DNA from: Oceanospirillaceae bacterium
Lineage (GTDB): Bacteria; Pseudomonadota; Gammaproteobacteria; Pseudomonadales; Balneatricaceae
Reading direction: 5' to 3'
Length of the DNA stretch: 49,574 bases
NCBI GenBank assembly: GCA_013215375.1
Contig: JABSRB010000041.1
Span: forward strand, 1 to 49,574
Within the stretch, counting starts at the first letter, position 1; every line of letters starts with the position of its first letter. The translations under genes were made by a program, and so were the position numbers. Positions 1-49,574 of this stretch are shown one piece after another. The notes beneath the pieces were generated by a model that saw nothing but the letters and a program-made list of their open reading frames with translations, did no database searches and was not told the DNA's origin.

Positions 1-3
1 TCT

Positions 4-36
4 CTCGCGGTGTTTTTCGGGTCACCCCGTTGCGAG
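4..36. other. Imperfect stem-loop at window edge
   Basis: CTCGC at 4-8 pairs with GCGAG at 32-36, and GGTG at 9-12 pairs with CACC at 23-26, giving an interrupted hairpin. The rest of 1-169 holds no convincing reading frame. It may be a leader or terminator of a gene lying left of the window; this cannot be resolved from the fragment. Confidence 0.3.
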
Positions 37-169
37 GAGGCGAATTATATACAGATCAGCGAGGGCGTCAACTGTTAGTTTCATTTAATGTGAAATTGAC
101 GTTTTGTGTTCATTAAACAGCCTATTACAGCTGCTTAATCACAATATAGGGTATAACCTGATGGATTGA

Positions 170-961
170 TTACTTAACAGTATCAACATCCACTGATTCT
201 TCATCTTCATCACTTTCACTATCTGATTTTTTCCCGATGAATCTTGACATGAAAATTCCGGATTCAAACAGTAACCACATAGGCACCGCCAATAGGCTTT
301 GTGAAATCATATCGGGCGGCGTCAATAACATTCCCACGACAAAGCAGCCTACGACAATATAAGGACGCTTACTTTTTAATGCTTTTGCAGTAGTAATGCC
401 ACTCCAAATAACCAGCATAGTCGCGATAGGTATTTCAAAGACGATGCCGAAAGCAAAAAACAGCTTGAGCACAAAATCCAGATAACTCCCTATATCAGTC
501 ATGATGGCCACGTTTTCAGGACCTACTGTGGTAAAAAACCCAAACAGTAGCGGGAACACCACAAAATATGCAAACGCCAAACCAGTATAAAACAGCAAAA
601 TACTGGAGATCAATAATGGTATTGCAAAGGATCTCTCATGTTTATATAGACCAGGAGAGATAAAACTCCAGCATTGGTGCAGCAAAAACGGCATCGACAA
701 AAATAATGCAAGCACTATGGTTAATTTAAAGGGAGCAAAGAACGGGGAAGTAACGTCGGTAGCGATCATTGTTGTACCTGCGGGCAGCAGATCCGTCAAA
801 GGTTCAGACAACAACGTATATAGGTCATTGGCAAAATAGAACAAACAAAGGAAAATTGCTAAAATCGTTAACAACGCCCTTATTAAACGCTGCCTTAGCT
901 CTACTAGATGCGATGTTAAAGTTTGCTGTGCTTCTTCGTTATTACCTAGCTCTTCACTCAT
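170..961 (-). CDS. tatC: Sec-independent protein translocase subunit TatC
   Basis: Multi-spanning inner-membrane receptor of the twin-arginine pathway, which exports folded proteins carrying an RR signal. The 263-residue product has six hydrophobic segments and the family landmarks: HLVELRQRL near residues 18-26, SPGLYKHER in the first periplasmic part, FEIP in the fourth-helix region and TPPD before the fifth helix. The C-terminal tail is strongly acidic (Ser/Asp/Glu-rich) and probably cytoplasmic. The start codon overlaps the stop of tatB by 4 bases (ATGA), which suggests translational coupling. It is the last gene of tatA-tatB-tatC. Length and motifs are normal for the family. Confidence 0.97.
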
Positions 962-1311
962 TGGGGAGGATTCTTACTCAGGTCAGTTGTGAGGGGATCA
1001 GATGTTTCTGGGTCTACTTCCTTAGCTTGAACAGAGGGTGCTGGAGACGCCTCTTTTAAATCGTCCATGAAAGGCTTTTTCATTTCATCAAGTTCACTGT
1101 CTAGTTGCTCTTTAGCGACGCTCGCAGTGCGCTTCAACTCATCCAGCCTTAACTCTTCTGATATTTCAGATTGTATTCCACTGATGGTTCTTTTAGCTTT
1201 TCCCACCCAGAGCCCTAATGTTCTAACCGCCATAGGCAATTTTTCAGGACCGAGGACAACTAACGCCACCACCGCAATTAAAAGCAGCTCTGTAAAACCA
1301 ATATCAAGCAT
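958..1311 (-). CDS. tatB: Sec-independent protein translocase subunit TatB
   Basis: Single-span partner of TatC in the twin-arginine receptor complex. The 117-residue protein starts [10 protein letters not shown], with the conserved Glu8 in the transmembrane helix and a LGPEKLP hinge (about residues 20-26). An amphipathic helix follows, then a charged, Pro-rich tail expected to be cytoplasmic. It lies 3 bases after tatA and overlaps tatC by 4 bases, so the three genes form one operon. The tail is shorter than in the longest TatB proteins but within the usual range. Confidence 0.96.
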
Positions 1312-1314
1312 GAA

Positions 1315-1626
1315 TTAAGACTTTTTATCGTTTTTGTCTGTTTCTGCTGTCTCTTCTACCTTAGAAGACTCTGCACTGGACTCAACAAATTCAGCGTCTT
1401 TTTTAGATTCAAGCGCCTCAGTTTCTTGCTTGGACTCAACAGCACTTGTCTCTTTCTTCTTATCATCAGAAAGAACGCCTTCGCTCATCGCTTTTTTGAA
1501 GCCTTTTACCGCGCTCCCTAAATCACCACCAATGTTGCGCAACTTCTTTGTCCCGAACAGTAATACAACAATACCCAGCACTATCGCTAACTGCCAAAGA
1601 CTAACGCCACCAAATCCCATTTTCAC
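1315..1626 (-). CDS. tatA: Sec-independent protein translocase subunit TatA
   Basis: Pore-forming subunit of the Tat translocase. The 103-residue protein has a short N-terminal helix ([20 protein letters not shown]), the FGTKKLR hinge, an amphipathic helix ([16 protein letters not shown]) and an unusually long tail rich in Lys, Glu and Ser after residue 50. I keep the first ATG because AGAGG sits 7-8 bases upstream; the internal ATG two codons later would be too far from it. A 91-base gap separates it from hisE, enough for a separate promoter, although all these genes run the same way. Confidence 0.95.
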
Positions 1627-1717
1627 TACCTCTTGATTAATGTTGCACCAATGACTAGATAGCTCTATTCACCTATAATGCAATCTTATTTTTTATTTTA
1701 GAGACCCTGTATAACAG

Positions 1718-2053
1718 CTATTTTTCTGTTCTAGAAGCTTTTTCTGCTAAGCCAGACAAATCAAAGCGACGCGCCAGCTCTTCAATCACGCTTTCAGGAC
1801 GCTCTCCTAAATGGGAAAGCATGACTAAAGAGTGAAACCAAAGATCAGCAGTTTCATAAATCAAATCTTTGTTGTTGCCGCTAACTTGAGCATCTTTTGC
1901 TGCAATTATTACCTCGACGCCCTCTTCACCCACTTTCTCTAATATCTTATTAAGACCTTTCTCATGTAAGCTTGCAACATATGAAGTCTCGCTATCTGCG
2001 TGCTTGCGCTCTTCTAGGATATTTCCTAACTGTGTTAATACATCACTCATCAT
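1718..2053 (-). CDS. hisE: Phosphoribosyl-ATP pyrophosphatase HisE
   Basis: Second step of histidine synthesis: hydrolyses phosphoribosyl-ATP to phosphoribosyl-AMP and pyrophosphate in the cytoplasm. The all-alpha NTP-pyrophosphohydrolase fold is shown by the [11 protein letters not shown] and [13 protein letters not shown] segments, which carry the acidic metal ligands. A longer frame extends upstream into hisI, but the ATG pair at 2048-2053 preceded by TAGGTTA is the likely start, giving about 110 residues, normal for stand-alone HisE. It follows hisI by only a few bases. The separate hisI and hisE genes (not fused as in enterics) match the Pseudomonas arrangement. Confidence 0.95.
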
Positions 2054-2057
2054 TAAC

Positions 2058-2456
2058 CTACTTTTGATAGATAGTGCTTGGATCTTTAATGACCGGGGCA
2101 TCAATTTTCCAAACCCCATCTTTTAATACTGAATAAAAGCAACTTTCACGACCGGTATGACAGGCTATCTCTCCGATCTGTTCGACACTAAGCAACAGCA
2201 CATCTTGGTCACAATCAATGCGCAACTCATGCAACTTTTGCACATGTCCCGACTCTTCACCTTTTTTCCATAACTTAGCACGCGACCTAGACCAGTATAC
2301 AGCGCGCTGCAGAGAAACGGTAAGCTGTAGCGCCTCTCTGTTCATCCAGGCAACCATTAGCACTTTGCCTGTTTTATAATCTTGTGCGATGGCGGGTATC
2401 AGCCCTTTCTCATCCCACTTTAAACCATCTAGCCACTGATCTGTTGCTGTCTTCAT
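2058..2456 (-). CDS. hisI: Phosphoribosyl-AMP cyclohydrolase HisI
   Basis: Third step of histidine synthesis: opens the purine ring of phosphoribosyl-AMP. The 132-residue zinc enzyme shows the full set of landmarks: [17 protein letters not shown], the DCDQD metal site and [11 protein letters not shown] with the zinc cysteines. Length is typical of the monofunctional enzyme. It lies between ubiB (upstream) and hisE (downstream) on the minus strand, an order shared with Pseudomonas. Nothing is missing. Confidence 0.97.
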
Positions 2457-2504
2457 CTTTGCTATCTTCTATTTAAAATTTTGAGGCTTATCTTAAAACC
2501 TGTA

Positions 2505-4133
2505 TTAACGACTTATTATGAATACGGCTAGAGCAGCCAGAGCCCACCCCTGCCACTCCAGTTGCTGCATGACTATTTTGGCAGGCTCATAGCCAAACCA
2601 AAGAGCCGCCAATATTGCCGCTCCAGATAAAAACACTTTTTTCCGCAGTGCTTTTGCATCAAGTTGACGCTTTAATTCTTGTTGCACTATCATCTGCTGG
2701 GTAAATACTTGCTGCTGCTTACTTTGCTGTAACACATCATAGGCAAGTTGTGGTAACTGAGGGAGTTTCTCTATCCAATCCGGCGCCTGTTGCAGCATCG
2801 TCTTTAAGACCGCTTTGGGGCCAACGCGCTCTTTCATCCAGCGTTCAAGGTAGGGTTTTCCGGTTTGCCAGAGATCCAATTCTGGATATAACTGACGGCC
2901 CAGTCCCTCAATGTTTAATAAAGTTTTTTGTAACAGCACCAATTGCGGCTGCACTTCCATATTAAAGCGCCTAGCGGTTTGAAACAGACCCAACAACACT
3001 TGGCCGAATGAGATATCTTTTAATGGCTTTTCAAATATAGGCTCACAAACACTGCGTATGGCCGTTTCAAACGCCGTCACATTGGTATGAGGCGGCACCC
3101 AGCCAGAATCGATATGCAATTGTGCTACTTGGCGATAGTCTCTAGTGAAAAATGCCAGTAAATTACGCGCCAAATAACTTTGATCTTCCAGCGTTAACGA
3201 GCCCACAATACCAAAGTCTACCGCGATATATTTTGGGTCAGCACCGTTTTCTGGGGAGACAAAAATGTTACCAGGATGCATATCTGCATGAAAAAAACTG
3301 TCGCGAAATACTTGCGTGAAAAAAATCTCAACGCCTCTCTCGGCGAGTAATTTCATATTCACATTGTGTTTTTCTAGCTGCTCGATATCGGCGACAGGTA
3401 TACCGACAATCTGTTCCATTACCAGTACATTTTGGCGAGTATAATCCCAGTATATCTCAGGAATATACAACATCTCAGACTGATCAAAATTACGCCTAAG
3501 CTGGGATGCATTAGCCGCTTCTTTACGTAAATCTAGCTCATCGGCGAGACTTAATTCGTATTCACCCACTACTTCAACTAAATGTAGGCGCTTCCCTTCA
3601 GACCAAACCGATTCAATGAAACGGGCCATAGTAAACAACAGCGCCACATCTTTTTTGATGATTTTATCTATACCCGGGCGGATTACTTTTACCACCGCTT
3701 TTTCACCGGAGAAAAGCACCGTAGTGTGTACTTGAGCAACCGAGGCTGAAGCCAAGGGTTGGGCGTCGAATTCTGCAAACAATTCCGATACAGGCTTGCC
3801 TAACGCTTTCTCGATAATTGCGACCGCTTGGTCACTTGAAAACGCAGGTACTCTATCTTGTAAATACTTAAGCTCATCTGCAACATCAAGAGGCAGCAGA
3901 TCCCGCCGGGTAGACAGCACTTGGCCAAATTTTATAAATACGGGCCCTAAGCTTTCTAGTGCTAAGCGCAATCGTTCACCACGCGGCAGCCTTGCCGGCA
4001 CTAAATAGCGCCACGGCATCAAACAAATGAGTACTTTTAAGTACCAGGGAAGGGGTAGCGCGTCAAAAAAAGTATCTAGACGATAGCGTATGAAAATAAA
4101 GCCAATTTTAAGACTTCTAAAGAGACGTTGCAC
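2505..4133 (-). CDS. ubiB: Ubiquinone biosynthesis atypical kinase UbiB
   Basis: ABC1/ADCK-family protein needed for ubiquinone synthesis at the inner membrane, believed to act as an ATPase/kinase that helps extract or present lipid intermediates. The 542-residue product has the diagnostic KxGQ motif ([16 protein letters not shown]), the ATP-binding lysine region AVVKVIRPG, the catalytic-loop equivalent [10 protein letters not shown] and the metal site AVDFGIVG. Two hydrophobic segments close the C-terminus (after about residue 500). In many relatives ubiE and ubiJ lie just upstream; here a diguanylate cyclase gene takes that place, so the locus has been rearranged. Confidence 0.96.
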
Positions 4134-4213
4134 TACTAAGACACCTTAATGGTTACTGCTTATTAAAATTGCTTAACTATACAGAGCAAACGCGCAAAAT
4201 CTATTAATAATGA

Positions 4214-5671
4214 TCAACCAATGCAAACATTATTGCGGCCGTTTTCTTTGGCTTTATATAAAGCCGCATCAGCGCGCAAAAACAAACTTTCAATACCGTC
4301 TCCTACAACGGCTTCGCTAACACCAAAAGACATTGAGATGCTAATAGGCTCACCGCGAAAGTTAAACGGGCTTTTACACAATAGACGACGAATTTTGTTC
4401 ATCGCTTCAGCTGCTTGAGTTGCGTTAGTTGAAGGTAATATCACCGCAAATTCTTCCCCACCATAACGTGTGACAAAATCCGCATTACGTGTACCTTTAT
4501 CGAGTATCTTAGCCACCAAACTCAACACTTTATCACCAGCTAAGTGCCCATAACTGTCATTGACGCGTTTAAAATGATCCAAGTCACAAATCACTAACGT
4601 CAGTTGTTTTTGGTAGCGCCCAAACTGTTCTATCTGGTGCGCCATAATTTCATTATAAGCGGTTCTATTTGGTAAGCCCGTCAATGCATCTAATCGCGCT
4701 TGTTTACGCTCTTCCACGATAAAGTCTTGTACTTTTTCCGCCTCTTTTTCCATTATATTGACACGCAGTTTTAGCGCGTTATAACTCGCCAACAACGAAT
4801 CTTCTCGCTTTACTTCTTCAGCTTTTATAGAGTCGACTGCCCCAACAATATGAGAGAGCTGGACAGAGAGCTCTTCTTTCAACACTTCGATCTGCGTTGC
4901 TTGCGCTACGCTTTCACGTATATTTATTACGCTATCGCGTATAGCGCCATCAGCCACGCTGCGAATTTTAGCGCTATTACTATCGACAATTTGTGTCTTA
5001 GAAATAAACCCTTGAACTTCACTTAATTGCTTATTTAAACTCTGTAAATAATTACTAAAATCTTCGCCTTTAGTCGCCTTTTCAGTTTCTAAAAAGCTAG
5101 TTATTTTATTAATCACTTCTGGGATTTTATCTAATTCAAGCCCTTGTTCAAGCTCTGTAATTAGTACTTTGTATCTAACCAAGTTAGTTTTTGAAGGAGA
5201 TATGAGTCCAAGTAACTGGATAAACTCTGCCGTCACTTTCTTCAGTGAGTCAGCATTACCATCTTCTGATAAAGACTGGACGCTCAGTTTGTTAGTGGTT
5301 AGCTGGATATCAAGAAGCAATTTAAATTTAGCAGGCAACCCATACAGTGACTTATCTTTATCTTTAAAAGCTTCTGTCACAATTTTGAGTTGTTTTTGTT
5401 GCGGGTCGGCGAAGTCGCCGTGTTTGAGCTCACGTAACCAGGTAGAACTGATAGTCAGAAAATCTTGGGCGTTCTCATGACGCTCTAAATGCAGAACATG
5501 TATGCCCTGCTCGATTTTTTTTACGATCTCTTCTGGCACAACATCTTCAGAGTTCATCATATGCGTGCGTAGCTGGCTAAGGCTTTGATCTAAGGCTGCA
5601 CTTTGCCCTTCTAAACCACGACAAACAACACGCAGTAAATTAAATAGAGACTCTCCTATCCCTTCAATCAT
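4214..5671 (-). CDS. dgcP: DgcP-type diguanylate cyclase (GGDEF)
   Basis: Makes cyclic-di-GMP from two GTP. The chosen ATG at 5669-5671 has a purine-rich AGAGAAG site upstream and gives 485 residues; the frame continues 11 codons upstream without a good site. Residues 1-310 are soluble, helical and coiled-coil-like with no membrane span. The C-terminal GGDEF domain has GGEEF at 405-409 and an intact RxxD product-inhibition site (RNAD, 396-399), so it looks active and feedback-inhibited. No EAL or HD-GYP domain is present. In Pseudomonas the polar-localised cyclase DgcP lies next to dsbA and the cytochrome c4 gene, as here. The DgcP name rests on this context and architecture, not on alignment. 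Confidence 0.8.
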   Translation of the reverse strand: MIEGIGESLFNLLRVVCRGLEGQSAALDQSLSQLRTHMMNSEDVVPEEIVKKIEQGIHVLHLERHENAQDFLTISSTWLRELKHGDFADPQQKQLKIVTEAFKDKDKSLYGLPAKFKLLLDIQLTTNKLSVQSLSEDGNADSLKKVTAEFIQLLGLISPSKTNLVRYKVLITELEQGLELDKIPEVINKITSFLETEKATKGEDFSNYLQSLNKQLSEVQGFISKTQIVDSNSAKIRSVADGAIRDSVINIRESVAQATQIEVLKEELSVQLSHIVGAVDSIKAEEVKREDSLLASYNALKLRVNIMEKEAEKVQDFIVEERKQARLDALTGLPNRTAYNEIMAHQIEQFGRYQKQLTLVICDLDHFKRVNDSYGHLAGDKVLSLVAKILDKGTRNADFVTRYGGEEFAVILPSTNATQAAEAMNKIRRLLCKSPFNFRGEPISISMSFGVSEAVVGDGIESLFLRADAALYKAKENGRNNVCIG

Positions 5672-5903
5672 AATGACTTCTCTTCTCTGAATATAAAATA
5701 ACAAAAAATATTGTGTACTCTACCTATATCAAAAACAAGCTGGATAGAGTCAATCAAACTGAGTTCTTCCTTGCTACGAAGCCATCATGTCAAAATAAAT
5801 AGAACTCTTATTTCCACTGAACGATCTTTTTAAAGAGAATGTTCTATAACCTAGATTCAACAGTTACATAAAGAATATAGGTTTAATGTCTGTATCGCAT
5901 AAC

Positions 5904-5943
5904 AAAAAGGGCAAAACGCGCTTAATAATAGCGCACTTGCCCT
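5904..5943 (-). terminator. Rho-independent terminator after dsbA
   Basis: Read on the minus strand just past the dsbA stop, AGGGCAA pairs with TTGCCCT around an inner GCGC pairing, followed by a run of T. It should end dsbA transcription before the dgcP promoter. The remainder of 5672-5953 is AT-rich and would hold the dgcP promoter; I see no gene there. Confidence 0.8.
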
Positions 5944-5953
5944 ATTGTTAGAA

Positions 5954-6799
5954 TTAATTTTTTGCCTGATTCTCCTTCGCAATTAAAAACTCTACGACTT
6001 CAAGCATGTGATCAAAGCCCTTAGAGGCGGTTACCCTATACTTATCGTTAACGACTATCGTAGGCACACTATTGATACCCATATCATCTGCTTTTTTCTT
6101 CGCTTTCTTTAACGCAGAAGTCATAGAAAAAGATTCGAGACGTTTATTAAAATTCTTAGTCTCAACACCCGCAGCTGAGAGTATTTCTTTTAAGGTGTCG
6201 TTATCTCTAATGCCGCCACGCGCAGACTTAGCCACGTTTAACAGCGCCCAACCTTTCTCATCTGCCTCACATACAACCTTATTTAAGTACTTAGTCGTTG
6301 CAGCCACATCAAAAGCGCGGTTCGCTTTGATGCTTTGCTCTTCCGCCCGATCAACCAACTTGTTTATTTCAACATTACAAGCTAACGGGTCATTCTTGAG
6401 CTTGTCCAAATCTTTTAATGATGGGGCTATACGTCCATATTTGTGATAAAAACCAAACATAGTCTCATCGACAGATTTTTGCATATCTACTTGTTTGCCC
6501 ACATAGTATGCCATTTGCGCTAAGGTCTGATTTTTCCCACGGGTACTAAAAGCAACAGGCACTCTGTCAAACGCAACATCCTCTTTTTTCTCCTCAAGCC
6601 ATTTTTCCAGCTTAGGTTCAAAGTTGTTACAATGAGGACACCAATAGCCAAAATACTCAGTGACTTGCACTTTATCACTGCTATTAGAGGTTGCCGCGCC
6701 TGTTAATACATAATCATCACCCGCTTTAAAGTCAGCCGCAACGACTAAGCCAGAAAATGCAATTGAAAGCGCAGTAACTAATAATTTTTGATACATCAT
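5954..6799 (-). CDS. dsbA: Thiol:disulfide interchange protein DsbA, enlarged
   Basis: Periplasmic oxidase that introduces disulfide bonds into exported proteins. A signal peptide (cleavage likely after VVAA, near residue 22) precedes the thioredoxin fold with the CPHC active site at 54-57 and the cis-proline in SVPT (P246). At 281 residues it is about 70 longer than common DsbA proteins: the helical insert (about 120-200) is enlarged and carries two further cysteines, C141 and C177. Whether they pair is unknown. It has its own terminator and a separate upstream region, so it is probably monocistronic. The neighbouring cytochrome c4 gene also needs a thiol-controlled periplasm, which fits the conserved context. 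Confidence 0.92.
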   Translation of the reverse strand: MMYQKLLVTALSIAFSGLVVAADFKAGDDYVLTGAATSNSSDKVQVTEYFGYWCPHCNNFEPKLEKWLEEKKEDVAFDRVPVAFSTRGKNQTLAQMAYYVGKQVDMQKSVDETMFGFYHKYGRIAPSLKDLDKLKNDPLACNVEINKLVDRAEEQSIKANRAFDVAATTKYLNKVVCEADEKGWALLNVAKSARGGIRDNDTLKEILSAAGVETKNFNKRLESFSMTSALKKAKKKADDMGINSVPTIVVNDKYRVTASKGFDHMLEVVEFLIAKENQAKN

Positions 6800-6953
6800 T
6801 TGAAATCCTTATATTTATTTATATCACTCAGATACGACTGAATAATAAAATAAAAGTTCTTATAAAACCCGAGTATATGCACAATACTGCAATGGTTAAT
6901 CAAATATCCAGCACTCATGGCAAGCAACCCTGTTATACCGACATCCTATGCAT

Positions 6954-6983
6954 AAAAAAAGGCAGCTCTAAGCTGCCTTTTTT
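6954..6983. terminator. Bidirectional-type terminator after cytochrome c4 gene
   Basis: A7 tract, GGCAGCT at 6961-6967, a 3-base loop, AGCTGCC at 6971-6977, then T6. It lies 18 bases past the cytochrome gene on the minus strand and could work in both directions. Confidence 0.9.
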
Positions 6984-7000
6984 AAGCGTTAATCAGGCCT

Positions 7001-7603
7001 TTAATATAAGCCCTGAATGTAACTAGCGACTGCTTTAATCTCAACGTCACTCAAACGTGCTGCGATGTCACGCATCATACTGTTTGGGTCATTGGTTCTA
7101 GACACCGTCCTAAAACTCTTTAGCTGCTTTTCAGTGTAAGCTGCGTGCTGCCCGCTCAATGCAGGATAACCAGCAGTTGGCAGGCCTTGCCCTTTAGCGC
7201 CATGACAAGCAGTACATGCTGCAACTTGTTTACTGGCAATTCCAGAGCGATAAATACTTTGCCCCAATTCAAGCTGATCCGCAGCTGTTTTACCACCTAG
7301 TATTTTTTTACTGGTGTAATAGGCGGCGATATCTTCTATATCTTGCTCATTTTTACCATCGAGCTGACCGGCCATTTCAGGAACAGAGCGCTCATCAGAT
7401 TGTATAGCAAGCATTTGTTTTATAAGATATTTTTCATTCTGCCCGGCTAATTTTGGAAAGGTGCCGACCTCGCTGTTTCCATCCGCACCGTGACAGGCGC
7501 CACAAGCTACCGATTTTTCTTTGCCGGCCGCAGCATCACCTGCTGCATAGGCATAAGTAGATATTGTAAGGCTTAAAGCCAAACCAATAATAAGCTTATT
7601 CAT
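7001..7603 (-). CDS. Dihaem cytochrome c4
   Basis: Periplasmic electron carrier feeding terminal oxidases such as cbb3. A signal peptide ends at AYA (about residue 20). Two tandem class I cytochrome domains follow, with haem motifs CGACH (34-38) and CTACH (130-134) and distal methionines M77 (PEMAGQL) and M176 or M177 (SMMRDIA). The 200-residue length is standard for cytochrome c4. It is divergent from engB across a 198-base region that must carry both promoters. The same neighbours (dsbA on one side, engB and polA on the other) occur in Pseudomonas. Confidence 0.95.
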   Translation of the reverse strand: MNKLIIGLALSLTISTYAYAAGDAAAGKEKSVACGACHGADGNSEVGTFPKLAGQNEKYLIKQMLAIQSDERSVPEMAGQLDGKNEQDIEDIAAYYTSKKILGGKTAADQLELGQSIYRSGIASKQVAACTACHGAKGQGLPTAGYPALSGQHAAYTEKQLKSFRTVSRTNDPNSMMRDIAARLSDVEIKAVASYIQGLY

Positions 7604-7688
7604 AATTAACAGACACTCTCATCATAAAATACACGATTATTTGTACTCTTAATCGCACAAAATAGTACAATTGGAGCCAAATTATTAT

Positions 7689-7757
7689 TTATCTGCAGTA
7701 AACCTATCTACTGCAAGGTTATTATTTCTGCAGTATACAACAATATTTCTGCAAGCT
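7689..7757. repeat. Four spaced CTGCA motifs between cytochrome c4 and engB
   Basis: CTGCA occurs at 7693, 7711, 7728 and 7749, mostly as ATTTCTGCA(G/A) or close to it, at steps of 18, 17 and 21 bases in an AT-rich stretch between two divergent genes. The spacing could suit a protein binding successive sites, but no known operator was recognised. Confidence 0.35.
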
Positions 7758-7801
7758 GGAACGAATAATTTCGTTTAGGCCTATTTTGGGAAAGATATTT
7801 A

Positions 7802-8440
7802 ATGTCAGATCGTGAAAACAAAATTTTTTACAATACCGCTAAATTTCAAATTAGCGCAAGTAAACTCAGCCAGTGCCCAGATGACTCTGGTGCTGAAGTT
7901 GCTTTTGCCGGCCGCTCAAACGCCGGTAAATCCAGTGCTATAAACGCATTAACCAACAACAAGAAGTTAGCTCGCACCTCTAAAACACCTGGGCGCACCC
8001 AGCTGATCAATTTCTTTTCCTTAAATATTGATAACAGAAGGATAGTCGACCTACCTGGATATGGCTATGCGAAAGTACCTATCGCCATGAAAGAGCACTG
8101 GCAGAAACACTTAGATCAGTATTTACAGCAGCGTGAGAGCTTGCGCGGTGTAGTATTGGTAATGGATATACGCCACCCAATGAAAGAGTTTGATCACATG
8201 ATGGTTGATTGGTGCGAGTCCACCCAAGTTCCCCTGCATGTCATCCTCACAAAGTCAGACAAGCTCAAGCGTGGTCCTGCACAAGCTACTTTATTAGGTT
8301 TACGCAAAGAGCTAACACAAGTGCTTGGCGATAAAGTGACGATACAGACGTTCTCTTCACTTAAATTCGATGGCGTAGACTTATTGAGAGATCAATTAGA
8401 TGTATGGCTAGAAGCAGATTCAGAGGTTTTTGAAGGATAA
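7802..8440 (+). CDS. engB: Ribosome biogenesis GTP-binding protein EngB/YihA
   Basis: Small GTPase required for assembly of the large ribosomal subunit. The 212-residue protein has the P-loop GRSNAGKS at 37-44, the switch I region GRTQLINFF, the G3 motif [10 protein letters not shown], the G4 motif TKSDKL and a G5-like SSLK. Length is typical. It is divergent from the cytochrome c4 gene and convergent with polA across 327 bases of non-coding DNA. The first ATG is used; it directly follows an AAAGATATTT leader with no strong ribosome site. Confidence 0.96.
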
Positions 8441-8519
8441 AAAAAATGGGCCCCAGCACAGTGTTTGGATAACTCATAAATATAATCTGTACTGAGGCTA
8501 TTAAGCAAATATATAACGC

Positions 8520-8556
8520 ATACAGCTTAAGTAAGGGGAAGTTGCCTAAGCTGTAT
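8520..8556. repeat. Perfect 10-bp inverted repeat in engB-polA gap
   Basis: ATACAGCTTA and TAAGCTGTAT flank a 17-base loop containing AAGGGGAAG. It could be the body of a small RNA or part of the engB terminator, but the T-run lies some 17 bases further on. Confidence 0.6.
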
Positions 8557-8713
8557 AATTATGACCAGTACTTATTTTTTTAGTTCAGATTATTGTTCAA
8601 AAAATCTTAAATATTTTCATACCCCTTATTTTTCAAAAACTTACCTATAAAACCAACTCAATAATCACTCAACAGACACAACATATGGGCTTAAACAGCG
8701 ATCAGACCACCAT

Positions 8714-8746
8714 ATCTGGGACTGTAATTTTCTTTTAGCCCCAGAT
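8714..8746 (-). terminator. Possible polA terminator stem
   Basis: ATCTGGG at 8714-8720 pairs with CCCAGAT at 8740-8746 around an AT-rich 19-base loop, 22 bases past the polA stop. It lacks a clear T-run on the minus strand, so it may be weak or be another structured element. Confidence 0.4.
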
Positions 8747-8767
8747 CTATCGTTAGTACCCGCTTAA

Positions 8768-11530
8768 TTAATGCGCTTCATCCCAGTTATTACCGCTACC
8801 TGCCTCAACAATTAACGGCACATCAAGCGTTGCAGCGCACTGCATAATATCAATGACTTTGGCACTAAAAGTCTCGACTTGGGATTCCGCAACTTCAAAA
8901 ACCAATTCATCGTGAACCTGCATAATCATTTTTGCATCGAACTCATCCGTTGCCAACCATTTATCAACTGCCAACATCGCCTTCTTAATGATATCAGCCG
9001 CAGTGCCTTGCATAGGTGCATTAATAGCCGTTCGTTCTGCAGCAGCGCGCATAATTGCGTTGCTTGCCTTGATACCTGGTAAATACAGACGGCGTCCATA
9101 GACCGTTTCAACATAGCCGTCATCTCGCGCTTTCTCACGAATTTCTTCCATATAATTTTGCACACCCGGATAAGTGGCAAAATAGTGCTCGATATATTCT
9201 TTCGCCTCTACGCGGCCTATCCCTAGCTGCTTGGCTAATCCAAAGGCAGACATACCATAAATCAAACCAAAGTTTATCGCTTTAGCGCTACGACGCTGAT
9301 CAATCGTTACTTCATCAACCGCCACTTTAAACACTTCAGAGGCGGTTACTTTGTGTACGTCTTCCCCTTTGGTAAAGGCGTTTAACAACCCTTTATCTCC
9401 GGATAAGTGCGCCATAATACGCAGTTCTATCTGCGAGTAATCCGCCGCGACCATTTTGTAGCCCGCTGGGGTTACAAACGCCTGACGGATTTTACGTCCC
9501 TGCTCCGAACGAATAGGAATATTTTGCAAGTTAGGATCAGTCGAAGACAATCTGCCCGTTGCTGCGACAGCCTGATGGTAGGAGGTATGAATGCGTTTGG
9601 TACGCGCATTAATCATCAACGGTAACTTATCGGTATAGGTCGATTTTAGTTTGGCCAGACCTCGGTACTCTAATAATAGCTTTGGCAGCTCATAGCTCTG
9701 CGCCAAATCCACCAGCACTTCTTCAGCGGTTGATGGCACGCCCTTAGGCGTTTTTTTCTTCACTGGCAAGCCCAGCTTCTCAAACAAAATTTCTTGTAGT
9801 TGCTTGGGAGAGCTTAGGTTAAATACTTGTCCCGCCGCTTCATGAGCAGCGCTCTCCAGCTCCAGTAAACGTGTTTGTATATCCAAACTCTGCTGTGCCA
9901 GCATCGTAGCATCCACATAGGCACCGTTTTGCTCTATTTTTGCCAGCACTGGAATCAATGGTTTTTCTATCTCGTGGAATACTTTATTTAATGACTCGAT
10001 AGCCTTTAACTTATCGCCAATAGCGTGATGCAAGCGCAGCGTAATGTCCGCATCTTCAGCGGCATAAGGCCCGGCCAATTCAATATCGATTTGGTTAAAG
10101 GTCAGTTGTTTTTTGCCTTTCCCAGCCAACTCTTCAAACTTAGTAGTTTTCACCCCTAAATATTTTTTGGCTAAGCTATCCATGTCGTGGCGGGTTGCGA
10201 CAGAGTTCAAAATGTAGGATTCGAGCATGGTATCAAACTCAACCCCCTGCAATGCAATGTCGTACCTTGCCAGCACATTCATATCAAACTTCATGTGCTG
10301 ACCCACTTTTTTCAGTGTAGGGTCTTCCAACAAAGGTTTTAACTGCTCTAATACCCAAGTTCTATCAAGTTGCTCAGGGGCACCCATATAGTCATGCGCA
10401 ACAGGTACATAAGCCGCCTCACCTGGAGTCACCGAAAAGGACAAGCCAATCAGCTCTGCCTCCATATAATCTAGTCGGTCTGTTTCAGTATCAAAGGCAA
10501 ACAACGAAGAGCTTTTAAGTTTTTCCAGCCAAGTATTAAATTCGCGCTTAGTATAGATAATTTGATAATCGAGTTTTTCAGGAGCCTTCGGAAAACTCTC
10601 TTCAAGATCGTCACTGACAGCCGCTTCTTTAGCGTTTGCACTCCCAACCACCCCTGTTTTAAGCTCGTTTATCCAACTTTTAAACTCATAAGTAGTGAAC
10701 AGCGCCATTAACGACTCTTTATCCACAGGCTGGTTTTGCAATTCGCTTATGGATAACTCCATTTCGACGTCGAGCTTAATGGTGGCTAAGAAATACGAAA
10801 GCTCGGCAAACTCTTTATTATCTTCCAGCTTCTTCGCCATATTTTTTGAGCCGCGAAAACCCAAGTCGGCTATCTTATCTAAATTTTGGTACAAGCTTTC
10901 GATGTTGCCTATACCTTGTAACAGTGCCAACGCGGTTTTTTCACCAACGCCAGGCACACCTGGAATGTTATCGACCTTATCACCCATCAAGGCTAAATAA
11001 TCGATAATCAGCTCAGGGGGAATGCCAAATTTCTCGTTAACACCTTTAACATCCATGATGGTATCGCTCATGGTATTAATCAGTGTCACATGCTCGTTAA
11101 CCAACTGCGCCATGTCTTTATCGCCGGTGGAAATTAACAGCGAAGTTTTCTCACGTGTCGCTTGCGCTGCGTAAGTACCGATAACATCATCGGCCTCCAC
11201 CCCTTCAATCATAACCAACGGGAATCCCATAGCCCGGATGATGTTGTGGATAGGTTCAATCTGGGAGCGTAAATCATCGGGCATTGAAGGGCGATTAGCT
11301 TTATATTCTGGGTAATAATCATCGCGAAAGGTTTTGCCTTTAGCATCAAATACCACAGTAATACGGCTCTCTGGATACTGCCTAACTAAAGAGCGCATCA
11401 TCGAAGTCACAATACGCACCGCACCACTGGGGAAGCCTTCACTGGTTCTAAGATCCGCCTGTTGCGATGCAAAAAAGGCACGGTATAAATAAGAAGAGCC
11501 GTCGACGAGGATCAGGGAAGGGGTAGCCAT
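8768..11530 (-). CDS. polA: DNA polymerase I
   Basis: Fills gaps and removes RNA primers during replication and repair. The 920-residue protein has the N-terminal 5' nuclease domain (starts ATPSLILVDGSSYLYRAFF, with the metal-site VEADDVIGT and GDKDMAQLV), a 3'-5' exonuclease domain with its first acidic motif intact (FDTETD), and the polymerase domain with motif A DYSQIELR, the O-helix RRSAKAINFGLIYG and motif C VHDELVFE. All three activities therefore look functional. Its start is divergent from thrB. The Pseudomonas order has a small DUF2782 gene next to polA; none is seen in 11531-11735. Confidence 0.98.
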   Translation of the reverse strand: MATPSLILVDGSSYLYRAFFASQQADLRTSEGFPSGAVRIVTSMMRSLVRQYPESRITVVFDAKGKTFRDDYYPEYKANRPSMPDDLRSQIEPIHNIIRAMGFPLVMIEGVEADDVIGTYAAQATREKTSLLISTGDKDMAQLVNEHVTLINTMSDTIMDVKGVNEKFGIPPELIIDYLALMGDKVDNIPGVPGVGEKTALALLQGIGNIESLYQNLDKIADLGFRGSKNMAKKLEDNKEFAELSYFLATIKLDVEMELSISELQNQPVDKESLMALFTTYEFKSWINELKTGVVGSANAKEAAVSDDLEESFPKAPEKLDYQIIYTKREFNTWLEKLKSSSLFAFDTETDRLDYMEAELIGLSFSVTPGEAAYVPVAHDYMGAPEQLDRTWVLEQLKPLLEDPTLKKVGQHMKFDMNVLARYDIALQGVEFDTMLESYILNSVATRHDMDSLAKKYLGVKTTKFEELAGKGKKQLTFNQIDIELAGPYAAEDADITLRLHHAIGDKLKAIESLNKVFHEIEKPLIPVLAKIEQNGAYVDATMLAQQSLDIQTRLLELESAAHEAAGQVFNLSSPKQLQEILFEKLGLPVKKKTPKGVPSTAEEVLVDLAQSYELPKLLLEYRGLAKLKSTYTDKLPLMINARTKRIHTSYHQAVAATGRLSSTDPNLQNIPIRSEQGRKIRQAFVTPAGYKMVAADYSQIELRIMAHLSGDKGLLNAFTKGEDVHKVTASEVFKVAVDEVTIDQRRSAKAINFGLIYGMSAFGLAKQLGIGRVEAKEYIEHYFATYPGVQNYMEEIREKARDDGYVETVYGRRLYLPGIKASNAIMRAAAERTAINAPMQGTAADIIKKAMLAVDKWLATDEFDAKMIMQVHDELVFEVAESQVETFSAKVIDIMQCAATLDVPLIVEAGSGNNWDEAH

Positions 11531-11735
11531 AAGATGATTCCAATAAATTCAAAAGCAGCAGTATATCCTTTACAACAATAGTCGCATAGCCAACTAGGGA
11601 TAATTGCCCCGATCTACCATTAATTCCCCAAAAGAGTGTAGTACTTAACACCCAATCCCCGTATTATTTGGCCTATTGACGACCTCAAACAAAAAGCTGT
11701 ATATTTACACAGGTAGGCTTTTTAGATTTAACAGC

Positions 11736-12731
11736 ATGAACGGTGATTGCGTGGCAGTATATACACATCTTGATACAGCAGATTTTACAGCATTAATAGC
11801 AGAATATGATTTGGGCGAACTGGTGACATTTCGTGGCATTGAAGGCGGCATTGAAAATACTAATTACTTCGTCACGCTCAGTAACAAAGGGGTTAAGAGT
11901 GAGTATGTACTTACCCTCTTTGAAGAATTTAGTATGGAAGACATGCCCTATTTCGTCGAATTAGCCACTTGGCTAGCCGACAGAGGCATCCCCGTTCCCC
12001 ATCCCGCTAAAGACAAAAACGGCATTGCGCTCAAACAAATTAAAAACAAACCCGCGATGCTGCAAAATCGCTTTAGTGGTCACCATTTAGAGCAGAGCGA
12101 ATTAACCCCTGAGCACTGTGCACAAATTGGCACTAAACTGGCCGAGTTCCACCTTGCTGGCAGCGACTTTTTCCTCAAGCGGAACGCCCACCGCGGTTTG
12201 TATTGGTGGCGTCGCGAAAGTCTGAACATTGAAAAGCACTTATCCACTGAAGATGCCGTCCTGTTACAAGATGAAGTACAGCGCTTTGATCAGTTATTCG
12301 CCCAGTACGGTAGCAGCTTGCCAAAAAGTGTTATTCACGGTGATTTATTCCACGACAACGTATTGTTTAACGACAGCGGTATCGATGCCATTATCGACCT
12401 ATACAACTCGGCAACGGCCTACATGTTGTTTGATTTGGCGATTGTCGCCAATGACTGGTGCCGCGACAGCGACAACCAGATAGATAACGCCAAAGAGCAA
12501 GCACTGCTAAATGCTTATCACAGCACACGCAGCTTTACCGATGACGAACGTGCCGCCTGGCCGCAGATGACCCAAACCGCCGCCATGCGCTTTTGGCTAT
12601 CACGTTTAATTCCCGCTTTTGGCGTTGAACAAGCCGGCCGAGACAGCAGTGCAATGGTGATCAAAGATCCCGATGAACTGCGTGCAATCTTACTCTACCG
12701 TCGCGCACATCCCTCTGCGCTACCCGCTTAA
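11736..12731 (+). CDS. thrB: Homoserine kinase ThrB
   Basis: Phosphorylates homoserine for threonine synthesis. This is the aminoglycoside-phosphotransferase-fold type, shown by GIEGGIENTNYFV near the start, the catalytic loop VIHGDLFHDNVLF and the metal motif AIIDLYNS. The start is ambiguous: a TTG at 11676 opens the longest frame, an ATG lies at 11736, and a GTG at 11751 preceded by GGTGA would give a protein starting (M)AVYTHLD, which resembles Pseudomonas ThrB best. I report the ATG; the GTG is a serious alternative. It is followed by uvrD after 15 bases and may be co-transcribed with it. Confidence 0.93.
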   Translation: MNGDCVAVYTHLDTADFTALIAEYDLGELVTFRGIEGGIENTNYFVTLSNKGVKSEYVLTLFEEFSMEDMPYFVELATWLADRGIPVPHPAKDKNGIALKQIKNKPAMLQNRFSGHHLEQSELTPEHCAQIGTKLAEFHLAGSDFFLKRNAHRGLYWWRRESLNIEKHLSTEDAVLLQDEVQRFDQLFAQYGSSLPKSVIHGDLFHDNVLFNDSGIDAIIDLYNSATAYMLFDLAIVANDWCRDSDNQIDNAKEQALLNAYHSTRSFTDDERAAWPQMTQTAAMRFWLSRLIPAFGVEQAGRDSSAMVIKDPDELRAILLYRRAHPSALPA

Positions 12732-12746
12732 TTTAAAAGGTTATTT

Positions 12747-14945
12747 ATGGACGTTACAACAATAATTGACGGTTTAAACGACGCCCAGCGCGAGGCCGTT
12801 ACCGCTCCTGTAGAAAATATGTTGGTACTGGCAGGCGCAGGCTCTGGTAAAACCCGAGTGCTTATTCACCGTATTGCCTGGTTGGTTAAAACAGAGGGCA
12901 TATCGCCTTACTCTATCCTCGCGGTGACTTTCACCAACAAGGCTGCCAAAGAGATGCGCGGGCGTATCGAAAGCTTGCTTGGAGTTAATCCACAGGGTAT
13001 GTGGGTCGGTACTTTCCACGGTTTAGCCCATCGTATCTTACGGACTCACTGGCGTGATGCTCACTTGCTGGAAAATTTCCAGATCATGGACAGTGAAGAC
13101 CAGCACCGCCTACTCAAGCGCATCTGTAAAGACATGGCGCTAGATGACAAGCAGTGGCCGCCTAAACAGTTCCAGTGGTTTATCAACGCGCAGAAAGATG
13201 AGGGCTTGCGCAGTAAACATATTGAGCGCACTAACGATCCGCAGCAACAAATGTTTATTAAAGTGTATCAAGCTTATGAGCAGAGCTGTGATCGCGGTGG
13301 CATGATCGACTTTGGCGAATTGCTATTGCGCTGCCTCGAACTCCTGCGTGACATGAAACCTAGCTTACTGATGCACTACCAAGAGCGTTTTCGCTACATC
13401 TTAGTAGACGAGTTTCAAGACACCAACGCTATTCAATATGCATGGCTGCGTTTACTGACCGGTCACGAGCGCAAACTGATGGCGGTTGGCGATGACGACC
13501 AGTCTATCTATGGCTGGCGCGGTGCTAAAATTGAAAACATTCAGAACTTTTCCGATCATTTCCCCGGTGCCAAAACGGTAAAACTGGAACAAAATTACCG
13601 TTCTACAAAAACCATCTTAGAAGCCGCCAATGCGGTGATCGCCAACAATAGCGGTCGACTAGGTAAGCAGCTGTGGACAGATGGGGTCGAGGGCGACAAA
13701 ATCTCACTATACGCCGCGTTCAATGAGCAAGATGAAGCGCGCTTTGTAGTGGGACAAATACAGAAATGGCAGGAAGGGGGTAATTTACGTGCCGAATCCG
13801 CCATTTTATACCGCTCTAACGCGCAGTCACGGGTGATGGAGGAGAGCTTAATCCGCGCCGGTGTTCCCTACAAAATCTACGGCGGCCACCGCTTCTACGA
13901 CCGTTTAGAAATCAAAAATGCGCTAGCTTATATGCGCTTAGTCTCCAGTCGCGATGATGATACCGCCATGGAGCGCGTAATCAACGTGCCCAGCAGACGC
14001 ATCGGCACCCGCACTATCGAGGCGATTCGCACCCAGGCCCGTGAAGAAGACATTTCCATGTGGCGCGCCGCCAATGAAGTGGTGGAATACAAAAAAATCC
14101 CCGCTAGAGCGAGTGAAGCACTGCAGGGATTTTTGGACTTAGTCAACCAGCTTGATACCGATTCAGCAGGCACTAAGCTGGAAGAGCTCACCGATCACTG
14201 TATCCAGTTGTCGGGTCTAATTCCTCACCACCTCAAAGAAAAAGGCGAGAAAGCCCAGTCGCGCATAGAAAACTTGGAAGAGCTAGTTAACGCCGCCAAG
14301 CAATTCAACCAGCAATGGATGCACACTGAAGATGAAGGCGAGGAAAACCAGCCGAGTACACCCCTGGCCGCTTTCTTAGATCAAGCGGCACTTGATGCCG
14401 GCGAAGCTCAAGCCGATGAGCACCAAGACAGCGTGCAGCTAATGACCTTGCACTCGGCTAAAGGCTTAGAATTCCCGCTGGTGTTTATGGTGGGCGTGGA
14501 AGAGGGATTATTCCCTGGCACTAAATCCGCAGAAGAAGAGGGCCGCATGGAAGAGGAGCGCCGCCTTTGTTATGTGGGCATTACCCGTGCCATGCAGCAG
14601 TTATATATCACCTACGCTGAATCTAGACGCATGTACGGTCAGGAAAACTACAATAGACCCTCGCGTTTTATCAATGAAATCCCACTCGAGCTTATTGAAG
14701 AAGTACGCTTAAACGCCAGTGTCTCACGACCGTTAACAGCGCGGCCACGTTCTAGTATGTTCGCCGAGGAGGCTCAGCAGCATTCAGGATTACACATAGG
14801 TCAACGCGTCTTTCACGACAGCTTTGGCGAGGGCATAGTGCTCAGTGCAGAAGGCACCGGAGCCAAGACCCGGGTGCAAGTCAATTTCGACGATGCTGGC
14901 ATCAAGTGGCTAGTGCTAGGGTTCACTACTTTAGAAGCCGTATAA
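12747..14945 (+). CDS. uvrD: DNA helicase II UvrD
   Basis: Superfamily 1A 3'-5' helicase acting in nucleotide excision repair and mismatch repair. The 732-residue protein has Walker A GAGSGKT, motif Ia TFTNKAAKEM, Walker B DEFQDTN, motif III GDDDQSIYGWRGA, motif IV QNYRS, motif V TLHSAKGLEF and motif VI YVGITRA. The C-terminal HSGLHIGQRVFHDSFGEG segment is the Tudor-like tail that separates UvrD (and PcrA) from Rep. Length is typical. It lies between thrB and a spermidine-synthase-like gene, all on the plus strand. Confidence 0.96.
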   Translation: MDVTTIIDGLNDAQREAVTAPVENMLVLAGAGSGKTRVLIHRIAWLVKTEGISPYSILAVTFTNKAAKEMRGRIESLLGVNPQGMWVGTFHGLAHRILRTHWRDAHLLENFQIMDSEDQHRLLKRICKDMALDDKQWPPKQFQWFINAQKDEGLRSKHIERTNDPQQQMFIKVYQAYEQSCDRGGMIDFGELLLRCLELLRDMKPSLLMHYQERFRYILVDEFQDTNAIQYAWLRLLTGHERKLMAVGDDDQSIYGWRGAKIENIQNFSDHFPGAKTVKLEQNYRSTKTILEAANAVIANNSGRLGKQLWTDGVEGDKISLYAAFNEQDEARFVVGQIQKWQEGGNLRAESAILYRSNAQSRVMEESLIRAGVPYKIYGGHRFYDRLEIKNALAYMRLVSSRDDDTAMERVINVPSRRIGTRTIEAIRTQAREEDISMWRAANEVVEYKKIPARASEALQGFLDLVNQLDTDSAGTKLEELTDHCIQLSGLIPHHLKEKGEKAQSRIENLEELVNAAKQFNQQWMHTEDEGEENQPSTPLAAFLDQAALDAGEAQADEHQDSVQLMTLHSAKGLEFPLVFMVGVEEGLFPGTKSAEEEGRMEEERRLCYVGITRAMQQLYITYAESRRMYGQENYNRPSRFINEIPLELIEEVRLNASVSRPLTARPRSSMFAEEAQQHSGLHIGQRVFHDSFGEGIVLSAEGTGAKTRVQVNFDDAGIKWLVLGFTTLEAV

Positions 14946-14980
14946 CTAACTAATATTTTTATGACACTTAAGGAATTCCC

Positions 14981-15709
14981 ATGGGATTAATGTTTGAAGA
15001 GCTAGACTATCGCACCACGCCCATTGGTGATTTGCGCTTGCGCCGTCGCCGCATGGCGCAATTTGGCGATTTAGATATTTTTGAAATTATCCTCGGTGAT
15101 AATTTTTTGATGACCAGTCTCTTTCACGAATCTGAAGATCAGCTCTCGATCATTGGCCTCGCCGATTTAGCAGGTGATAATTTAGACGTAGTCGTCGGCG
15201 GCTTAGGTTTAGGCTACACCGCCGCAGCGGCGCTTGATCACGACAAGGTTGGTTCACTAGTCGTAGTCGATTATTTGCAGGGCGTGATCGATTGGCACGA
15301 ACGCCACTTAGTGCCTATGAGTGAGCGCTTAACAGCTGATCCTAGATGCCAGTTTGTACACGGCGATTTTTTTGCACTCAGTAAAGATACCAATAATAGT
15401 TACGAGGTAGACAAGCCCGATAAAAAGTACCACGCCATTTTGCTGGATATCGACCATACCCCAACCCATGTTTTAAACCCAAATAACTTGCACTTATACA
15501 CAGAGCAAGGACTAAGCGAGCTAGCCAGCCACTTAAAACCCGCTGGAGTGTTCGCACTTTGGTCAGATGGACATCCTGTGGATAGTTTTGTCGATCAGCT
15601 CAATAAAGTATTCAGCAATGCTAAAGCGCACTTAGTTGAGTTTGACAACCCGGTCACTGGCGGCTCTTCTGTTGGCACAGTGTATGTCTCCCTAAAAAGA
15701 GCGCTGTAG
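14981..15709 (+). CDS. Spermidine-synthase-like protein of unknown substrate
   Basis: A 242-residue protein with a Rossmann-like SAM/dcSAM-binding fold: DVVVGGLGLGYT is the nucleotide-binding loop, VVVDYLQGVIDWH the acidic ribose-binding strand, and AILLDIDHTPTHVL the region after the catalytic strand. True polyamine synthases carry a conserved Asp pair and the GGGDG loop; here the loop reads VGGLGLGY, so aminopropyl transfer is uncertain and a methyltransferase is equally possible. An ATG three codons in (MFEELDY) could be the true start. Its stop is followed at once by the next gene's ATG, so the two methyltransferase-fold proteins are likely co-expressed. Confidence 0.75.
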   Translation: MGLMFEELDYRTTPIGDLRLRRRRMAQFGDLDIFEIILGDNFLMTSLFHESEDQLSIIGLADLAGDNLDVVVGGLGLGYTAAAALDHDKVGSLVVVDYLQGVIDWHERHLVPMSERLTADPRCQFVHGDFFALSKDTNNSYEVDKPDKKYHAILLDIDHTPTHVLNPNNLHLYTEQGLSELASHLKPAGVFALWSDGHPVDSFVDQLNKVFSNAKAHLVEFDNPVTGGSSVGTVYVSLKRAL

Positions 15710-16297
15710 ATGTTTAATTATAGCGAAGCTTGTGCACGTAATCAGCAGCCCATCTATGCGGCCTTAGCCGATAAATTAGCGGGAATAGAAAGCGTGCTGG
15801 AATTAGGTAGCGGCTCTGGGCAACACGCGTTGCACTTTAGCGCGCAGCTGCCGCACTTGATTTGGCAGTGTTCTGATACAACGGCCTACTTGGAAGCACT
15901 CAAACGTAACCTTAGCCAAAGTGATACCAGCAGCTTCGCCGAACCGCTGTTATTGGATGTTAATCAACAATGGCCAGCGCAGCGTTTTGACATGATCTAT
16001 ACCGCCAACTCACTGCACATTATGAGCTGGGATAGCGTGTTGAATTTATTTGCGCAACTTAAAGGCCACTTAAGCAAAGACGGCCTATTTTGTTGCTACG
16101 GCCCTTTCAAATATCAAGGTGAATTTACCAGCGCCTCTAACGCTCAATTTGAGCTATGGCTGAAAGGCAGAGACCCGCTAAGTGGTGTGCGCGATTTTGA
16201 AGCGCTGCAACAGTTGGGTGATAAAAATGGGCTGCGTTTAATCGATGACATCAAGATGCCCGCCAACAACCAGTTATTAATCTGGCAAAGCGTTTAG
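15710..16297 (+). CDS. DUF938-family SAM-dependent methyltransferase
   Basis: A 195-residue class I methyltransferase-fold protein. It starts MFNYSEACARNQQPIY, has the SAM-binding loop VLELGSGSGQHALHFS (about 35-50), and a FDMIYTANSLHIMSWD strand typical of DUF938, a widespread family of unknown substrate. The GPFKYQGEFTSASNAQFE block after the core is also family-typical. It starts at the base after the previous gene's stop and overlaps the convergent LysR gene by 4 bases. No specific reaction can be assigned. Confidence 0.85.
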   Translation: MFNYSEACARNQQPIYAALADKLAGIESVLELGSGSGQHALHFSAQLPHLIWQCSDTTAYLEALKRNLSQSDTSSFAEPLLLDVNQQWPAQRFDMIYTANSLHIMSWDSVLNLFAQLKGHLSKDGLFCCYGPFKYQGEFTSASNAQFELWLKGRDPLSGVRDFEALQQLGDKNGLRLIDDIKMPANNQLLIWQSV

Positions 16298-17208
16298 GCG
16301 TATTCTACCTTCTGCGCCGCTGCATCCACTAGGTATTGATACACCAATGCCTCACCGCTGCTCGGTGCATTGCTACTTTTAATAAAATAACCATACTCTT
16401 CACGGCTGACAATACTCCCACTTACCTGCACTAGCTGCTTATCTTGTAACAAATCCTGCATTAGACATAACCAACCCAAAGCAAGACCTTTAGACTGCTG
16501 TAAATTACTAATTACCGAGTGATAGTTACCTAGTAACACTACATTTTTCTGCTCGGGATAAGGTAAATCATTGTTGGCAAACCAATGCTGCCAATTCAAC
16601 CAGCGACTGTCACTTGTATCCATATGAATAAGCGGTTGGTTAACAATTTCTTGTACTGCGCTGTTACGACTTAGCCCATGCAGCTGGGAAAACTCAACAC
16701 TGCAAATAGCACAAACTCGCTCGACAAAAAGGGTGCGCTTCAGAGGGTGCTGCAATTGACCAAAGCCGAGTAACAACGCATTTTCAAATTCACTATCAAC
16801 ACCGTCAGAGAGTGTCACATTGATCACCAATTGCGGCAGATCCTGCTTAATACGCTCTAACATCGGCAGTAACCAAAAATGCGCCAAACCACAATTTGCC
16901 ACAATATTAACTCTTCTTCCCTCTTGCTGATCAGCGCGTAACTGCTCTGCATACCCCGCCATTTTTTCCAGCAGTGGCGTCACTTGCGCATAAAATTCAA
17001 GGGCGGCAGCAGTGGGTTGCAAATTGCGTCCGCGGCGAATAAACAACAGCGTACTTAGATTTCCCTCCAAGCTTTTTAGCTGTTGTGAAACGGCGGGCTG
17101 AGTACTGGTCAGCTCCTTCGCAGCCGCAGTCACGGTGCCTAGGCGCATCACCGCTTCAAAGGCGATCAGCGCTTTGAGCGGAGGTAATTTAGAGAGCAAT
17201 CTATGCAT
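16294..17208 (-). CDS. LysR-family regulator divergent from tmpAB-like operon
   Basis: A 304-residue LysR transcription factor. The N-terminal winged helix-turn-helix is clear (LKALIAFEAVMRLGTVTAAA then QPAVSQQLKSLE, about residues 11-48), followed by a periplasmic-binding-protein-like effector domain. It is divergent from a 2-oxoglutarate oxygenase gene across 103 bases, the standard arrangement in which a LysR protein controls the neighbouring operon. If the operon degrades a phosphonate, this regulator would give substrate induction independent of phosphate; this is inference. No clear T-N11-A palindrome could be fixed in the short gap. Confidence 0.9.
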   Translation of the reverse strand: MHRLLSKLPPLKALIAFEAVMRLGTVTAAAKELTSTQPAVSQQLKSLEGNLSTLLFIRRGRNLQPTAAALEFYAQVTPLLEKMAGYAEQLRADQQEGRRVNIVANCGLAHFWLLPMLERIKQDLPQLVINVTLSDGVDSEFENALLLGFGQLQHPLKRTLFVERVCAICSVEFSQLHGLSRNSAVQEIVNQPLIHMDTSDSRWLNWQHWFANNDLPYPEQKNVVLLGNYHSVISNLQQSKGLALGWLCLMQDLLQDKQLVQVSGSIVSREEYGYFIKSSNAPSSGEALVYQYLVDAAAQKVEYA

Positions 17209-17311
17209 AAGTTTTTCTTATAGTTTTCATTAGAACTTAGCCAATAGTCAAGAGTGCAACGCCGTGGTCAAATTGATCTTTACCACGACGGTTTCAAAGT
17301 AAGGTAGCACA

Positions 17312-18430
17312 ATGAGATTCAATATTAAAAAACAAAATAATTATTTTCACGTATATTTTGACACGGATGACTCTGAGATTGAACTACCGGCGCTCTGGCT
17401 GAGAGAGCGCTCCCAAGAACCCGATCAAGTGGATAAGCAAACCCAGCAACGATTGTACAACCCACACTTAAGCGCAGTTGATTTATCGATTTGTGCCGCA
17501 CAAATAGACGCCACCCAACTGACCCTAACCTTTAGCGATGGACACCACAGCCAATACCCTAAGGATTTTTTAACACAACAAATTACTCATTTCAACAGCG
17601 GTTTACCTGCACCAACCCCCTGGATTGCCACCGATCAACTACCCGTGCATTTTGATTGGCAAAAGCTTCTTATAGATGAGAATTTATTTCAGCGCTCGGT
17701 CAGTGAGTTTCTGCGTTACGGTTACATCATCTTGAGCGGCACAGACACCCACAAAGACAGTTTACTAGACATAGCCACACACTATGGTTACCTGCGCGAG
17801 ACAAATTTTGGTCGCTATTTTGAAGTGTATTCAAAGCCCCAAGCCAATGACTTAGCTTATACGCCGCACGCTATTGGGCCTCATACCGACAACCCCTATC
17901 GTGATCCGGTGCCCGGCATACAACTACTGCATTGTTTAAATAACCAAACTCATGGGGGCTACTCGACACTAGTCGATAGCCTCAGTGTTGCGCAAACATT
18001 ACAAAACCAACACCCTAATGCTTATAAATTACTGACAGAAGTGGTGGTACGATTTCGTTTTTTTGACGTTAATAGCGAGCTAGTATCATTCCATCCGCTG
18101 ATTGAAAGAGATAACTTAGGTAATATTCTCGGAATTCACTACAGCCCTAGGCTAGATGATTTACCACTGCTGTCACCCACAAAAACCGCAGCCTTTCAAC
18201 AGGCGCGCAAACTATTGTGCGAGCTGTTGGAAGATCCAAGTTATGAGAAAAAGTTTAAACTCGCATCCGGTGAGCTGATGATGTTTGATAATAACCGAAT
18301 TCTGCACGGGCGCACGGCATTCAATCCACAGCAGGGAGTGCGACACTTACAGGGATGTTACATTGATAGAGATGGACCAAAAAGCATTTACCGCGTTGCC
18401 AATCGTCAGCCAATAAGGAGCGCCATTTAA
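17312..18430 (+). CDS. tmpA: TmpA-like 2-oxoglutarate dioxygenase (gamma-butyrobetaine hydroxylase family)
   Basis: Non-haem iron oxygenase of the TauD / gamma-butyrobetaine dioxygenase family, 372 residues. The iron site is visible as HTDNPYRDPVPG (HxD) and the distal His in RILHGRTAF, with the 2-oxoglutarate arginine in GVRHLQGCY. The N-terminal small domain LPALWLRERSQ lacks the zinc cysteines of true butyrobetaine hydroxylase. It overlaps by one base (TAATG) the following HD-domain gene. In Leisingera an equivalent pair, TmpA and TmpB, hydroxylates then cleaves 2-trimethylaminoethylphosphonate. The TmpA assignment rests on this pairing; carnitine-related or other quaternary-amine substrates remain possible. 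Confidence 0.7.
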   Translation: MRFNIKKQNNYFHVYFDTDDSEIELPALWLRERSQEPDQVDKQTQQRLYNPHLSAVDLSICAAQIDATQLTLTFSDGHHSQYPKDFLTQQITHFNSGLPAPTPWIATDQLPVHFDWQKLLIDENLFQRSVSEFLRYGYIILSGTDTHKDSLLDIATHYGYLRETNFGRYFEVYSKPQANDLAYTPHAIGPHTDNPYRDPVPGIQLLHCLNNQTHGGYSTLVDSLSVAQTLQNQHPNAYKLLTEVVVRFRFFDVNSELVSFHPLIERDNLGNILGIHYSPRLDDLPLLSPTKTAAFQQARKLLCELLEDPSYEKKFKLASGELMMFDNNRILHGRTAFNPQQGVRHLQGCYIDRDGPKSIYRVANRQPIRSAI

Positions 18431-19059
18431 TGATCACAGTCGCAAAGTTCACCCGCATGATTGACGGTGATAAAGAAGATTACCAATTTTTAGAACACTT
18501 GGAGAAGGAGTATGCGAACGACGTAGGTGCACGGCTTTTTCAGGCGCTTCAAGCATTGGATGATAGCTTATCTGGCTATCAAGTCACCCGCTTAGAACAT
18601 AGCCTGCAATGTGCTACACGCGCCTATCGAGATGGCGCAGACACCGATTGGATCGTGAGTGTGTTAGTGCATGACATTGGCGATATGTACGCCCCTTATA
18701 ATCACGATCAATACGCCGCTATAGTGTTAGCCCCTTATGTTCGCGAGCAATGTCGTTGGGTAGTAGAGAAACACGGTATATTTCAACGCAAGTATTATGG
18801 CGAACACACAGGTACCGATCCAAACGCGCGCGAGCAGTTTCTAGGTAACCCCTATTACGAAGATGCAGTGTATTTTTGCGAGCACTGGGATCAGAGCAGT
18901 TTTGATCCGCATTATGCTAGCTTGAGCTTGGACTTTTTTAAGCCGCTAATGATGGAAGTGTTTACTCGTGATGCATTTAACTCTAGCGTTGTGCAACACA
19001 ACGCCCGAGTGGAAATGTGTAATGAAGCGCTTGCTGAAAAGAGAAATAACGCGGTATAG
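18430..19059 (+). CDS. tmpB: TmpB-like HD-domain mixed-valent diiron oxygenase
   Basis: A 209-residue HD-domain protein. It keeps six candidate iron ligands, H57 (RLEHSLQCA), H81 and D82 (VLVHDIGD), H92 (YNHDQ), H115 (VEKHG) and D154 (EHWDQ), with spacings close to those of the phosphonate oxygenase PhnZ; ordinary HD phosphohydrolases often have only four. The PhnZ gate Tyr-x-x-Glu is not conserved at the same positions; a Tyr sits at 50. In the Tmp pathway this enzyme turns 1-hydroxy-2-trimethylaminoethylphosphonate into glycine betaine and phosphate with O2. Location 0.8 kb from pstS fits a phosphorus-scavenging role. Function is inferred, not proven. Confidence 0.7.
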   Translation: MITVAKFTRMIDGDKEDYQFLEHLEKEYANDVGARLFQALQALDDSLSGYQVTRLEHSLQCATRAYRDGADTDWIVSVLVHDIGDMYAPYNHDQYAAIVLAPYVREQCRWVVEKHGIFQRKYYGEHTGTDPNAREQFLGNPYYEDAVYFCEHWDQSSFDPHYASLSLDFFKPLMMEVFTRDAFNSSVVQHNARVEMCNEALAEKRNNAV

Positions 19060-19089
19060 ACAGCGTTATTAACAGCGACTGAACTTTAG

Positions 19090-19500
19090 TTACTGGCCAA
19101 AGCTCAGACTGCGAATATGACCGTGGCCATCAATAGCTACTTGCACACATTGAGTCTCAGATATTTTTCGAATATCGGTGCCATCTGGGCATTTACCCCA
19201 AACTTCCACTTTAATCGTCAACGAGCTGTTACCGCGCTCAACAACTTGCGTGTAATAGCTCAGTACTGTGCCCTCAAGCACCGGCGACATAAACTCCATC
19301 GCCCCCACCGAAATGGTAGCCACTCGACCTTTAGAAACTTCACCGGAACGAATTTCCGAAGCCAATACTGCCTTAGCTGCTACCCAGCCACTAAACACAT
19401 CACCAAACATATTCATCGCCTGACTATCTGCCGGCAACATTAAACTCAACTCGCCCGTAGGCGCTAAAGGTTGATCAGAACTATCCATCATTAATACCAA
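19090..19500 (-). CDS. YciA-type acyl-CoA thioesterase (hotdog fold)
   Basis: A 136-residue single hotdog-domain protein that would hydrolyse acyl-CoA esters. The N-terminal stretch PTGELSLMLPADSQAMNMFGDVFSGW places the catalytic Asp-Val-Phe segment, and the GRVATISVGAMEFMSPVLEG strand and SSLTIKVEVW follow the YciA/BACH pattern. Length is typical of the single-domain group. Two further Met codons (residues 4 and 5) could be the start. Its upstream side carries one copy of a palindromic element seen again at 41002-41042. It is convergent with tmpB and not obviously linked to it in function. Confidence 0.88.
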   Translation of the reverse strand: MVLMMDSSDQPLAPTGELSLMLPADSQAMNMFGDVFSGWVAAKAVLASEIRSGEVSKGRVATISVGAMEFMSPVLEGTVLSYYTQVVERGNSSLTIKVEVWGKCPDGTDIRKISETQCVQVAIDGHGHIRSLSFGQ

Positions 19501-19512
19501 TGTCTTATTGTT

Positions 19513-19545
19513 ATTACCATCCTAAATTCGAATCACGAATCTAGG
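19513..19545 (-). repeat. Dispersed palindromic element, copy A
   Basis: On the minus strand CCTAGATTCG, a 5-base loop, then CGAATTTAGGATGGTAAT. The same arms and the same ATGGTAAT tail occur at 41002-41042 with a longer loop. Here it lies between the thioesterase start and the pstS promoter region. Confidence 0.65.
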
Positions 19546-19803
19546 ATTATTTAATCCGATCCCGAGTGTAACTTAAGCGTCTGAACAAAGGGTTAAGCGA
19601 ACGAGATACAAAAATTTGAGCCATTATATATGCATTTATCTCATGCTGACCATCGGGAAAAATTATTTAGCATCTTAGCCACTGCCAAATTTCTTGAGCA
19701 CTAAAACACTTTATAGGTACAAAAGTCACGTATTTAGTTTACATCGTACTGCTGTCTCGACAAAAAAAACAAAAAAGTCACACAAATGTAATTTTTTAAA
19801 GTG

Positions 19804-19821
19804 CTGTCATATCTCTGTCAC
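19804..19821 (+). promoter_or_regulatory. Pho box (PhoB operator) of pstS
   Basis: CTGTCAT-ATCT-CTGTCAC is a match to the PhoB direct-repeat consensus. It sits 78 bases before the pstS start, with a -10-like TAAAGT at 19832-19837. It predicts strong induction of pstS in phosphate starvation. Confidence 0.92.
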
Positions 19822-19898
19822 ATATAACTTTTAAAGTAAGCGCCATCAAACAGACAAACTCAATCAATTTTTCTAACAATAGCTTTCAGGAGCTTAGC

Positions 19899-20870
19899 AT
19901 GAAACCAATGATGAAAATGATGGCCGTGGCCGCACTTTGCACTTCACCACTAGCGCTAAATGCTGCAGACCTATTAGACAAAGATTTGCCGTTATACACT
20001 AAGGCTGCTGGAGTATCTGGCAATCTATCTAGTGTTGGTTCTGACACACTGGCCAACTTGATGACTTTGTGGACTGAGTCGTTCAAGCGTCACTATCCAA
20101 ACATTAACATCCAAATTCAAGCAGCGGGTTCTTCAACTGCGCCACCAGCGCTTACGGAAGGCACATCCAACATGGGCCCTATGAGCCGCAAGATGAAAGA
20201 TAAAGAAGTGGCTGCTTTTGAAAAGAAATACGGTTACAAGCCAACAGCAGTGGCAGTCGCAATCGACGCACTGGCAGTTTTTGTACACAAAGACAACCCA
20301 GTTAAAGGCATGAGCATTCCACAGCTTGATGCTATTTTCTCCTCAACTCGTAAGTGTGGCGGCGAAAAAGATATTACTAAATGGAGCGACGTTGGTTTAA
20401 GTGGCGACATAGGCACTAAGAACATTCAGATTTTTGGTCGTAACTCAGTTTCTGGTACTTATGGTTACTTCAAAAAGAAAGCGTTGTGTAAGGGCGATTA
20501 CCGCAACACTGTCAACGAGCAGCCAGGTTCTGCCTCAGTGGTACAGTCGGTATCCACTTCACTTAATGGTATCGGTTACTCTGGGATAGGTTATAAGACT
20601 TCTTCTGTACGTGCATTACCGTTAGCGAAAAAAGAAGGCGGTGCGTTTATCGCAGCTACGCCTGATAACGCAGTATCGGGAACTTATCCTCTAGCACGTT
20701 TCTTGTACGTTTATGTCAACAAGAAGCCAGGACAGGCCCTACCGCCAATGGAACGCGAGTTCTTCAAGATGGTAATGTCTAAGTCAGGTCAGGAAGTAGT
20801 GGTTAAGGATGGTTACATTCCACTACCTGCTAAAGTAGTTGCCAAGCAAATGAAGGCGCTTGGGCTTTAA
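19899..20870 (+). CDS. pstS: Phosphate-binding protein PstS
   Basis: Periplasmic phosphate-binding component of the high-affinity Pst ABC transporter. A signal peptide ends near LNAAD (about residue 22). The phosphate site is visible in [23 protein letters not shown] (loop with Ser/Thr contacts), MGPMSRKMK and the [12 protein letters not shown] segment. The 323-residue length is normal. It has a consensus Pho box upstream and two hairpins downstream, so it can be expressed apart from pstCAB, whose genes begin 2 kb away after two opposite-strand genes. Separate high expression of the binding protein is usual in this system. Confidence 0.96.
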
Positions 20871-20879
20871 TAGACTTTC

Positions 20880-20938
20880 AATCTAAACTCGATTATCGGG
20901 TCTAGATTAGGGATAAAGGGAGCGTTCTTCCTTTATCC
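20880..20938. terminator. Two hairpins between pstS and convergent binding-protein gene
   Basis: The first hairpin pairs AATCTAAACTCG (20880-20891) with CGGGTCTAGATT (20897-20908) with one mismatch. The second is perfect: GGATAAAGG at 20911-20919 and CCTTTATCC at 20930-20938. The second reaches the stop codon of the opposite gene and probably ends transcription from both sides. Confidence 0.7.
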
Positions 20939-21675
20939 TACTCTTTATACTTATCAAATATTTTTTGCAACTCACCATTTTTCTTCATCAATGCCAACTC
21001 TTGGTTGAATACCCCCACAAATGTTACCCACTTCTTAGTAAACATCATTCGATAATCAAAACTACCCACTTTTTGTGTCTTCGAAGAAAATATATTTTGT
21101 AACGAAGGTTCATTTTTGATGATCCAATTAGCCACTGTTTCATTGATAACAGCGGCATCCGCGCGTTTATACAAAGTGCTTTTTAGCATTTTCAGCTCAG
21201 AGGTCTCCACGATCGTTTTTATTTGTCCGCTGTTGAACTGCTCAGTGTACATCGGATATTTATAGCCTAAATGTATCGCTAGCGTCTTACCGATTAAGTC
21301 ACCGGTATTGCCAAAATTCATCGATTGCTTTTTGGTATAAAAGAGTACTTCTTTCATTTCCAGTATTGGGTCAGAAAAAATATATTTATCAGGATTTTTA
21401 CTCCACTCTTTGGCGGTAGCTGTCACATCGGTAAACCCTGCATCCATATGTTTTGTCACGCGTTTTTTAGGCAACTCAACCGTCCTCAGAGTTAAATTAT
21501 GCCTTTGGCTAATGTAATTCATTACATCAAATATAATGCCGCTGTTATCCGCGCCCTGATGAATAAAAAAAGGAGGGTAGCCCCCTAATGTGGTATTTAG
21601 AATGAGATTCTCTTTAGCTTGTAATGGAGATATAACCATCAATAAAGACACCCATATCCAGATATGATTTTTCAT
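20938..21675 (-). CDS. Orphan extracellular solute-binding protein, family 3 (paralogue 1)
   Basis: A 245-residue exported protein with a signal peptide ending near LQAKE (residue 22) and the two-lobed family 3 (amino-acid type) binding fold: NTTLGGYPPFFI, GIIFDVMNYI, IGKTLAIHLGYKYP and NQELALMKKNGELQKIFDKY. The ABC partner genes are absent; the neighbours are the Pst genes. It is a close paralogue of the next gene (same length, shared GYxYP, AAVxNETxANWI, EYRxMF-type segments). Unlike pst genes it runs on the minus strand. Possible roles are a sensor ligand-binding protein or an accessory receptor; the ligand is unknown. Confidence 0.8.
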   Translation of the reverse strand: MKNHIWIWVSLLMVISPLQAKENLILNTTLGGYPPFFIHQGADNSGIIFDVMNYISQRHNLTLRTVELPKKRVTKHMDAGFTDVTATAKEWSKNPDKYIFSDPILEMKEVLFYTKKQSMNFGNTGDLIGKTLAIHLGYKYPMYTEQFNSGQIKTIVETSELKMLKSTLYKRADAAVINETVANWIIKNEPSLQNIFSSKTQKVGSFDYRMMFTKKWVTFVGVFNQELALMKKNGELQKIFDKYKE

Positions 21676-21731
21676 ATAATCCTCAACACATTAAAGTTTT
21701 AGGTCGAATAATTATTAATCGCTCTGCCTAA

Positions 21732-21745
21732 TAAGCGTAGACCAT
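21732..21745 (-). promoter_or_regulatory. Shared upstream motif of orphan binding protein 1
   Basis: On the minus strand ATGGTCTACGCTTA, 57-70 bases before the start of the downstream gene. The paralogue at 21893-22639 has 13 of these 14 bases at nearly the same distance. An AT-rich TTAATAAT that may be a -10 follows it. Confidence 0.45.
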
Positions 21746-21892
21746 GCTTCCAAAAATAGTTACTGAGACACGATACCCGCTGGATACTGGAGAAAGGGAT
21801 AATATTTGGCAAGCACTGGAATGCCAGTCTTTTGCTTACAGGCCTTTGCCATTATTTACCCGCAAAGTTAACACTGAACTCTATTTACATTT

Positions 21893-22639
21893 TTAGTTTT
21901 TTAATTGACCGTATTTTTCAAATATTTTGTTTAGCTCACCATTTTGTTTCATTAAGGCTAATTCTTGATTAAACACACCCGCAAAATTTTGCCACTTTTT
22001 AGAAAACATTACTCGGTATTCATAACTGTCTACTTCATTGTTTGATATAACAAATAATTTTTTTAACAAGCCGTTATTGTTAACTATCCAATTAGCCGTA
22101 GTTTCGTTGACTACTGCTGCATCTATGCGCCTAAAGATGGTACTTTTAAGCATCATCATTTCATTGCTTTCAATCACGGTTTTAATTCGCCCATCATTGA
22201 AGTATTGATCAAACAATGGATAGCGATAGCCGTAATGAATGCCGATTGTTTTACCAAATAAATCTCTAACATTTTCAAATTTTATAGGATGTGTTTTCAA
22301 CGAAAAAAGCACATCCCGCACATTGATTATCACGTCTGAAAAAATATATTTATCAGGATCTTTAACCCATTCTATAGCAGAGGCGTTCGCCCCAAGCTTC
22401 CCCGCATCTAATTGCATTTCGATGCGTTTTTTGGGTAGGCCTACCGTTTCTAACTTCACCCCATGTTTATTGCAAATATAGGACATGACATCATACATAA
22501 TACCGCTTTCATCATTCTCTCCCTTAATAAAAAAAGGCGGAAAACCGCTAGTGGTGGTATTAAAAACAAGGGTTTCCTCAGCGGTAAGCGGCGCACTAAC
22601 CGAGATAAAAAACAGTAAAACGCAAATAATTTTTTTCAT
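21893..22639 (-). CDS. Orphan extracellular solute-binding protein, family 3 (paralogue 2)
   Basis: A 248-residue exported binding protein. The start at 22637-22639 is chosen because MKKIICVLLFFISV is a proper signal peptide and GAGGGTT lies just upstream; the frame extends 15 codons further without these signals. It shares NTTTSGFPPFFI, GIMYDVMSYI, GKTIGIHYGYRYP and a VNETTANWI block with its neighbour. The pair probably arose by tandem duplication, since an upstream motif is duplicated too. The 217 bases between the two genes hold no other gene. No permease or ATPase of the amino-acid type is nearby. Confidence 0.8.
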   Translation of the reverse strand: MKKIICVLLFFISVSAPLTAEETLVFNTTTSGFPPFFIKGENDESGIMYDVMSYICNKHGVKLETVGLPKKRIEMQLDAGKLGANASAIEWVKDPDKYIFSDVIINVRDVLFSLKTHPIKFENVRDLFGKTIGIHYGYRYPLFDQYFNDGRIKTVIESNEMMMLKSTIFRRIDAAVVNETTANWIVNNNGLLKKLFVISNNEVDSYEYRVMFSKKWQNFAGVFNQELALMKQNGELNKIFEKYGQLKN

Positions 22640-22702
22640 ACAACCCTCAGCGGGAAGCAACGAACAAGTCATTAATGCCCCCAAATATATTTACTCTATC
22701 GT

Positions 22703-22716
22703 TAAGCATAGACCAT
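22703..22716 (-). promoter_or_regulatory. Shared upstream motif of orphan binding protein 2
   Basis: On the minus strand ATGGTCTATGCTTA, 64-77 bases before the chosen start. It differs by one base from the motif upstream of paralogue 1, and an AT-rich TAAATATA follows. Confidence 0.45.
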
Positions 22717-22792
22717 TTTTTCAGTAATATTTTTAAGGCATAAAACTGATAGGCGGTAATCAAGTTAAAACTATTTTGGCGCCCCGTTGGCT

Positions 22793-22810
22793 CTGTAACA
22801 TTTCTGTCAC
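22793..22810 (+). promoter_or_regulatory. Pho box (PhoB operator) of pstCAB-phoU
   Basis: CTGTAAC-ATTT-CTGTCAC, with the second heptamer perfect and the first one base off the usual CTGTCAT. It ends 48 bases before pstC. It gives the permease operon its own phosphate control, separate from pstS. The reverse-facing binding-protein gene starts 154 bases away, so effects on it cannot be ruled out. Confidence 0.85.
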
Positions 22811-22858
22811 ATAAACATAATATATTTCGCCTTAGATAACATAACTGGAATCATTTGT

Positions 22859-25132
22859 ATGAGTACTCTATCTGAGTCAAAGAAGCCCGATCTCGATTTC
22901 AATACTCCATCGATGCTGCGGACTCGAAAGTTTCGCGCTTTTAAAAATCGCTTAACGACGCATTCTATCGCCGCCGGTGGTATGAGTATTATCGTGGCTA
23001 TCCTGCTTATTTTCTTTTATTTACTCTGGGAAATAATGCCCCTGTTTAAAGAGGCAAGCATTGAACACTGGCCAGACAACACAGCACAAGTGGGGTACGC
23101 CGTTCCAGGCAAAGGCAGCACCTTATACTTGGCCATTGAAGAACAGGCACAAATTGGTCTACGCATTACCGATACTCAACAGGCAATATTTTTCAAAGCT
23201 AGCAATGGCGAGATAATCTCAGAGCAGCAGCTTAAAGCCCCCGCCAATACCAAAGCGAGTAGTTTTGCCATCGTCTCTGAATCATCGGGGATATTTGCAG
23301 TAGGTTATGATAACGGTGAGGTCATGGTATTCCAGCATAAATACACTAGTACCTACCCCGCCGGAAAACGTCTAATAACCCCATCAATTAGCTATCCTCT
23401 CACTGATGAGCCCATCCAAGTCGCGCAAGGCAACATCGACTTACTGGCGATTTCTAACGATGACGAGAACTGGAGTATTGTCGCCAGCAGCAACGGTGAG
23501 ATTTTTCAAACGAATATCAGCGCTGAAGTGAACCTACTCAGTGAGGAGATAGACATCACCACCCACACACTGTCCATACCTACCCTTGATATTACCGCAG
23601 AGAAATTGTTGTTATTACCGGGCAAGCGCTGGCTATTGGCAGCGACTAAAGAGGGCAAAGTCACGCTGTTTGATTTAGAGGCCGCCCCTGAAAAAATGCG
23701 CGCGCAAGAAGTACAGGCAACGCAGGGCACTATCACTAGCTTTGCGCTGTTACTAGGTAATAACTCACTGATCATTGGCGACAGTCAAGGTTTACTGAGC
23801 CAATGGTTTTTAGTCAGAGATAAACAAAACCAGTGGTCATTGCAAAAGGTCCGCGACTTTGAGACAGCTGCTAAGAGCATTGGCGTGATCACCATGGAGC
23901 ATCGACGTAAAGGCTTTGCAGCCGTTGATGCCAATGGCGAACTCTCTCTCTACAACACTACCGCCAATCGCAAAGTTCTCAGTAGTAAAATAGCACCACA
24001 GCAGATCACAGCCATCGCTTATGCGCCGCGCTCCAATGCGCTATTAATAGAGCAACAGAGGAAAATGACTCTCTGGACAGTGGATAATGAGCATCCTGAT
24101 ATTTCATGGACAGCACTGTGGGAAAAAGTCTGGTATGAAGGTTATGAAAAACCTGAGTACATCTGGCAGTCCTCTGCCTCAAATAATGATTTTGAACCTA
24201 AATACAGCTTAATGCCACTGGCATTTGGCACCTTGAAAGCAGCATTTTACGCCATGTTACTGGCCACTCCGCTGGCTATTTGCGGCGCAATTTACACCGC
24301 TTACTTTATGGCTCCAGCCATGCGGCGCAAGGTAAAACCATTAATCGAATTAATGGAAGCCCTGCCTACGGTAATTTTAGGATTTCTAGCAGGTCTTTGG
24401 CTAGCGCCTTTTATTGAAAACAACTTAGCGGGAATTTTTCTCACCTTGCTCGGTATCCCCCTAGCCATATTGGGCTTTGGCTTTGGCTGGGCTAACTTGC
24501 CTAAATCAATTCGCAACCTGGTACCCCATGGCTGGGATGCCCTACTACTGATCCCCGTGGTGATCTTGGCAACCTTATTGAGTATCTACTTCGCCCACGA
24601 TGTTGAAGGACTGTTGTTCGCCGGTGACCTGCGCCATTGGATCACCGAGGAAGCGGGAATTCCCTTTGATCAACGCAACGCATTAGTGGTCGGTATCGCC
24701 ATGGGATTTGCAGTTATTCCGACGATTTTCACTATTTCAGAAGATGCCATATTTTCAGTACCTAAGCACTTGAGTTACGGCTCCCTTGCACTAGGTGCGA
24801 CTCCTTGGCAAACGTTAGTCAGAGTGGTAATGCCCACCGCTAGCCCCGGAATATTCTCAGCGCTGATGGTGGGAATGGGCCGCGCAGTGGGAGAGACCAT
24901 GATCGTGTTAATGGCCACAGGTAACACGCCCATCATGGACGTCAACATCTTCGAGGGCATGCGGACTCTCGCCGCTAACATCGCGGTGGAAATGCCTGAG
25001 GCCGAAGTCGCCAGTACCCATTATCGAATACTTTTCTTAGCGGCATTTTCGCTATTTTTATTCACTTTTGTCGTGAACACTTGTGCCGAGCTCATCAGGC
25101 ATAGATTGCGCAATAAATACGGTTCGCTGTAA
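22859..25132 (+). CDS. pstC: Phosphate ABC transporter permease PstC, large-domain form
   Basis: Inner-membrane permease of the Pst phosphate transporter. At 757 residues it is more than twice the E. coli protein. One N-terminal transmembrane helix (about 38-62) is followed by a large periplasmic region (about 65-440) with beta-propeller-like repeats (GIFAVGYDNGEVMVF, LLAISNDDENWSIVASSNGEIF, RWLLAATKEGKVTLFDL). The permease core follows, with the ABC coupling motif EDAIFSVPKHLSYGSLALGAT and late helices containing GRAVGETMIVLM. Large PstC forms are known in other marine gammaproteobacteria and Pseudomonas. It opens the pstC-pstA-pstB-phoU operon. Confidence 0.95.
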   Translation: MSTLSESKKPDLDFNTPSMLRTRKFRAFKNRLTTHSIAAGGMSIIVAILLIFFYLLWEIMPLFKEASIEHWPDNTAQVGYAVPGKGSTLYLAIEEQAQIGLRITDTQQAIFFKASNGEIISEQQLKAPANTKASSFAIVSESSGIFAVGYDNGEVMVFQHKYTSTYPAGKRLITPSISYPLTDEPIQVAQGNIDLLAISNDDENWSIVASSNGEIFQTNISAEVNLLSEEIDITTHTLSIPTLDITAEKLLLLPGKRWLLAATKEGKVTLFDLEAAPEKMRAQEVQATQGTITSFALLLGNNSLIIGDSQGLLSQWFLVRDKQNQWSLQKVRDFETAAKSIGVITMEHRRKGFAAVDANGELSLYNTTANRKVLSSKIAPQQITAIAYAPRSNALLIEQQRKMTLWTVDNEHPDISWTALWEKVWYEGYEKPEYIWQSSASNNDFEPKYSLMPLAFGTLKAAFYAMLLATPLAICGAIYTAYFMAPAMRRKVKPLIELMEALPTVILGFLAGLWLAPFIENNLAGIFLTLLGIPLAILGFGFGWANLPKSIRNLVPHGWDALLLIPVVILATLLSIYFAHDVEGLLFAGDLRHWITEEAGIPFDQRNALVVGIAMGFAVIPTIFTISEDAIFSVPKHLSYGSLALGATPWQTLVRVVMPTASPGIFSALMVGMGRAVGETMIVLMATGNTPIMDVNIFEGMRTLAANIAVEMPEAEVASTHYRILFLAAFSLFLFTFVVNTCAELIRHRLRNKYGSL

Positions 25133-25153
25133 GCATTGTAAGGATTTAATAAC

Positions 25154-26842
25154 ATGAAAACATCCGTTTCAAGCTGGGTAAAATCAGGTTCCCCCTGGAT
25201 ATGGCTCAACGCTGGAGCCGTGGCTATCTGTGTCATTATGGTGGTCAGTTTAATAGGCTTAATCGGTGCACGTGGGCTGGCGCATTTTTGGCCCGCCGAC
25301 GTCATGCAAGCCACTTATACTGAGCGGGGAAATTCTCGCACTGTCATTGGCGAAATAGTACAGATAGAACAAGTTAGCGCCATCCAACTCAGAGATGCCG
25401 GTATAGAAGTTGCCACTGACATTGATAGCTTAGAGCGTAAGCTGGTCAAAACGGGTAACCGCGATATCGGCGGCATCGATTTTAGCTGGGTACTCGACAG
25501 AGACCTCAGTGACGTCAGTACTCCTCAAATGCTCTTTACCGCGGAGCGCTACGAGTGGGGTAACCTCTATGGTTACCTTCGCTCGGTCAAACAGGCTGAT
25601 AAAATAGCGTTGGAATACAAGGGCTATGAGCCCAGCGATGCGTACACTAAGCTCTGGAAACTGCTCAATCAAAGTCTGACTCGTGCCAGTAACTTAAAAG
25701 CCCACATTCTAGACATTGAAAAACACGACATTGGCAGTATTAACTACGAGTTAGAAAGGCTTAGACTAAAACAGCGCCGTATGGAGATAGACGGTGACAC
25801 CGACAGCCAGACTCTCGCGGCAATGGCGCGGCGTAAAATAGAACTGTCTGAGCAATACCAAGTACTTGAAGAACAACTGATTAGTTTATACGCAGAGATA
25901 AACCGCGACAGTATTGATGTCGAAGTATCGACTGGCGACATTATCTCAGTGCCCGTGGCCAACTTAGTGCGTATTTTTCGCGCGAACAGTATGGGTGTAT
26001 GGCAAAAATCACTGCACTACCTAGAGAAAATTTGGGAATTTGTCTCGCAAGATCCACGTGAGGCCAATACTGAAGGCGGTATATTCCCCGCCATCTTCGG
26101 CACAGTGATGATGGTCATCTTAATGTCTATTATGGTCACCCCCTTTGGCGTAGTCGCTGCCGTATACTTAAGCGAATATGCCAAGCAGGGATTTACCACT
26201 CGATTTATCCGTATTGCCGTCAACAATTTAGCAGGCGTTCCCTCTATCGTTTACGGCGTATTTGGCCTAGGATTCTTCGTCTATGTGCTCGGCGGCTCCA
26301 TAGACCAGCTATTTTATCCGGAGGCACTACCCTCGCCTACCTTTGGTACCGGCGGTCTACTTTGGGCATCTATCACTCTCGCACTATTAACAGTACCCGT
26401 CGTCATCGTTGCTACGGAGGAAGGCCTCAGTCGGGTGCCAAAATCGCTTAAAGAAGGCTCATTAGCCCTAGGTGCCACTAAGGCAGAAACTTTATTTAAG
26501 ATCATTTTACCCATGACCAGCCCCGCAATGATGACCGGTGTTATTTTAGCAATAGCCCGTGCCGCCGGTGAGGTGGCACCGCTGATGTTAGTCGGCGTGG
26601 TTAAATTAGCACCGACATTACCGCTAAATATGAACTATCCCTACCTGCATTTAGATCAAAAGATCATGCACTTAGGCTTTCATATTTTCGATGTGGGCTT
26701 TCAAAGCCCCAACGTAGAGGCGGCGAGACCATTAGTATATGCCACCGCCTTCTTATTGATATTAGTAATAGCCCTGCTCAACTTATCTGCAGTGGCGATA
26801 CGCAACAGATTACGTGAAAAATACAAAGCTCTGGAAGTTTAA
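25154..26842 (+). CDS. pstA: Phosphate ABC transporter permease PstA, large-domain form
   Basis: Second permease of the Pst transporter, 562 residues. A first helix (about 20-45) is followed by an extracytoplasmic region (about 50-290) with a heptad-like stretch (HILDIEKHDIGSINYELERLRLKQRR). The permease core then has the coupling motif EEGLSRVPKSLKEGSLALGAT and the conserved ARAAGEVAPLMLVGV. Both permeases of this operon carry large extra domains, so they may form one enlarged periplasmic module. It starts 21 bases after pstC. The long coiled stretch is not found in the short E. coli PstA. Confidence 0.95.
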   Translation: MKTSVSSWVKSGSPWIWLNAGAVAICVIMVVSLIGLIGARGLAHFWPADVMQATYTERGNSRTVIGEIVQIEQVSAIQLRDAGIEVATDIDSLERKLVKTGNRDIGGIDFSWVLDRDLSDVSTPQMLFTAERYEWGNLYGYLRSVKQADKIALEYKGYEPSDAYTKLWKLLNQSLTRASNLKAHILDIEKHDIGSINYELERLRLKQRRMEIDGDTDSQTLAAMARRKIELSEQYQVLEEQLISLYAEINRDSIDVEVSTGDIISVPVANLVRIFRANSMGVWQKSLHYLEKIWEFVSQDPREANTEGGIFPAIFGTVMMVILMSIMVTPFGVVAAVYLSEYAKQGFTTRFIRIAVNNLAGVPSIVYGVFGLGFFVYVLGGSIDQLFYPEALPSPTFGTGGLLWASITLALLTVPVVIVATEEGLSRVPKSLKEGSLALGATKAETLFKIILPMTSPAMMTGVILAIARAAGEVAPLMLVGVVKLAPTLPLNMNYPYLHLDQKIMHLGFHIFDVGFQSPNVEAARPLVYATAFLLILVIALLNLSAVAIRNRLREKYKALEV

Positions 26843-26884
26843 TTTTTCACATCGAACAATAGCAGTACAACAGGACAGATAAAT

Positions 26885-27715
26885 ATGTCACAAGTTAAAA
26901 AAGCCAATGTAGATTTAAGTTCTATCATTAAAAACCAGCAGAACTTAAAGTTTGCCGATGAGCAAATCATGTTGCACACTCAAGATTTAAAAGTGTTCTA
27001 TGGTGAAAAGGAGGCCCTACACGGCGTCACTATGGATATCCCAAGGAACCGAGTGACAGCGTTTATCGGCCCCTCTGGCTGCGGAAAATCTACCTTGCTG
27101 CGCTGCTTCAACCGCATGAATGATCTGGTGGATAGCTGCAGCATCACCGGACAGATTATCTTAGATAATCAAAACATCTACGAGAAAAATGTCGAGGTAG
27201 CAGAGCTGCGCCGCCGTGTCGGCATGGTGTTCCAAAAACCCAACCCCTTTCCCAAAAGCATCTATGAAAACGTCGCTTATGGATTACGTATTCAAGGGGT
27301 TAAAAAGAAGCGACTGATCGATGAGGTCGTCGAGTGGGCACTTAAATCAGCGGCACTGTGGGATGAAGTAAAAGATCGTTTGCACGAGAGCGCTCTGGGC
27401 CTCTCCGGTGGTCAACAGCAACGTTTAGTGATTGCCCGCACTATTGCGGTCAAACCTGAAGTGCTGTTACTGGATGAGCCCGCATCCGCTTTGGACCCTA
27501 TCTCCACACTGAAAATTGAAGAGCTGATTCACGAGCTTAAAAAAGACTTCACCATTATTATTGTGACACACAATATGCAGCAGGCGGCGCGAGTCTCAGA
27601 TTACACCGCCTTTATGTACATGGGTGATTTAATCGAGTTCGGGGTGACGGATACACTGTTCACCAACCCTGAAAAAAAGCAGACCGAAGACTACATCACC
27701 GGCAGATTTGGTTAA
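26885..27715 (+). CDS. pstB: Phosphate ABC transporter ATP-binding protein PstB
   Basis: ATPase that powers phosphate uptake. The 276-residue protein has Walker [10 protein letters not shown], the Q-loop [16 protein letters not shown], the signature LSGGQQQR, Walker [14 protein letters not shown] and the switch His in [11 protein letters not shown]. It has an N-terminal extension of about 30 residues (with [21 protein letters not shown]) before the usual start of the domain, as in many marine relatives. It lies 42 bases after pstA and 13 before phoU. Confidence 0.97.
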
Positions 27716-27728
27716 TAAGGAGCAAAGA

Positions 27729-28463
27729 ATGACTACTAACGAATCAAATACAGAAGGTTTCACTAGCCATATCTCCAAGCAATTTAACGAAGAGCTAGAG
27801 CATATTCGCACCGAACTGCTGGCGATGGGCGGTATTGTTGAGCGCCAAGTGCATCAATCCGTAGAGGCACTACTCACCGGAGACGTACAATTAGCCGAAG
27901 ATGCCCTGACTATCGATTTGCAGACCAACGCTATGGAGCTAAAAATAGACGAGCGCTGCACTAGTATTATCGCTAGACGCCAGCCCGCCGCCTCTGACTT
28001 ACGATTGATTGTCTCGATCTCAAAAGCGGTGGTTGATTTAGAGCGCATGGGCGATGAGGCCAGCAGAATTTGTCGCCAAACTATTGAGTTAGGTAACCAA
28101 GGAAGCTCACAACACGGCTTCCAAGAAGTGCGTCATATTGCCAATCTAGTGCGATCAATGGTTAAAGAAGTACTGACTGCCTTCGCCCGTGGCGATATTG
28201 AACAGGCCTTTAAAGTGGCTAAAAGCGACCGCGCTGTCGATCAAGAGTACCGCTCTGCGATGCGTACTTTAGTCAGTTTGATGATGGAAGACCCTCGCTC
28301 GATCTCCAGTTGCCTCAACGTTATTTGGGTGCTGCGCTCGCTAGAGCGTATCGGTGATCACTCACGCAATATGGCCGAGCACATCATCTACTTGGTCAGC
28401 GGTCAAAATGTGCGCCATCAAAGCATCACCGATATGAAAGCCACCGTCGACAAGTCTATCTAA
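27729..28463 (+). CDS. phoU: Phosphate transport regulator PhoU
   Basis: Cytoplasmic negative regulator linking Pst to the PhoR/PhoB system. The 244-residue protein is two tandem three-helix PhoU domains with the metal-cluster acidic motifs (LKIDERCTSII ... DLERMGDEASRI and SLERIGDHSRNMAEHII). I chose the ATG at 27729 because AAGGAG lies 7 bases upstream; the frame also extends seven codons further into pstB. A perfect 8-bp stem terminator follows. No phoB or phoR gene is in the window. Confidence 0.96.
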   Translation: MTTNESNTEGFTSHISKQFNEELEHIRTELLAMGGIVERQVHQSVEALLTGDVQLAEDALTIDLQTNAMELKIDERCTSIIARRQPAASDLRLIVSISKAVVDLERMGDEASRICRQTIELGNQGSSQHGFQEVRHIANLVRSMVKEVLTAFARGDIEQAFKVAKSDRAVDQEYRSAMRTLVSLMMEDPRSISSCLNVIWVLRSLERIGDHSRNMAEHIIYLVSGQNVRHQSITDMKATVDKSI

Positions 28464-28472
28464 AACATCACC

Positions 28473-28505
28473 GTTGCGTCACTGCTGGAGACGCAACTTG
28501 TTTTG
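28473..28505 (+). terminator. Terminator of pstCAB-phoU
   Basis: GTTGCGTC at 28473-28480 and GACGCAAC at 28490-28497 form a perfect stem, followed by TTGTTTT. It should separate the pst operon from the GGDEF gene. The rest of 28464-28718 is AT-rich; the only frame there (28529-28762) is not a credible gene. Confidence 0.85.
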
Positions 28506-28718
28506 CCAACTACTTAACCTATCTATGTTTGATATCCTCTCTCCCTTATCATCAAAATATGTCTTTAAAACGTGACGTTACTGACTTTTTAGTCAACTTT
28601 TTAACTATTTCACTGCAGTGCTATGTTGTTTATTTTCAATTAAGTCAAAAAACATCTATGATTGGCGTTTCAGCACGTCTGAATCCATCGTTTTTTAGGT
28701 TTATAAGGAGCACTATTT

Positions 28719-30239
28719 ATGGTCAAGCACATAGTCTATGGCGATTTAAACTGCCCTTATAGCTATGCTCTACATGAAAAGTTAAAGTCCCTTGACCATT
28801 TAGATCAGGTCGAATACCGCTTAGTAGAGCACGCTCCTGACCTAGGTCTTTATGGCAACCGTCCAGAGATTTTGACCGAATTGGCCAGCGATGTATTCGC
28901 CGTGCGCTCCCTCGCTGAAGACGTGCCATTGTCTCTCCCTCCAGAGCGCCCCGATAGCCGCTTCGCAATTTTGTGCATTATCGCGGCGCAAATGGTCGAT
29001 GTGGCGAAAGCCAACGTATTGCGTGAACTTTTTTATACGGCGCTGTGGGTCGATGGCAAAGACATTTCCTGCCCCAGTGTTATTTTTAAATGCATAGAGC
29101 AGGCAGGCTTACCCCTAGAATTAGAAGTCGATGAAGACTCAGAAGAGCAACTCGAGCAATGGCAAGCCCAGTGGGATCGCTCTAAAGTGGGCTCTAGAAT
29201 ACCTGCAATGATTGCACCGGATGATCGCAAACTACTGGGACTGCCTAGCATTGTTGATATCCAAGCCTTTTTCTCAGGTAAGGAGCAAAATTTACAACAC
29301 GACTCTTCAAAATTACAGCGCTCTTCCAGCTTGCGCTCGATCGCTATTCTTTGCACTGGTGATATCGCCAGCATGTGGGCGCCGATTGAATCTATTCGCG
29401 GTGAATACAACCTACTGTTACCCGCCTCCATGGAAGAGTTAAAGCAACTATTCGACTCTGAAGATCACTCCCCAGATTTAGTACTGCTACACGCCGATGA
29501 ACATTGGAACGACTTATTACATGGTTACCAAAGTTTTATCGAACGCATGAAAATTAGCTACACCCCCATCGCCATCATCGGCGCAGAAGACAACGACACT
29601 TTAGAGCTATCAGCCTATTCAGCAGGAGCTGCCGATTACATCACTAAAGGGCGCTCATCGGGCATACTCAAAGCGCGCATCGGCATGATGTTAGAGCTGA
29701 AAAAATCCCGTGATTTCCTAGAGCGTTCAGCGCGCATCGACGGTTTGACCGGCATCAACAACCGCCGTGAATTTGAAAAGCTTCTCGAACAAGAGTGGCG
29801 TCGCAGCTCTCGCACCAACCAATCTTTAGCGCTAATCATGTTAGATGTCGACTTTTTCAAGCCCTTTAACGACAGATACGGCCATTTAGCCGGCGACTCT
29901 GCACTTAGGAAAATATCCGAAGCACTGCAGAGCACCATGAGCAGACCTTACGATGCAGTGTGCCGTTATGGCGGTGAAGAGTTTGCGATTTTGATGCCTG
30001 AAACTAATTCAGCGGGGGCTAAAAAAGTAGCCAACGAGCTGCGCAAAGCCATTATGGCACTAGAGATCCCCCACGATAAATCCTCGGTGGCCAAGATAGT
30101 AACAGTCAGTCAAGGTATCTCCTGTTTTGTACCCAACGATACCAACTCTCCTATGTTATTGATCCAAGTCGCTGATGAGGCTTTATATAAAGGCAAGAAT
30201 AGCACCCGAAATGCAGTGACTTTAGCGGGGGAATCATAA
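28719..30239 (+). CDS. DsbA-fold / pseudo-receiver / GGDEF fusion protein
   Basis: A 506-residue cytoplasmic protein (no signal peptide, no membrane span) in three parts. Residues 1-185 look like a DsbA/HCCA-isomerase thioredoxin fold: NCPYSY has only the first active-site Cys (C12) and Ser at the second (S15), and RIPAMIA carries the cis-proline (P162). Residues 205-320 resemble a response-regulator receiver, but the phospho-acceptor Asp is His (LVLLHAD, H258), although the Lys (DYITKG, K310) is kept. Residues 330-505 are a GGDEF domain with GGEEF at 418-422 and the inhibitory RxxD at 409-412, so cyclase activity is plausible. It follows phoU after a terminator; no Pho box was seen. The ribosome site is AAGGAG. 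Confidence 0.82.
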   Translation: MVKHIVYGDLNCPYSYALHEKLKSLDHLDQVEYRLVEHAPDLGLYGNRPEILTELASDVFAVRSLAEDVPLSLPPERPDSRFAILCIIAAQMVDVAKANVLRELFYTALWVDGKDISCPSVIFKCIEQAGLPLELEVDEDSEEQLEQWQAQWDRSKVGSRIPAMIAPDDRKLLGLPSIVDIQAFFSGKEQNLQHDSSKLQRSSSLRSIAILCTGDIASMWAPIESIRGEYNLLLPASMEELKQLFDSEDHSPDLVLLHADEHWNDLLHGYQSFIERMKISYTPIAIIGAEDNDTLELSAYSAGAADYITKGRSSGILKARIGMMLELKKSRDFLERSARIDGLTGINNRREFEKLLEQEWRRSSRTNQSLALIMLDVDFFKPFNDRYGHLAGDSALRKISEALQSTMSRPYDAVCRYGGEEFAILMPETNSAGAKKVANELRKAIMALEIPHDKSSVAKIVTVSQGISCFVPNDTNSPMLLIQVADEALYKGKNSTRNAVTLAGES

Positions 30240-30280
30240 CTTCCAGCCTTGTTTTAACAATGACATCTAAAGTAATTAAA

Positions 30281-30302
30281 AAAGCGGCTCAATAGCCGCT
30301 TT
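30281..30302. terminator. Bidirectional terminator
   Basis: AAAGCGGCT, a 4-base loop, AGCCGCTTT, with an A-run before and T-run after. It lies between the convergent GGDEF fusion gene and tctA and fits both. Confidence 0.9.
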
Positions 30303-30310
30303 AAATAGCT

Positions 30311-31819
30311 TTAACTAGCAGACTTAAAAATTCTACCTTTAGCTTGTTTCCACAAAGTGGTTTTTGAGACAACAATCAACATAATCGAAATAAATAGCAC
30401 TAGTGACAGTGGGCTCATCAGCAAATTGATAAAGAAATCAGGCACGCTCTCACGCTCCAAAATAATCGATCTACGCCAGCTCTCATCCATCAAACGGCTC
30501 AAGATAACACCTAAGATCACAGGCCCCACGGGATAATCATATTGCTTCATGAAGTAACCGATCACACCAAAGCCTAACATCCACCACACATCGGCGATCG
30601 AGTTATTAATCGCATAAGCACCCACAACTGATAATAGTAAAATGAGCGGGAGCAATACGCCTTTCGGGCACTCCACGATTTTAGCGAATAGTTTGATACC
30701 CGTGAGACCAAAGATCAGTACAAAGATATTCGCCAGCGTTAAGTTACCTACCGTAAACCAAAACATCTGAGGGTTTTCAGTCAGCATCAATGGCCCGGGA
30801 TTTAAGCCATGTATAAACAGCGCGCCAAGAAATACCGCCGTTACCGCATCGCCTGGAATACCTAGGGTCAGCATTGGAATAAAAGCACCGCCAACAGCCG
30901 CATTGTTAGCCGCTTCCGGTGCGATCAAACCCTCTTTGGCACCTTCACCAAAAGGTACTTCTGGATTTTTAGTGACACGTTTAGCGTGGTCATAGGCCAT
31001 CAGTGCGGCAATGTCACCGCCAGTACCTGGCAATGCGCCGACCACTACACCAATAGTCGAGGTCTGTAAGCTCAGTGGTAAATATTTTTTAACATCGCTC
31101 CAGCGCGGGATAATACGATCGATTTTTTGCTTAATAGCAGTCTTATCCATAAAGTGCAATTGGGTCAGCGCTTCAGAGACTCCAAATAAACCGATCATCA
31201 CCGCGATAGGACTAATACCGTTCCACAGCTCTACCACGCCAAAAGTAAAACGCTCTTCTGCGGTTAACGGGTCGAGGCCAACGGTGCCAATTAACACCCC
31301 AAAAGAACCGGCAAAGACCCCCTTTAATAAATTATTACCTGAGAGTGACCCCACCAGCATGATACCGAGAACCCCCAACATTAAATAATCTCTGGGCTGG
31401 AACAGCAGCGCAAAATCACTGACCACCGGAGCAGCTATTGCCAATACCACAATACCGACAAAACCACCGATCACTGACATTACAGTCGACAGGCCAATCG
31501 CCTCGCCTGCCTCGCCTTTAAGCGCCATCGGATAGCCATCTAGCGCCGTCGCTATGGCAGAAGGTGCACCGGGAATATTAAGCAAGATCGCAGTTCGCGA
31601 ACCACCGTAAACACCCCCCATAAAAATCCCCGTCATCAGGCAGAGTGCGTTGTTTACATCCCATGAAAAAGTAAAAGAGATCAGTATAGAGACCGCCATC
31701 GTTACCGACAAACCCGGTATCGCGCCGATATAAACCCCTAAAAAAGTACCCAGCGCCGTCAGGCCTAACAGCTGTGGTGACATCCAAGAAGTAGAGAAAA
31801 AGCTTAGTGCTTCCATCAT
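30311..31819 (-). CDS. tctA: Tripartite tricarboxylate transporter large permease, TctA family
   Basis: Large membrane subunit of a TTT secondary transporter for organic acids. The 502-residue protein has about twelve hydrophobic segments and the family motif GxYxGAIPGLxVTMAVS near residue 27-43, GGSRTAILLNIPGAPSAIATALDGYPMA (about 75-100) and the second-half repeat GALPGTGGDIAALMAYDHAKR. It starts 5 bases after tctB and ends at a terminator. TTT systems need a soluble binding protein, here the tctC product upstream. The substrate is not known; the neighbouring quinate and protocatechuate genes suggest a hydroxylated ring or carboxylic acid. Confidence 0.93.
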   Translation of the reverse strand: MMEALSFFSTSWMSPQLLGLTALGTFLGVYIGAIPGLSVTMAVSILISFTFSWDVNNALCLMTGIFMGGVYGGSRTAILLNIPGAPSAIATALDGYPMALKGEAGEAIGLSTVMSVIGGFVGIVVLAIAAPVVSDFALLFQPRDYLMLGVLGIMLVGSLSGNNLLKGVFAGSFGVLIGTVGLDPLTAEERFTFGVVELWNGISPIAVMIGLFGVSEALTQLHFMDKTAIKQKIDRIIPRWSDVKKYLPLSLQTSTIGVVVGALPGTGGDIAALMAYDHAKRVTKNPEVPFGEGAKEGLIAPEAANNAAVGGAFIPMLTLGIPGDAVTAVFLGALFIHGLNPGPLMLTENPQMFWFTVGNLTLANIFVLIFGLTGIKLFAKIVECPKGVLLPLILLLSVVGAYAINNSIADVWWMLGFGVIGYFMKQYDYPVGPVILGVILSRLMDESWRRSIILERESVPDFFINLLMSPLSLVLFISIMLIVVSKTTLWKQAKGRIFKSAS

Positions 31820-31824
31820 AATAT

Positions 31825-32343
31825 TTATGCTCCAGAGCTAAACTGTGAACCGATCCAAGCCATTATGTCGCGCTCAGGGATAAGCCCTTCTGGCAAAATA
31901 ACGCTGAATACTAATCGGAAAATAATGTAAATCACGCTCAGCGCTAGCAATGACAGTAAGAAGGAGCGAATAAAACCCTTTTTATGTAAGAACTGAATAC
32001 TGACCAGCAAGAATATAAAGGCTGAAATAATAAAACCTAAGGTTTCAAGCACAATCCCAAAGAGGAAAATAATCGCGATCATAATTGCCACTATTGGCGG
32101 TAATACCACGCGAAAGAAACTGCGGGCAGTATCTATTGAGGTTGGCCGCGCTAGGTCTTTTAGCAAATTAATGCAGGCAGCTAGCACCATCAGAGCAGCG
32201 GCGGCCATCGGCACTGAGCCTGGGGAGCTTAATTCACTAAAACCTGAAATTTCATAAGCTTGCCAAAACAAGAACACACTAAAAGCCAATACAATAAAAC
32301 CGAAGAACAACTCTCCGACTTTTCTAGGCAAGGGGGCAGACAT
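31825..32343 (-). CDS. tctB: Tripartite tricarboxylate transporter small permease, TctB family
   Basis: Small membrane subunit of the TTT transporter. The 172-residue protein has four hydrophobic helices with the short conserved segment SPGSVPMAAAALMVLAA between helices 1 and 2 that marks the family. It lies between tctC and tctA. The 193-base gap after tctC is longer than usual for a three-gene operon and contains a hairpin, which may lower expression of the two permease genes relative to the binding protein. Confidence 0.88.
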   Translation of the reverse strand: MSAPLPRKVGELFFGFIVLAFSVFLFWQAYEISGFSELSSPGSVPMAAAALMVLAACINLLKDLARPTSIDTARSFFRVVLPPIVAIMIAIIFLFGIVLETLGFIISAFIFLLVSIQFLHKKGFIRSFLLSLLALSVIYIIFRLVFSVILPEGLIPERDIMAWIGSQFSSGA

Positions 32344-32490
32344 AAAATTTTTATCCCTTATAAATATGATTCCACAAATGTCTAAAACAGAACATTCAGA
32401 CGTATCTTACTCTTTATTCTGGATGATGTTAGTTCCACTCAAGCACAGTCGCAGCTAACCAACAAAAGTAAAATGTGGAGGATATACAAG

Positions 32491-32520
32491 GCACAAAGGT
32501 CAATAAAATGACCTCTGTGC
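32491..32520 (-). terminator. Stem-loop in the tctC-tctB gap
   Basis: GCACA-A-AGGTCA at 32491-32502 pairs with TGACCT-C-TGTGC at 32509-32520 around a short AT loop, 17 bases past the tctC stop. There is no T-run on the minus strand, so it more likely blocks 3' decay or partly attenuates than ends transcription. Confidence 0.65.
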
Positions 32521-32536
32521 AGAGAGTATGTGACTA

Positions 32537-33529
32537 CTATGGACGAGGGATGTTGAACTCTTCTGGAGAATGCTTAGAGAAACCAGCGTCATGGACAATC
32601 CATGAAGAGACAGAACGGTAGCTCTCTAGGAACTTAACCGCTTCAGCGCCACCGATACCCATGATAGAGAAGCCACGTTTGTCCATTAAAGCAACAAACT
32701 CAGGATTGTGAGATGCTTTAGAGTAAGCACTTGCTAGCTTATCGACAATGGCTTGATCAGTATCTTTCTTAACAAACACACCGAAGAAAGGGCCCCATGG
32801 TAGATAGGTAGACAATCCAGGGAAAGTCTCTGTGATCGGCGCTGTGTTTGGTAGTAATTTGTTGACTTTATTGTCCACCAAACCAATCACTTTCATCCGG
32901 CCCGCTTTAATGTGCTCAATAGATGCACCTAATACAGCAGGCATTATATCAACGGTTCCCGCCTGTAGTGCAGTCAGTGCTGGACCGTCACCATTGTAAG
33001 GGACTTTGATTAAATCGAGTTTAATCTGTGAATCAAGCATCGCCAAAACGATTGAAGACAAGCCTCCTTTACCGGTTGAACCGGTTTTTACTTTACCCGG
33101 GTTCGCTTTAGCGTAATCAGTGAACTCTTTCATGTTGTTGTAAGGCGCATCGTTATTCGCTACAAATATTGGCACACCGCGCGCAAGGATGTTAATTGGC
33201 GTAAAATCACTGTAATCAATTTTCGCAAGGCCAAGCGTTTTATACATTTGTGGATTTTCAGCACCCATTAACAACGTATAGCCGTCTGCTTTTTTTGCGT
33301 ATACATACTTAGTCGCGATAGCACCAACACCACCAGTACGGTTAGTCATGATAATATCAACGCCCAGCTCTTTTTCAGCATGTGGCGTGACAGAGCGCAT
33401 CACAGTATCAGTAGAACCGCCGGCTCCCCACTGGATCACACCTTGAATATCTTTTTGAGGAAAATCAGCAAATGCCGGAGTGGCAACGATTGATAGTGCG
33501 ACCAACGCACCTAGAATACTTTTTTTCAT
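32537..33529 (-). CDS. tctC: Tripartite tricarboxylate transporter substrate-binding protein, TctC family
   Basis: Periplasmic binding protein of the TTT transporter. A signal peptide ends at AFA (about residue 21). The Bug/TctC fold is shown by IQGVIQWGAGGSTDTVMRSV near the start, NRTGGVGAIATKYVY, the KTGSTGKGGLSSIV loop and PYNGDGPALTALQAGTVDI. At 330 residues it is normal length. It is the first gene of the operon, divergent from a GntR regulator across 193 bases that include an inverted repeat. The Bug family binds many carboxylates; the ligand here is unknown. Confidence 0.93.
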   Translation of the reverse strand: MKKSILGALVALSIVATPAFADFPQKDIQGVIQWGAGGSTDTVMRSVTPHAEKELGVDIIMTNRTGGVGAIATKYVYAKKADGYTLLMGAENPQMYKTLGLAKIDYSDFTPINILARGVPIFVANNDAPYNNMKEFTDYAKANPGKVKTGSTGKGGLSSIVLAMLDSQIKLDLIKVPYNGDGPALTALQAGTVDIMPAVLGASIEHIKAGRMKVIGLVDNKVNKLLPNTAPITETFPGLSTYLPWGPFFGVFVKKDTDQAIVDKLASAYSKASHNPEFVALMDKRGFSIMGIGGAEAVKFLESYRSVSSWIVHDAGFSKHSPEEFNIPRP

Positions 33530-33565
33530 AACGACACCTTTTATATTAATTGGTATTATTTTTAT

Positions 33566-33591
33566 ATACTACTTAATCGACTAGGTAGTAT
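33566..33591. promoter_or_regulatory. Inverted repeat ATACTAC-N12-GTAGTAT in tctC-gntR gap
   Basis: ATACTAC at 33566-33572 and GTAGTAT at 33585-33591 lie 36 bases before tctC. The same heptamers with the same 12-base spacing, but swapped, occur between the quinate operon and the AEC gene at 38815-38848. A likely operator, possibly of the GntR protein encoded next door. A further palindrome, AGTATATACT, lies at 33703-33712 just before the regulator start. Confidence 0.5.
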
Positions 33592-33722
33592 TAACATTAT
33601 TACATTCTATTTATTTAAAATCATATTAGTTTTATGCTTTCCATCATTGGTTTATCATATATTGTCATTCTTAAATAATCAGGTAAGCTAAGCCACTTTT
33701 ACAGTATATACTCGGAGGGGAA

Positions 33723-34394
33723 ATGCAGGAACATGATAGCAGCTCAGCTTATCTAAGATTAAGAACAGACATTTTAGATGGCAGCATTGAACCATCAAGT
33801 AAATTATCGATCAGCCAATTAACGGGTGTCTACAAATCCAGCGCTGCTCCCGTAAGAGAGGCGCTGTCACGACTATCCGCTGAGGGGTTGGTAATACGTA
33901 AGGGACAGCGCGGTTACTGGGCAGCTCCGATCTCTTTAGATGAGTTTAAAGAAGTTTCTAGGTTGCGTTTGATGCTGGAGGTTGACGCCTTCAAACAATC
34001 CATCGAAAAAGGTGATCTTGAGTGGGAAGCGCAAATTGCGGGTGCCCGTCACCGAGAAGTCACCATTCGCAAGCAGGCGTTTGAGGGTGCTATGCAAGGC
34101 GATATAGTCACCACTTTAATCAAAGAAAACAGGCGCTTTCACTTGGCTTTGATCAGTGCTTGCCCTTCTTTTTGGCAATTGCGTTTTATTTCAACACTTT
34201 ATGATCAATCAGAGCGCTTTCGCCGACTATCACTATTAAATACTCATCAAAACCCACAGGAACCAAGAGTCGACGATCATCAGCTCATCATGGACGCTGC
34301 CTTTGCGCGCGATACCAGCGGAGCTTGTGAGTTACTTTATCAGCACATTGAGCGCTCGACATCCCAAGTTATTGAGAATCTGTTTGACCAATAA
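33723..34394 (+). CDS. GntR-family regulator (FCD type)
   Basis: A 223-residue transcription factor. The N-terminal winged helix is clear (YLRLRTDILDGSIEPSSKLSIS ... SAAPVREALSRLSAEGLV, about residues 10-60), and the C-terminal part is all-helical like FadR/FCD ligand-binding domains (with RHREVTIRKQAFEGAM, NRRFHLALISACPSFW). GGAGGGG lies 4 bases before the ATG. It is divergent from tctCBA, the usual position for its regulator, and its 3' end overlaps the convergent sugar-isomerase-like gene by 26 bases. The ligand could be a quinate or protocatechuate intermediate; this is inference. Confidence 0.9.
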   Translation: MQEHDSSSAYLRLRTDILDGSIEPSSKLSISQLTGVYKSSAAPVREALSRLSAEGLVIRKGQRGYWAAPISLDEFKEVSRLRLMLEVDAFKQSIEKGDLEWEAQIAGARHREVTIRKQAFEGAMQGDIVTTLIKENRRFHLALISACPSFWQLRFISTLYDQSERFRRLSLLNTHQNPQEPRVDDHQLIMDAAFARDTSGACELLYQHIERSTSQVIENLFDQ

Positions 34395-35208
34395 GCTTCT
34401 GTAGATAGTGCAAACTATCGATCACTGCCGAGTGAATCATCGTTCCAGAAAAAGTCGGATAGGAAAATACGTCTGCATTTAGAGAGTAGAAACCTGCGTA
34501 GCCACGTTTTTCTAGAATAGTAATTATTCTTTCAACGTAGGGCGCAAAAGAGCCTGCAGTAGGCAGCCGTGTGGAAATATTTTCAGTAAGCTCTCCGCTG
34601 CCTCCTTCAACAGCCGATAATTGCACTAGACCAATTAATTCAATAGGCACCGCTTGCAGCATTTTTTCGACGCTGGCAGCGCTGCTGTTTTGTAATGATA
34701 TGTTGTCTATCACCAAACACAAATTTGCATGATCAGTTTTATTGAGTAAGCTTATTACCTGGGCATAATTACTAAGGCTCTTTGAGCTTGGCAAGGGTTT
34801 TAGCCCTATGCGCACCCCCCTAACAGTTCCCAGCATTGCCAGAGCTTTTAATGGCTCTACCATCGCCTCGAGGCCTGTTTTACTATTATTTTTAAGCGCC
34901 GGTGTTACCAGTAATAAATCTGCATTTATCTCAGCCATTAAACGTAAATTTGACTTGGCCAAATTCATTTTATATTCCATCAAATGTGACGGATGGCCCA
35001 AAAAATCTCGCAGCTCATGAAAGGCAGCCACCTTTAATTCGCTCGCCCTCAACAGACAGGCATTGCTCTGTAAGGTTTGGTCGGTCGAGGTCAAGTCGGT
35101 ATTGCCTATCTCTATCGCCGAAAATTCAAGCGCTGCCGCCTGTTTGAGCTTAGCTTCCAGATTTCCAGGCAAGAATGCGACGTTCAAAATTATCCGCTGC
35201 CGAGTCAT
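34369..35208 (-). CDS. Degenerate QuiC-like TIM-barrel protein (split N-half)
   Basis: A 279-residue sugar-phosphate-isomerase-like TIM barrel that lines up end to end with the N-terminal domain of the QuiC dehydratase two genes upstream. Two of the four catalytic metal ligands of that enzyme are lost: the first Glu is Lys137 (GLKPL for GYEAL) and the last Glu is Asn244 (YSLNADVF for LSHEIFND). The Asp (D168, VIDN) and Gln (Q196, LVQLSA) remain, and the His after the Asp is Ser. Normal 3-dehydroshikimate dehydration is therefore unlikely. Its start overlaps the previous gene's stop by 4 bases, so the pair is translationally coupled. Role unknown: pseudoenzyme, partner of QuiC, or altered activity. 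Confidence 0.8.
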   Translation of the reverse strand: MTRQRIILNVAFLPGNLEAKLKQAAALEFSAIEIGNTDLTSTDQTLQSNACLLRASELKVAAFHELRDFLGHPSHLMEYKMNLAKSNLRLMAEINADLLLVTPALKNNSKTGLEAMVEPLKALAMLGTVRGVRIGLKPLPSSKSLSNYAQVISLLNKTDHANLCLVIDNISLQNSSAASVEKMLQAVPIELIGLVQLSAVEGGSGELTENISTRLPTAGSFAPYVERIITILEKRGYAGFYSLNADVFSYPTFSGTMIHSAVIDSLHYLQKLIGQTDSQ

Positions 35209-35963
35209 TTGTTGAGCACTTCAATCTGGAAGCCAATCGCCGCGGGGATGTTTTTCACATAATGGGATGATTGACTAGTGCACTGGTTATCAGCGCTATT
35301 GCTATGCGACGCTTGCATAAATGTCATAGTAGCAATCCCCTCATCTGCAATATCATCGCCTTGCTTAGTGATCAGTTTCAATCTAAATGAGTGATCAGGA
35401 CTCAGCAAATAATCTCCCTGTTGGGTGAAGTGTAGCAGCCCAGTGAAAAAATCTTGCCATTGCCGAGTATGCGAAGTGGCTATATTCAGTGAGAGACTCG
35501 CTATTTTACTAAAGATCTCTGTGGGTACACCTACAGGCTCAACATTGGTAAAATCAATATCGTAAATACTAAAATGGGCATGGTTGTTTTCCACTAGATA
35601 AAGGACGCAGCCGCCATTAATTTCTATCCCGGGAATATTTAATTCCATCGCTCCCAAAGAAGACTGACAGCTCCATGCTCCTTTACTTAACAGTTCAGCA
35701 TAGATAGTTGGCGCATTATCCACTCGCACAGCAAATGCTTTTATCTGGCTACCTGAGGCTTGGTTCCTCAGGCACAATTTGGCATCAGTCTCTTGGTTTA
35801 CAATAATATTCAGTGAGCCCTGACGATATAGATGCACCGCTTTGCTACGATGAGCACCCACTTTTACAAAGTGAAGTCGTCGCAGCAGTTTATCCAGCGT
35901 AGCTAGATCTGCAGTGGCAATCTCCACAAACTCAATCCCTTTAATAAGACCTTTTGTCATCAT
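35205..35963 (-). CDS. Degenerate QuiC-like VOC/HPPD-domain protein (split C-half)
   Basis: About 253 residues, related to the C-terminal hydroxyphenylpyruvate-dioxygenase-like half of QuiC. Shared blocks include GIEFVEIATADLATLDKLL, AELNIPGIEINGG and FSIYDIDFTNVEPVG. The vicinal-oxygen-chelate ligand His is replaced (SLSLNIA for IDHIGQ) and the C-terminal part is shortened by about 80 residues, ending IGFQIEVLNK where QuiC has GVFFEIVQR. Metal-dependent dioxygenase chemistry is thus doubtful. The ATG pair at 35958-35963 follows GGGTGGAACA; an upstream TTG is a poorer choice. It lies 57 bases after quiC and overlaps the TIM-barrel gene by 4 bases. Confidence 0.72.
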   Translation of the reverse strand: MMTKGLIKGIEFVEIATADLATLDKLLRRLHFVKVGAHRSKAVHLYRQGSLNIIVNQETDAKLCLRNQASGSQIKAFAVRVDNAPTIYAELLSKGAWSCQSSLGAMELNIPGIEINGGCVLYLVENNHAHFSIYDIDFTNVEPVGVPTEIFSKIASLSLNIATSHTRQWQDFFTGLLHFTQQGDYLLSPDHSFRLKLITKQGDDIADEGIATMTFMQASHSNSADNQCTSQSSHYVKNIPAAIGFQIEVLNK

Positions 35964-36019
35964 TGTTCCACCCGCCAATGCCTATGATTTATTGCCAAAC
36001 AAACGTAAAACACCTTTTC

Positions 36020-37891
36020 TCACTCATTCAACTGCGCTTTATATTGTCGCGATTGCGCTGCAAGTCTCACATGAGCATTGCCCTCACCGTAGTTTTGATA
36101 ATTATCGACGCGCTGCACTATCTCAAAAAACACGCCGTTTACCTCTTTGCTATAGCAGTGGAAAAACTCGCCCTCCTCACTGCGATCGTACATTAAATTA
36201 TGAGAGCGAAGCCTGGTTAATAACGCTTTATCTAAGCCAAATCGCGCCGCCAAATCCAAATAGTAGTTATTGGGAATTTCGAGCAATAACGCAGCGGGAA
36301 TGGCCGAGGCAGTGGCAAATATATCACTGCAGGAAAAGGCGATTTGCTGCACCCCAGAGCCTTTGGTTTTATCCAAGAAACGCTGTGATGAGGCCTTTGA
36401 AGTCGAAGTCATATTTAATGCAATACGTACCTTTTTGTTTTGGCTCACCGCCAATCGACTAACAATCAAACCATAGATATCGGGTAAATCTTGACTGGGG
36501 GTAATATCAAATTCTAACAGTGACTTGTAAAAGAACGCGGCTGATAAAAAATCGGTGTGTGCTACTGTCTGCCCAATATGATCAATGCGCTCTAAGCCAA
36601 TCCCCGCTTTTTCTATCCCCGCGATTGGCGCAAAGTCTACGTCATAAAAATTCACTTTACACTGATCATCAACAAAGTAGATTAAGCTGTCACCGATAGC
36701 GCGTATCGCGGGGATATTAAGCTCCCCAGGCCCCGCTTGATTCATAAAACTAGCACAGTGGTACTGCGCAGCGCGATCAAAGCTACGCTGTAAATTACCG
36801 GTCGAAAGGGCCAGTGCACACACTGAGCTACCGTGGGTTTTATAATGCTCGTGCGCTTGGCTGGAAGGCTCACGGTTGAGCACTAAATTGATCCCCCCCT
36901 GCTGCATCAACGTTACCTTTTTTGAACGATGATGATGGGTTTCGCGAAAGCCAAGTGCCTCAAGCAACTGAAAGAGTGGATTATCTACGCCCTCAGGCAA
37001 GGCAAATTCGATAAATTCCACATCTTGTATCTGCTCGTTATCTTGTTGCTCAGATGCCTCTTGTTTATCGGTATCTGGCGCTGTGGTCTGTTCTGCCAGC
37101 CAGATAAGAGAGCGCATGCCATCGACCGCTTTTTGCGGCGCCGGTGAGGATCTAAACTCGTCATTGAAGATTTCATGGGAGAGATAATCCGTATAACCTT
37201 TATCTTGCAAACATTGTACAAACTCTTTGACCTTCATATCCCCCTGCCCCGGGAAACAGCGAAAGTGCCGGCTGTAATAAAGCGATTCCATCTGCAGCGC
37301 AGGTGCATCCGCCACTTGCACTAAGGCAATTTTATCCACGGGAATTTCATCCCTGAGGATATCTAAAGTATTGCCGCGAGCATACATATGGAAATTATCC
37401 AGTATGATACCGAGGCTATCGTGATCTGCCTGTTTTACTATATCCCAAGCATCCCCATAATCTGCGGTGTATCTACCCCATGCTAATGCTTCATAACCAA
37501 TGCTAAAGCCTTCTTGTTGCGCCAGTTCAGCCAATTCGTGCAAATCGGCTGCGGCGCGCGCTTTATCATTAATCAAATGTGGGGATACGTTTGAGCAGAT
37601 CAGCAGTTTCTTAGTACCTAGTTGGTGCATCAGCTCAAATTTCTGTTGCGCGCGATAAAAATTTTGTGTGCGATATGGTTCAGGCATTGCTTCAAAATCA
37701 CGAAAAGGCTGCAGTGCGATTATTTCCAATTGCAGATCAGCTGCAAGCTGACAAATATCTGCAGCGCTGCCCTCGAACTGTACTAAGTCATTTTCAAATA
37801 TTTCAATACCTTGAAAGCCCGCAGCGGCAGCTGCTTGCATCTTTTCCGGCAAGGTTCCAGAGAGTGAGACTGTGGCTATCGATGTTTTCAT
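36020..37891 (-). CDS. quiC: 3-dehydroshikimate dehydratase QuiC (TIM barrel-HPPD fusion)
   Basis: Converts 3-dehydroshikimate to protocatechuate, the step that joins quinate/shikimate breakdown to aromatic catabolism. From the ATG at 37891 (GGAA 8-11 bases upstream) it is 623 residues. Residues 1-270 are a sugar-phosphate-isomerase-type TIM barrel with metal ligands E134 (GYEALAW), D165 (ILDNFH), Q192 (LVQVAD) and E240 (SHEIFND). After a Gln/Glu/Asp-rich linker (about 275-290) comes a two-part VOC domain like hydroxyphenylpyruvate dioxygenase, with H438 (IDHIGQ) and E590 (FFEIVQR), but Gln516 where HPPD has its middle His. This fusion is known from Pseudomonas QuiC1. It follows the dehydrogenase gene by 25 bases. 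Confidence 0.93.
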   Translation of the reverse strand: MKTSIATVSLSGTLPEKMQAAAAAGFQGIEIFENDLVQFEGSAADICQLAADLQLEIIALQPFRDFEAMPEPYRTQNFYRAQQKFELMHQLGTKKLLICSNVSPHLINDKARAAADLHELAELAQQEGFSIGYEALAWGRYTADYGDAWDIVKQADHDSLGIILDNFHMYARGNTLDILRDEIPVDKIALVQVADAPALQMESLYYSRHFRCFPGQGDMKVKEFVQCLQDKGYTDYLSHEIFNDEFRSSPAPQKAVDGMRSLIWLAEQTTAPDTDKQEASEQQDNEQIQDVEFIEFALPEGVDNPLFQLLEALGFRETHHHRSKKVTLMQQGGINLVLNREPSSQAHEHYKTHGSSVCALALSTGNLQRSFDRAAQYHCASFMNQAGPGELNIPAIRAIGDSLIYFVDDQCKVNFYDVDFAPIAGIEKAGIGLERIDHIGQTVAHTDFLSAAFFYKSLLEFDITPSQDLPDIYGLIVSRLAVSQNKKVRIALNMTSTSKASSQRFLDKTKGSGVQQIAFSCSDIFATASAIPAALLLEIPNNYYLDLAARFGLDKALLTRLRSHNLMYDRSEEGEFFHCYSKEVNGVFFEIVQRVDNYQNYGEGNAHVRLAAQSRQYKAQLNE

Positions 37892-37916
37892 AATAATTTC
37901 CAAACTGGGTAAAGGG

Positions 37917-38765
37917 TCAGACCAACTGACTGTTAATCAAAAAGCGGCGTGAATATTCTTCCATGACCTCAACGGCATCCACTTCAATGCCGGTAAATAT
38001 TTCAAAGGCATTTAAAGCTTGGTAATAAAACAGATCAAAGCCGGTGACAATGCGCAATCCCTCTTGCGCGCACTCTTGTAAAAATTGGGTATCTAAGGGT
38101 GTGTAGACGGCATCAAATGCCCATTGCTGGTTACCGATAGCTGCTACCTCAATAGGTAGCCCTAACATTGTGTAATGCCCTACAGGTGTACAATTTATTA
38201 AGCCATTACAGCCTTGGGCCTCTTTCGTTAACGAGGCGGCATCCAGAGTATTTGCCACAAAACCCGCCTCATTAAGCGCCAGCGCTAACGAATCTGCAGC
38301 CTGTTGGTTTAAATCGTAAATAACGACTTGGGTAGCGCCTAATTTAAACAGCGCAAAGGCAATTGCACGGCCCACGCCACCCGCTCCGATTAATAGCACC
38401 TTACCTGCTGCTAGCGAGCCCAAACGATGCTGGTAAGCGCGGATAAATCCGCTGTAGTCAGTATTGAAGCCCTGAATACTTTGCTCGGATATTTTCAAAG
38501 TATTGGTCGCCCCGACCAAATGTACCGCTTCATCGACGCAATCGCAGTATTCAAGCGCTATCTGCTTGAAGGGATAAGTAATGTTAACGCCCTGATAGTT
38601 TCGCTCACGCAATGCTTTTAACGTTGTTGAAAATGCCGCATTGCTGTTTTCTTTTGGCTCATGCAAACGATAGATCAAGGACAGTTTATTTAACTCACCC
38701 AATAAATGGTGCATTTGCGGTGAGCTGGATTTTTTGATCGATAATCCAATTAGTCCTAAATTCAT
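37917..38765 (-). CDS. Shikimate/quinate dehydrogenase, catabolic copy 1
   Basis: NAD(P)-dependent oxidation of shikimate (or quinate) to 3-dehydroshikimate (or 3-dehydroquinate). The 282-residue AroE-fold protein has the substrate residues S13/S15 (KKSSSPQMHH), the catalytic K67 (TYPFKQ) and D103 (NTDYSGF), and the nucleotide loop GAGGVGRAIA. The strand after it ends in VIYDLNQQ; an acidic Asp at this position favours NAD over NADP, as in catabolic members. It heads the operon that includes quiC and the split paralogues; the chosen ATG has AGAGG upstream. Copy 2 is at 40039-40896. Substrate preference cannot be read with certainty. Confidence 0.88.
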   Translation of the reverse strand: MNLGLIGLSIKKSSSPQMHHLLGELNKLSLIYRLHEPKENSNAAFSTTLKALRERNYQGVNITYPFKQIALEYCDCVDEAVHLVGATNTLKISEQSIQGFNTDYSGFIRAYQHRLGSLAAGKVLLIGAGGVGRAIAFALFKLGATQVVIYDLNQQAADSLALALNEAGFVANTLDAASLTKEAQGCNGLINCTPVGHYTMLGLPIEVAAIGNQQWAFDAVYTPLDTQFLQECAQEGLRIVTGFDLFYYQALNAFEIFTGIEVDAVEVMEEYSRRFLINSQLV

Positions 38766-39087
38766 TGCTTAACCTCTGTAGATTTTATCAAAAAATAAAA
38801 TCCTATTTATATGATTATGTAGTATGTAACTATTTAAATACTACATAAGTAATTAAATATTATCTTCTTTATATCAGTAAACTGCAGCGATAAAAAACTG
38901 AATTTTCTTCAAACAAACATCGTTAACATATTGATAATAATGATTTTTTATTATATTTTAATTGCGCATACAGATAGTTGCCAATCTCAAAATCTAATAC
39001 ATCGCACGTTTTTTTTATTGGTTTATTGAGCAGATCTGTCATTATCATGCGCATAATTATTGATCCATTCTTCTTCCTGAGTTCGTT
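38766..39087. promoter_or_regulatory. Divergent promoter region of the quinate operon and AEC gene
   Basis: This 322-base, very AT-rich gap (especially 38790-38980) separates the divergent dehydrogenase and permease genes. It contains one strong inverted repeat near 38815-38848, closer to the quinate operon. No reading frame of interest is present. The two promoters cannot be placed with confidence. Confidence 0.6.
38815..38848. promoter_or_regulatory. Perfect 11-bp inverted repeat, likely operator
   Basis: TTATGTAGTAT at 38815-38825 and ATACTACATAA at 38838-38848, 12 bases apart, 50 bases before the dehydrogenase start. It shares the GTAGTAT/ATACTAC heptamers with the tctC-gntR site. Confidence 0.6.
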
Positions 39088-40032
39088 ATGCACCTAATAT
39101 TGAGTATTACCGCTCCCATATTTCTACTGATATTTATCGGCTACATCGCCACCCGCACTGGGCTTATTACACCAAGCGCGCTAGCGGGAATGAGTAAATT
39201 TGTCCTCTATTTATCGCTACCAGCACTGATATTTTCAAAATTATCAGTGGTACCTATTTCCGCCATCATTAATCTTCAATACATGGGTGCCTATGCTGCC
39301 GGTTGTTTGGGGGCATTCTTTTGCGCTCTACTGATCAGCCACTACTTCACCAAGACTCCCGCACTATTGAGCTGTGTTAAAAGCTTGGGCAGCGCTCAGC
39401 CAAACAGCGCCTTTATCGGCCTACCTGTCATGTTGCAATTTTTTACCAACCCGATCACACAAACTTTCGCCATGGTGTTATTGGTTGAGAATATTCTTAT
39501 ATTTCCTCTGGGGCTGGCCATGATTGAGATGGCAAACCAGCGTTCCTCTCAGGGATTTTCTCTGGCAATACTGCGACCTGTGGCCACTAAAATCCTAAAG
39601 AACCCCATTATTCAAGCGGTAATTCTCAGTGTATTATTTTCAGTGTTGAATTTAGAAATACCAGATTTTGCCGGACATGCGCTCACATTATTAGGTGCTG
39701 GCGCCACCCCTTTGGCACTTATCATCATTGGCGGATCGCTAGTGGGTGTCTCTATTCGTGCTAATTTTTCTGACATAGCACTGGTCGCTATCTGCAAGCT
39801 CATAGTGGCGCCTCTACTCACCGCACTGGTGGTGGTACTAGCAGTCCCCGACATGGACTTGCAGCTCAAACAAGCCGTTATCTTGTTCGCTGCAATACCT
39901 ATGTTCAGTACTTACCCGATCATCGGCGGTCAATACGGCTTACAAGCATTTTGCTCTGCCGCATTATTAGTCACTACAGTGCTGGCCTTTTTCAGCATCA
40001 GCACTGTGCTCTACCTAATACAGTTATTGTAA
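39088..40032 (+). CDS. AEC-family permease
   Basis: A 314-residue membrane protein of the auxin efflux carrier family, secondary transporters of small organic anions and other compounds. About ten hydrophobic helices are visible, with the family patterns PIFLLIFIGYIATRTGL at the start, LSLPALIFSKLS, GSAQPNSAFIGLPVM in the middle and the second-half repeat with LGAGATPLALIIIGGSL. It is divergent from the quinate operon and convergent with a second dehydrogenase. It may move a shikimate-pathway acid or aromatic acid; direction and substrate are unknown. Confidence 0.88.
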   Translation: MHLILSITAPIFLLIFIGYIATRTGLITPSALAGMSKFVLYLSLPALIFSKLSVVPISAIINLQYMGAYAAGCLGAFFCALLISHYFTKTPALLSCVKSLGSAQPNSAFIGLPVMLQFFTNPITQTFAMVLLVENILIFPLGLAMIEMANQRSSQGFSLAILRPVATKILKNPIIQAVILSVLFSVLNLEIPDFAGHALTLLGAGATPLALIIIGGSLVGVSIRANFSDIALVAICKLIVAPLLTALVVVLAVPDMDLQLKQAVILFAAIPMFSTYPIIGGQYGLQAFCSAALLVTTVLAFFSISTVLYLIQLL

Positions 40033-40038
40033 TGCGCT

Positions 40039-40896
40039 TTAGTCAATCAGCTCACTGTGAATATCGAACTTAGCTTTAAAAGGTACTAGCGCGGCGAGTG
40101 GTTCTATTTGGCTCTGGGAAAAGAACTGGTAGGCATCAATGCCCTGGTAGTAAAACAAATCAAAGCCACTGACTAACGCCAGTCCTGCTTGATGTGCCGC
40201 CTTTAAAAACTCCGTATCAATCGGTGTATACACCGCATCAAAAGCCCACTCCTGTCCACCAAACAGTGTTGCATCCAATGGGTTTCCTGGGGTTTTAAGG
40301 TGACCGACTGGGGTACAGTTCACTAGGCCATCGACCTTTTTTGCGGTGTCCGCTAGTTGCACCTCTGCGATCACTTCGGCGCATATGCCCGCATTATTTA
40401 GCGCATCACTTAGAGATTGCGCATCCGCGACATTTAAATCGTAGATATAGACTTTGGTTCCGCCCACTTTAGCCAGTCCAAAAGCCACTGCTCTACCGAC
40501 ACCACCGGCGCCGATTAATAATGTATCCCCTGCTGGAGAGTCACCACGACGATGGCGATAACCGTGAATAAAGCCACTGTAATCGGTATTAGTAGCCACC
40601 ACTTTTTTGTCTTTAAAATACAGCGTATTTGTCGCACCTACTGTTGTCGCAGCTTCATCTGCATGGTCGACAAACTGCATCGCTATCTGTTTAAAGGGGT
40701 AAGTCACATTACAACCGGTATACCCTTCCTCGCGTAGGCGCTGTAACGTGACACCAAACATAATAGGACTGTTTTTACCCGGATCATTAAGATCATAGCT
40801 GACCTGCGCGCCGTAAATATTACCTAACATACAGTGCAGTGAAGGGGCGCGAGATGCCCCAATAGACATGCCGATCAACCCCAGCTTAAGTTCCAT
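40039..40896 (-). CDS. Shikimate/quinate dehydrogenase, catabolic copy 2
   Basis: AroE-fold dehydrogenase, 285 residues from the ATG at 40896 (GAGG about 9 bases upstream; the frame extends 21 codons further without a good start). It has K69 (TYPFKQ), D105 (NTDYSGF), GAGGVGRAVA and VYIYDLN. It differs from copy 1 at a substrate-binding site: SRAP at 15-18 where copy 1 has SSSP, so the second serine that contacts the shikimate carboxylate is Ala. The two enzymes may divide quinate and shikimate. It lies 145 bases after dctM on the same strand and may be read from the TRAP promoter. Confidence 0.87.
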   Translation of the reverse strand: MELKLGLIGMSIGASRAPSLHCMLGNIYGAQVSYDLNDPGKNSPIMFGVTLQRLREEGYTGCNVTYPFKQIAMQFVDHADEAATTVGATNTLYFKDKKVVATNTDYSGFIHGYRHRRGDSPAGDTLLIGAGGVGRAVAFGLAKVGGTKVYIYDLNVADAQSLSDALNNAGICAEVIAEVQLADTAKKVDGLVNCTPVGHLKTPGNPLDATLFGGQEWAFDAVYTPIDTEFLKAAHQAGLALVSGFDLFYYQGIDAYQFFSQSQIEPLAALVPFKAKFDIHSELID

Positions 40897-41001
40897 AAGA
40901 TAAACCTCAAAAAATATATAAAATCGGTGAACAAGAGAGCGGGTTTCAGCCACTCTCATTTAGATAAAAGACTGGATCAGTAAAGCAGCTGACCCGGTGA
41001 C

Positions 41002-41042
41002 CCTAGATTCGGCGATTGAGTGGCCGAATCTAGGATGGTAAT
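41002..41042 (+). repeat. Dispersed palindromic element, copy B
   Basis: A perfect 12-bp stem, CCTAGATTCGGC at 41002-41013 and GCCGAATCTAGG at 41023-41034, then ATGGTAAT, which touches the dctM stop codon. It may slow or end transcription between dctM and the second dehydrogenase. It matches copy A at 19513-19545 in arms and tail. Confidence 0.7.
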
Positions 41043-42325
41043 TACATCAAGCCCAACAGCGTAGGCAGGCCAATAACCAATTCTGGTACAAAGGTGATGA
41101 GAATTAAGACCGCTAATTCGACGAGAAAGAACGGCATAATTGCGCGACTAATTCGCCCGATACCCACTTTGGCAATAGAGTCTGCGACAAACAAACAGAG
41201 TCCCATGGGCGGTGTTATCAAGCCGATCATCAAGTTAAAGATAACCACGATACCAAGGTGAGTTGGATCAACGCCCAAGTTAATCGCAATAGGATGAATG
41301 ATCGGTACTAACACCAACATTGCCGCGATGCCTTCAAGAAATAGACCGACAAAGAGGAATAACAAAATCACTGAGACCAGGAACATCCACTTAACCGACA
41401 TATACTGCACCGCAAAATCGGTGATCATATTCGGCACACGATTGTAATTCAGTAACCAGTTAGCCGCAGCTACTGCACCAATCACAATCATGATCACCGC
41501 ACTATCACGCATCGCGCGGGCAAATAAACCCACTAGGCGACTCGGTTTTAACTGGCGAAAGATAAAGATGCCGACAAACATGGCATAGGCAACGGCAAAA
41601 CTCGCCGCTTCTGTGGGCGTCACTATCCCCAGCAAAATACTACCGACCACAAAGACCGGCATCATTAACGGGATAATGCCTTCCAGTAACGCTTTTCTAC
41701 GACTCGGCTGAACCTCAGTGCTTTTCGCTCGAGCAGCTTCTTCGTAGTGCCCTGCGAAAAAGTACACGTACACAGAGAGAAATATGGCCAGTAATACGCC
41801 CGGTACAACACCGGCCATAAATAGCGCAGGTACTGACACTCCCGTGACCGTTAATGCATAGATAATCACCGGAATGCTTGGCGGTATAATGGGACCGATG
41901 ACGGAGGAAGCAGCGGTTAAAGCGGCGGCGAATTCTCGCGGGTAACCCTTTTTCTCCATCTCTGGAATAAATACACGACCAATCGCCGACGTATCAGCAA
42001 CAGCAGAACCCGATAAACCGGCAAAAATAACCGATGCCCAAATATTGACAAAGGCCAGGCCTGCGCGCATACGGCCAACCAAAACATTGGCAAAGGCGAT
42101 AATACGACTGGTGATGCCCGATTCGTTCATCAGTTCACCGGCGAGGATAAACAGTGGAATCGCTAACAGTGGATAAGAGCTGAGACCACCAAACATCTGG
42201 GTGGCGACAATACGGATATTGTAGGGAAAATCACCCACAGCCATGAAATAAAGCAGCGAGGCAATAATGGCAAAGGCGATGGGCAAACCAATAAAAATGG
42301 CGATCAATAAAATGGCATAAGTCAT
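41042..42325 (-). CDS. dctM: TRAP transporter large permease, DctM family
   Basis: Ion-coupled permease subunit of a tripartite ATP-independent periplasmic transporter. The 427-residue protein has about twelve helices and the family blocks LPIAFAIIASLLYF, SYPLLAIPLFILAGELMNESGI, AGLSGSAVADTSAIGRVFIPEM, ASSVIGPIIPPSIPVIIYA and LMIGLITPPMGLCLFV. Its start overlaps the dctQ stop by one base. With dctQ and dctP it forms an uptake system probably controlled by the nearby TetR protein. The substrate is not known; quinate, shikimate or 3-dehydroshikimate are the contextual candidates. Confidence 0.95.
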   Translation of the reverse strand: MTYAILLIAIFIGLPIAFAIIASLLYFMAVGDFPYNIRIVATQMFGGLSSYPLLAIPLFILAGELMNESGITSRIIAFANVLVGRMRAGLAFVNIWASVIFAGLSGSAVADTSAIGRVFIPEMEKKGYPREFAAALTAASSVIGPIIPPSIPVIIYALTVTGVSVPALFMAGVVPGVLLAIFLSVYVYFFAGHYEEAARAKSTEVQPSRRKALLEGIIPLMMPVFVVGSILLGIVTPTEAASFAVAYAMFVGIFIFRQLKPSRLVGLFARAMRDSAVIMIVIGAVAAANWLLNYNRVPNMITDFAVQYMSVKWMFLVSVILLFLFVGLFLEGIAAMLVLVPIIHPIAINLGVDPTHLGIVVIFNLMIGLITPPMGLCLFVADSIAKVGIGRISRAIMPFFLVELAVLILITFVPELVIGLPTLLGLM

Positions 42326-42882
42326 TAGAGCGCTCCCTCTGCACTTTGGGTACTTTCACCGTTAATACGGTTGAGAAAACGAATCAAGGCCGCTACCGCT
42401 AACATCGAGCCGCCTAATACCATGGCAAAGTAATATGGATACATTTGCCCTAACACAACGAGGCTGTCTATCCCGGTAAATTCACTCAGTGAGCGGGCCG
42501 ATGATAGCAAGCTTGAAGCATCCACCTTGCCTCTTTTCATCATGAACAAGTAACCCGAATAAGCCAGTAATGAGCCGATAGCGACCACCCCTAAATCAAC
42601 AAAAGCGTTAACTAATTTATAGATCTTTTTAGGTAACATGTTCGCCAGCAAGTCAAAAGCGACGTGCCGATCCAGCATATAGGCCCATGACATACCAAAC
42701 ATGATGCCGTAAATGGCGAGATACACAGGTAACTCTTCACCCCATTCAAAAGACGTACCTAAAGTGTATCGCTGTATTGAGTTGACAAATATTATTGTAA
42801 ACACTAGCCCCATGCACAGCGCAGCACCTGCTGCATAAAGAGTAGCTACCCCTTTAGTGAGAGGACGAAGAAAACTAACCAT
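42325..42882 (-). CDS. dctQ: TRAP transporter small permease, DctQ family
   Basis: Four-helix membrane subunit of the TRAP transporter, 185 residues. The segment FEWGEELPVYLAIYGIMFGMSWAYML with the conserved WGEE is the family mark. It overlaps dctM by one base. A 216-base gap with a long hairpin separates it from the binding-protein gene, which would allow the binding protein to be made in excess of the membrane subunits. Confidence 0.92.
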   Translation of the reverse strand: MVSFLRPLTKGVATLYAAGAALCMGLVFTIIFVNSIQRYTLGTSFEWGEELPVYLAIYGIMFGMSWAYMLDRHVAFDLLANMLPKKIYKLVNAFVDLGVVAIGSLLAYSGYLFMMKRGKVDASSLLSSARSLSEFTGIDSLVVLGQMYPYYFAMVLGGSMLAVAALIRFLNRINGESTQSAEGAL

Positions 42883-43036
42883 AATTTTAAACCGAGGAAT
42901 TTTAGAGATAAAAAACCCGACTTACCCTAGGGGAAAGCCGGAAAAGACAATAACTTTCAAACACTGAAATAGCTGCGCTTAATCTGTTGCTAACGAGGGC
43001 TTAAGTGAAGGCTGACAAAACATCAATGAATGTTCT

Positions 43037-43069
43037 GCAAACCCCCACTGTTAAAAACAGCTGGTTTGC
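43037..43069 (-). terminator. Stem-loop after dctP
   Basis: Outer pairing GCAAACC (43037-43043) with GGTTTGC (43063-43069); inner pairing CTGTT (43048-43052) with AACAG (43056-43060). It begins 30 bases past the dctP stop. A run of T is not seen directly after it on the minus strand, so it is probably a 3' stabilising or attenuating structure. Confidence 0.65.
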
Positions 43070-43098
43070 TCAATCACAGCGCAGAGGTTGTACGAGGT

Positions 43099-44106
43099 TT
43101 ACTTGGATTCTGCAGCGGCAACCGCTACCTCCAGCTTTTCAATCCACTTGGCATCATCGCCAAGTTCAGCCGCTAACCACTTTTTAACTGCTGGCTGCGC
43201 CTTGTCCTTAAATAGGGCTAAATCAGCCGCTGTCGGAGAATATACTTGCATACCATCAGCCACTACTTTCGTCACGCCATCTGCCGTATTAAATTGTTGG
43301 ATGGCACGCCCCATAACACCGGCAATACGTGCAGCTTTAGCAACAACGGCTTGCTCTGCATTAGAAAGTGATGCGAAAAACTCATCATTAATTACGATAA
43401 AATCAGCCGCGTAAATATGTCCATCTAATATCATATACTTCTGTAATTTATGCAGATTGTTGTTATAGATAGTCCCGACTGGATTTTCCTGTCCATCTAC
43501 TACGCCAGTGGTTAGAGCGTTAGGTAATTCAGACCAGGCAATTGGCGTCGGTTCAGCACCTAAGCCTTTTACCATTTCTATGTACAATGGAATTGGCTGG
43601 ACACGAAATTTTAAACCTTTCATATCAGCAGGTGTTTTAATTTCACGCTCGTTGTTGGTGAAATTACGAAAGCCTGTTTCGCCGTAAGCAAGGGTACGCA
43701 ACCCTGTCTCTTCTAAACAATGCTCGCCCAGCGCCTTACCAAATTCACCATCTAATACATCCCATGCCGCAGTAGCAGATGAAAAAGTATAAGGTATGTT
43801 TAGTACCCCTGCTGCTTTACAAATGGTAACCATTCCCCCGGAGACGATCGACATCTGCGTCGTTCCCTCCTGAGTTTGTTGAATCAACTCACCTTCATTT
43901 CCCAGAGATTTCGAAGGAAAGAGCTGTACTTCGATCTCAGTCTCCCCTTCAACAATATTTTTGAATATGACACCAGCTGCCCCTTTCTTTGAGGTTTGCC
44001 ACTGCGCTCCATCCACGTGCCCAAGTCTAATAATTGTAGGTGCAGCAAATGCTGAGACGGAAAAAACGGCCGAAACAAGTCCAATATGTAATGCTTTCTT
44101 GATCAT
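43099..44106 (-). CDS. dctP: TRAP transporter substrate-binding protein, DctP family
   Basis: Periplasmic binding protein of the TRAP transporter, 335 residues. The signal peptide ends near AFAAP (about residue 22). The fold is shown by IRLGHVDGAQWQTSKKGA, IEVQLFPSKSLGNEGELIQQTQEGTTQMSI, GLKFRVQPIPLYIEMVKGLGA (the Arg that binds the carboxylate) and ELPNALTTGVVDGQENP. GGAG lies 7 bases before the ATG. It is the first gene of the TRAP operon and its promoter region is shared with the TetR gene. Confidence 0.95.
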   Translation of the reverse strand: MIKKALHIGLVSAVFSVSAFAAPTIIRLGHVDGAQWQTSKKGAAGVIFKNIVEGETEIEVQLFPSKSLGNEGELIQQTQEGTTQMSIVSGGMVTICKAAGVLNIPYTFSSATAAWDVLDGEFGKALGEHCLEETGLRTLAYGETGFRNFTNNEREIKTPADMKGLKFRVQPIPLYIEMVKGLGAEPTPIAWSELPNALTTGVVDGQENPVGTIYNNNLHKLQKYMILDGHIYAADFIVINDEFFASLSNAEQAVVAKAARIAGVMGRAIQQFNTADGVTKVVADGMQVYSPTAADLALFKDKAQPAVKKWLAAELGDDAKWIEKLEVAVAAAESK

Positions 44107-44165
44107 TAGGAACTCCGAATATTTTCATTATTTTAAAGTTGTACCAAGCAAAAGAAAAAAGTGAT

Positions 44166-44246
44166 TGTACCACCTGGTTAATTACTGGTTTTTGGAAATT
44201 ATACTAGCTGGTACATTTAGTCAAGTATTTTGTACCAGCTGGTTAA
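44166..44246. promoter_or_regulatory. Operator cluster (ACCAGCTGGT type) between dctP and the TetR gene
   Basis: TGTACCACCTGGTTAA at 44166-44181, the inverse form ACTAGCTGGTACA at 44203-44215, and TGTACCAGCTGGTTAA at 44231-44246. The last contains a perfect 10-bp palindrome ACCAGCTGGT. A further half-match, TGTACCAAGC, lies at 44140. The array spans the region where the divergent promoters should be and is the probable binding site of the TetR-family protein. Confidence 0.65.
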
Positions 44247-44321
44247 AAGGCTTGATTCTTGAACTCAGAGCTTTACAGTATCTGCATTCACTATGCATCA
44301 GGATTAAACGACACCCAAACT

Positions 44322-45020
44322 ATGCTTGATCAGACTAAAAAACCGAAGCGCCAAGGATGGAAACAGAACCCGGAAGCTGTTCAAGAAAACATCTTAAACG
44401 CAGCACTGGAAGAGTTTTCTCAACGCGGCTTTGCCAGCGGCAGTATCAATGTTATTGCCGACAAAACCGCGACCTCTAAGCGCATGATTTACTACTACTT
44501 TGGCGATAAAGAAGGGCTATATCGTAAAGTGATAGATAAAGCTTACCAAGACATGCGCGAGGGTGAGGCCAAGTTAAATTTGGATGTATCTGACCCCGTA
44601 GCAGCCATGCGTAAATTGATCAAATTCACCTTTGAGCACCATGCAGAGCAGCAGGACTTCATTCGTCTGGTGATGATAGAGAATATTCATCGCGCTAAAC
44701 ATTTAGCTTCCAAAGAAAAATTTGCCGAAATTAACGCACTCGCCATAGCACGCGTCAACGAAATTTATAACGCAGGCGTTACCCAGCAAGTATTTCGCAC
44801 CGGTCTTTCACCGGCGCAAATACACTGGCAAATTAGTGCAATGTGCTTTTTCAACGTCTCCAACAAAGCTACTTTTTCAGCCGCTTTTGGCGATGATTTA
44901 TTTAGCCATGACGGCCAGCAACAATTATGTCGCTCGATACAAAACACCGTACTAGCTTTTCTGGAATACGATCCTGAGCAAAGTGAAACGCGGGGTTTGT
45001 CGGACAAGACAAACTCTTAA
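44322..45020 (+). CDS. TetR-family regulator
   Basis: A 232-residue transcription factor from the ATG at 44322; a TTG frame extends 21 codons upstream over likely operator DNA and is not preferred. The N-terminal helix-turn-helix is clear (ILNAALEEFSQRGFASGSINVIADKTATSKRMIYYYFGDKEGLY, about residues 24-66 in two stretches), and the C-terminal all-helical half resembles the RutR/YcdC group. It is divergent from the TRAP operon and followed by aroQ after 57 bases, so it may regulate both. Its ligand could be a quinate-pathway acid. Confidence 0.9.
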   Translation: MLDQTKKPKRQGWKQNPEAVQENILNAALEEFSQRGFASGSINVIADKTATSKRMIYYYFGDKEGLYRKVIDKAYQDMREGEAKLNLDVSDPVAAMRKLIKFTFEHHAEQQDFIRLVMIENIHRAKHLASKEKFAEINALAIARVNEIYNAGVTQQVFRTGLSPAQIHWQISAMCFFNVSNKATFSAAFGDDLFSHDGQQQLCRSIQNTVLAFLEYDPEQSETRGLSDKTNS

Positions 45021-45077
45021 CGCACTTAAGCTTAAACACCTTAATTTAGTGAAAAATCACACCACGAGAAGACCCTG

Positions 45078-45527
45078 ATGTTGAAATTAATGATTTTGAA
45101 CGGCCCTAACTTAAATTTACTCGGTACTCGCGAGCCCGACCAATACGGTCACGAAACCTTGGCTGATGTCGAAAGCATGTGCCGTGAAGCTGCTGTCGCT
45201 TACGATTATGAGGTTGATTTTAGACAATCCAACCACGAGGGTGTGCTGGTTGATTGGATCCACGAGGCCGGACAACTTCTCAAACGCGGTGAGCTAGCGG
45301 GGATTGTATTCAATCCAGGCGCTTACACTCACACCTCTATCGCACTCCATGACGCCATCAAAGGCACTAACGTACCGGTGATTGAAGTACATATCTCTAA
45401 TGTCCATAACCGCGAAGCGTTTCGTCATCACTCTTATATTTCACCCGCTGCTGCTGGCATCGTTGTAGGCATGGGTGTATACGGTTATGTCTTAGGCATT
45501 CATGGTCTGGCACATAAACTTGGCTAA
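45078..45527 (+). CDS. aroQ: Type II 3-dehydroquinate dehydratase, catabolic
   Basis: Dehydrates 3-dehydroquinate to 3-dehydroshikimate. The 149-residue protein has the type II signature: NGPNLNLLGTREPDQYG at the start with the active-loop Arg and Tyr, QSNHEGVLVDWIHEA, FNPGAYTHTSIALHDAI with the catalytic His region, and EVHISNVHNREAFRHHS. Length is typical. Here it lies among catabolic genes, between the TetR and AraC regulators, and so probably serves quinate breakdown, not aromatic amino-acid synthesis. Its 3' end overlaps the convergent AraC gene by 4 bases. Confidence 0.95.
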   Translation: MLKLMILNGPNLNLLGTREPDQYGHETLADVESMCREAAVAYDYEVDFRQSNHEGVLVDWIHEAGQLLKRGELAGIVFNPGAYTHTSIALHDAIKGTNVPVIEVHISNVHNREAFRHHSYISPAAAGIVVGMGVYGYVLGIHGLAHKLG

Positions 45528-46408
45528 GTTTTATCTTCCCTGATCGCCTGAGTACGAAACTGCTTGGGTGTCTGCCCACAAAGTCTTTTAAAGAAACGAT
45601 TAAAATAAGCGGGGTCATTAAAACCCAGCGCATAGGCGATTTCACTCACGCTCATCACCGTATAAATTAAGTGACGTTTCGCCTCCAGTAACAGCCGCTG
45701 ATGAATCAACTGCAGTGCACTACTATCAACCAATCGCTGACATAAGCTGTTGAGATAAGGGGCGGTAATTCCCAGCTCTTTCGCGTAACTTTCCACTTTG
45801 CGCTGTTCTAGATAGTCTCGATTAATCATCGCACTAAAACGACTTAAATATTCACTCTTTCGATCTTGATGCCCTTTTGAGTAAGAGTGTTGTATTGCAT
45901 GACGCTCCAGCCATATCGCTAATAATGTCACTAGAGATACCAAGGCCTGAGCACGACCTTCTGCCAGCGATTGATTGTACTCGAACTGTATTAACTGCAG
46001 CATCGCTTCAAGTTGTGCACAGCCATTATTAACCGGCATGATAAACGTCGATTGTATCACCGGTTTATCAATACTGGCACTGAGCTTAAGCTCATCCAAC
46101 AACACATTTGATATGGATATCACCGTGCCAGACACATCCTCTGACCAGATAAAATCATGCACGCACATCGGCGAGATAACCATAATGCACGGCCCCTCCA
46201 CTCTCGTAGTAGCACCATCTAAATTGGCCTCGCCACTGCCTGCTTGCAAATAGAAAATTTGCGACAAAGCGCTGTGCCGATGTGGCCGGATGGTAAATTT
46301 ATGTGCTCTGGTACGCGTGATTAACGGTTCACAGTGCAGTAAATCAAGCATCGCAGTTGACTCTCCTTCACCGTAAAACTGTATTGTCGGGATATTTGAT
46401 TGCGCCAC
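45524..46408 (-). CDS. AraC-family regulator divergent from ligAB
   Basis: A 294-residue regulator: an N-terminal cupin-like sensor (LITRTRAHKFTIRPHRHSALSQIFYL) and a C-terminal double helix-turn-helix (KVESYAKELGITAPYLNSLCQRL then EIAYALGFNDPAYFNRFFKRLCGQTPKQFR). The start is a GTG preceded by GGAGG at rather short distance. It is divergent from the protocatechuate dioxygenase genes over 164 bases and resembles PobR-type activators of aromatic acid catabolism. It likely answers to protocatechuate or 4-hydroxybenzoate, by context. Confidence 0.9.
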   Translation of the reverse strand: MAQSNIPTIQFYGEGESTAMLDLLHCEPLITRTRAHKFTIRPHRHSALSQIFYLQAGSGEANLDGATTRVEGPCIMVISPMCVHDFIWSEDVSGTVISISNVLLDELKLSASIDKPVIQSTFIMPVNNGCAQLEAMLQLIQFEYNQSLAEGRAQALVSLVTLLAIWLERHAIQHSYSKGHQDRKSEYLSRFSAMINRDYLEQRKVESYAKELGITAPYLNSLCQRLVDSSALQLIHQRLLLEAKRHLIYTVMSVSEIAYALGFNDPAYFNRFFKRLCGQTPKQFRTQAIREDKT

Positions 46409-46572
46409 AGAGCCTCCTTAAATGAAAAATATTCGAAAAGTACCATAACCACACCCATTTGTGGCTTTATTATCCCTATAAATTCATTAAAAATACAGTT
46501 ACATAAACAAACAAGCTTTTAGCTCGTAACCCGTCACTAAAGTCTTTCATTTTTCAACAAAGGGCAATTAAC

Positions 46573-46974
46573 ATGGTTTGGAAAAAACATGATTATGACA
46601 ATCTCCCAGGCACTGTGGTGTTTGATGGTGAATGTACACACACCTCTTACAATTTAAACAAAATGGCTTTTTCGTTTAACAGCCCAGAAAACCGCGCAGA
46701 ATTTGCTGATGATATGGATGCGTATTGTCGTAAGTTCGAGCTAACGGATGATCAGCGTGTCGCGGTATTAGACGGCGATTTCCCCGCGCTGCTACGCCTT
46801 GGTGGCAACATTTATTACCTGGCTAAGATTGCTGTATTCCACGGCATGACCATGCAAGATGCCGGTGCAGCTTTTCAAAACATCACCACTGAGCAATTCA
46901 AGCAAAAGCTAGCAGACAACGCAGCAGGCTTTCAACAACATTTAGAGAAGCGTGGAGGTTACTGGAATGGGTAA
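46573..46974 (+). CDS. ligA: Protocatechuate 4,5-dioxygenase alpha subunit LigA
   Basis: Small helical subunit of the extradiol enzyme that opens protocatechuate between carbons 4 and 5. The 133-residue protein contains the LigA-family segments SYNLNKMAFSFNSPENR, LTDDQRVAVLDGDFPALLRLGGNIYYLAKIA (in two parts) and the late MQDAGAAF helix, which cap the active site of LigB. It overlaps the ligB start by 8 bases (ATGGGTAA). AAAGGG sits before its ATG. Confidence 0.95.
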   Translation: MVWKKHDYDNLPGTVVFDGECTHTSYNLNKMAFSFNSPENRAEFADDMDAYCRKFELTDDQRVAVLDGDFPALLRLGGNIYYLAKIAVFHGMTMQDAGAAFQNITTEQFKQKLADNAAGFQQHLEKRGGYWNG

Positions 46975-47812
46975 GGTTATAGGCGGTTTAACAACATCTC
47001 ACATCCCAGCTGTGGGTAATGCAATGGCTAACAAGCTAGAGCAAGACCCGTACTGGAAACGTTTTTTTGATGGCTACAAGCCGGTTATTTCTTGGTTAGA
47101 AAAAGAAAAGCCTGATGTCGTTATCGTGGTTTACAACGATCACGGTCTAAATTTCTTTCTCGATACAGTACCGACTTTCGCCATTGGTTGTGCCGATTCT
47201 TATGCCAATGATGACGAGGGTTGGGGCATCCCCACGACGGCATCGTTTAAAGGTGATGCGCAACTGTCTTGGCACTTGTCTGAGTCGCTGATCGAACAGG
47301 GCTTTGATATGACCATGTGTCAGGAAATGAAGGTCGATCACGGCTGTGTGGTACCCATGAACTTGATGTTCAGACACTTGCCAGAATGGCCTTGTAAAAT
47401 CATTCCACTGGCGGTTAACACCGTGCAGCATCCTATGCCTAGCGCCAAACGTTGTTACGACTTAGGCAAAGCACTGCGTGTCGCGATTGAATCATATCCA
47501 GAAGATACCAAAGTAGCGATCTTTGGTACCGGCGGCATGTCACACCAGCTACAAGGTGAGCGTGCAGGTATAATCGACGTTGAGTTCGATTTAGAGTGCA
47601 TGCACAACATCGTCAATGACCCCGATAAGATGACGGCGTTAACCAACACCAACATCATGGAGAGAGGCGGTACTGAAGGCATTGAAGTGATCATGTGGAT
47701 GGTCATGCGCGGCGCGATTGCACCGAACGTTAACTTACTGCACAAGCACTACCACGCACCGATCTCAAACACCGGTGCCGGTGTGTTATTGATGACAGAT
47801 GCTACTGACTAG
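46967..47812 (+). CDS. ligB: Protocatechuate 4,5-dioxygenase beta subunit LigB
   Basis: Catalytic subunit that cleaves the protocatechuate ring to 4-carboxy-2-hydroxymuconate semialdehyde using non-haem Fe(II). From the ATG at 46967 (GGAGG 9 bases upstream) it is 281 residues. Ligands H12 (TTSHIP), H59 (YNDHGLNFF) and E240 (GTEGIEV) and the acid-base H193 (GTGGMSHQL) match the Sphingobium enzyme. The frame also extends five codons upstream. A possible terminator follows. The next pathway genes (ligC, ligI, ligJ, ligK) are not present in the window. Confidence 0.96.
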   Translation: MGKVIGGLTTSHIPAVGNAMANKLEQDPYWKRFFDGYKPVISWLEKEKPDVVIVVYNDHGLNFFLDTVPTFAIGCADSYANDDEGWGIPTTASFKGDAQLSWHLSESLIEQGFDMTMCQEMKVDHGCVVPMNLMFRHLPEWPCKIIPLAVNTVQHPMPSAKRCYDLGKALRVAIESYPEDTKVAIFGTGGMSHQLQGERAGIIDVEFDLECMHNIVNDPDKMTALTNTNIMERGGTEGIEVIMWMVMRGAIAPNVNLLHKHYHAPISNTGAGVLLMTDATD

Positions 47813-47839
47813 ATAAACCTAAATATCAGCTTTATCTAC

Positions 47840-47863
47840 TACCCCTTGTTTTTACAGGGGGTA
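47840..47863 (+). terminator. Possible terminator after ligAB
   Basis: TACCCC at 47840-47845 and GGGGTA at 47858-47863 with a T-rich loop, followed by TTCGTTT. The stem is short and the T-run is broken, so strength is uncertain. Confidence 0.5.
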
Positions 47864-47908
47864 TTCGTTTATATGTACCTAACTCATTCATAAACCATCG
47901 GAAAAACA

Positions 47909-48289
47909 GTGCTTACTTGGCTGCGCAACAAACTATCAGGCGATACCACTCTCCCCGCGGTGATCTTTATCGACATCGGCTATGATTGCTATCAGCTCTG
48001 TGAAGCCCTCACCCAGCAGAAAATAGCCCAACCTATCGCGTTTATCGACGAAGAGCCTTGGAGCCACCTCACTAAGATGCAGGGCGCTAAGTTACACTAC
48101 CCCAACGAAATACTAGCGCTTAGCAAAAAACACCCAGTACAAGTTGTGATAAAATTCACCGGCTTAGGCTGGGAGCCAGATCCACCCACCGTTGGAAATT
48201 TAGCAAAGCTAAAGGTGCATTTATTAACACTCGATCCCCAAAATACTCTAGAGCAACAGTTGACGGCACTGCGAGCCGTGCTTAATTAA
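47909..48289 (+). CDS. Hypothetical protein with sugar-modifying N-domain-like fold
   Basis: A 126-residue protein starting at a GTG with GGAAA upstream. It contains AVIFIDIGYDCYQLCEAL, IAFIDEEPWSHLTKMQGAKLHYPNEI and VVIKFTGLGW, a pattern like the small Rossmann-type domain at the start of CapD or PglD proteins (short strand, FIDxxPW, then a predicted parallel strand). No catalytic residues can be named. It sits between ligB and an MFS permease and may not belong to the catabolic cluster. Function unknown. Confidence 0.55.
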   Translation: MLTWLRNKLSGDTTLPAVIFIDIGYDCYQLCEALTQQKIAQPIAFIDEEPWSHLTKMQGAKLHYPNEILALSKKHPVQVVIKFTGLGWEPDPPTVGNLAKLKVHLLTLDPQNTLEQQLTALRAVLN

Positions 48290-48328
48290 CATCCCTCAAT
48301 AACAGAGCAATATACAGCAGGCCTTTAA

Positions 48329-49501
48329 GTGTCACGCATTCTACGCAAGTTTTTCCTACCCATTATTTTCCCCTCAGCGCTGGTATCTATTACCCAACAA
48401 TCACTGTTAGTGGTACTGCCACTGTATGTGTTAGCCATAGGCGGCAGTTGGACTGAATCGGCGATGATCATCGGTATCAAAGGAATGGGCATGATGCTTG
48501 CAGATCTGCCGGCGAGTTTACTGATTGCGCGCTTTGGCGACAAAAAAGTGATGCTCTGCGCGGCTTTTGTCTCTGTCTGCGCCATACTGATCCTGGCATT
48601 ATTTCCCACCCTCGCCATGGTCAGCGCTGCTGCACTACTGCTCGGCCTCGCCCATGCAACTTGGCTAGTAGCACGCATCTCCTTTGTCACAGAAGTCACT
48701 GCGGTTAATGAGCGCGGCAGAGTGATGTCGCTGTCCGCGGGCACCATTCGTTTAGGTAACGTGATTGGACCTGCTATGGCCGGTGTGTTAATTGCCACTG
48801 CCGGCTATCAAGTCACCCTTGCCGTCTTTGCCATGATTTCTGCCTTGGTGCTGCTGTTTGTTGTGCTGTGGGTGCCGTTTATGCCGCCAAGAAAACATGA
48901 TTCTCATAAAGTAAGCGCGCTTAAAAGTGCTTTAATCGACAACCGAAAAGTATTTTATACGGCAGGTGTCGCCTCTATTGCGCTGATGCTGGTGCGCTCT
49001 TCAAGGGCCTTATTATTACCCTTAACCGGCGCTGCACTATTATTGGATGAGAGCAGTATCGGCATGGCAATTTCTGCAGGCGCCATTATCGATACTTTGC
49101 TGTTTTATCCCGCGGGCAGCTTGATGGATAGAGTCGGCCGCAAGCCTATTCTGGTCACTAGCTTAATCTTATTAGGCGCAGGCCTGATGCTATTACCGCT
49201 GGCCGAAGGTTTTTACAGTTTAGTGGTCATTGCCAGCTTATTGGGTTTAGCCAACGGTATTTCAGCGGGCGTGATAATGACAGTGGGGGCAGACTTAGCA
49301 CCAAACGTTAATCGCGGTGGCTTTATCGGAATTTGGCGTTTGTTATCAGATGTGGGTTCAACCTCAGGCCCAATCATTATAGGCCTGGTGGTCAAATTCT
49401 CTGGATTAGCTGCAGCCACTTATAGCATAGGTTTTTTAGGCCTGCTTGGCGGCGTCTATGTGATTAAAATGCTAACTGAGACTAATAGGAAAAGTGATTA
49501 A
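48329..49501 (+). CDS. Major facilitator superfamily permease
   Basis: A 390-residue 12-helix MFS transporter. Recognisable are the motif A-like loops ARFGDKKVML (helices 2-3) and SLMDRVGRKPIL (helices 8-9), a GTIRLGNVIGPAMAGVL segment in helix 5, and SDVGSTSGPII in helix 11. The start is a GTG at 48329. No clear ribosome site precedes it, so another start is possible. The substrate is unknown; aromatic acids are a guess from its neighbours. The heptamer tandem repeat begins at its TAA stop. Confidence 0.85.
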   Translation: MSRILRKFFLPIIFPSALVSITQQSLLVVLPLYVLAIGGSWTESAMIIGIKGMGMMLADLPASLLIARFGDKKVMLCAAFVSVCAILILALFPTLAMVSAAALLLGLAHATWLVARISFVTEVTAVNERGRVMSLSAGTIRLGNVIGPAMAGVLIATAGYQVTLAVFAMISALVLLFVVLWVPFMPPRKHDSHKVSALKSALIDNRKVFYTAGVASIALMLVRSSRALLLPLTGAALLLDESSIGMAISAGAIIDTLLFYPAGSLMDRVGRKPILVTSLILLGAGLMLLPLAEGFYSLVVIASLLGLANGISAGVIMTVGADLAPNVNRGGFIGIWRLLSDVGSTSGPIIIGLVVKFSGLAAATYSIGFLGLLGGVYVIKMLTETNRKSD

Positions 49502-49574
49502 GTCTTTAGTCTTTAGTCTTTAGTCTTTAGTCTTTAGTCTTTAGTCTTTAGTCTTTAGTCTTTAGTCTTTAGTC
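49500..49574. repeat. Perfect AGTCTTT heptanucleotide tandem repeat, cut by window edge
   Basis: The 7-base unit AGTCTTT repeats without interruption for more than ten copies from 49500 to the last base of the window. It starts at the stop codon of the MFS gene (TAA at 49499-49501). It contains TAG in the plus-strand reading and TAA in the minus-strand reading, so it is not coding. Total length is unknown because it continues past the window. Confidence 0.95.

Follow-up and report, generated by a model that had tools for sequence, protein, structure and literature searches.

Genes of the locus and sequence features of the pair

We analysed a stretch of 49,574 nucleotides from an Oceanospirillaceae genome (the window), in which a quiC gene is followed on the same strand by two short genes, one for a VOC protein and one for a TIM barrel. 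On the minus strand the order is shikimate dehydrogenase, quiC, VOC gene and barrel gene. Beyond the barrel gene lie a GntR regulator on the plus strand and then TctC, TctB and TctA, again on the minus strand. The features are:

40039 to 40959, minus strand: second shikimate/quinate dehydrogenase family gene
37917 to 38765, minus strand: shikimate/quinate dehydrogenase family gene, directly upstream of quiC
36020 to 37903, minus strand: quiC, fused barrel-VOC dehydroshikimate dehydratase with all four barrel ligands; presumed working enzyme
35205 to 35978, minus strand: VOC half of the pair, 257 amino acids; HPPD N-terminal domain (Pfam Glyoxalase_5, E 1.6e-33), second domain shortened
34369 to 35208, minus strand: barrel half of the pair, a 279-amino-acid xylose-isomerase-like TIM barrel
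33723 to 34394, plus strand: GntR/FCD regulator, its 3' end overlapping the end of the barrel gene
32537 to 33529, minus strand: TctC, solute-binding receptor
31825 to 32343, minus strand: TctB, small permease
30311 to 31819, minus strand: TctA, large permease of the tripartite tricarboxylate transporter
45078 to 45527, plus strand: AroQ, type II 3-dehydroquinate dehydratase
46573 to 47812, plus strand: LigA and LigB, protocatechuate-type ring-opening dioxygenase

The VOC and barrel reading frames overlap by 4 bases, as a preliminary description of the sequence had noted. The VOC frame opens with TTG, and its first ATG lies at 35963, the coordinate used in that description; the true start is probably the ATG at 35963 or 35960. 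With AroQ, QuiC and LigAB, the window encodes a route from dehydroquinate to protocatechuate and on to ring cleavage that is independent of the pair. The window QuiC matches the NCBIfam model NF042435 with an E value of 3e-185 and 617 bits, below the 1200-bit cut-off despite its complete barrel ligands, and is 63-67% identical to the QuiC proteins of ten pair-bearing relatives. In its VOC half, the position of the second iron-ligand histidine of HPPD is a glutamine (GVQQIAF), as in other Nitrincolaceae and in the QuiC of a Rhizobiales MAG (L060); P. putida QuiC1 has histidine there. Scans of the sequence returned 21 promoter sites where 13.1 were expected and 6 terminators where 5.9 were expected. 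Elsewhere in the window, a GGDEF diguanylate cyclase (28719 to 30239, plus strand) carries an N-terminal DSBA-like thioredoxin domain, an odd combination.

The two proteins correspond to the two halves of QuiC, as had been proposed: in BLASTP searches against the window's own QuiC, the VOC half aligns at 28% identity over 178 columns (E 8e-17) and the barrel at 24% over 272 columns (E 2e-16), so that the likeness is not due to chance. The only NCBIfam match of the barrel up to an E value of 0.1 is the QuiC model, at 69.6 bits against the NF042435 cut-off of 1200, and a Pfam search assigned it to no family. Its single-chain structure model (pLDDT 88.5) has P. putida QuiC1 (5HMQ) as top PDB match in Foldseek, with a TM score of 0.85 on the query; other xylose-isomerase-like barrels such as IolE and epimerases share the fold with TM scores of 0.67-0.79.

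We compared the barrel with the active site of QuiC1, using the residue list and numbering given in the portion of PMC7442255 at hand. The replacement of two of the four metal ligands holds: Lys137 aligns with Glu134 and Asn244 with Glu239, the Asn244 column being less sure than that of Lys137 because the sequences of the window's clade diverge in this segment (the two nearest relatives have Tyr). The other two ligands are kept as Asp168 (Asp165 in QuiC1) and the glutamine of an LVQL motif (Gln191), and so are the active-site arginines Arg67 (Arg64) and Arg214 (Arg210). We found further losses that the preliminary description did not contain: His168 of QuiC1 is replaced by serine and Ser206 by asparagine, and the RHxRxFPGxG segment carries a short deletion. 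The window's clade lacks His168, Ser206 and the RH of RHxR. The tryptophan of the KPLxW motif is a serine in the window barrel, the sole such case in its clade, for which we use marine as shorthand. Judged from these replacements, the marine clade is the most eroded one and may have no catalysis left.

The VOC protein shows the loss of the ligand histidine and the C-terminal truncation that had been reported for it: serine stands in the column of the first iron-ligand histidine and threonine in that of the second, the alignment stops short of the glutamate column, and most of the C-terminal domain is missing. In NCBIfam it scores 78.6 bits with the QuiC model and 69.4 bits with the 4HPPD model, both far under their cut-offs. 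Against PDB sequences HPPD (E 1.4e-26) ranks ahead of 5HMQ (E 3.1e-16), and a fold search with its single-chain model (pLDDT 84.9) had Pseudomonas HPPD as its top match, 5HMQ appearing from rank 20 onward. The N-terminal domain of Pseudomonas-type HPPD is thus its nearest neighbour in both PDB searches; unlike HPPD, the window protein has neither iron-ligand histidine and a short second domain.

Distribution and descent of the two-gene family

We searched 116 genomes of the window's family with a barrel alignment and obtained matches in 24 at E <= 1e-10, of which 17 have a stand-alone pair-type barrel, six only a frame of QuiC size and the last, G144, just a weak and partial match. The region containing quiC and the pair (34369-37903) is without a match in the six further genomes searched from the same genus, where only HPPD-size frames occur; it was either gained in the window genome or lost in those six. 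A scan of genome contigs with the window barrel found no relative. Carriers among 80 of 101 relatives include Marinobacterium species, Nitrincola alkalisediminis, Parathalassolituus penaei, Oceanobacter and an Amphritea MAG. The VOC gene precedes the barrel gene in all 20 marine stand-alone barrel loci read. In a second order (that of G593), a match at E <= 1e-60 was obtained in 27 of 399 genomes, of which 23 have a stand-alone barrel and the other four fused QuiC only; this order is probably Burkholderiales, because its barrels group with plasmid-borne pairs of Massilia and Vitreoscilla. A VOC gene lies within 1.5 kb of the barrel in 21 of these 23 cases, and in two of the loci examined a shikimate dehydrogenase gene sits between the two. 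The gap between neighbouring VOC and barrel frames was measured at 24 loci and, with the frame starts taken as called, lies between -25 and 36 bases. The pair is thus kept in relatives, a point on which the preliminary description had asked for a check. Locus L173 (G054) has a 177-amino-acid VOC-only frame beside a 219-amino-acid frame that resembles HPPD/QuiC; this may be an HPPD that was broken or split.

The gene surroundings recur in part. A GntR gene of the same cluster adjoins the pair in nine of 16 marine loci compared, and the TctA cluster lies within the fetched stretch (9-25 kb) in ten of 16. The regulator and the transporter would tie the pair to the uptake of shikimate-type compounds. 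Pairs with intact ligands are found beside shikimate dehydrogenase, AroQ or transporter genes on the Vitreoscilla plasmid and at several other loci compared. Genes annotated as a tripartite tricarboxylate transporter also precede the fused quiC on Thermus oshimai pTHEOS01 (L265), so that quinate/shikimate-type compounds may be the cargo of this transporter class in several phyla.

We reconstructed trees for both halves, with QuiC rows taken from the many fused QuiC proteins found (28 in the first trees, 13 in a 57-row barrel tree and 17 in a far-rooted tree); near copies L042, L044 and L047 were left out throughout, L050 from the first barrel and VOC trees, L088 from the 57-row tree, and the long branches L055 and L245 from the far-rooted tree. 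In the 57-row tree, 44 pair barrels, the window barrel among them, separate from 13 QuiC barrels at 100/100. The far-rooted tree uses three other AP_endonuc_2 barrels from pair-bearing genomes as an outgroup that is far from the pair barrels. Here, 17 QuiC barrels from three phyla, including Thermus, Nonomuraea, Klebsiella and Massilia, form one group (100/100). The pair rows need two changes in this tree: L242 and L243 are the earliest branches, and one stand-alone barrel is placed next to QuiC (99/93), which makes the base of split and fused forms less clear with this outgroup.

For the VOC half, a first tree gave three groups and no usable root. A tree rooted on ten divergent HPPDs, of which one was misplaced to the other side of the root, unites pair and QuiC at 88/94, and a tree uniting pair and HPPD is not rejected (AU p 0.42). 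In these alignments and searches the VOC half would thus be kin either to the QuiC VOC domain, toward which the rooted tree and, slightly, NCBIfam lean, or to HPPD, toward which the PDB searches lean.

The marine relatives' barrels are under purifying selection close to that on quiC: dN/dS is 0.030-0.132 for the barrel (nine pairs with a finite value, two of them with dS above 2.5), 0.147-0.229 for the VOC gene (eight pairs) and 0.024-0.051 for quiC (five pairs). Decay without function is ruled out for the marine family by these ratios in the relatives. Between the window copy and its nearest relatives dS is saturated; the frames are open at 53-59% identity.

The preliminary description had read the pair as a product of duplication and fission of the neighbouring quiC with loss of catalysis. 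Adjacency, homologous halves and lost ligands would fit a recent event of this kind with degeneration under way, and the loss of metal ligands in a retained pair does hold up. The proposed origin does not: the gene order is reversed relative to the QuiC domains, the unit is conserved family-wide, the halves are 24-28% identical to the window QuiC while QuiC proteins of relatives share 63-67%, and dN/dS in relatives is low. In the phylogenetic check that the preliminary description had named as able to overturn its reading, the barrel groups with other stand-alone barrels and not with QuiC, and a constraint uniting 16 marine pair barrels with four Oceanospirillales QuiC barrels costs 112 log units and is rejected (p-AU 1.2e-10). 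The reversed order, the separate clade and this test rule out the adjacent quiC as source of the barrel, and a recent, degenerating duplicate is a very improbable explanation of the locus. The pair represents an old two-gene family, a cousin of fused QuiC and no descendant of the adjacent gene.

Metal ligands and companion enzymes

We next mapped the metal ligands onto the barrel tree. Both glutamates are kept in 35 of the 57 barrels (22 pair, 13 QuiC) and both lost in 22, with no mixed case. The joint loss needs three changes on the tree, and so does lysine or arginine at position 134. The first lineage is the marine clade (17 rows), with lysine at 134, or arginine in the Oceanobacter group and G030; the second comprises L059 and L241 (Lys/Leu); the third, L238-L240, has Val/Gln and Lys/Asp combinations, L238 carrying valine and not lysine. 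Asp165 and Arg210 are invariant (57 of 57), Gln191 is present in 53 of 57, and the Arg64 position is arginine or lysine in pair barrels of the window's clade. The four rows without Gln191 (L026, L052, L054 and L056, from the Oceanobacter/Parathalassolituus/G030 group) all have Arg134, Arg191 and Ser239. A pair from Azoarcus pAZKH, which is absent from the 57-row tree and the ligand counts, keeps Glu134 and has aspartate at 239, so the two glutamate changes are not strictly coupled; the association seen in the 57 rows stems from only three independent changes. Genome counts below contain neither Azoarcus nor plasmid pairs.

In the VOC half, the second iron-ligand histidine is found in none of the rows aligned (19 marine, 23 second-order or plasmid), and its loss is thus common to pairs with intact and with lost barrel ligands. 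Among the 19 marine rows, 18 lack the first histidine and only that of Nitrincola retains it. Many second-order rows have a histidine one place off, and Azoarcus keeps the first histidine when the alignment is read by eye; the rows aligned do not appear to date the loss of the first histidine.

The ligand states were then set against companion enzymes. Second-order genomes keep both glutamates in 19 of 23 cases. Fused QuiC is present in all 19 marine genomes, in three of the 19 ligand-intact second-order genomes and in none of the four ligand-lost ones. In the 16 ligand-intact genomes without fused QuiC, the pair is therefore probably the dehydroshikimate dehydratase; Massilia putida has both an intact-type pair and fused QuiC on one plasmid.

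These counts bear on the suggestion of the preliminary description that the pair is a partner or allosteric subunit of QuiC. A marine pair that binds QuiC or its ligand and tunes the enzyme, non-catalytic itself, would agree with fused QuiC in 19/19 marine genomes, with the adjoining quiC on the same strand in the window, with a quiC in the fetched stretch (9-25 kb) of nine of 16 marine loci, and with retention of Arg210 and Asp165 beside the lost metal glutamates. Against it, quiC is far from the pair in several marine genomes (about 24-25 kb in G059 and G113, 46 kb in G416, 735 kb in G030), and the four ligand-lost second-order genomes have no fused QuiC at all. As a general role of the family the suggestion fails on these four genomes, and for the marine form we consider it unlikely.

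All four of these ligand-lost genomes encode an acetolactate-synthase-like TPP enzyme (E <= 1e-150), compared with one of the 19 intact second-order genomes (G992) and none of the 19 marine genomes; Fisher's test of TPP enzyme against ligand loss in the second order gives p 5.6e-4 from only two lineages. The enzyme is 72-78% identical to the copy at the Azoarcus pAZKH locus. Its distance from the lost pair is up to about 5 kb in three genomes and 16 kb in the remaining one; shikimate dehydrogenase genes are nearby, together with genes for citryl-CoA lyase or aldehyde dehydrogenase. Four loci (the three lost pairs L252, L253 and L255, and L264 of Azoarcus pAZKH) share the TPP enzyme and shikimate dehydrogenase and have genes for citryl-CoA lyase, aldehyde dehydrogenase or CoA transferase; they possibly encode a ring-opening route, not yet known, for shikimate-type compounds. 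Ring opening after dehydration is known from inositol breakdown. The pair might catalyse a different, metal-free reaction, for example of this kind, in a route that bypasses protocatechuate. The distribution of the TPP enzyme in the second order speaks for this, but the lineages are few, G992 has the enzyme with an intact pair, and its lack in marine genomes leaves the window unexplained; we regard this alternative as unlikely.

Taken together, fused QuiC or the TPP enzyme is present in 23 of 23 genomes with lost pairs and in four of 19 with intact pairs, with a Fisher p of 4e-8 that overstates the evidence, as only three lineages are involved and the TPP marker was chosen after looking. In the simplest reading, the pair keeps its ligands while it is the sole dehydratase and takes on a new role once this step is covered or bypassed.

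A pair that still works as dehydroshikimate dehydratase with two glutamates gone could be read from one genome (G1201), in which fused QuiC is absent and a Lys/Leu pair shares its locus with shikimate dehydrogenase, AroQ and a TRAP transporter. In marine genomes, however, QuiC is already present, and the window copy has also lost His168. Known enzymes of this activity require a divalent metal, according to the sections of PMC7442255 at hand. This makes a glutamate-free dehydratase distinctly unlikely.

Proposed function and relation to known dehydratases

We propose that the pair belongs to an old VOC-barrel family whose marine form is a metal-free enzyme or a ligand sensor around shikimate-type compounds, a reading to which we give a probability of about one half. 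In the second order, the unit mostly keeps its four metal ligands and would probably serve as the dehydroshikimate dehydratase of quinate/shikimate operons. In the window's clade, where fused QuiC presumably performs the dehydratase step, the barrel has exchanged Glu134 for lysine or arginine and lost Glu239. The lysine ammonium could occupy the former place of the divalent metal, paired with the kept aspartate. The barrel would give up metal-dependent dehydration and still hold a shikimate-type carboxylate: the kept arginine and aspartate together with lysine at a metal-ligand position suggest metal-free binding of a carboxylated cyclitol. The VOC half may act as a structural or lid subunit of the barrel, and the putative VOC-barrel complex would serve in the uptake and utilisation of shikimate-type compounds, either as an enzyme that works without metal or as a ligand sensor. 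The occurrence of lost pairs in genomes without QuiC is our reason for preferring this to a simple partner of QuiC. Extended to all three lineages, the Glu134 to lysine exchange with loss of Glu239 might be a change from cation to ammonium by which a dehydroshikimate dehydratase became an enzyme or sensor for a shikimate-type compound that needs no metal and has the HPPD-like protein as an obligate subunit; this broader proposal is a tentative possibility. The idea of a lysine in place of a metal recalls engineered xylose isomerase mutants. In the open-licence literature searched, we found nothing on pseudoenzymes among dehydroshikimate dehydratases, on lysine replacing a metal, or on such a xylose isomerase mutant.

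The closest known systems are the two-domain dehydroshikimate dehydratases QuiC1, QsuB and AroZ, represented by P. putida 5HMQ, with the same two folds and a shared active-site Asp, Gln and Arg. Peek et al. 2017 is reportedly the main structural paper on these enzymes. Unlike QuiC and QsuB, in which the barrel comes first in a fused chain, the window pair consists of two frames with the VOC gene first and a barrel from a separate clade; it has Lys, Asp, Gln and Asn for Glu134, Asp165, Gln191 and Glu239, lacks His168 and Ser206, and has a shortened VOC half. Single-domain dehydratases (AsbF and fungal Qa-4) likewise carry a dehydratase-type barrel alone on its chain; unlike them, as far as the class descriptions excerpted from PMC9324987 go, the pair barrel comes with a coupled VOC gene. 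The same excerpts summarise four classes of the enzyme and do not list a two-gene form among them; a QuiC2 class of Listeria is named in a reference list of the dehydratase literature consulted in part (PMC9324987, PMC7442255). We found no published account of a VOC-barrel gene pair in the open-licence literature searched.

Our findings point to a two-gene dehydroshikimate dehydratase, probably a working enzyme where fused QuiC is absent, that lies outside the classes described in the available part of PMC9324987. In addition, three lineages exchanged one and the same metal ligand for lysine or arginine and yet retained the protein; in this naturally occurring series, the departure of an enzyme family from its metal can be put to the test.
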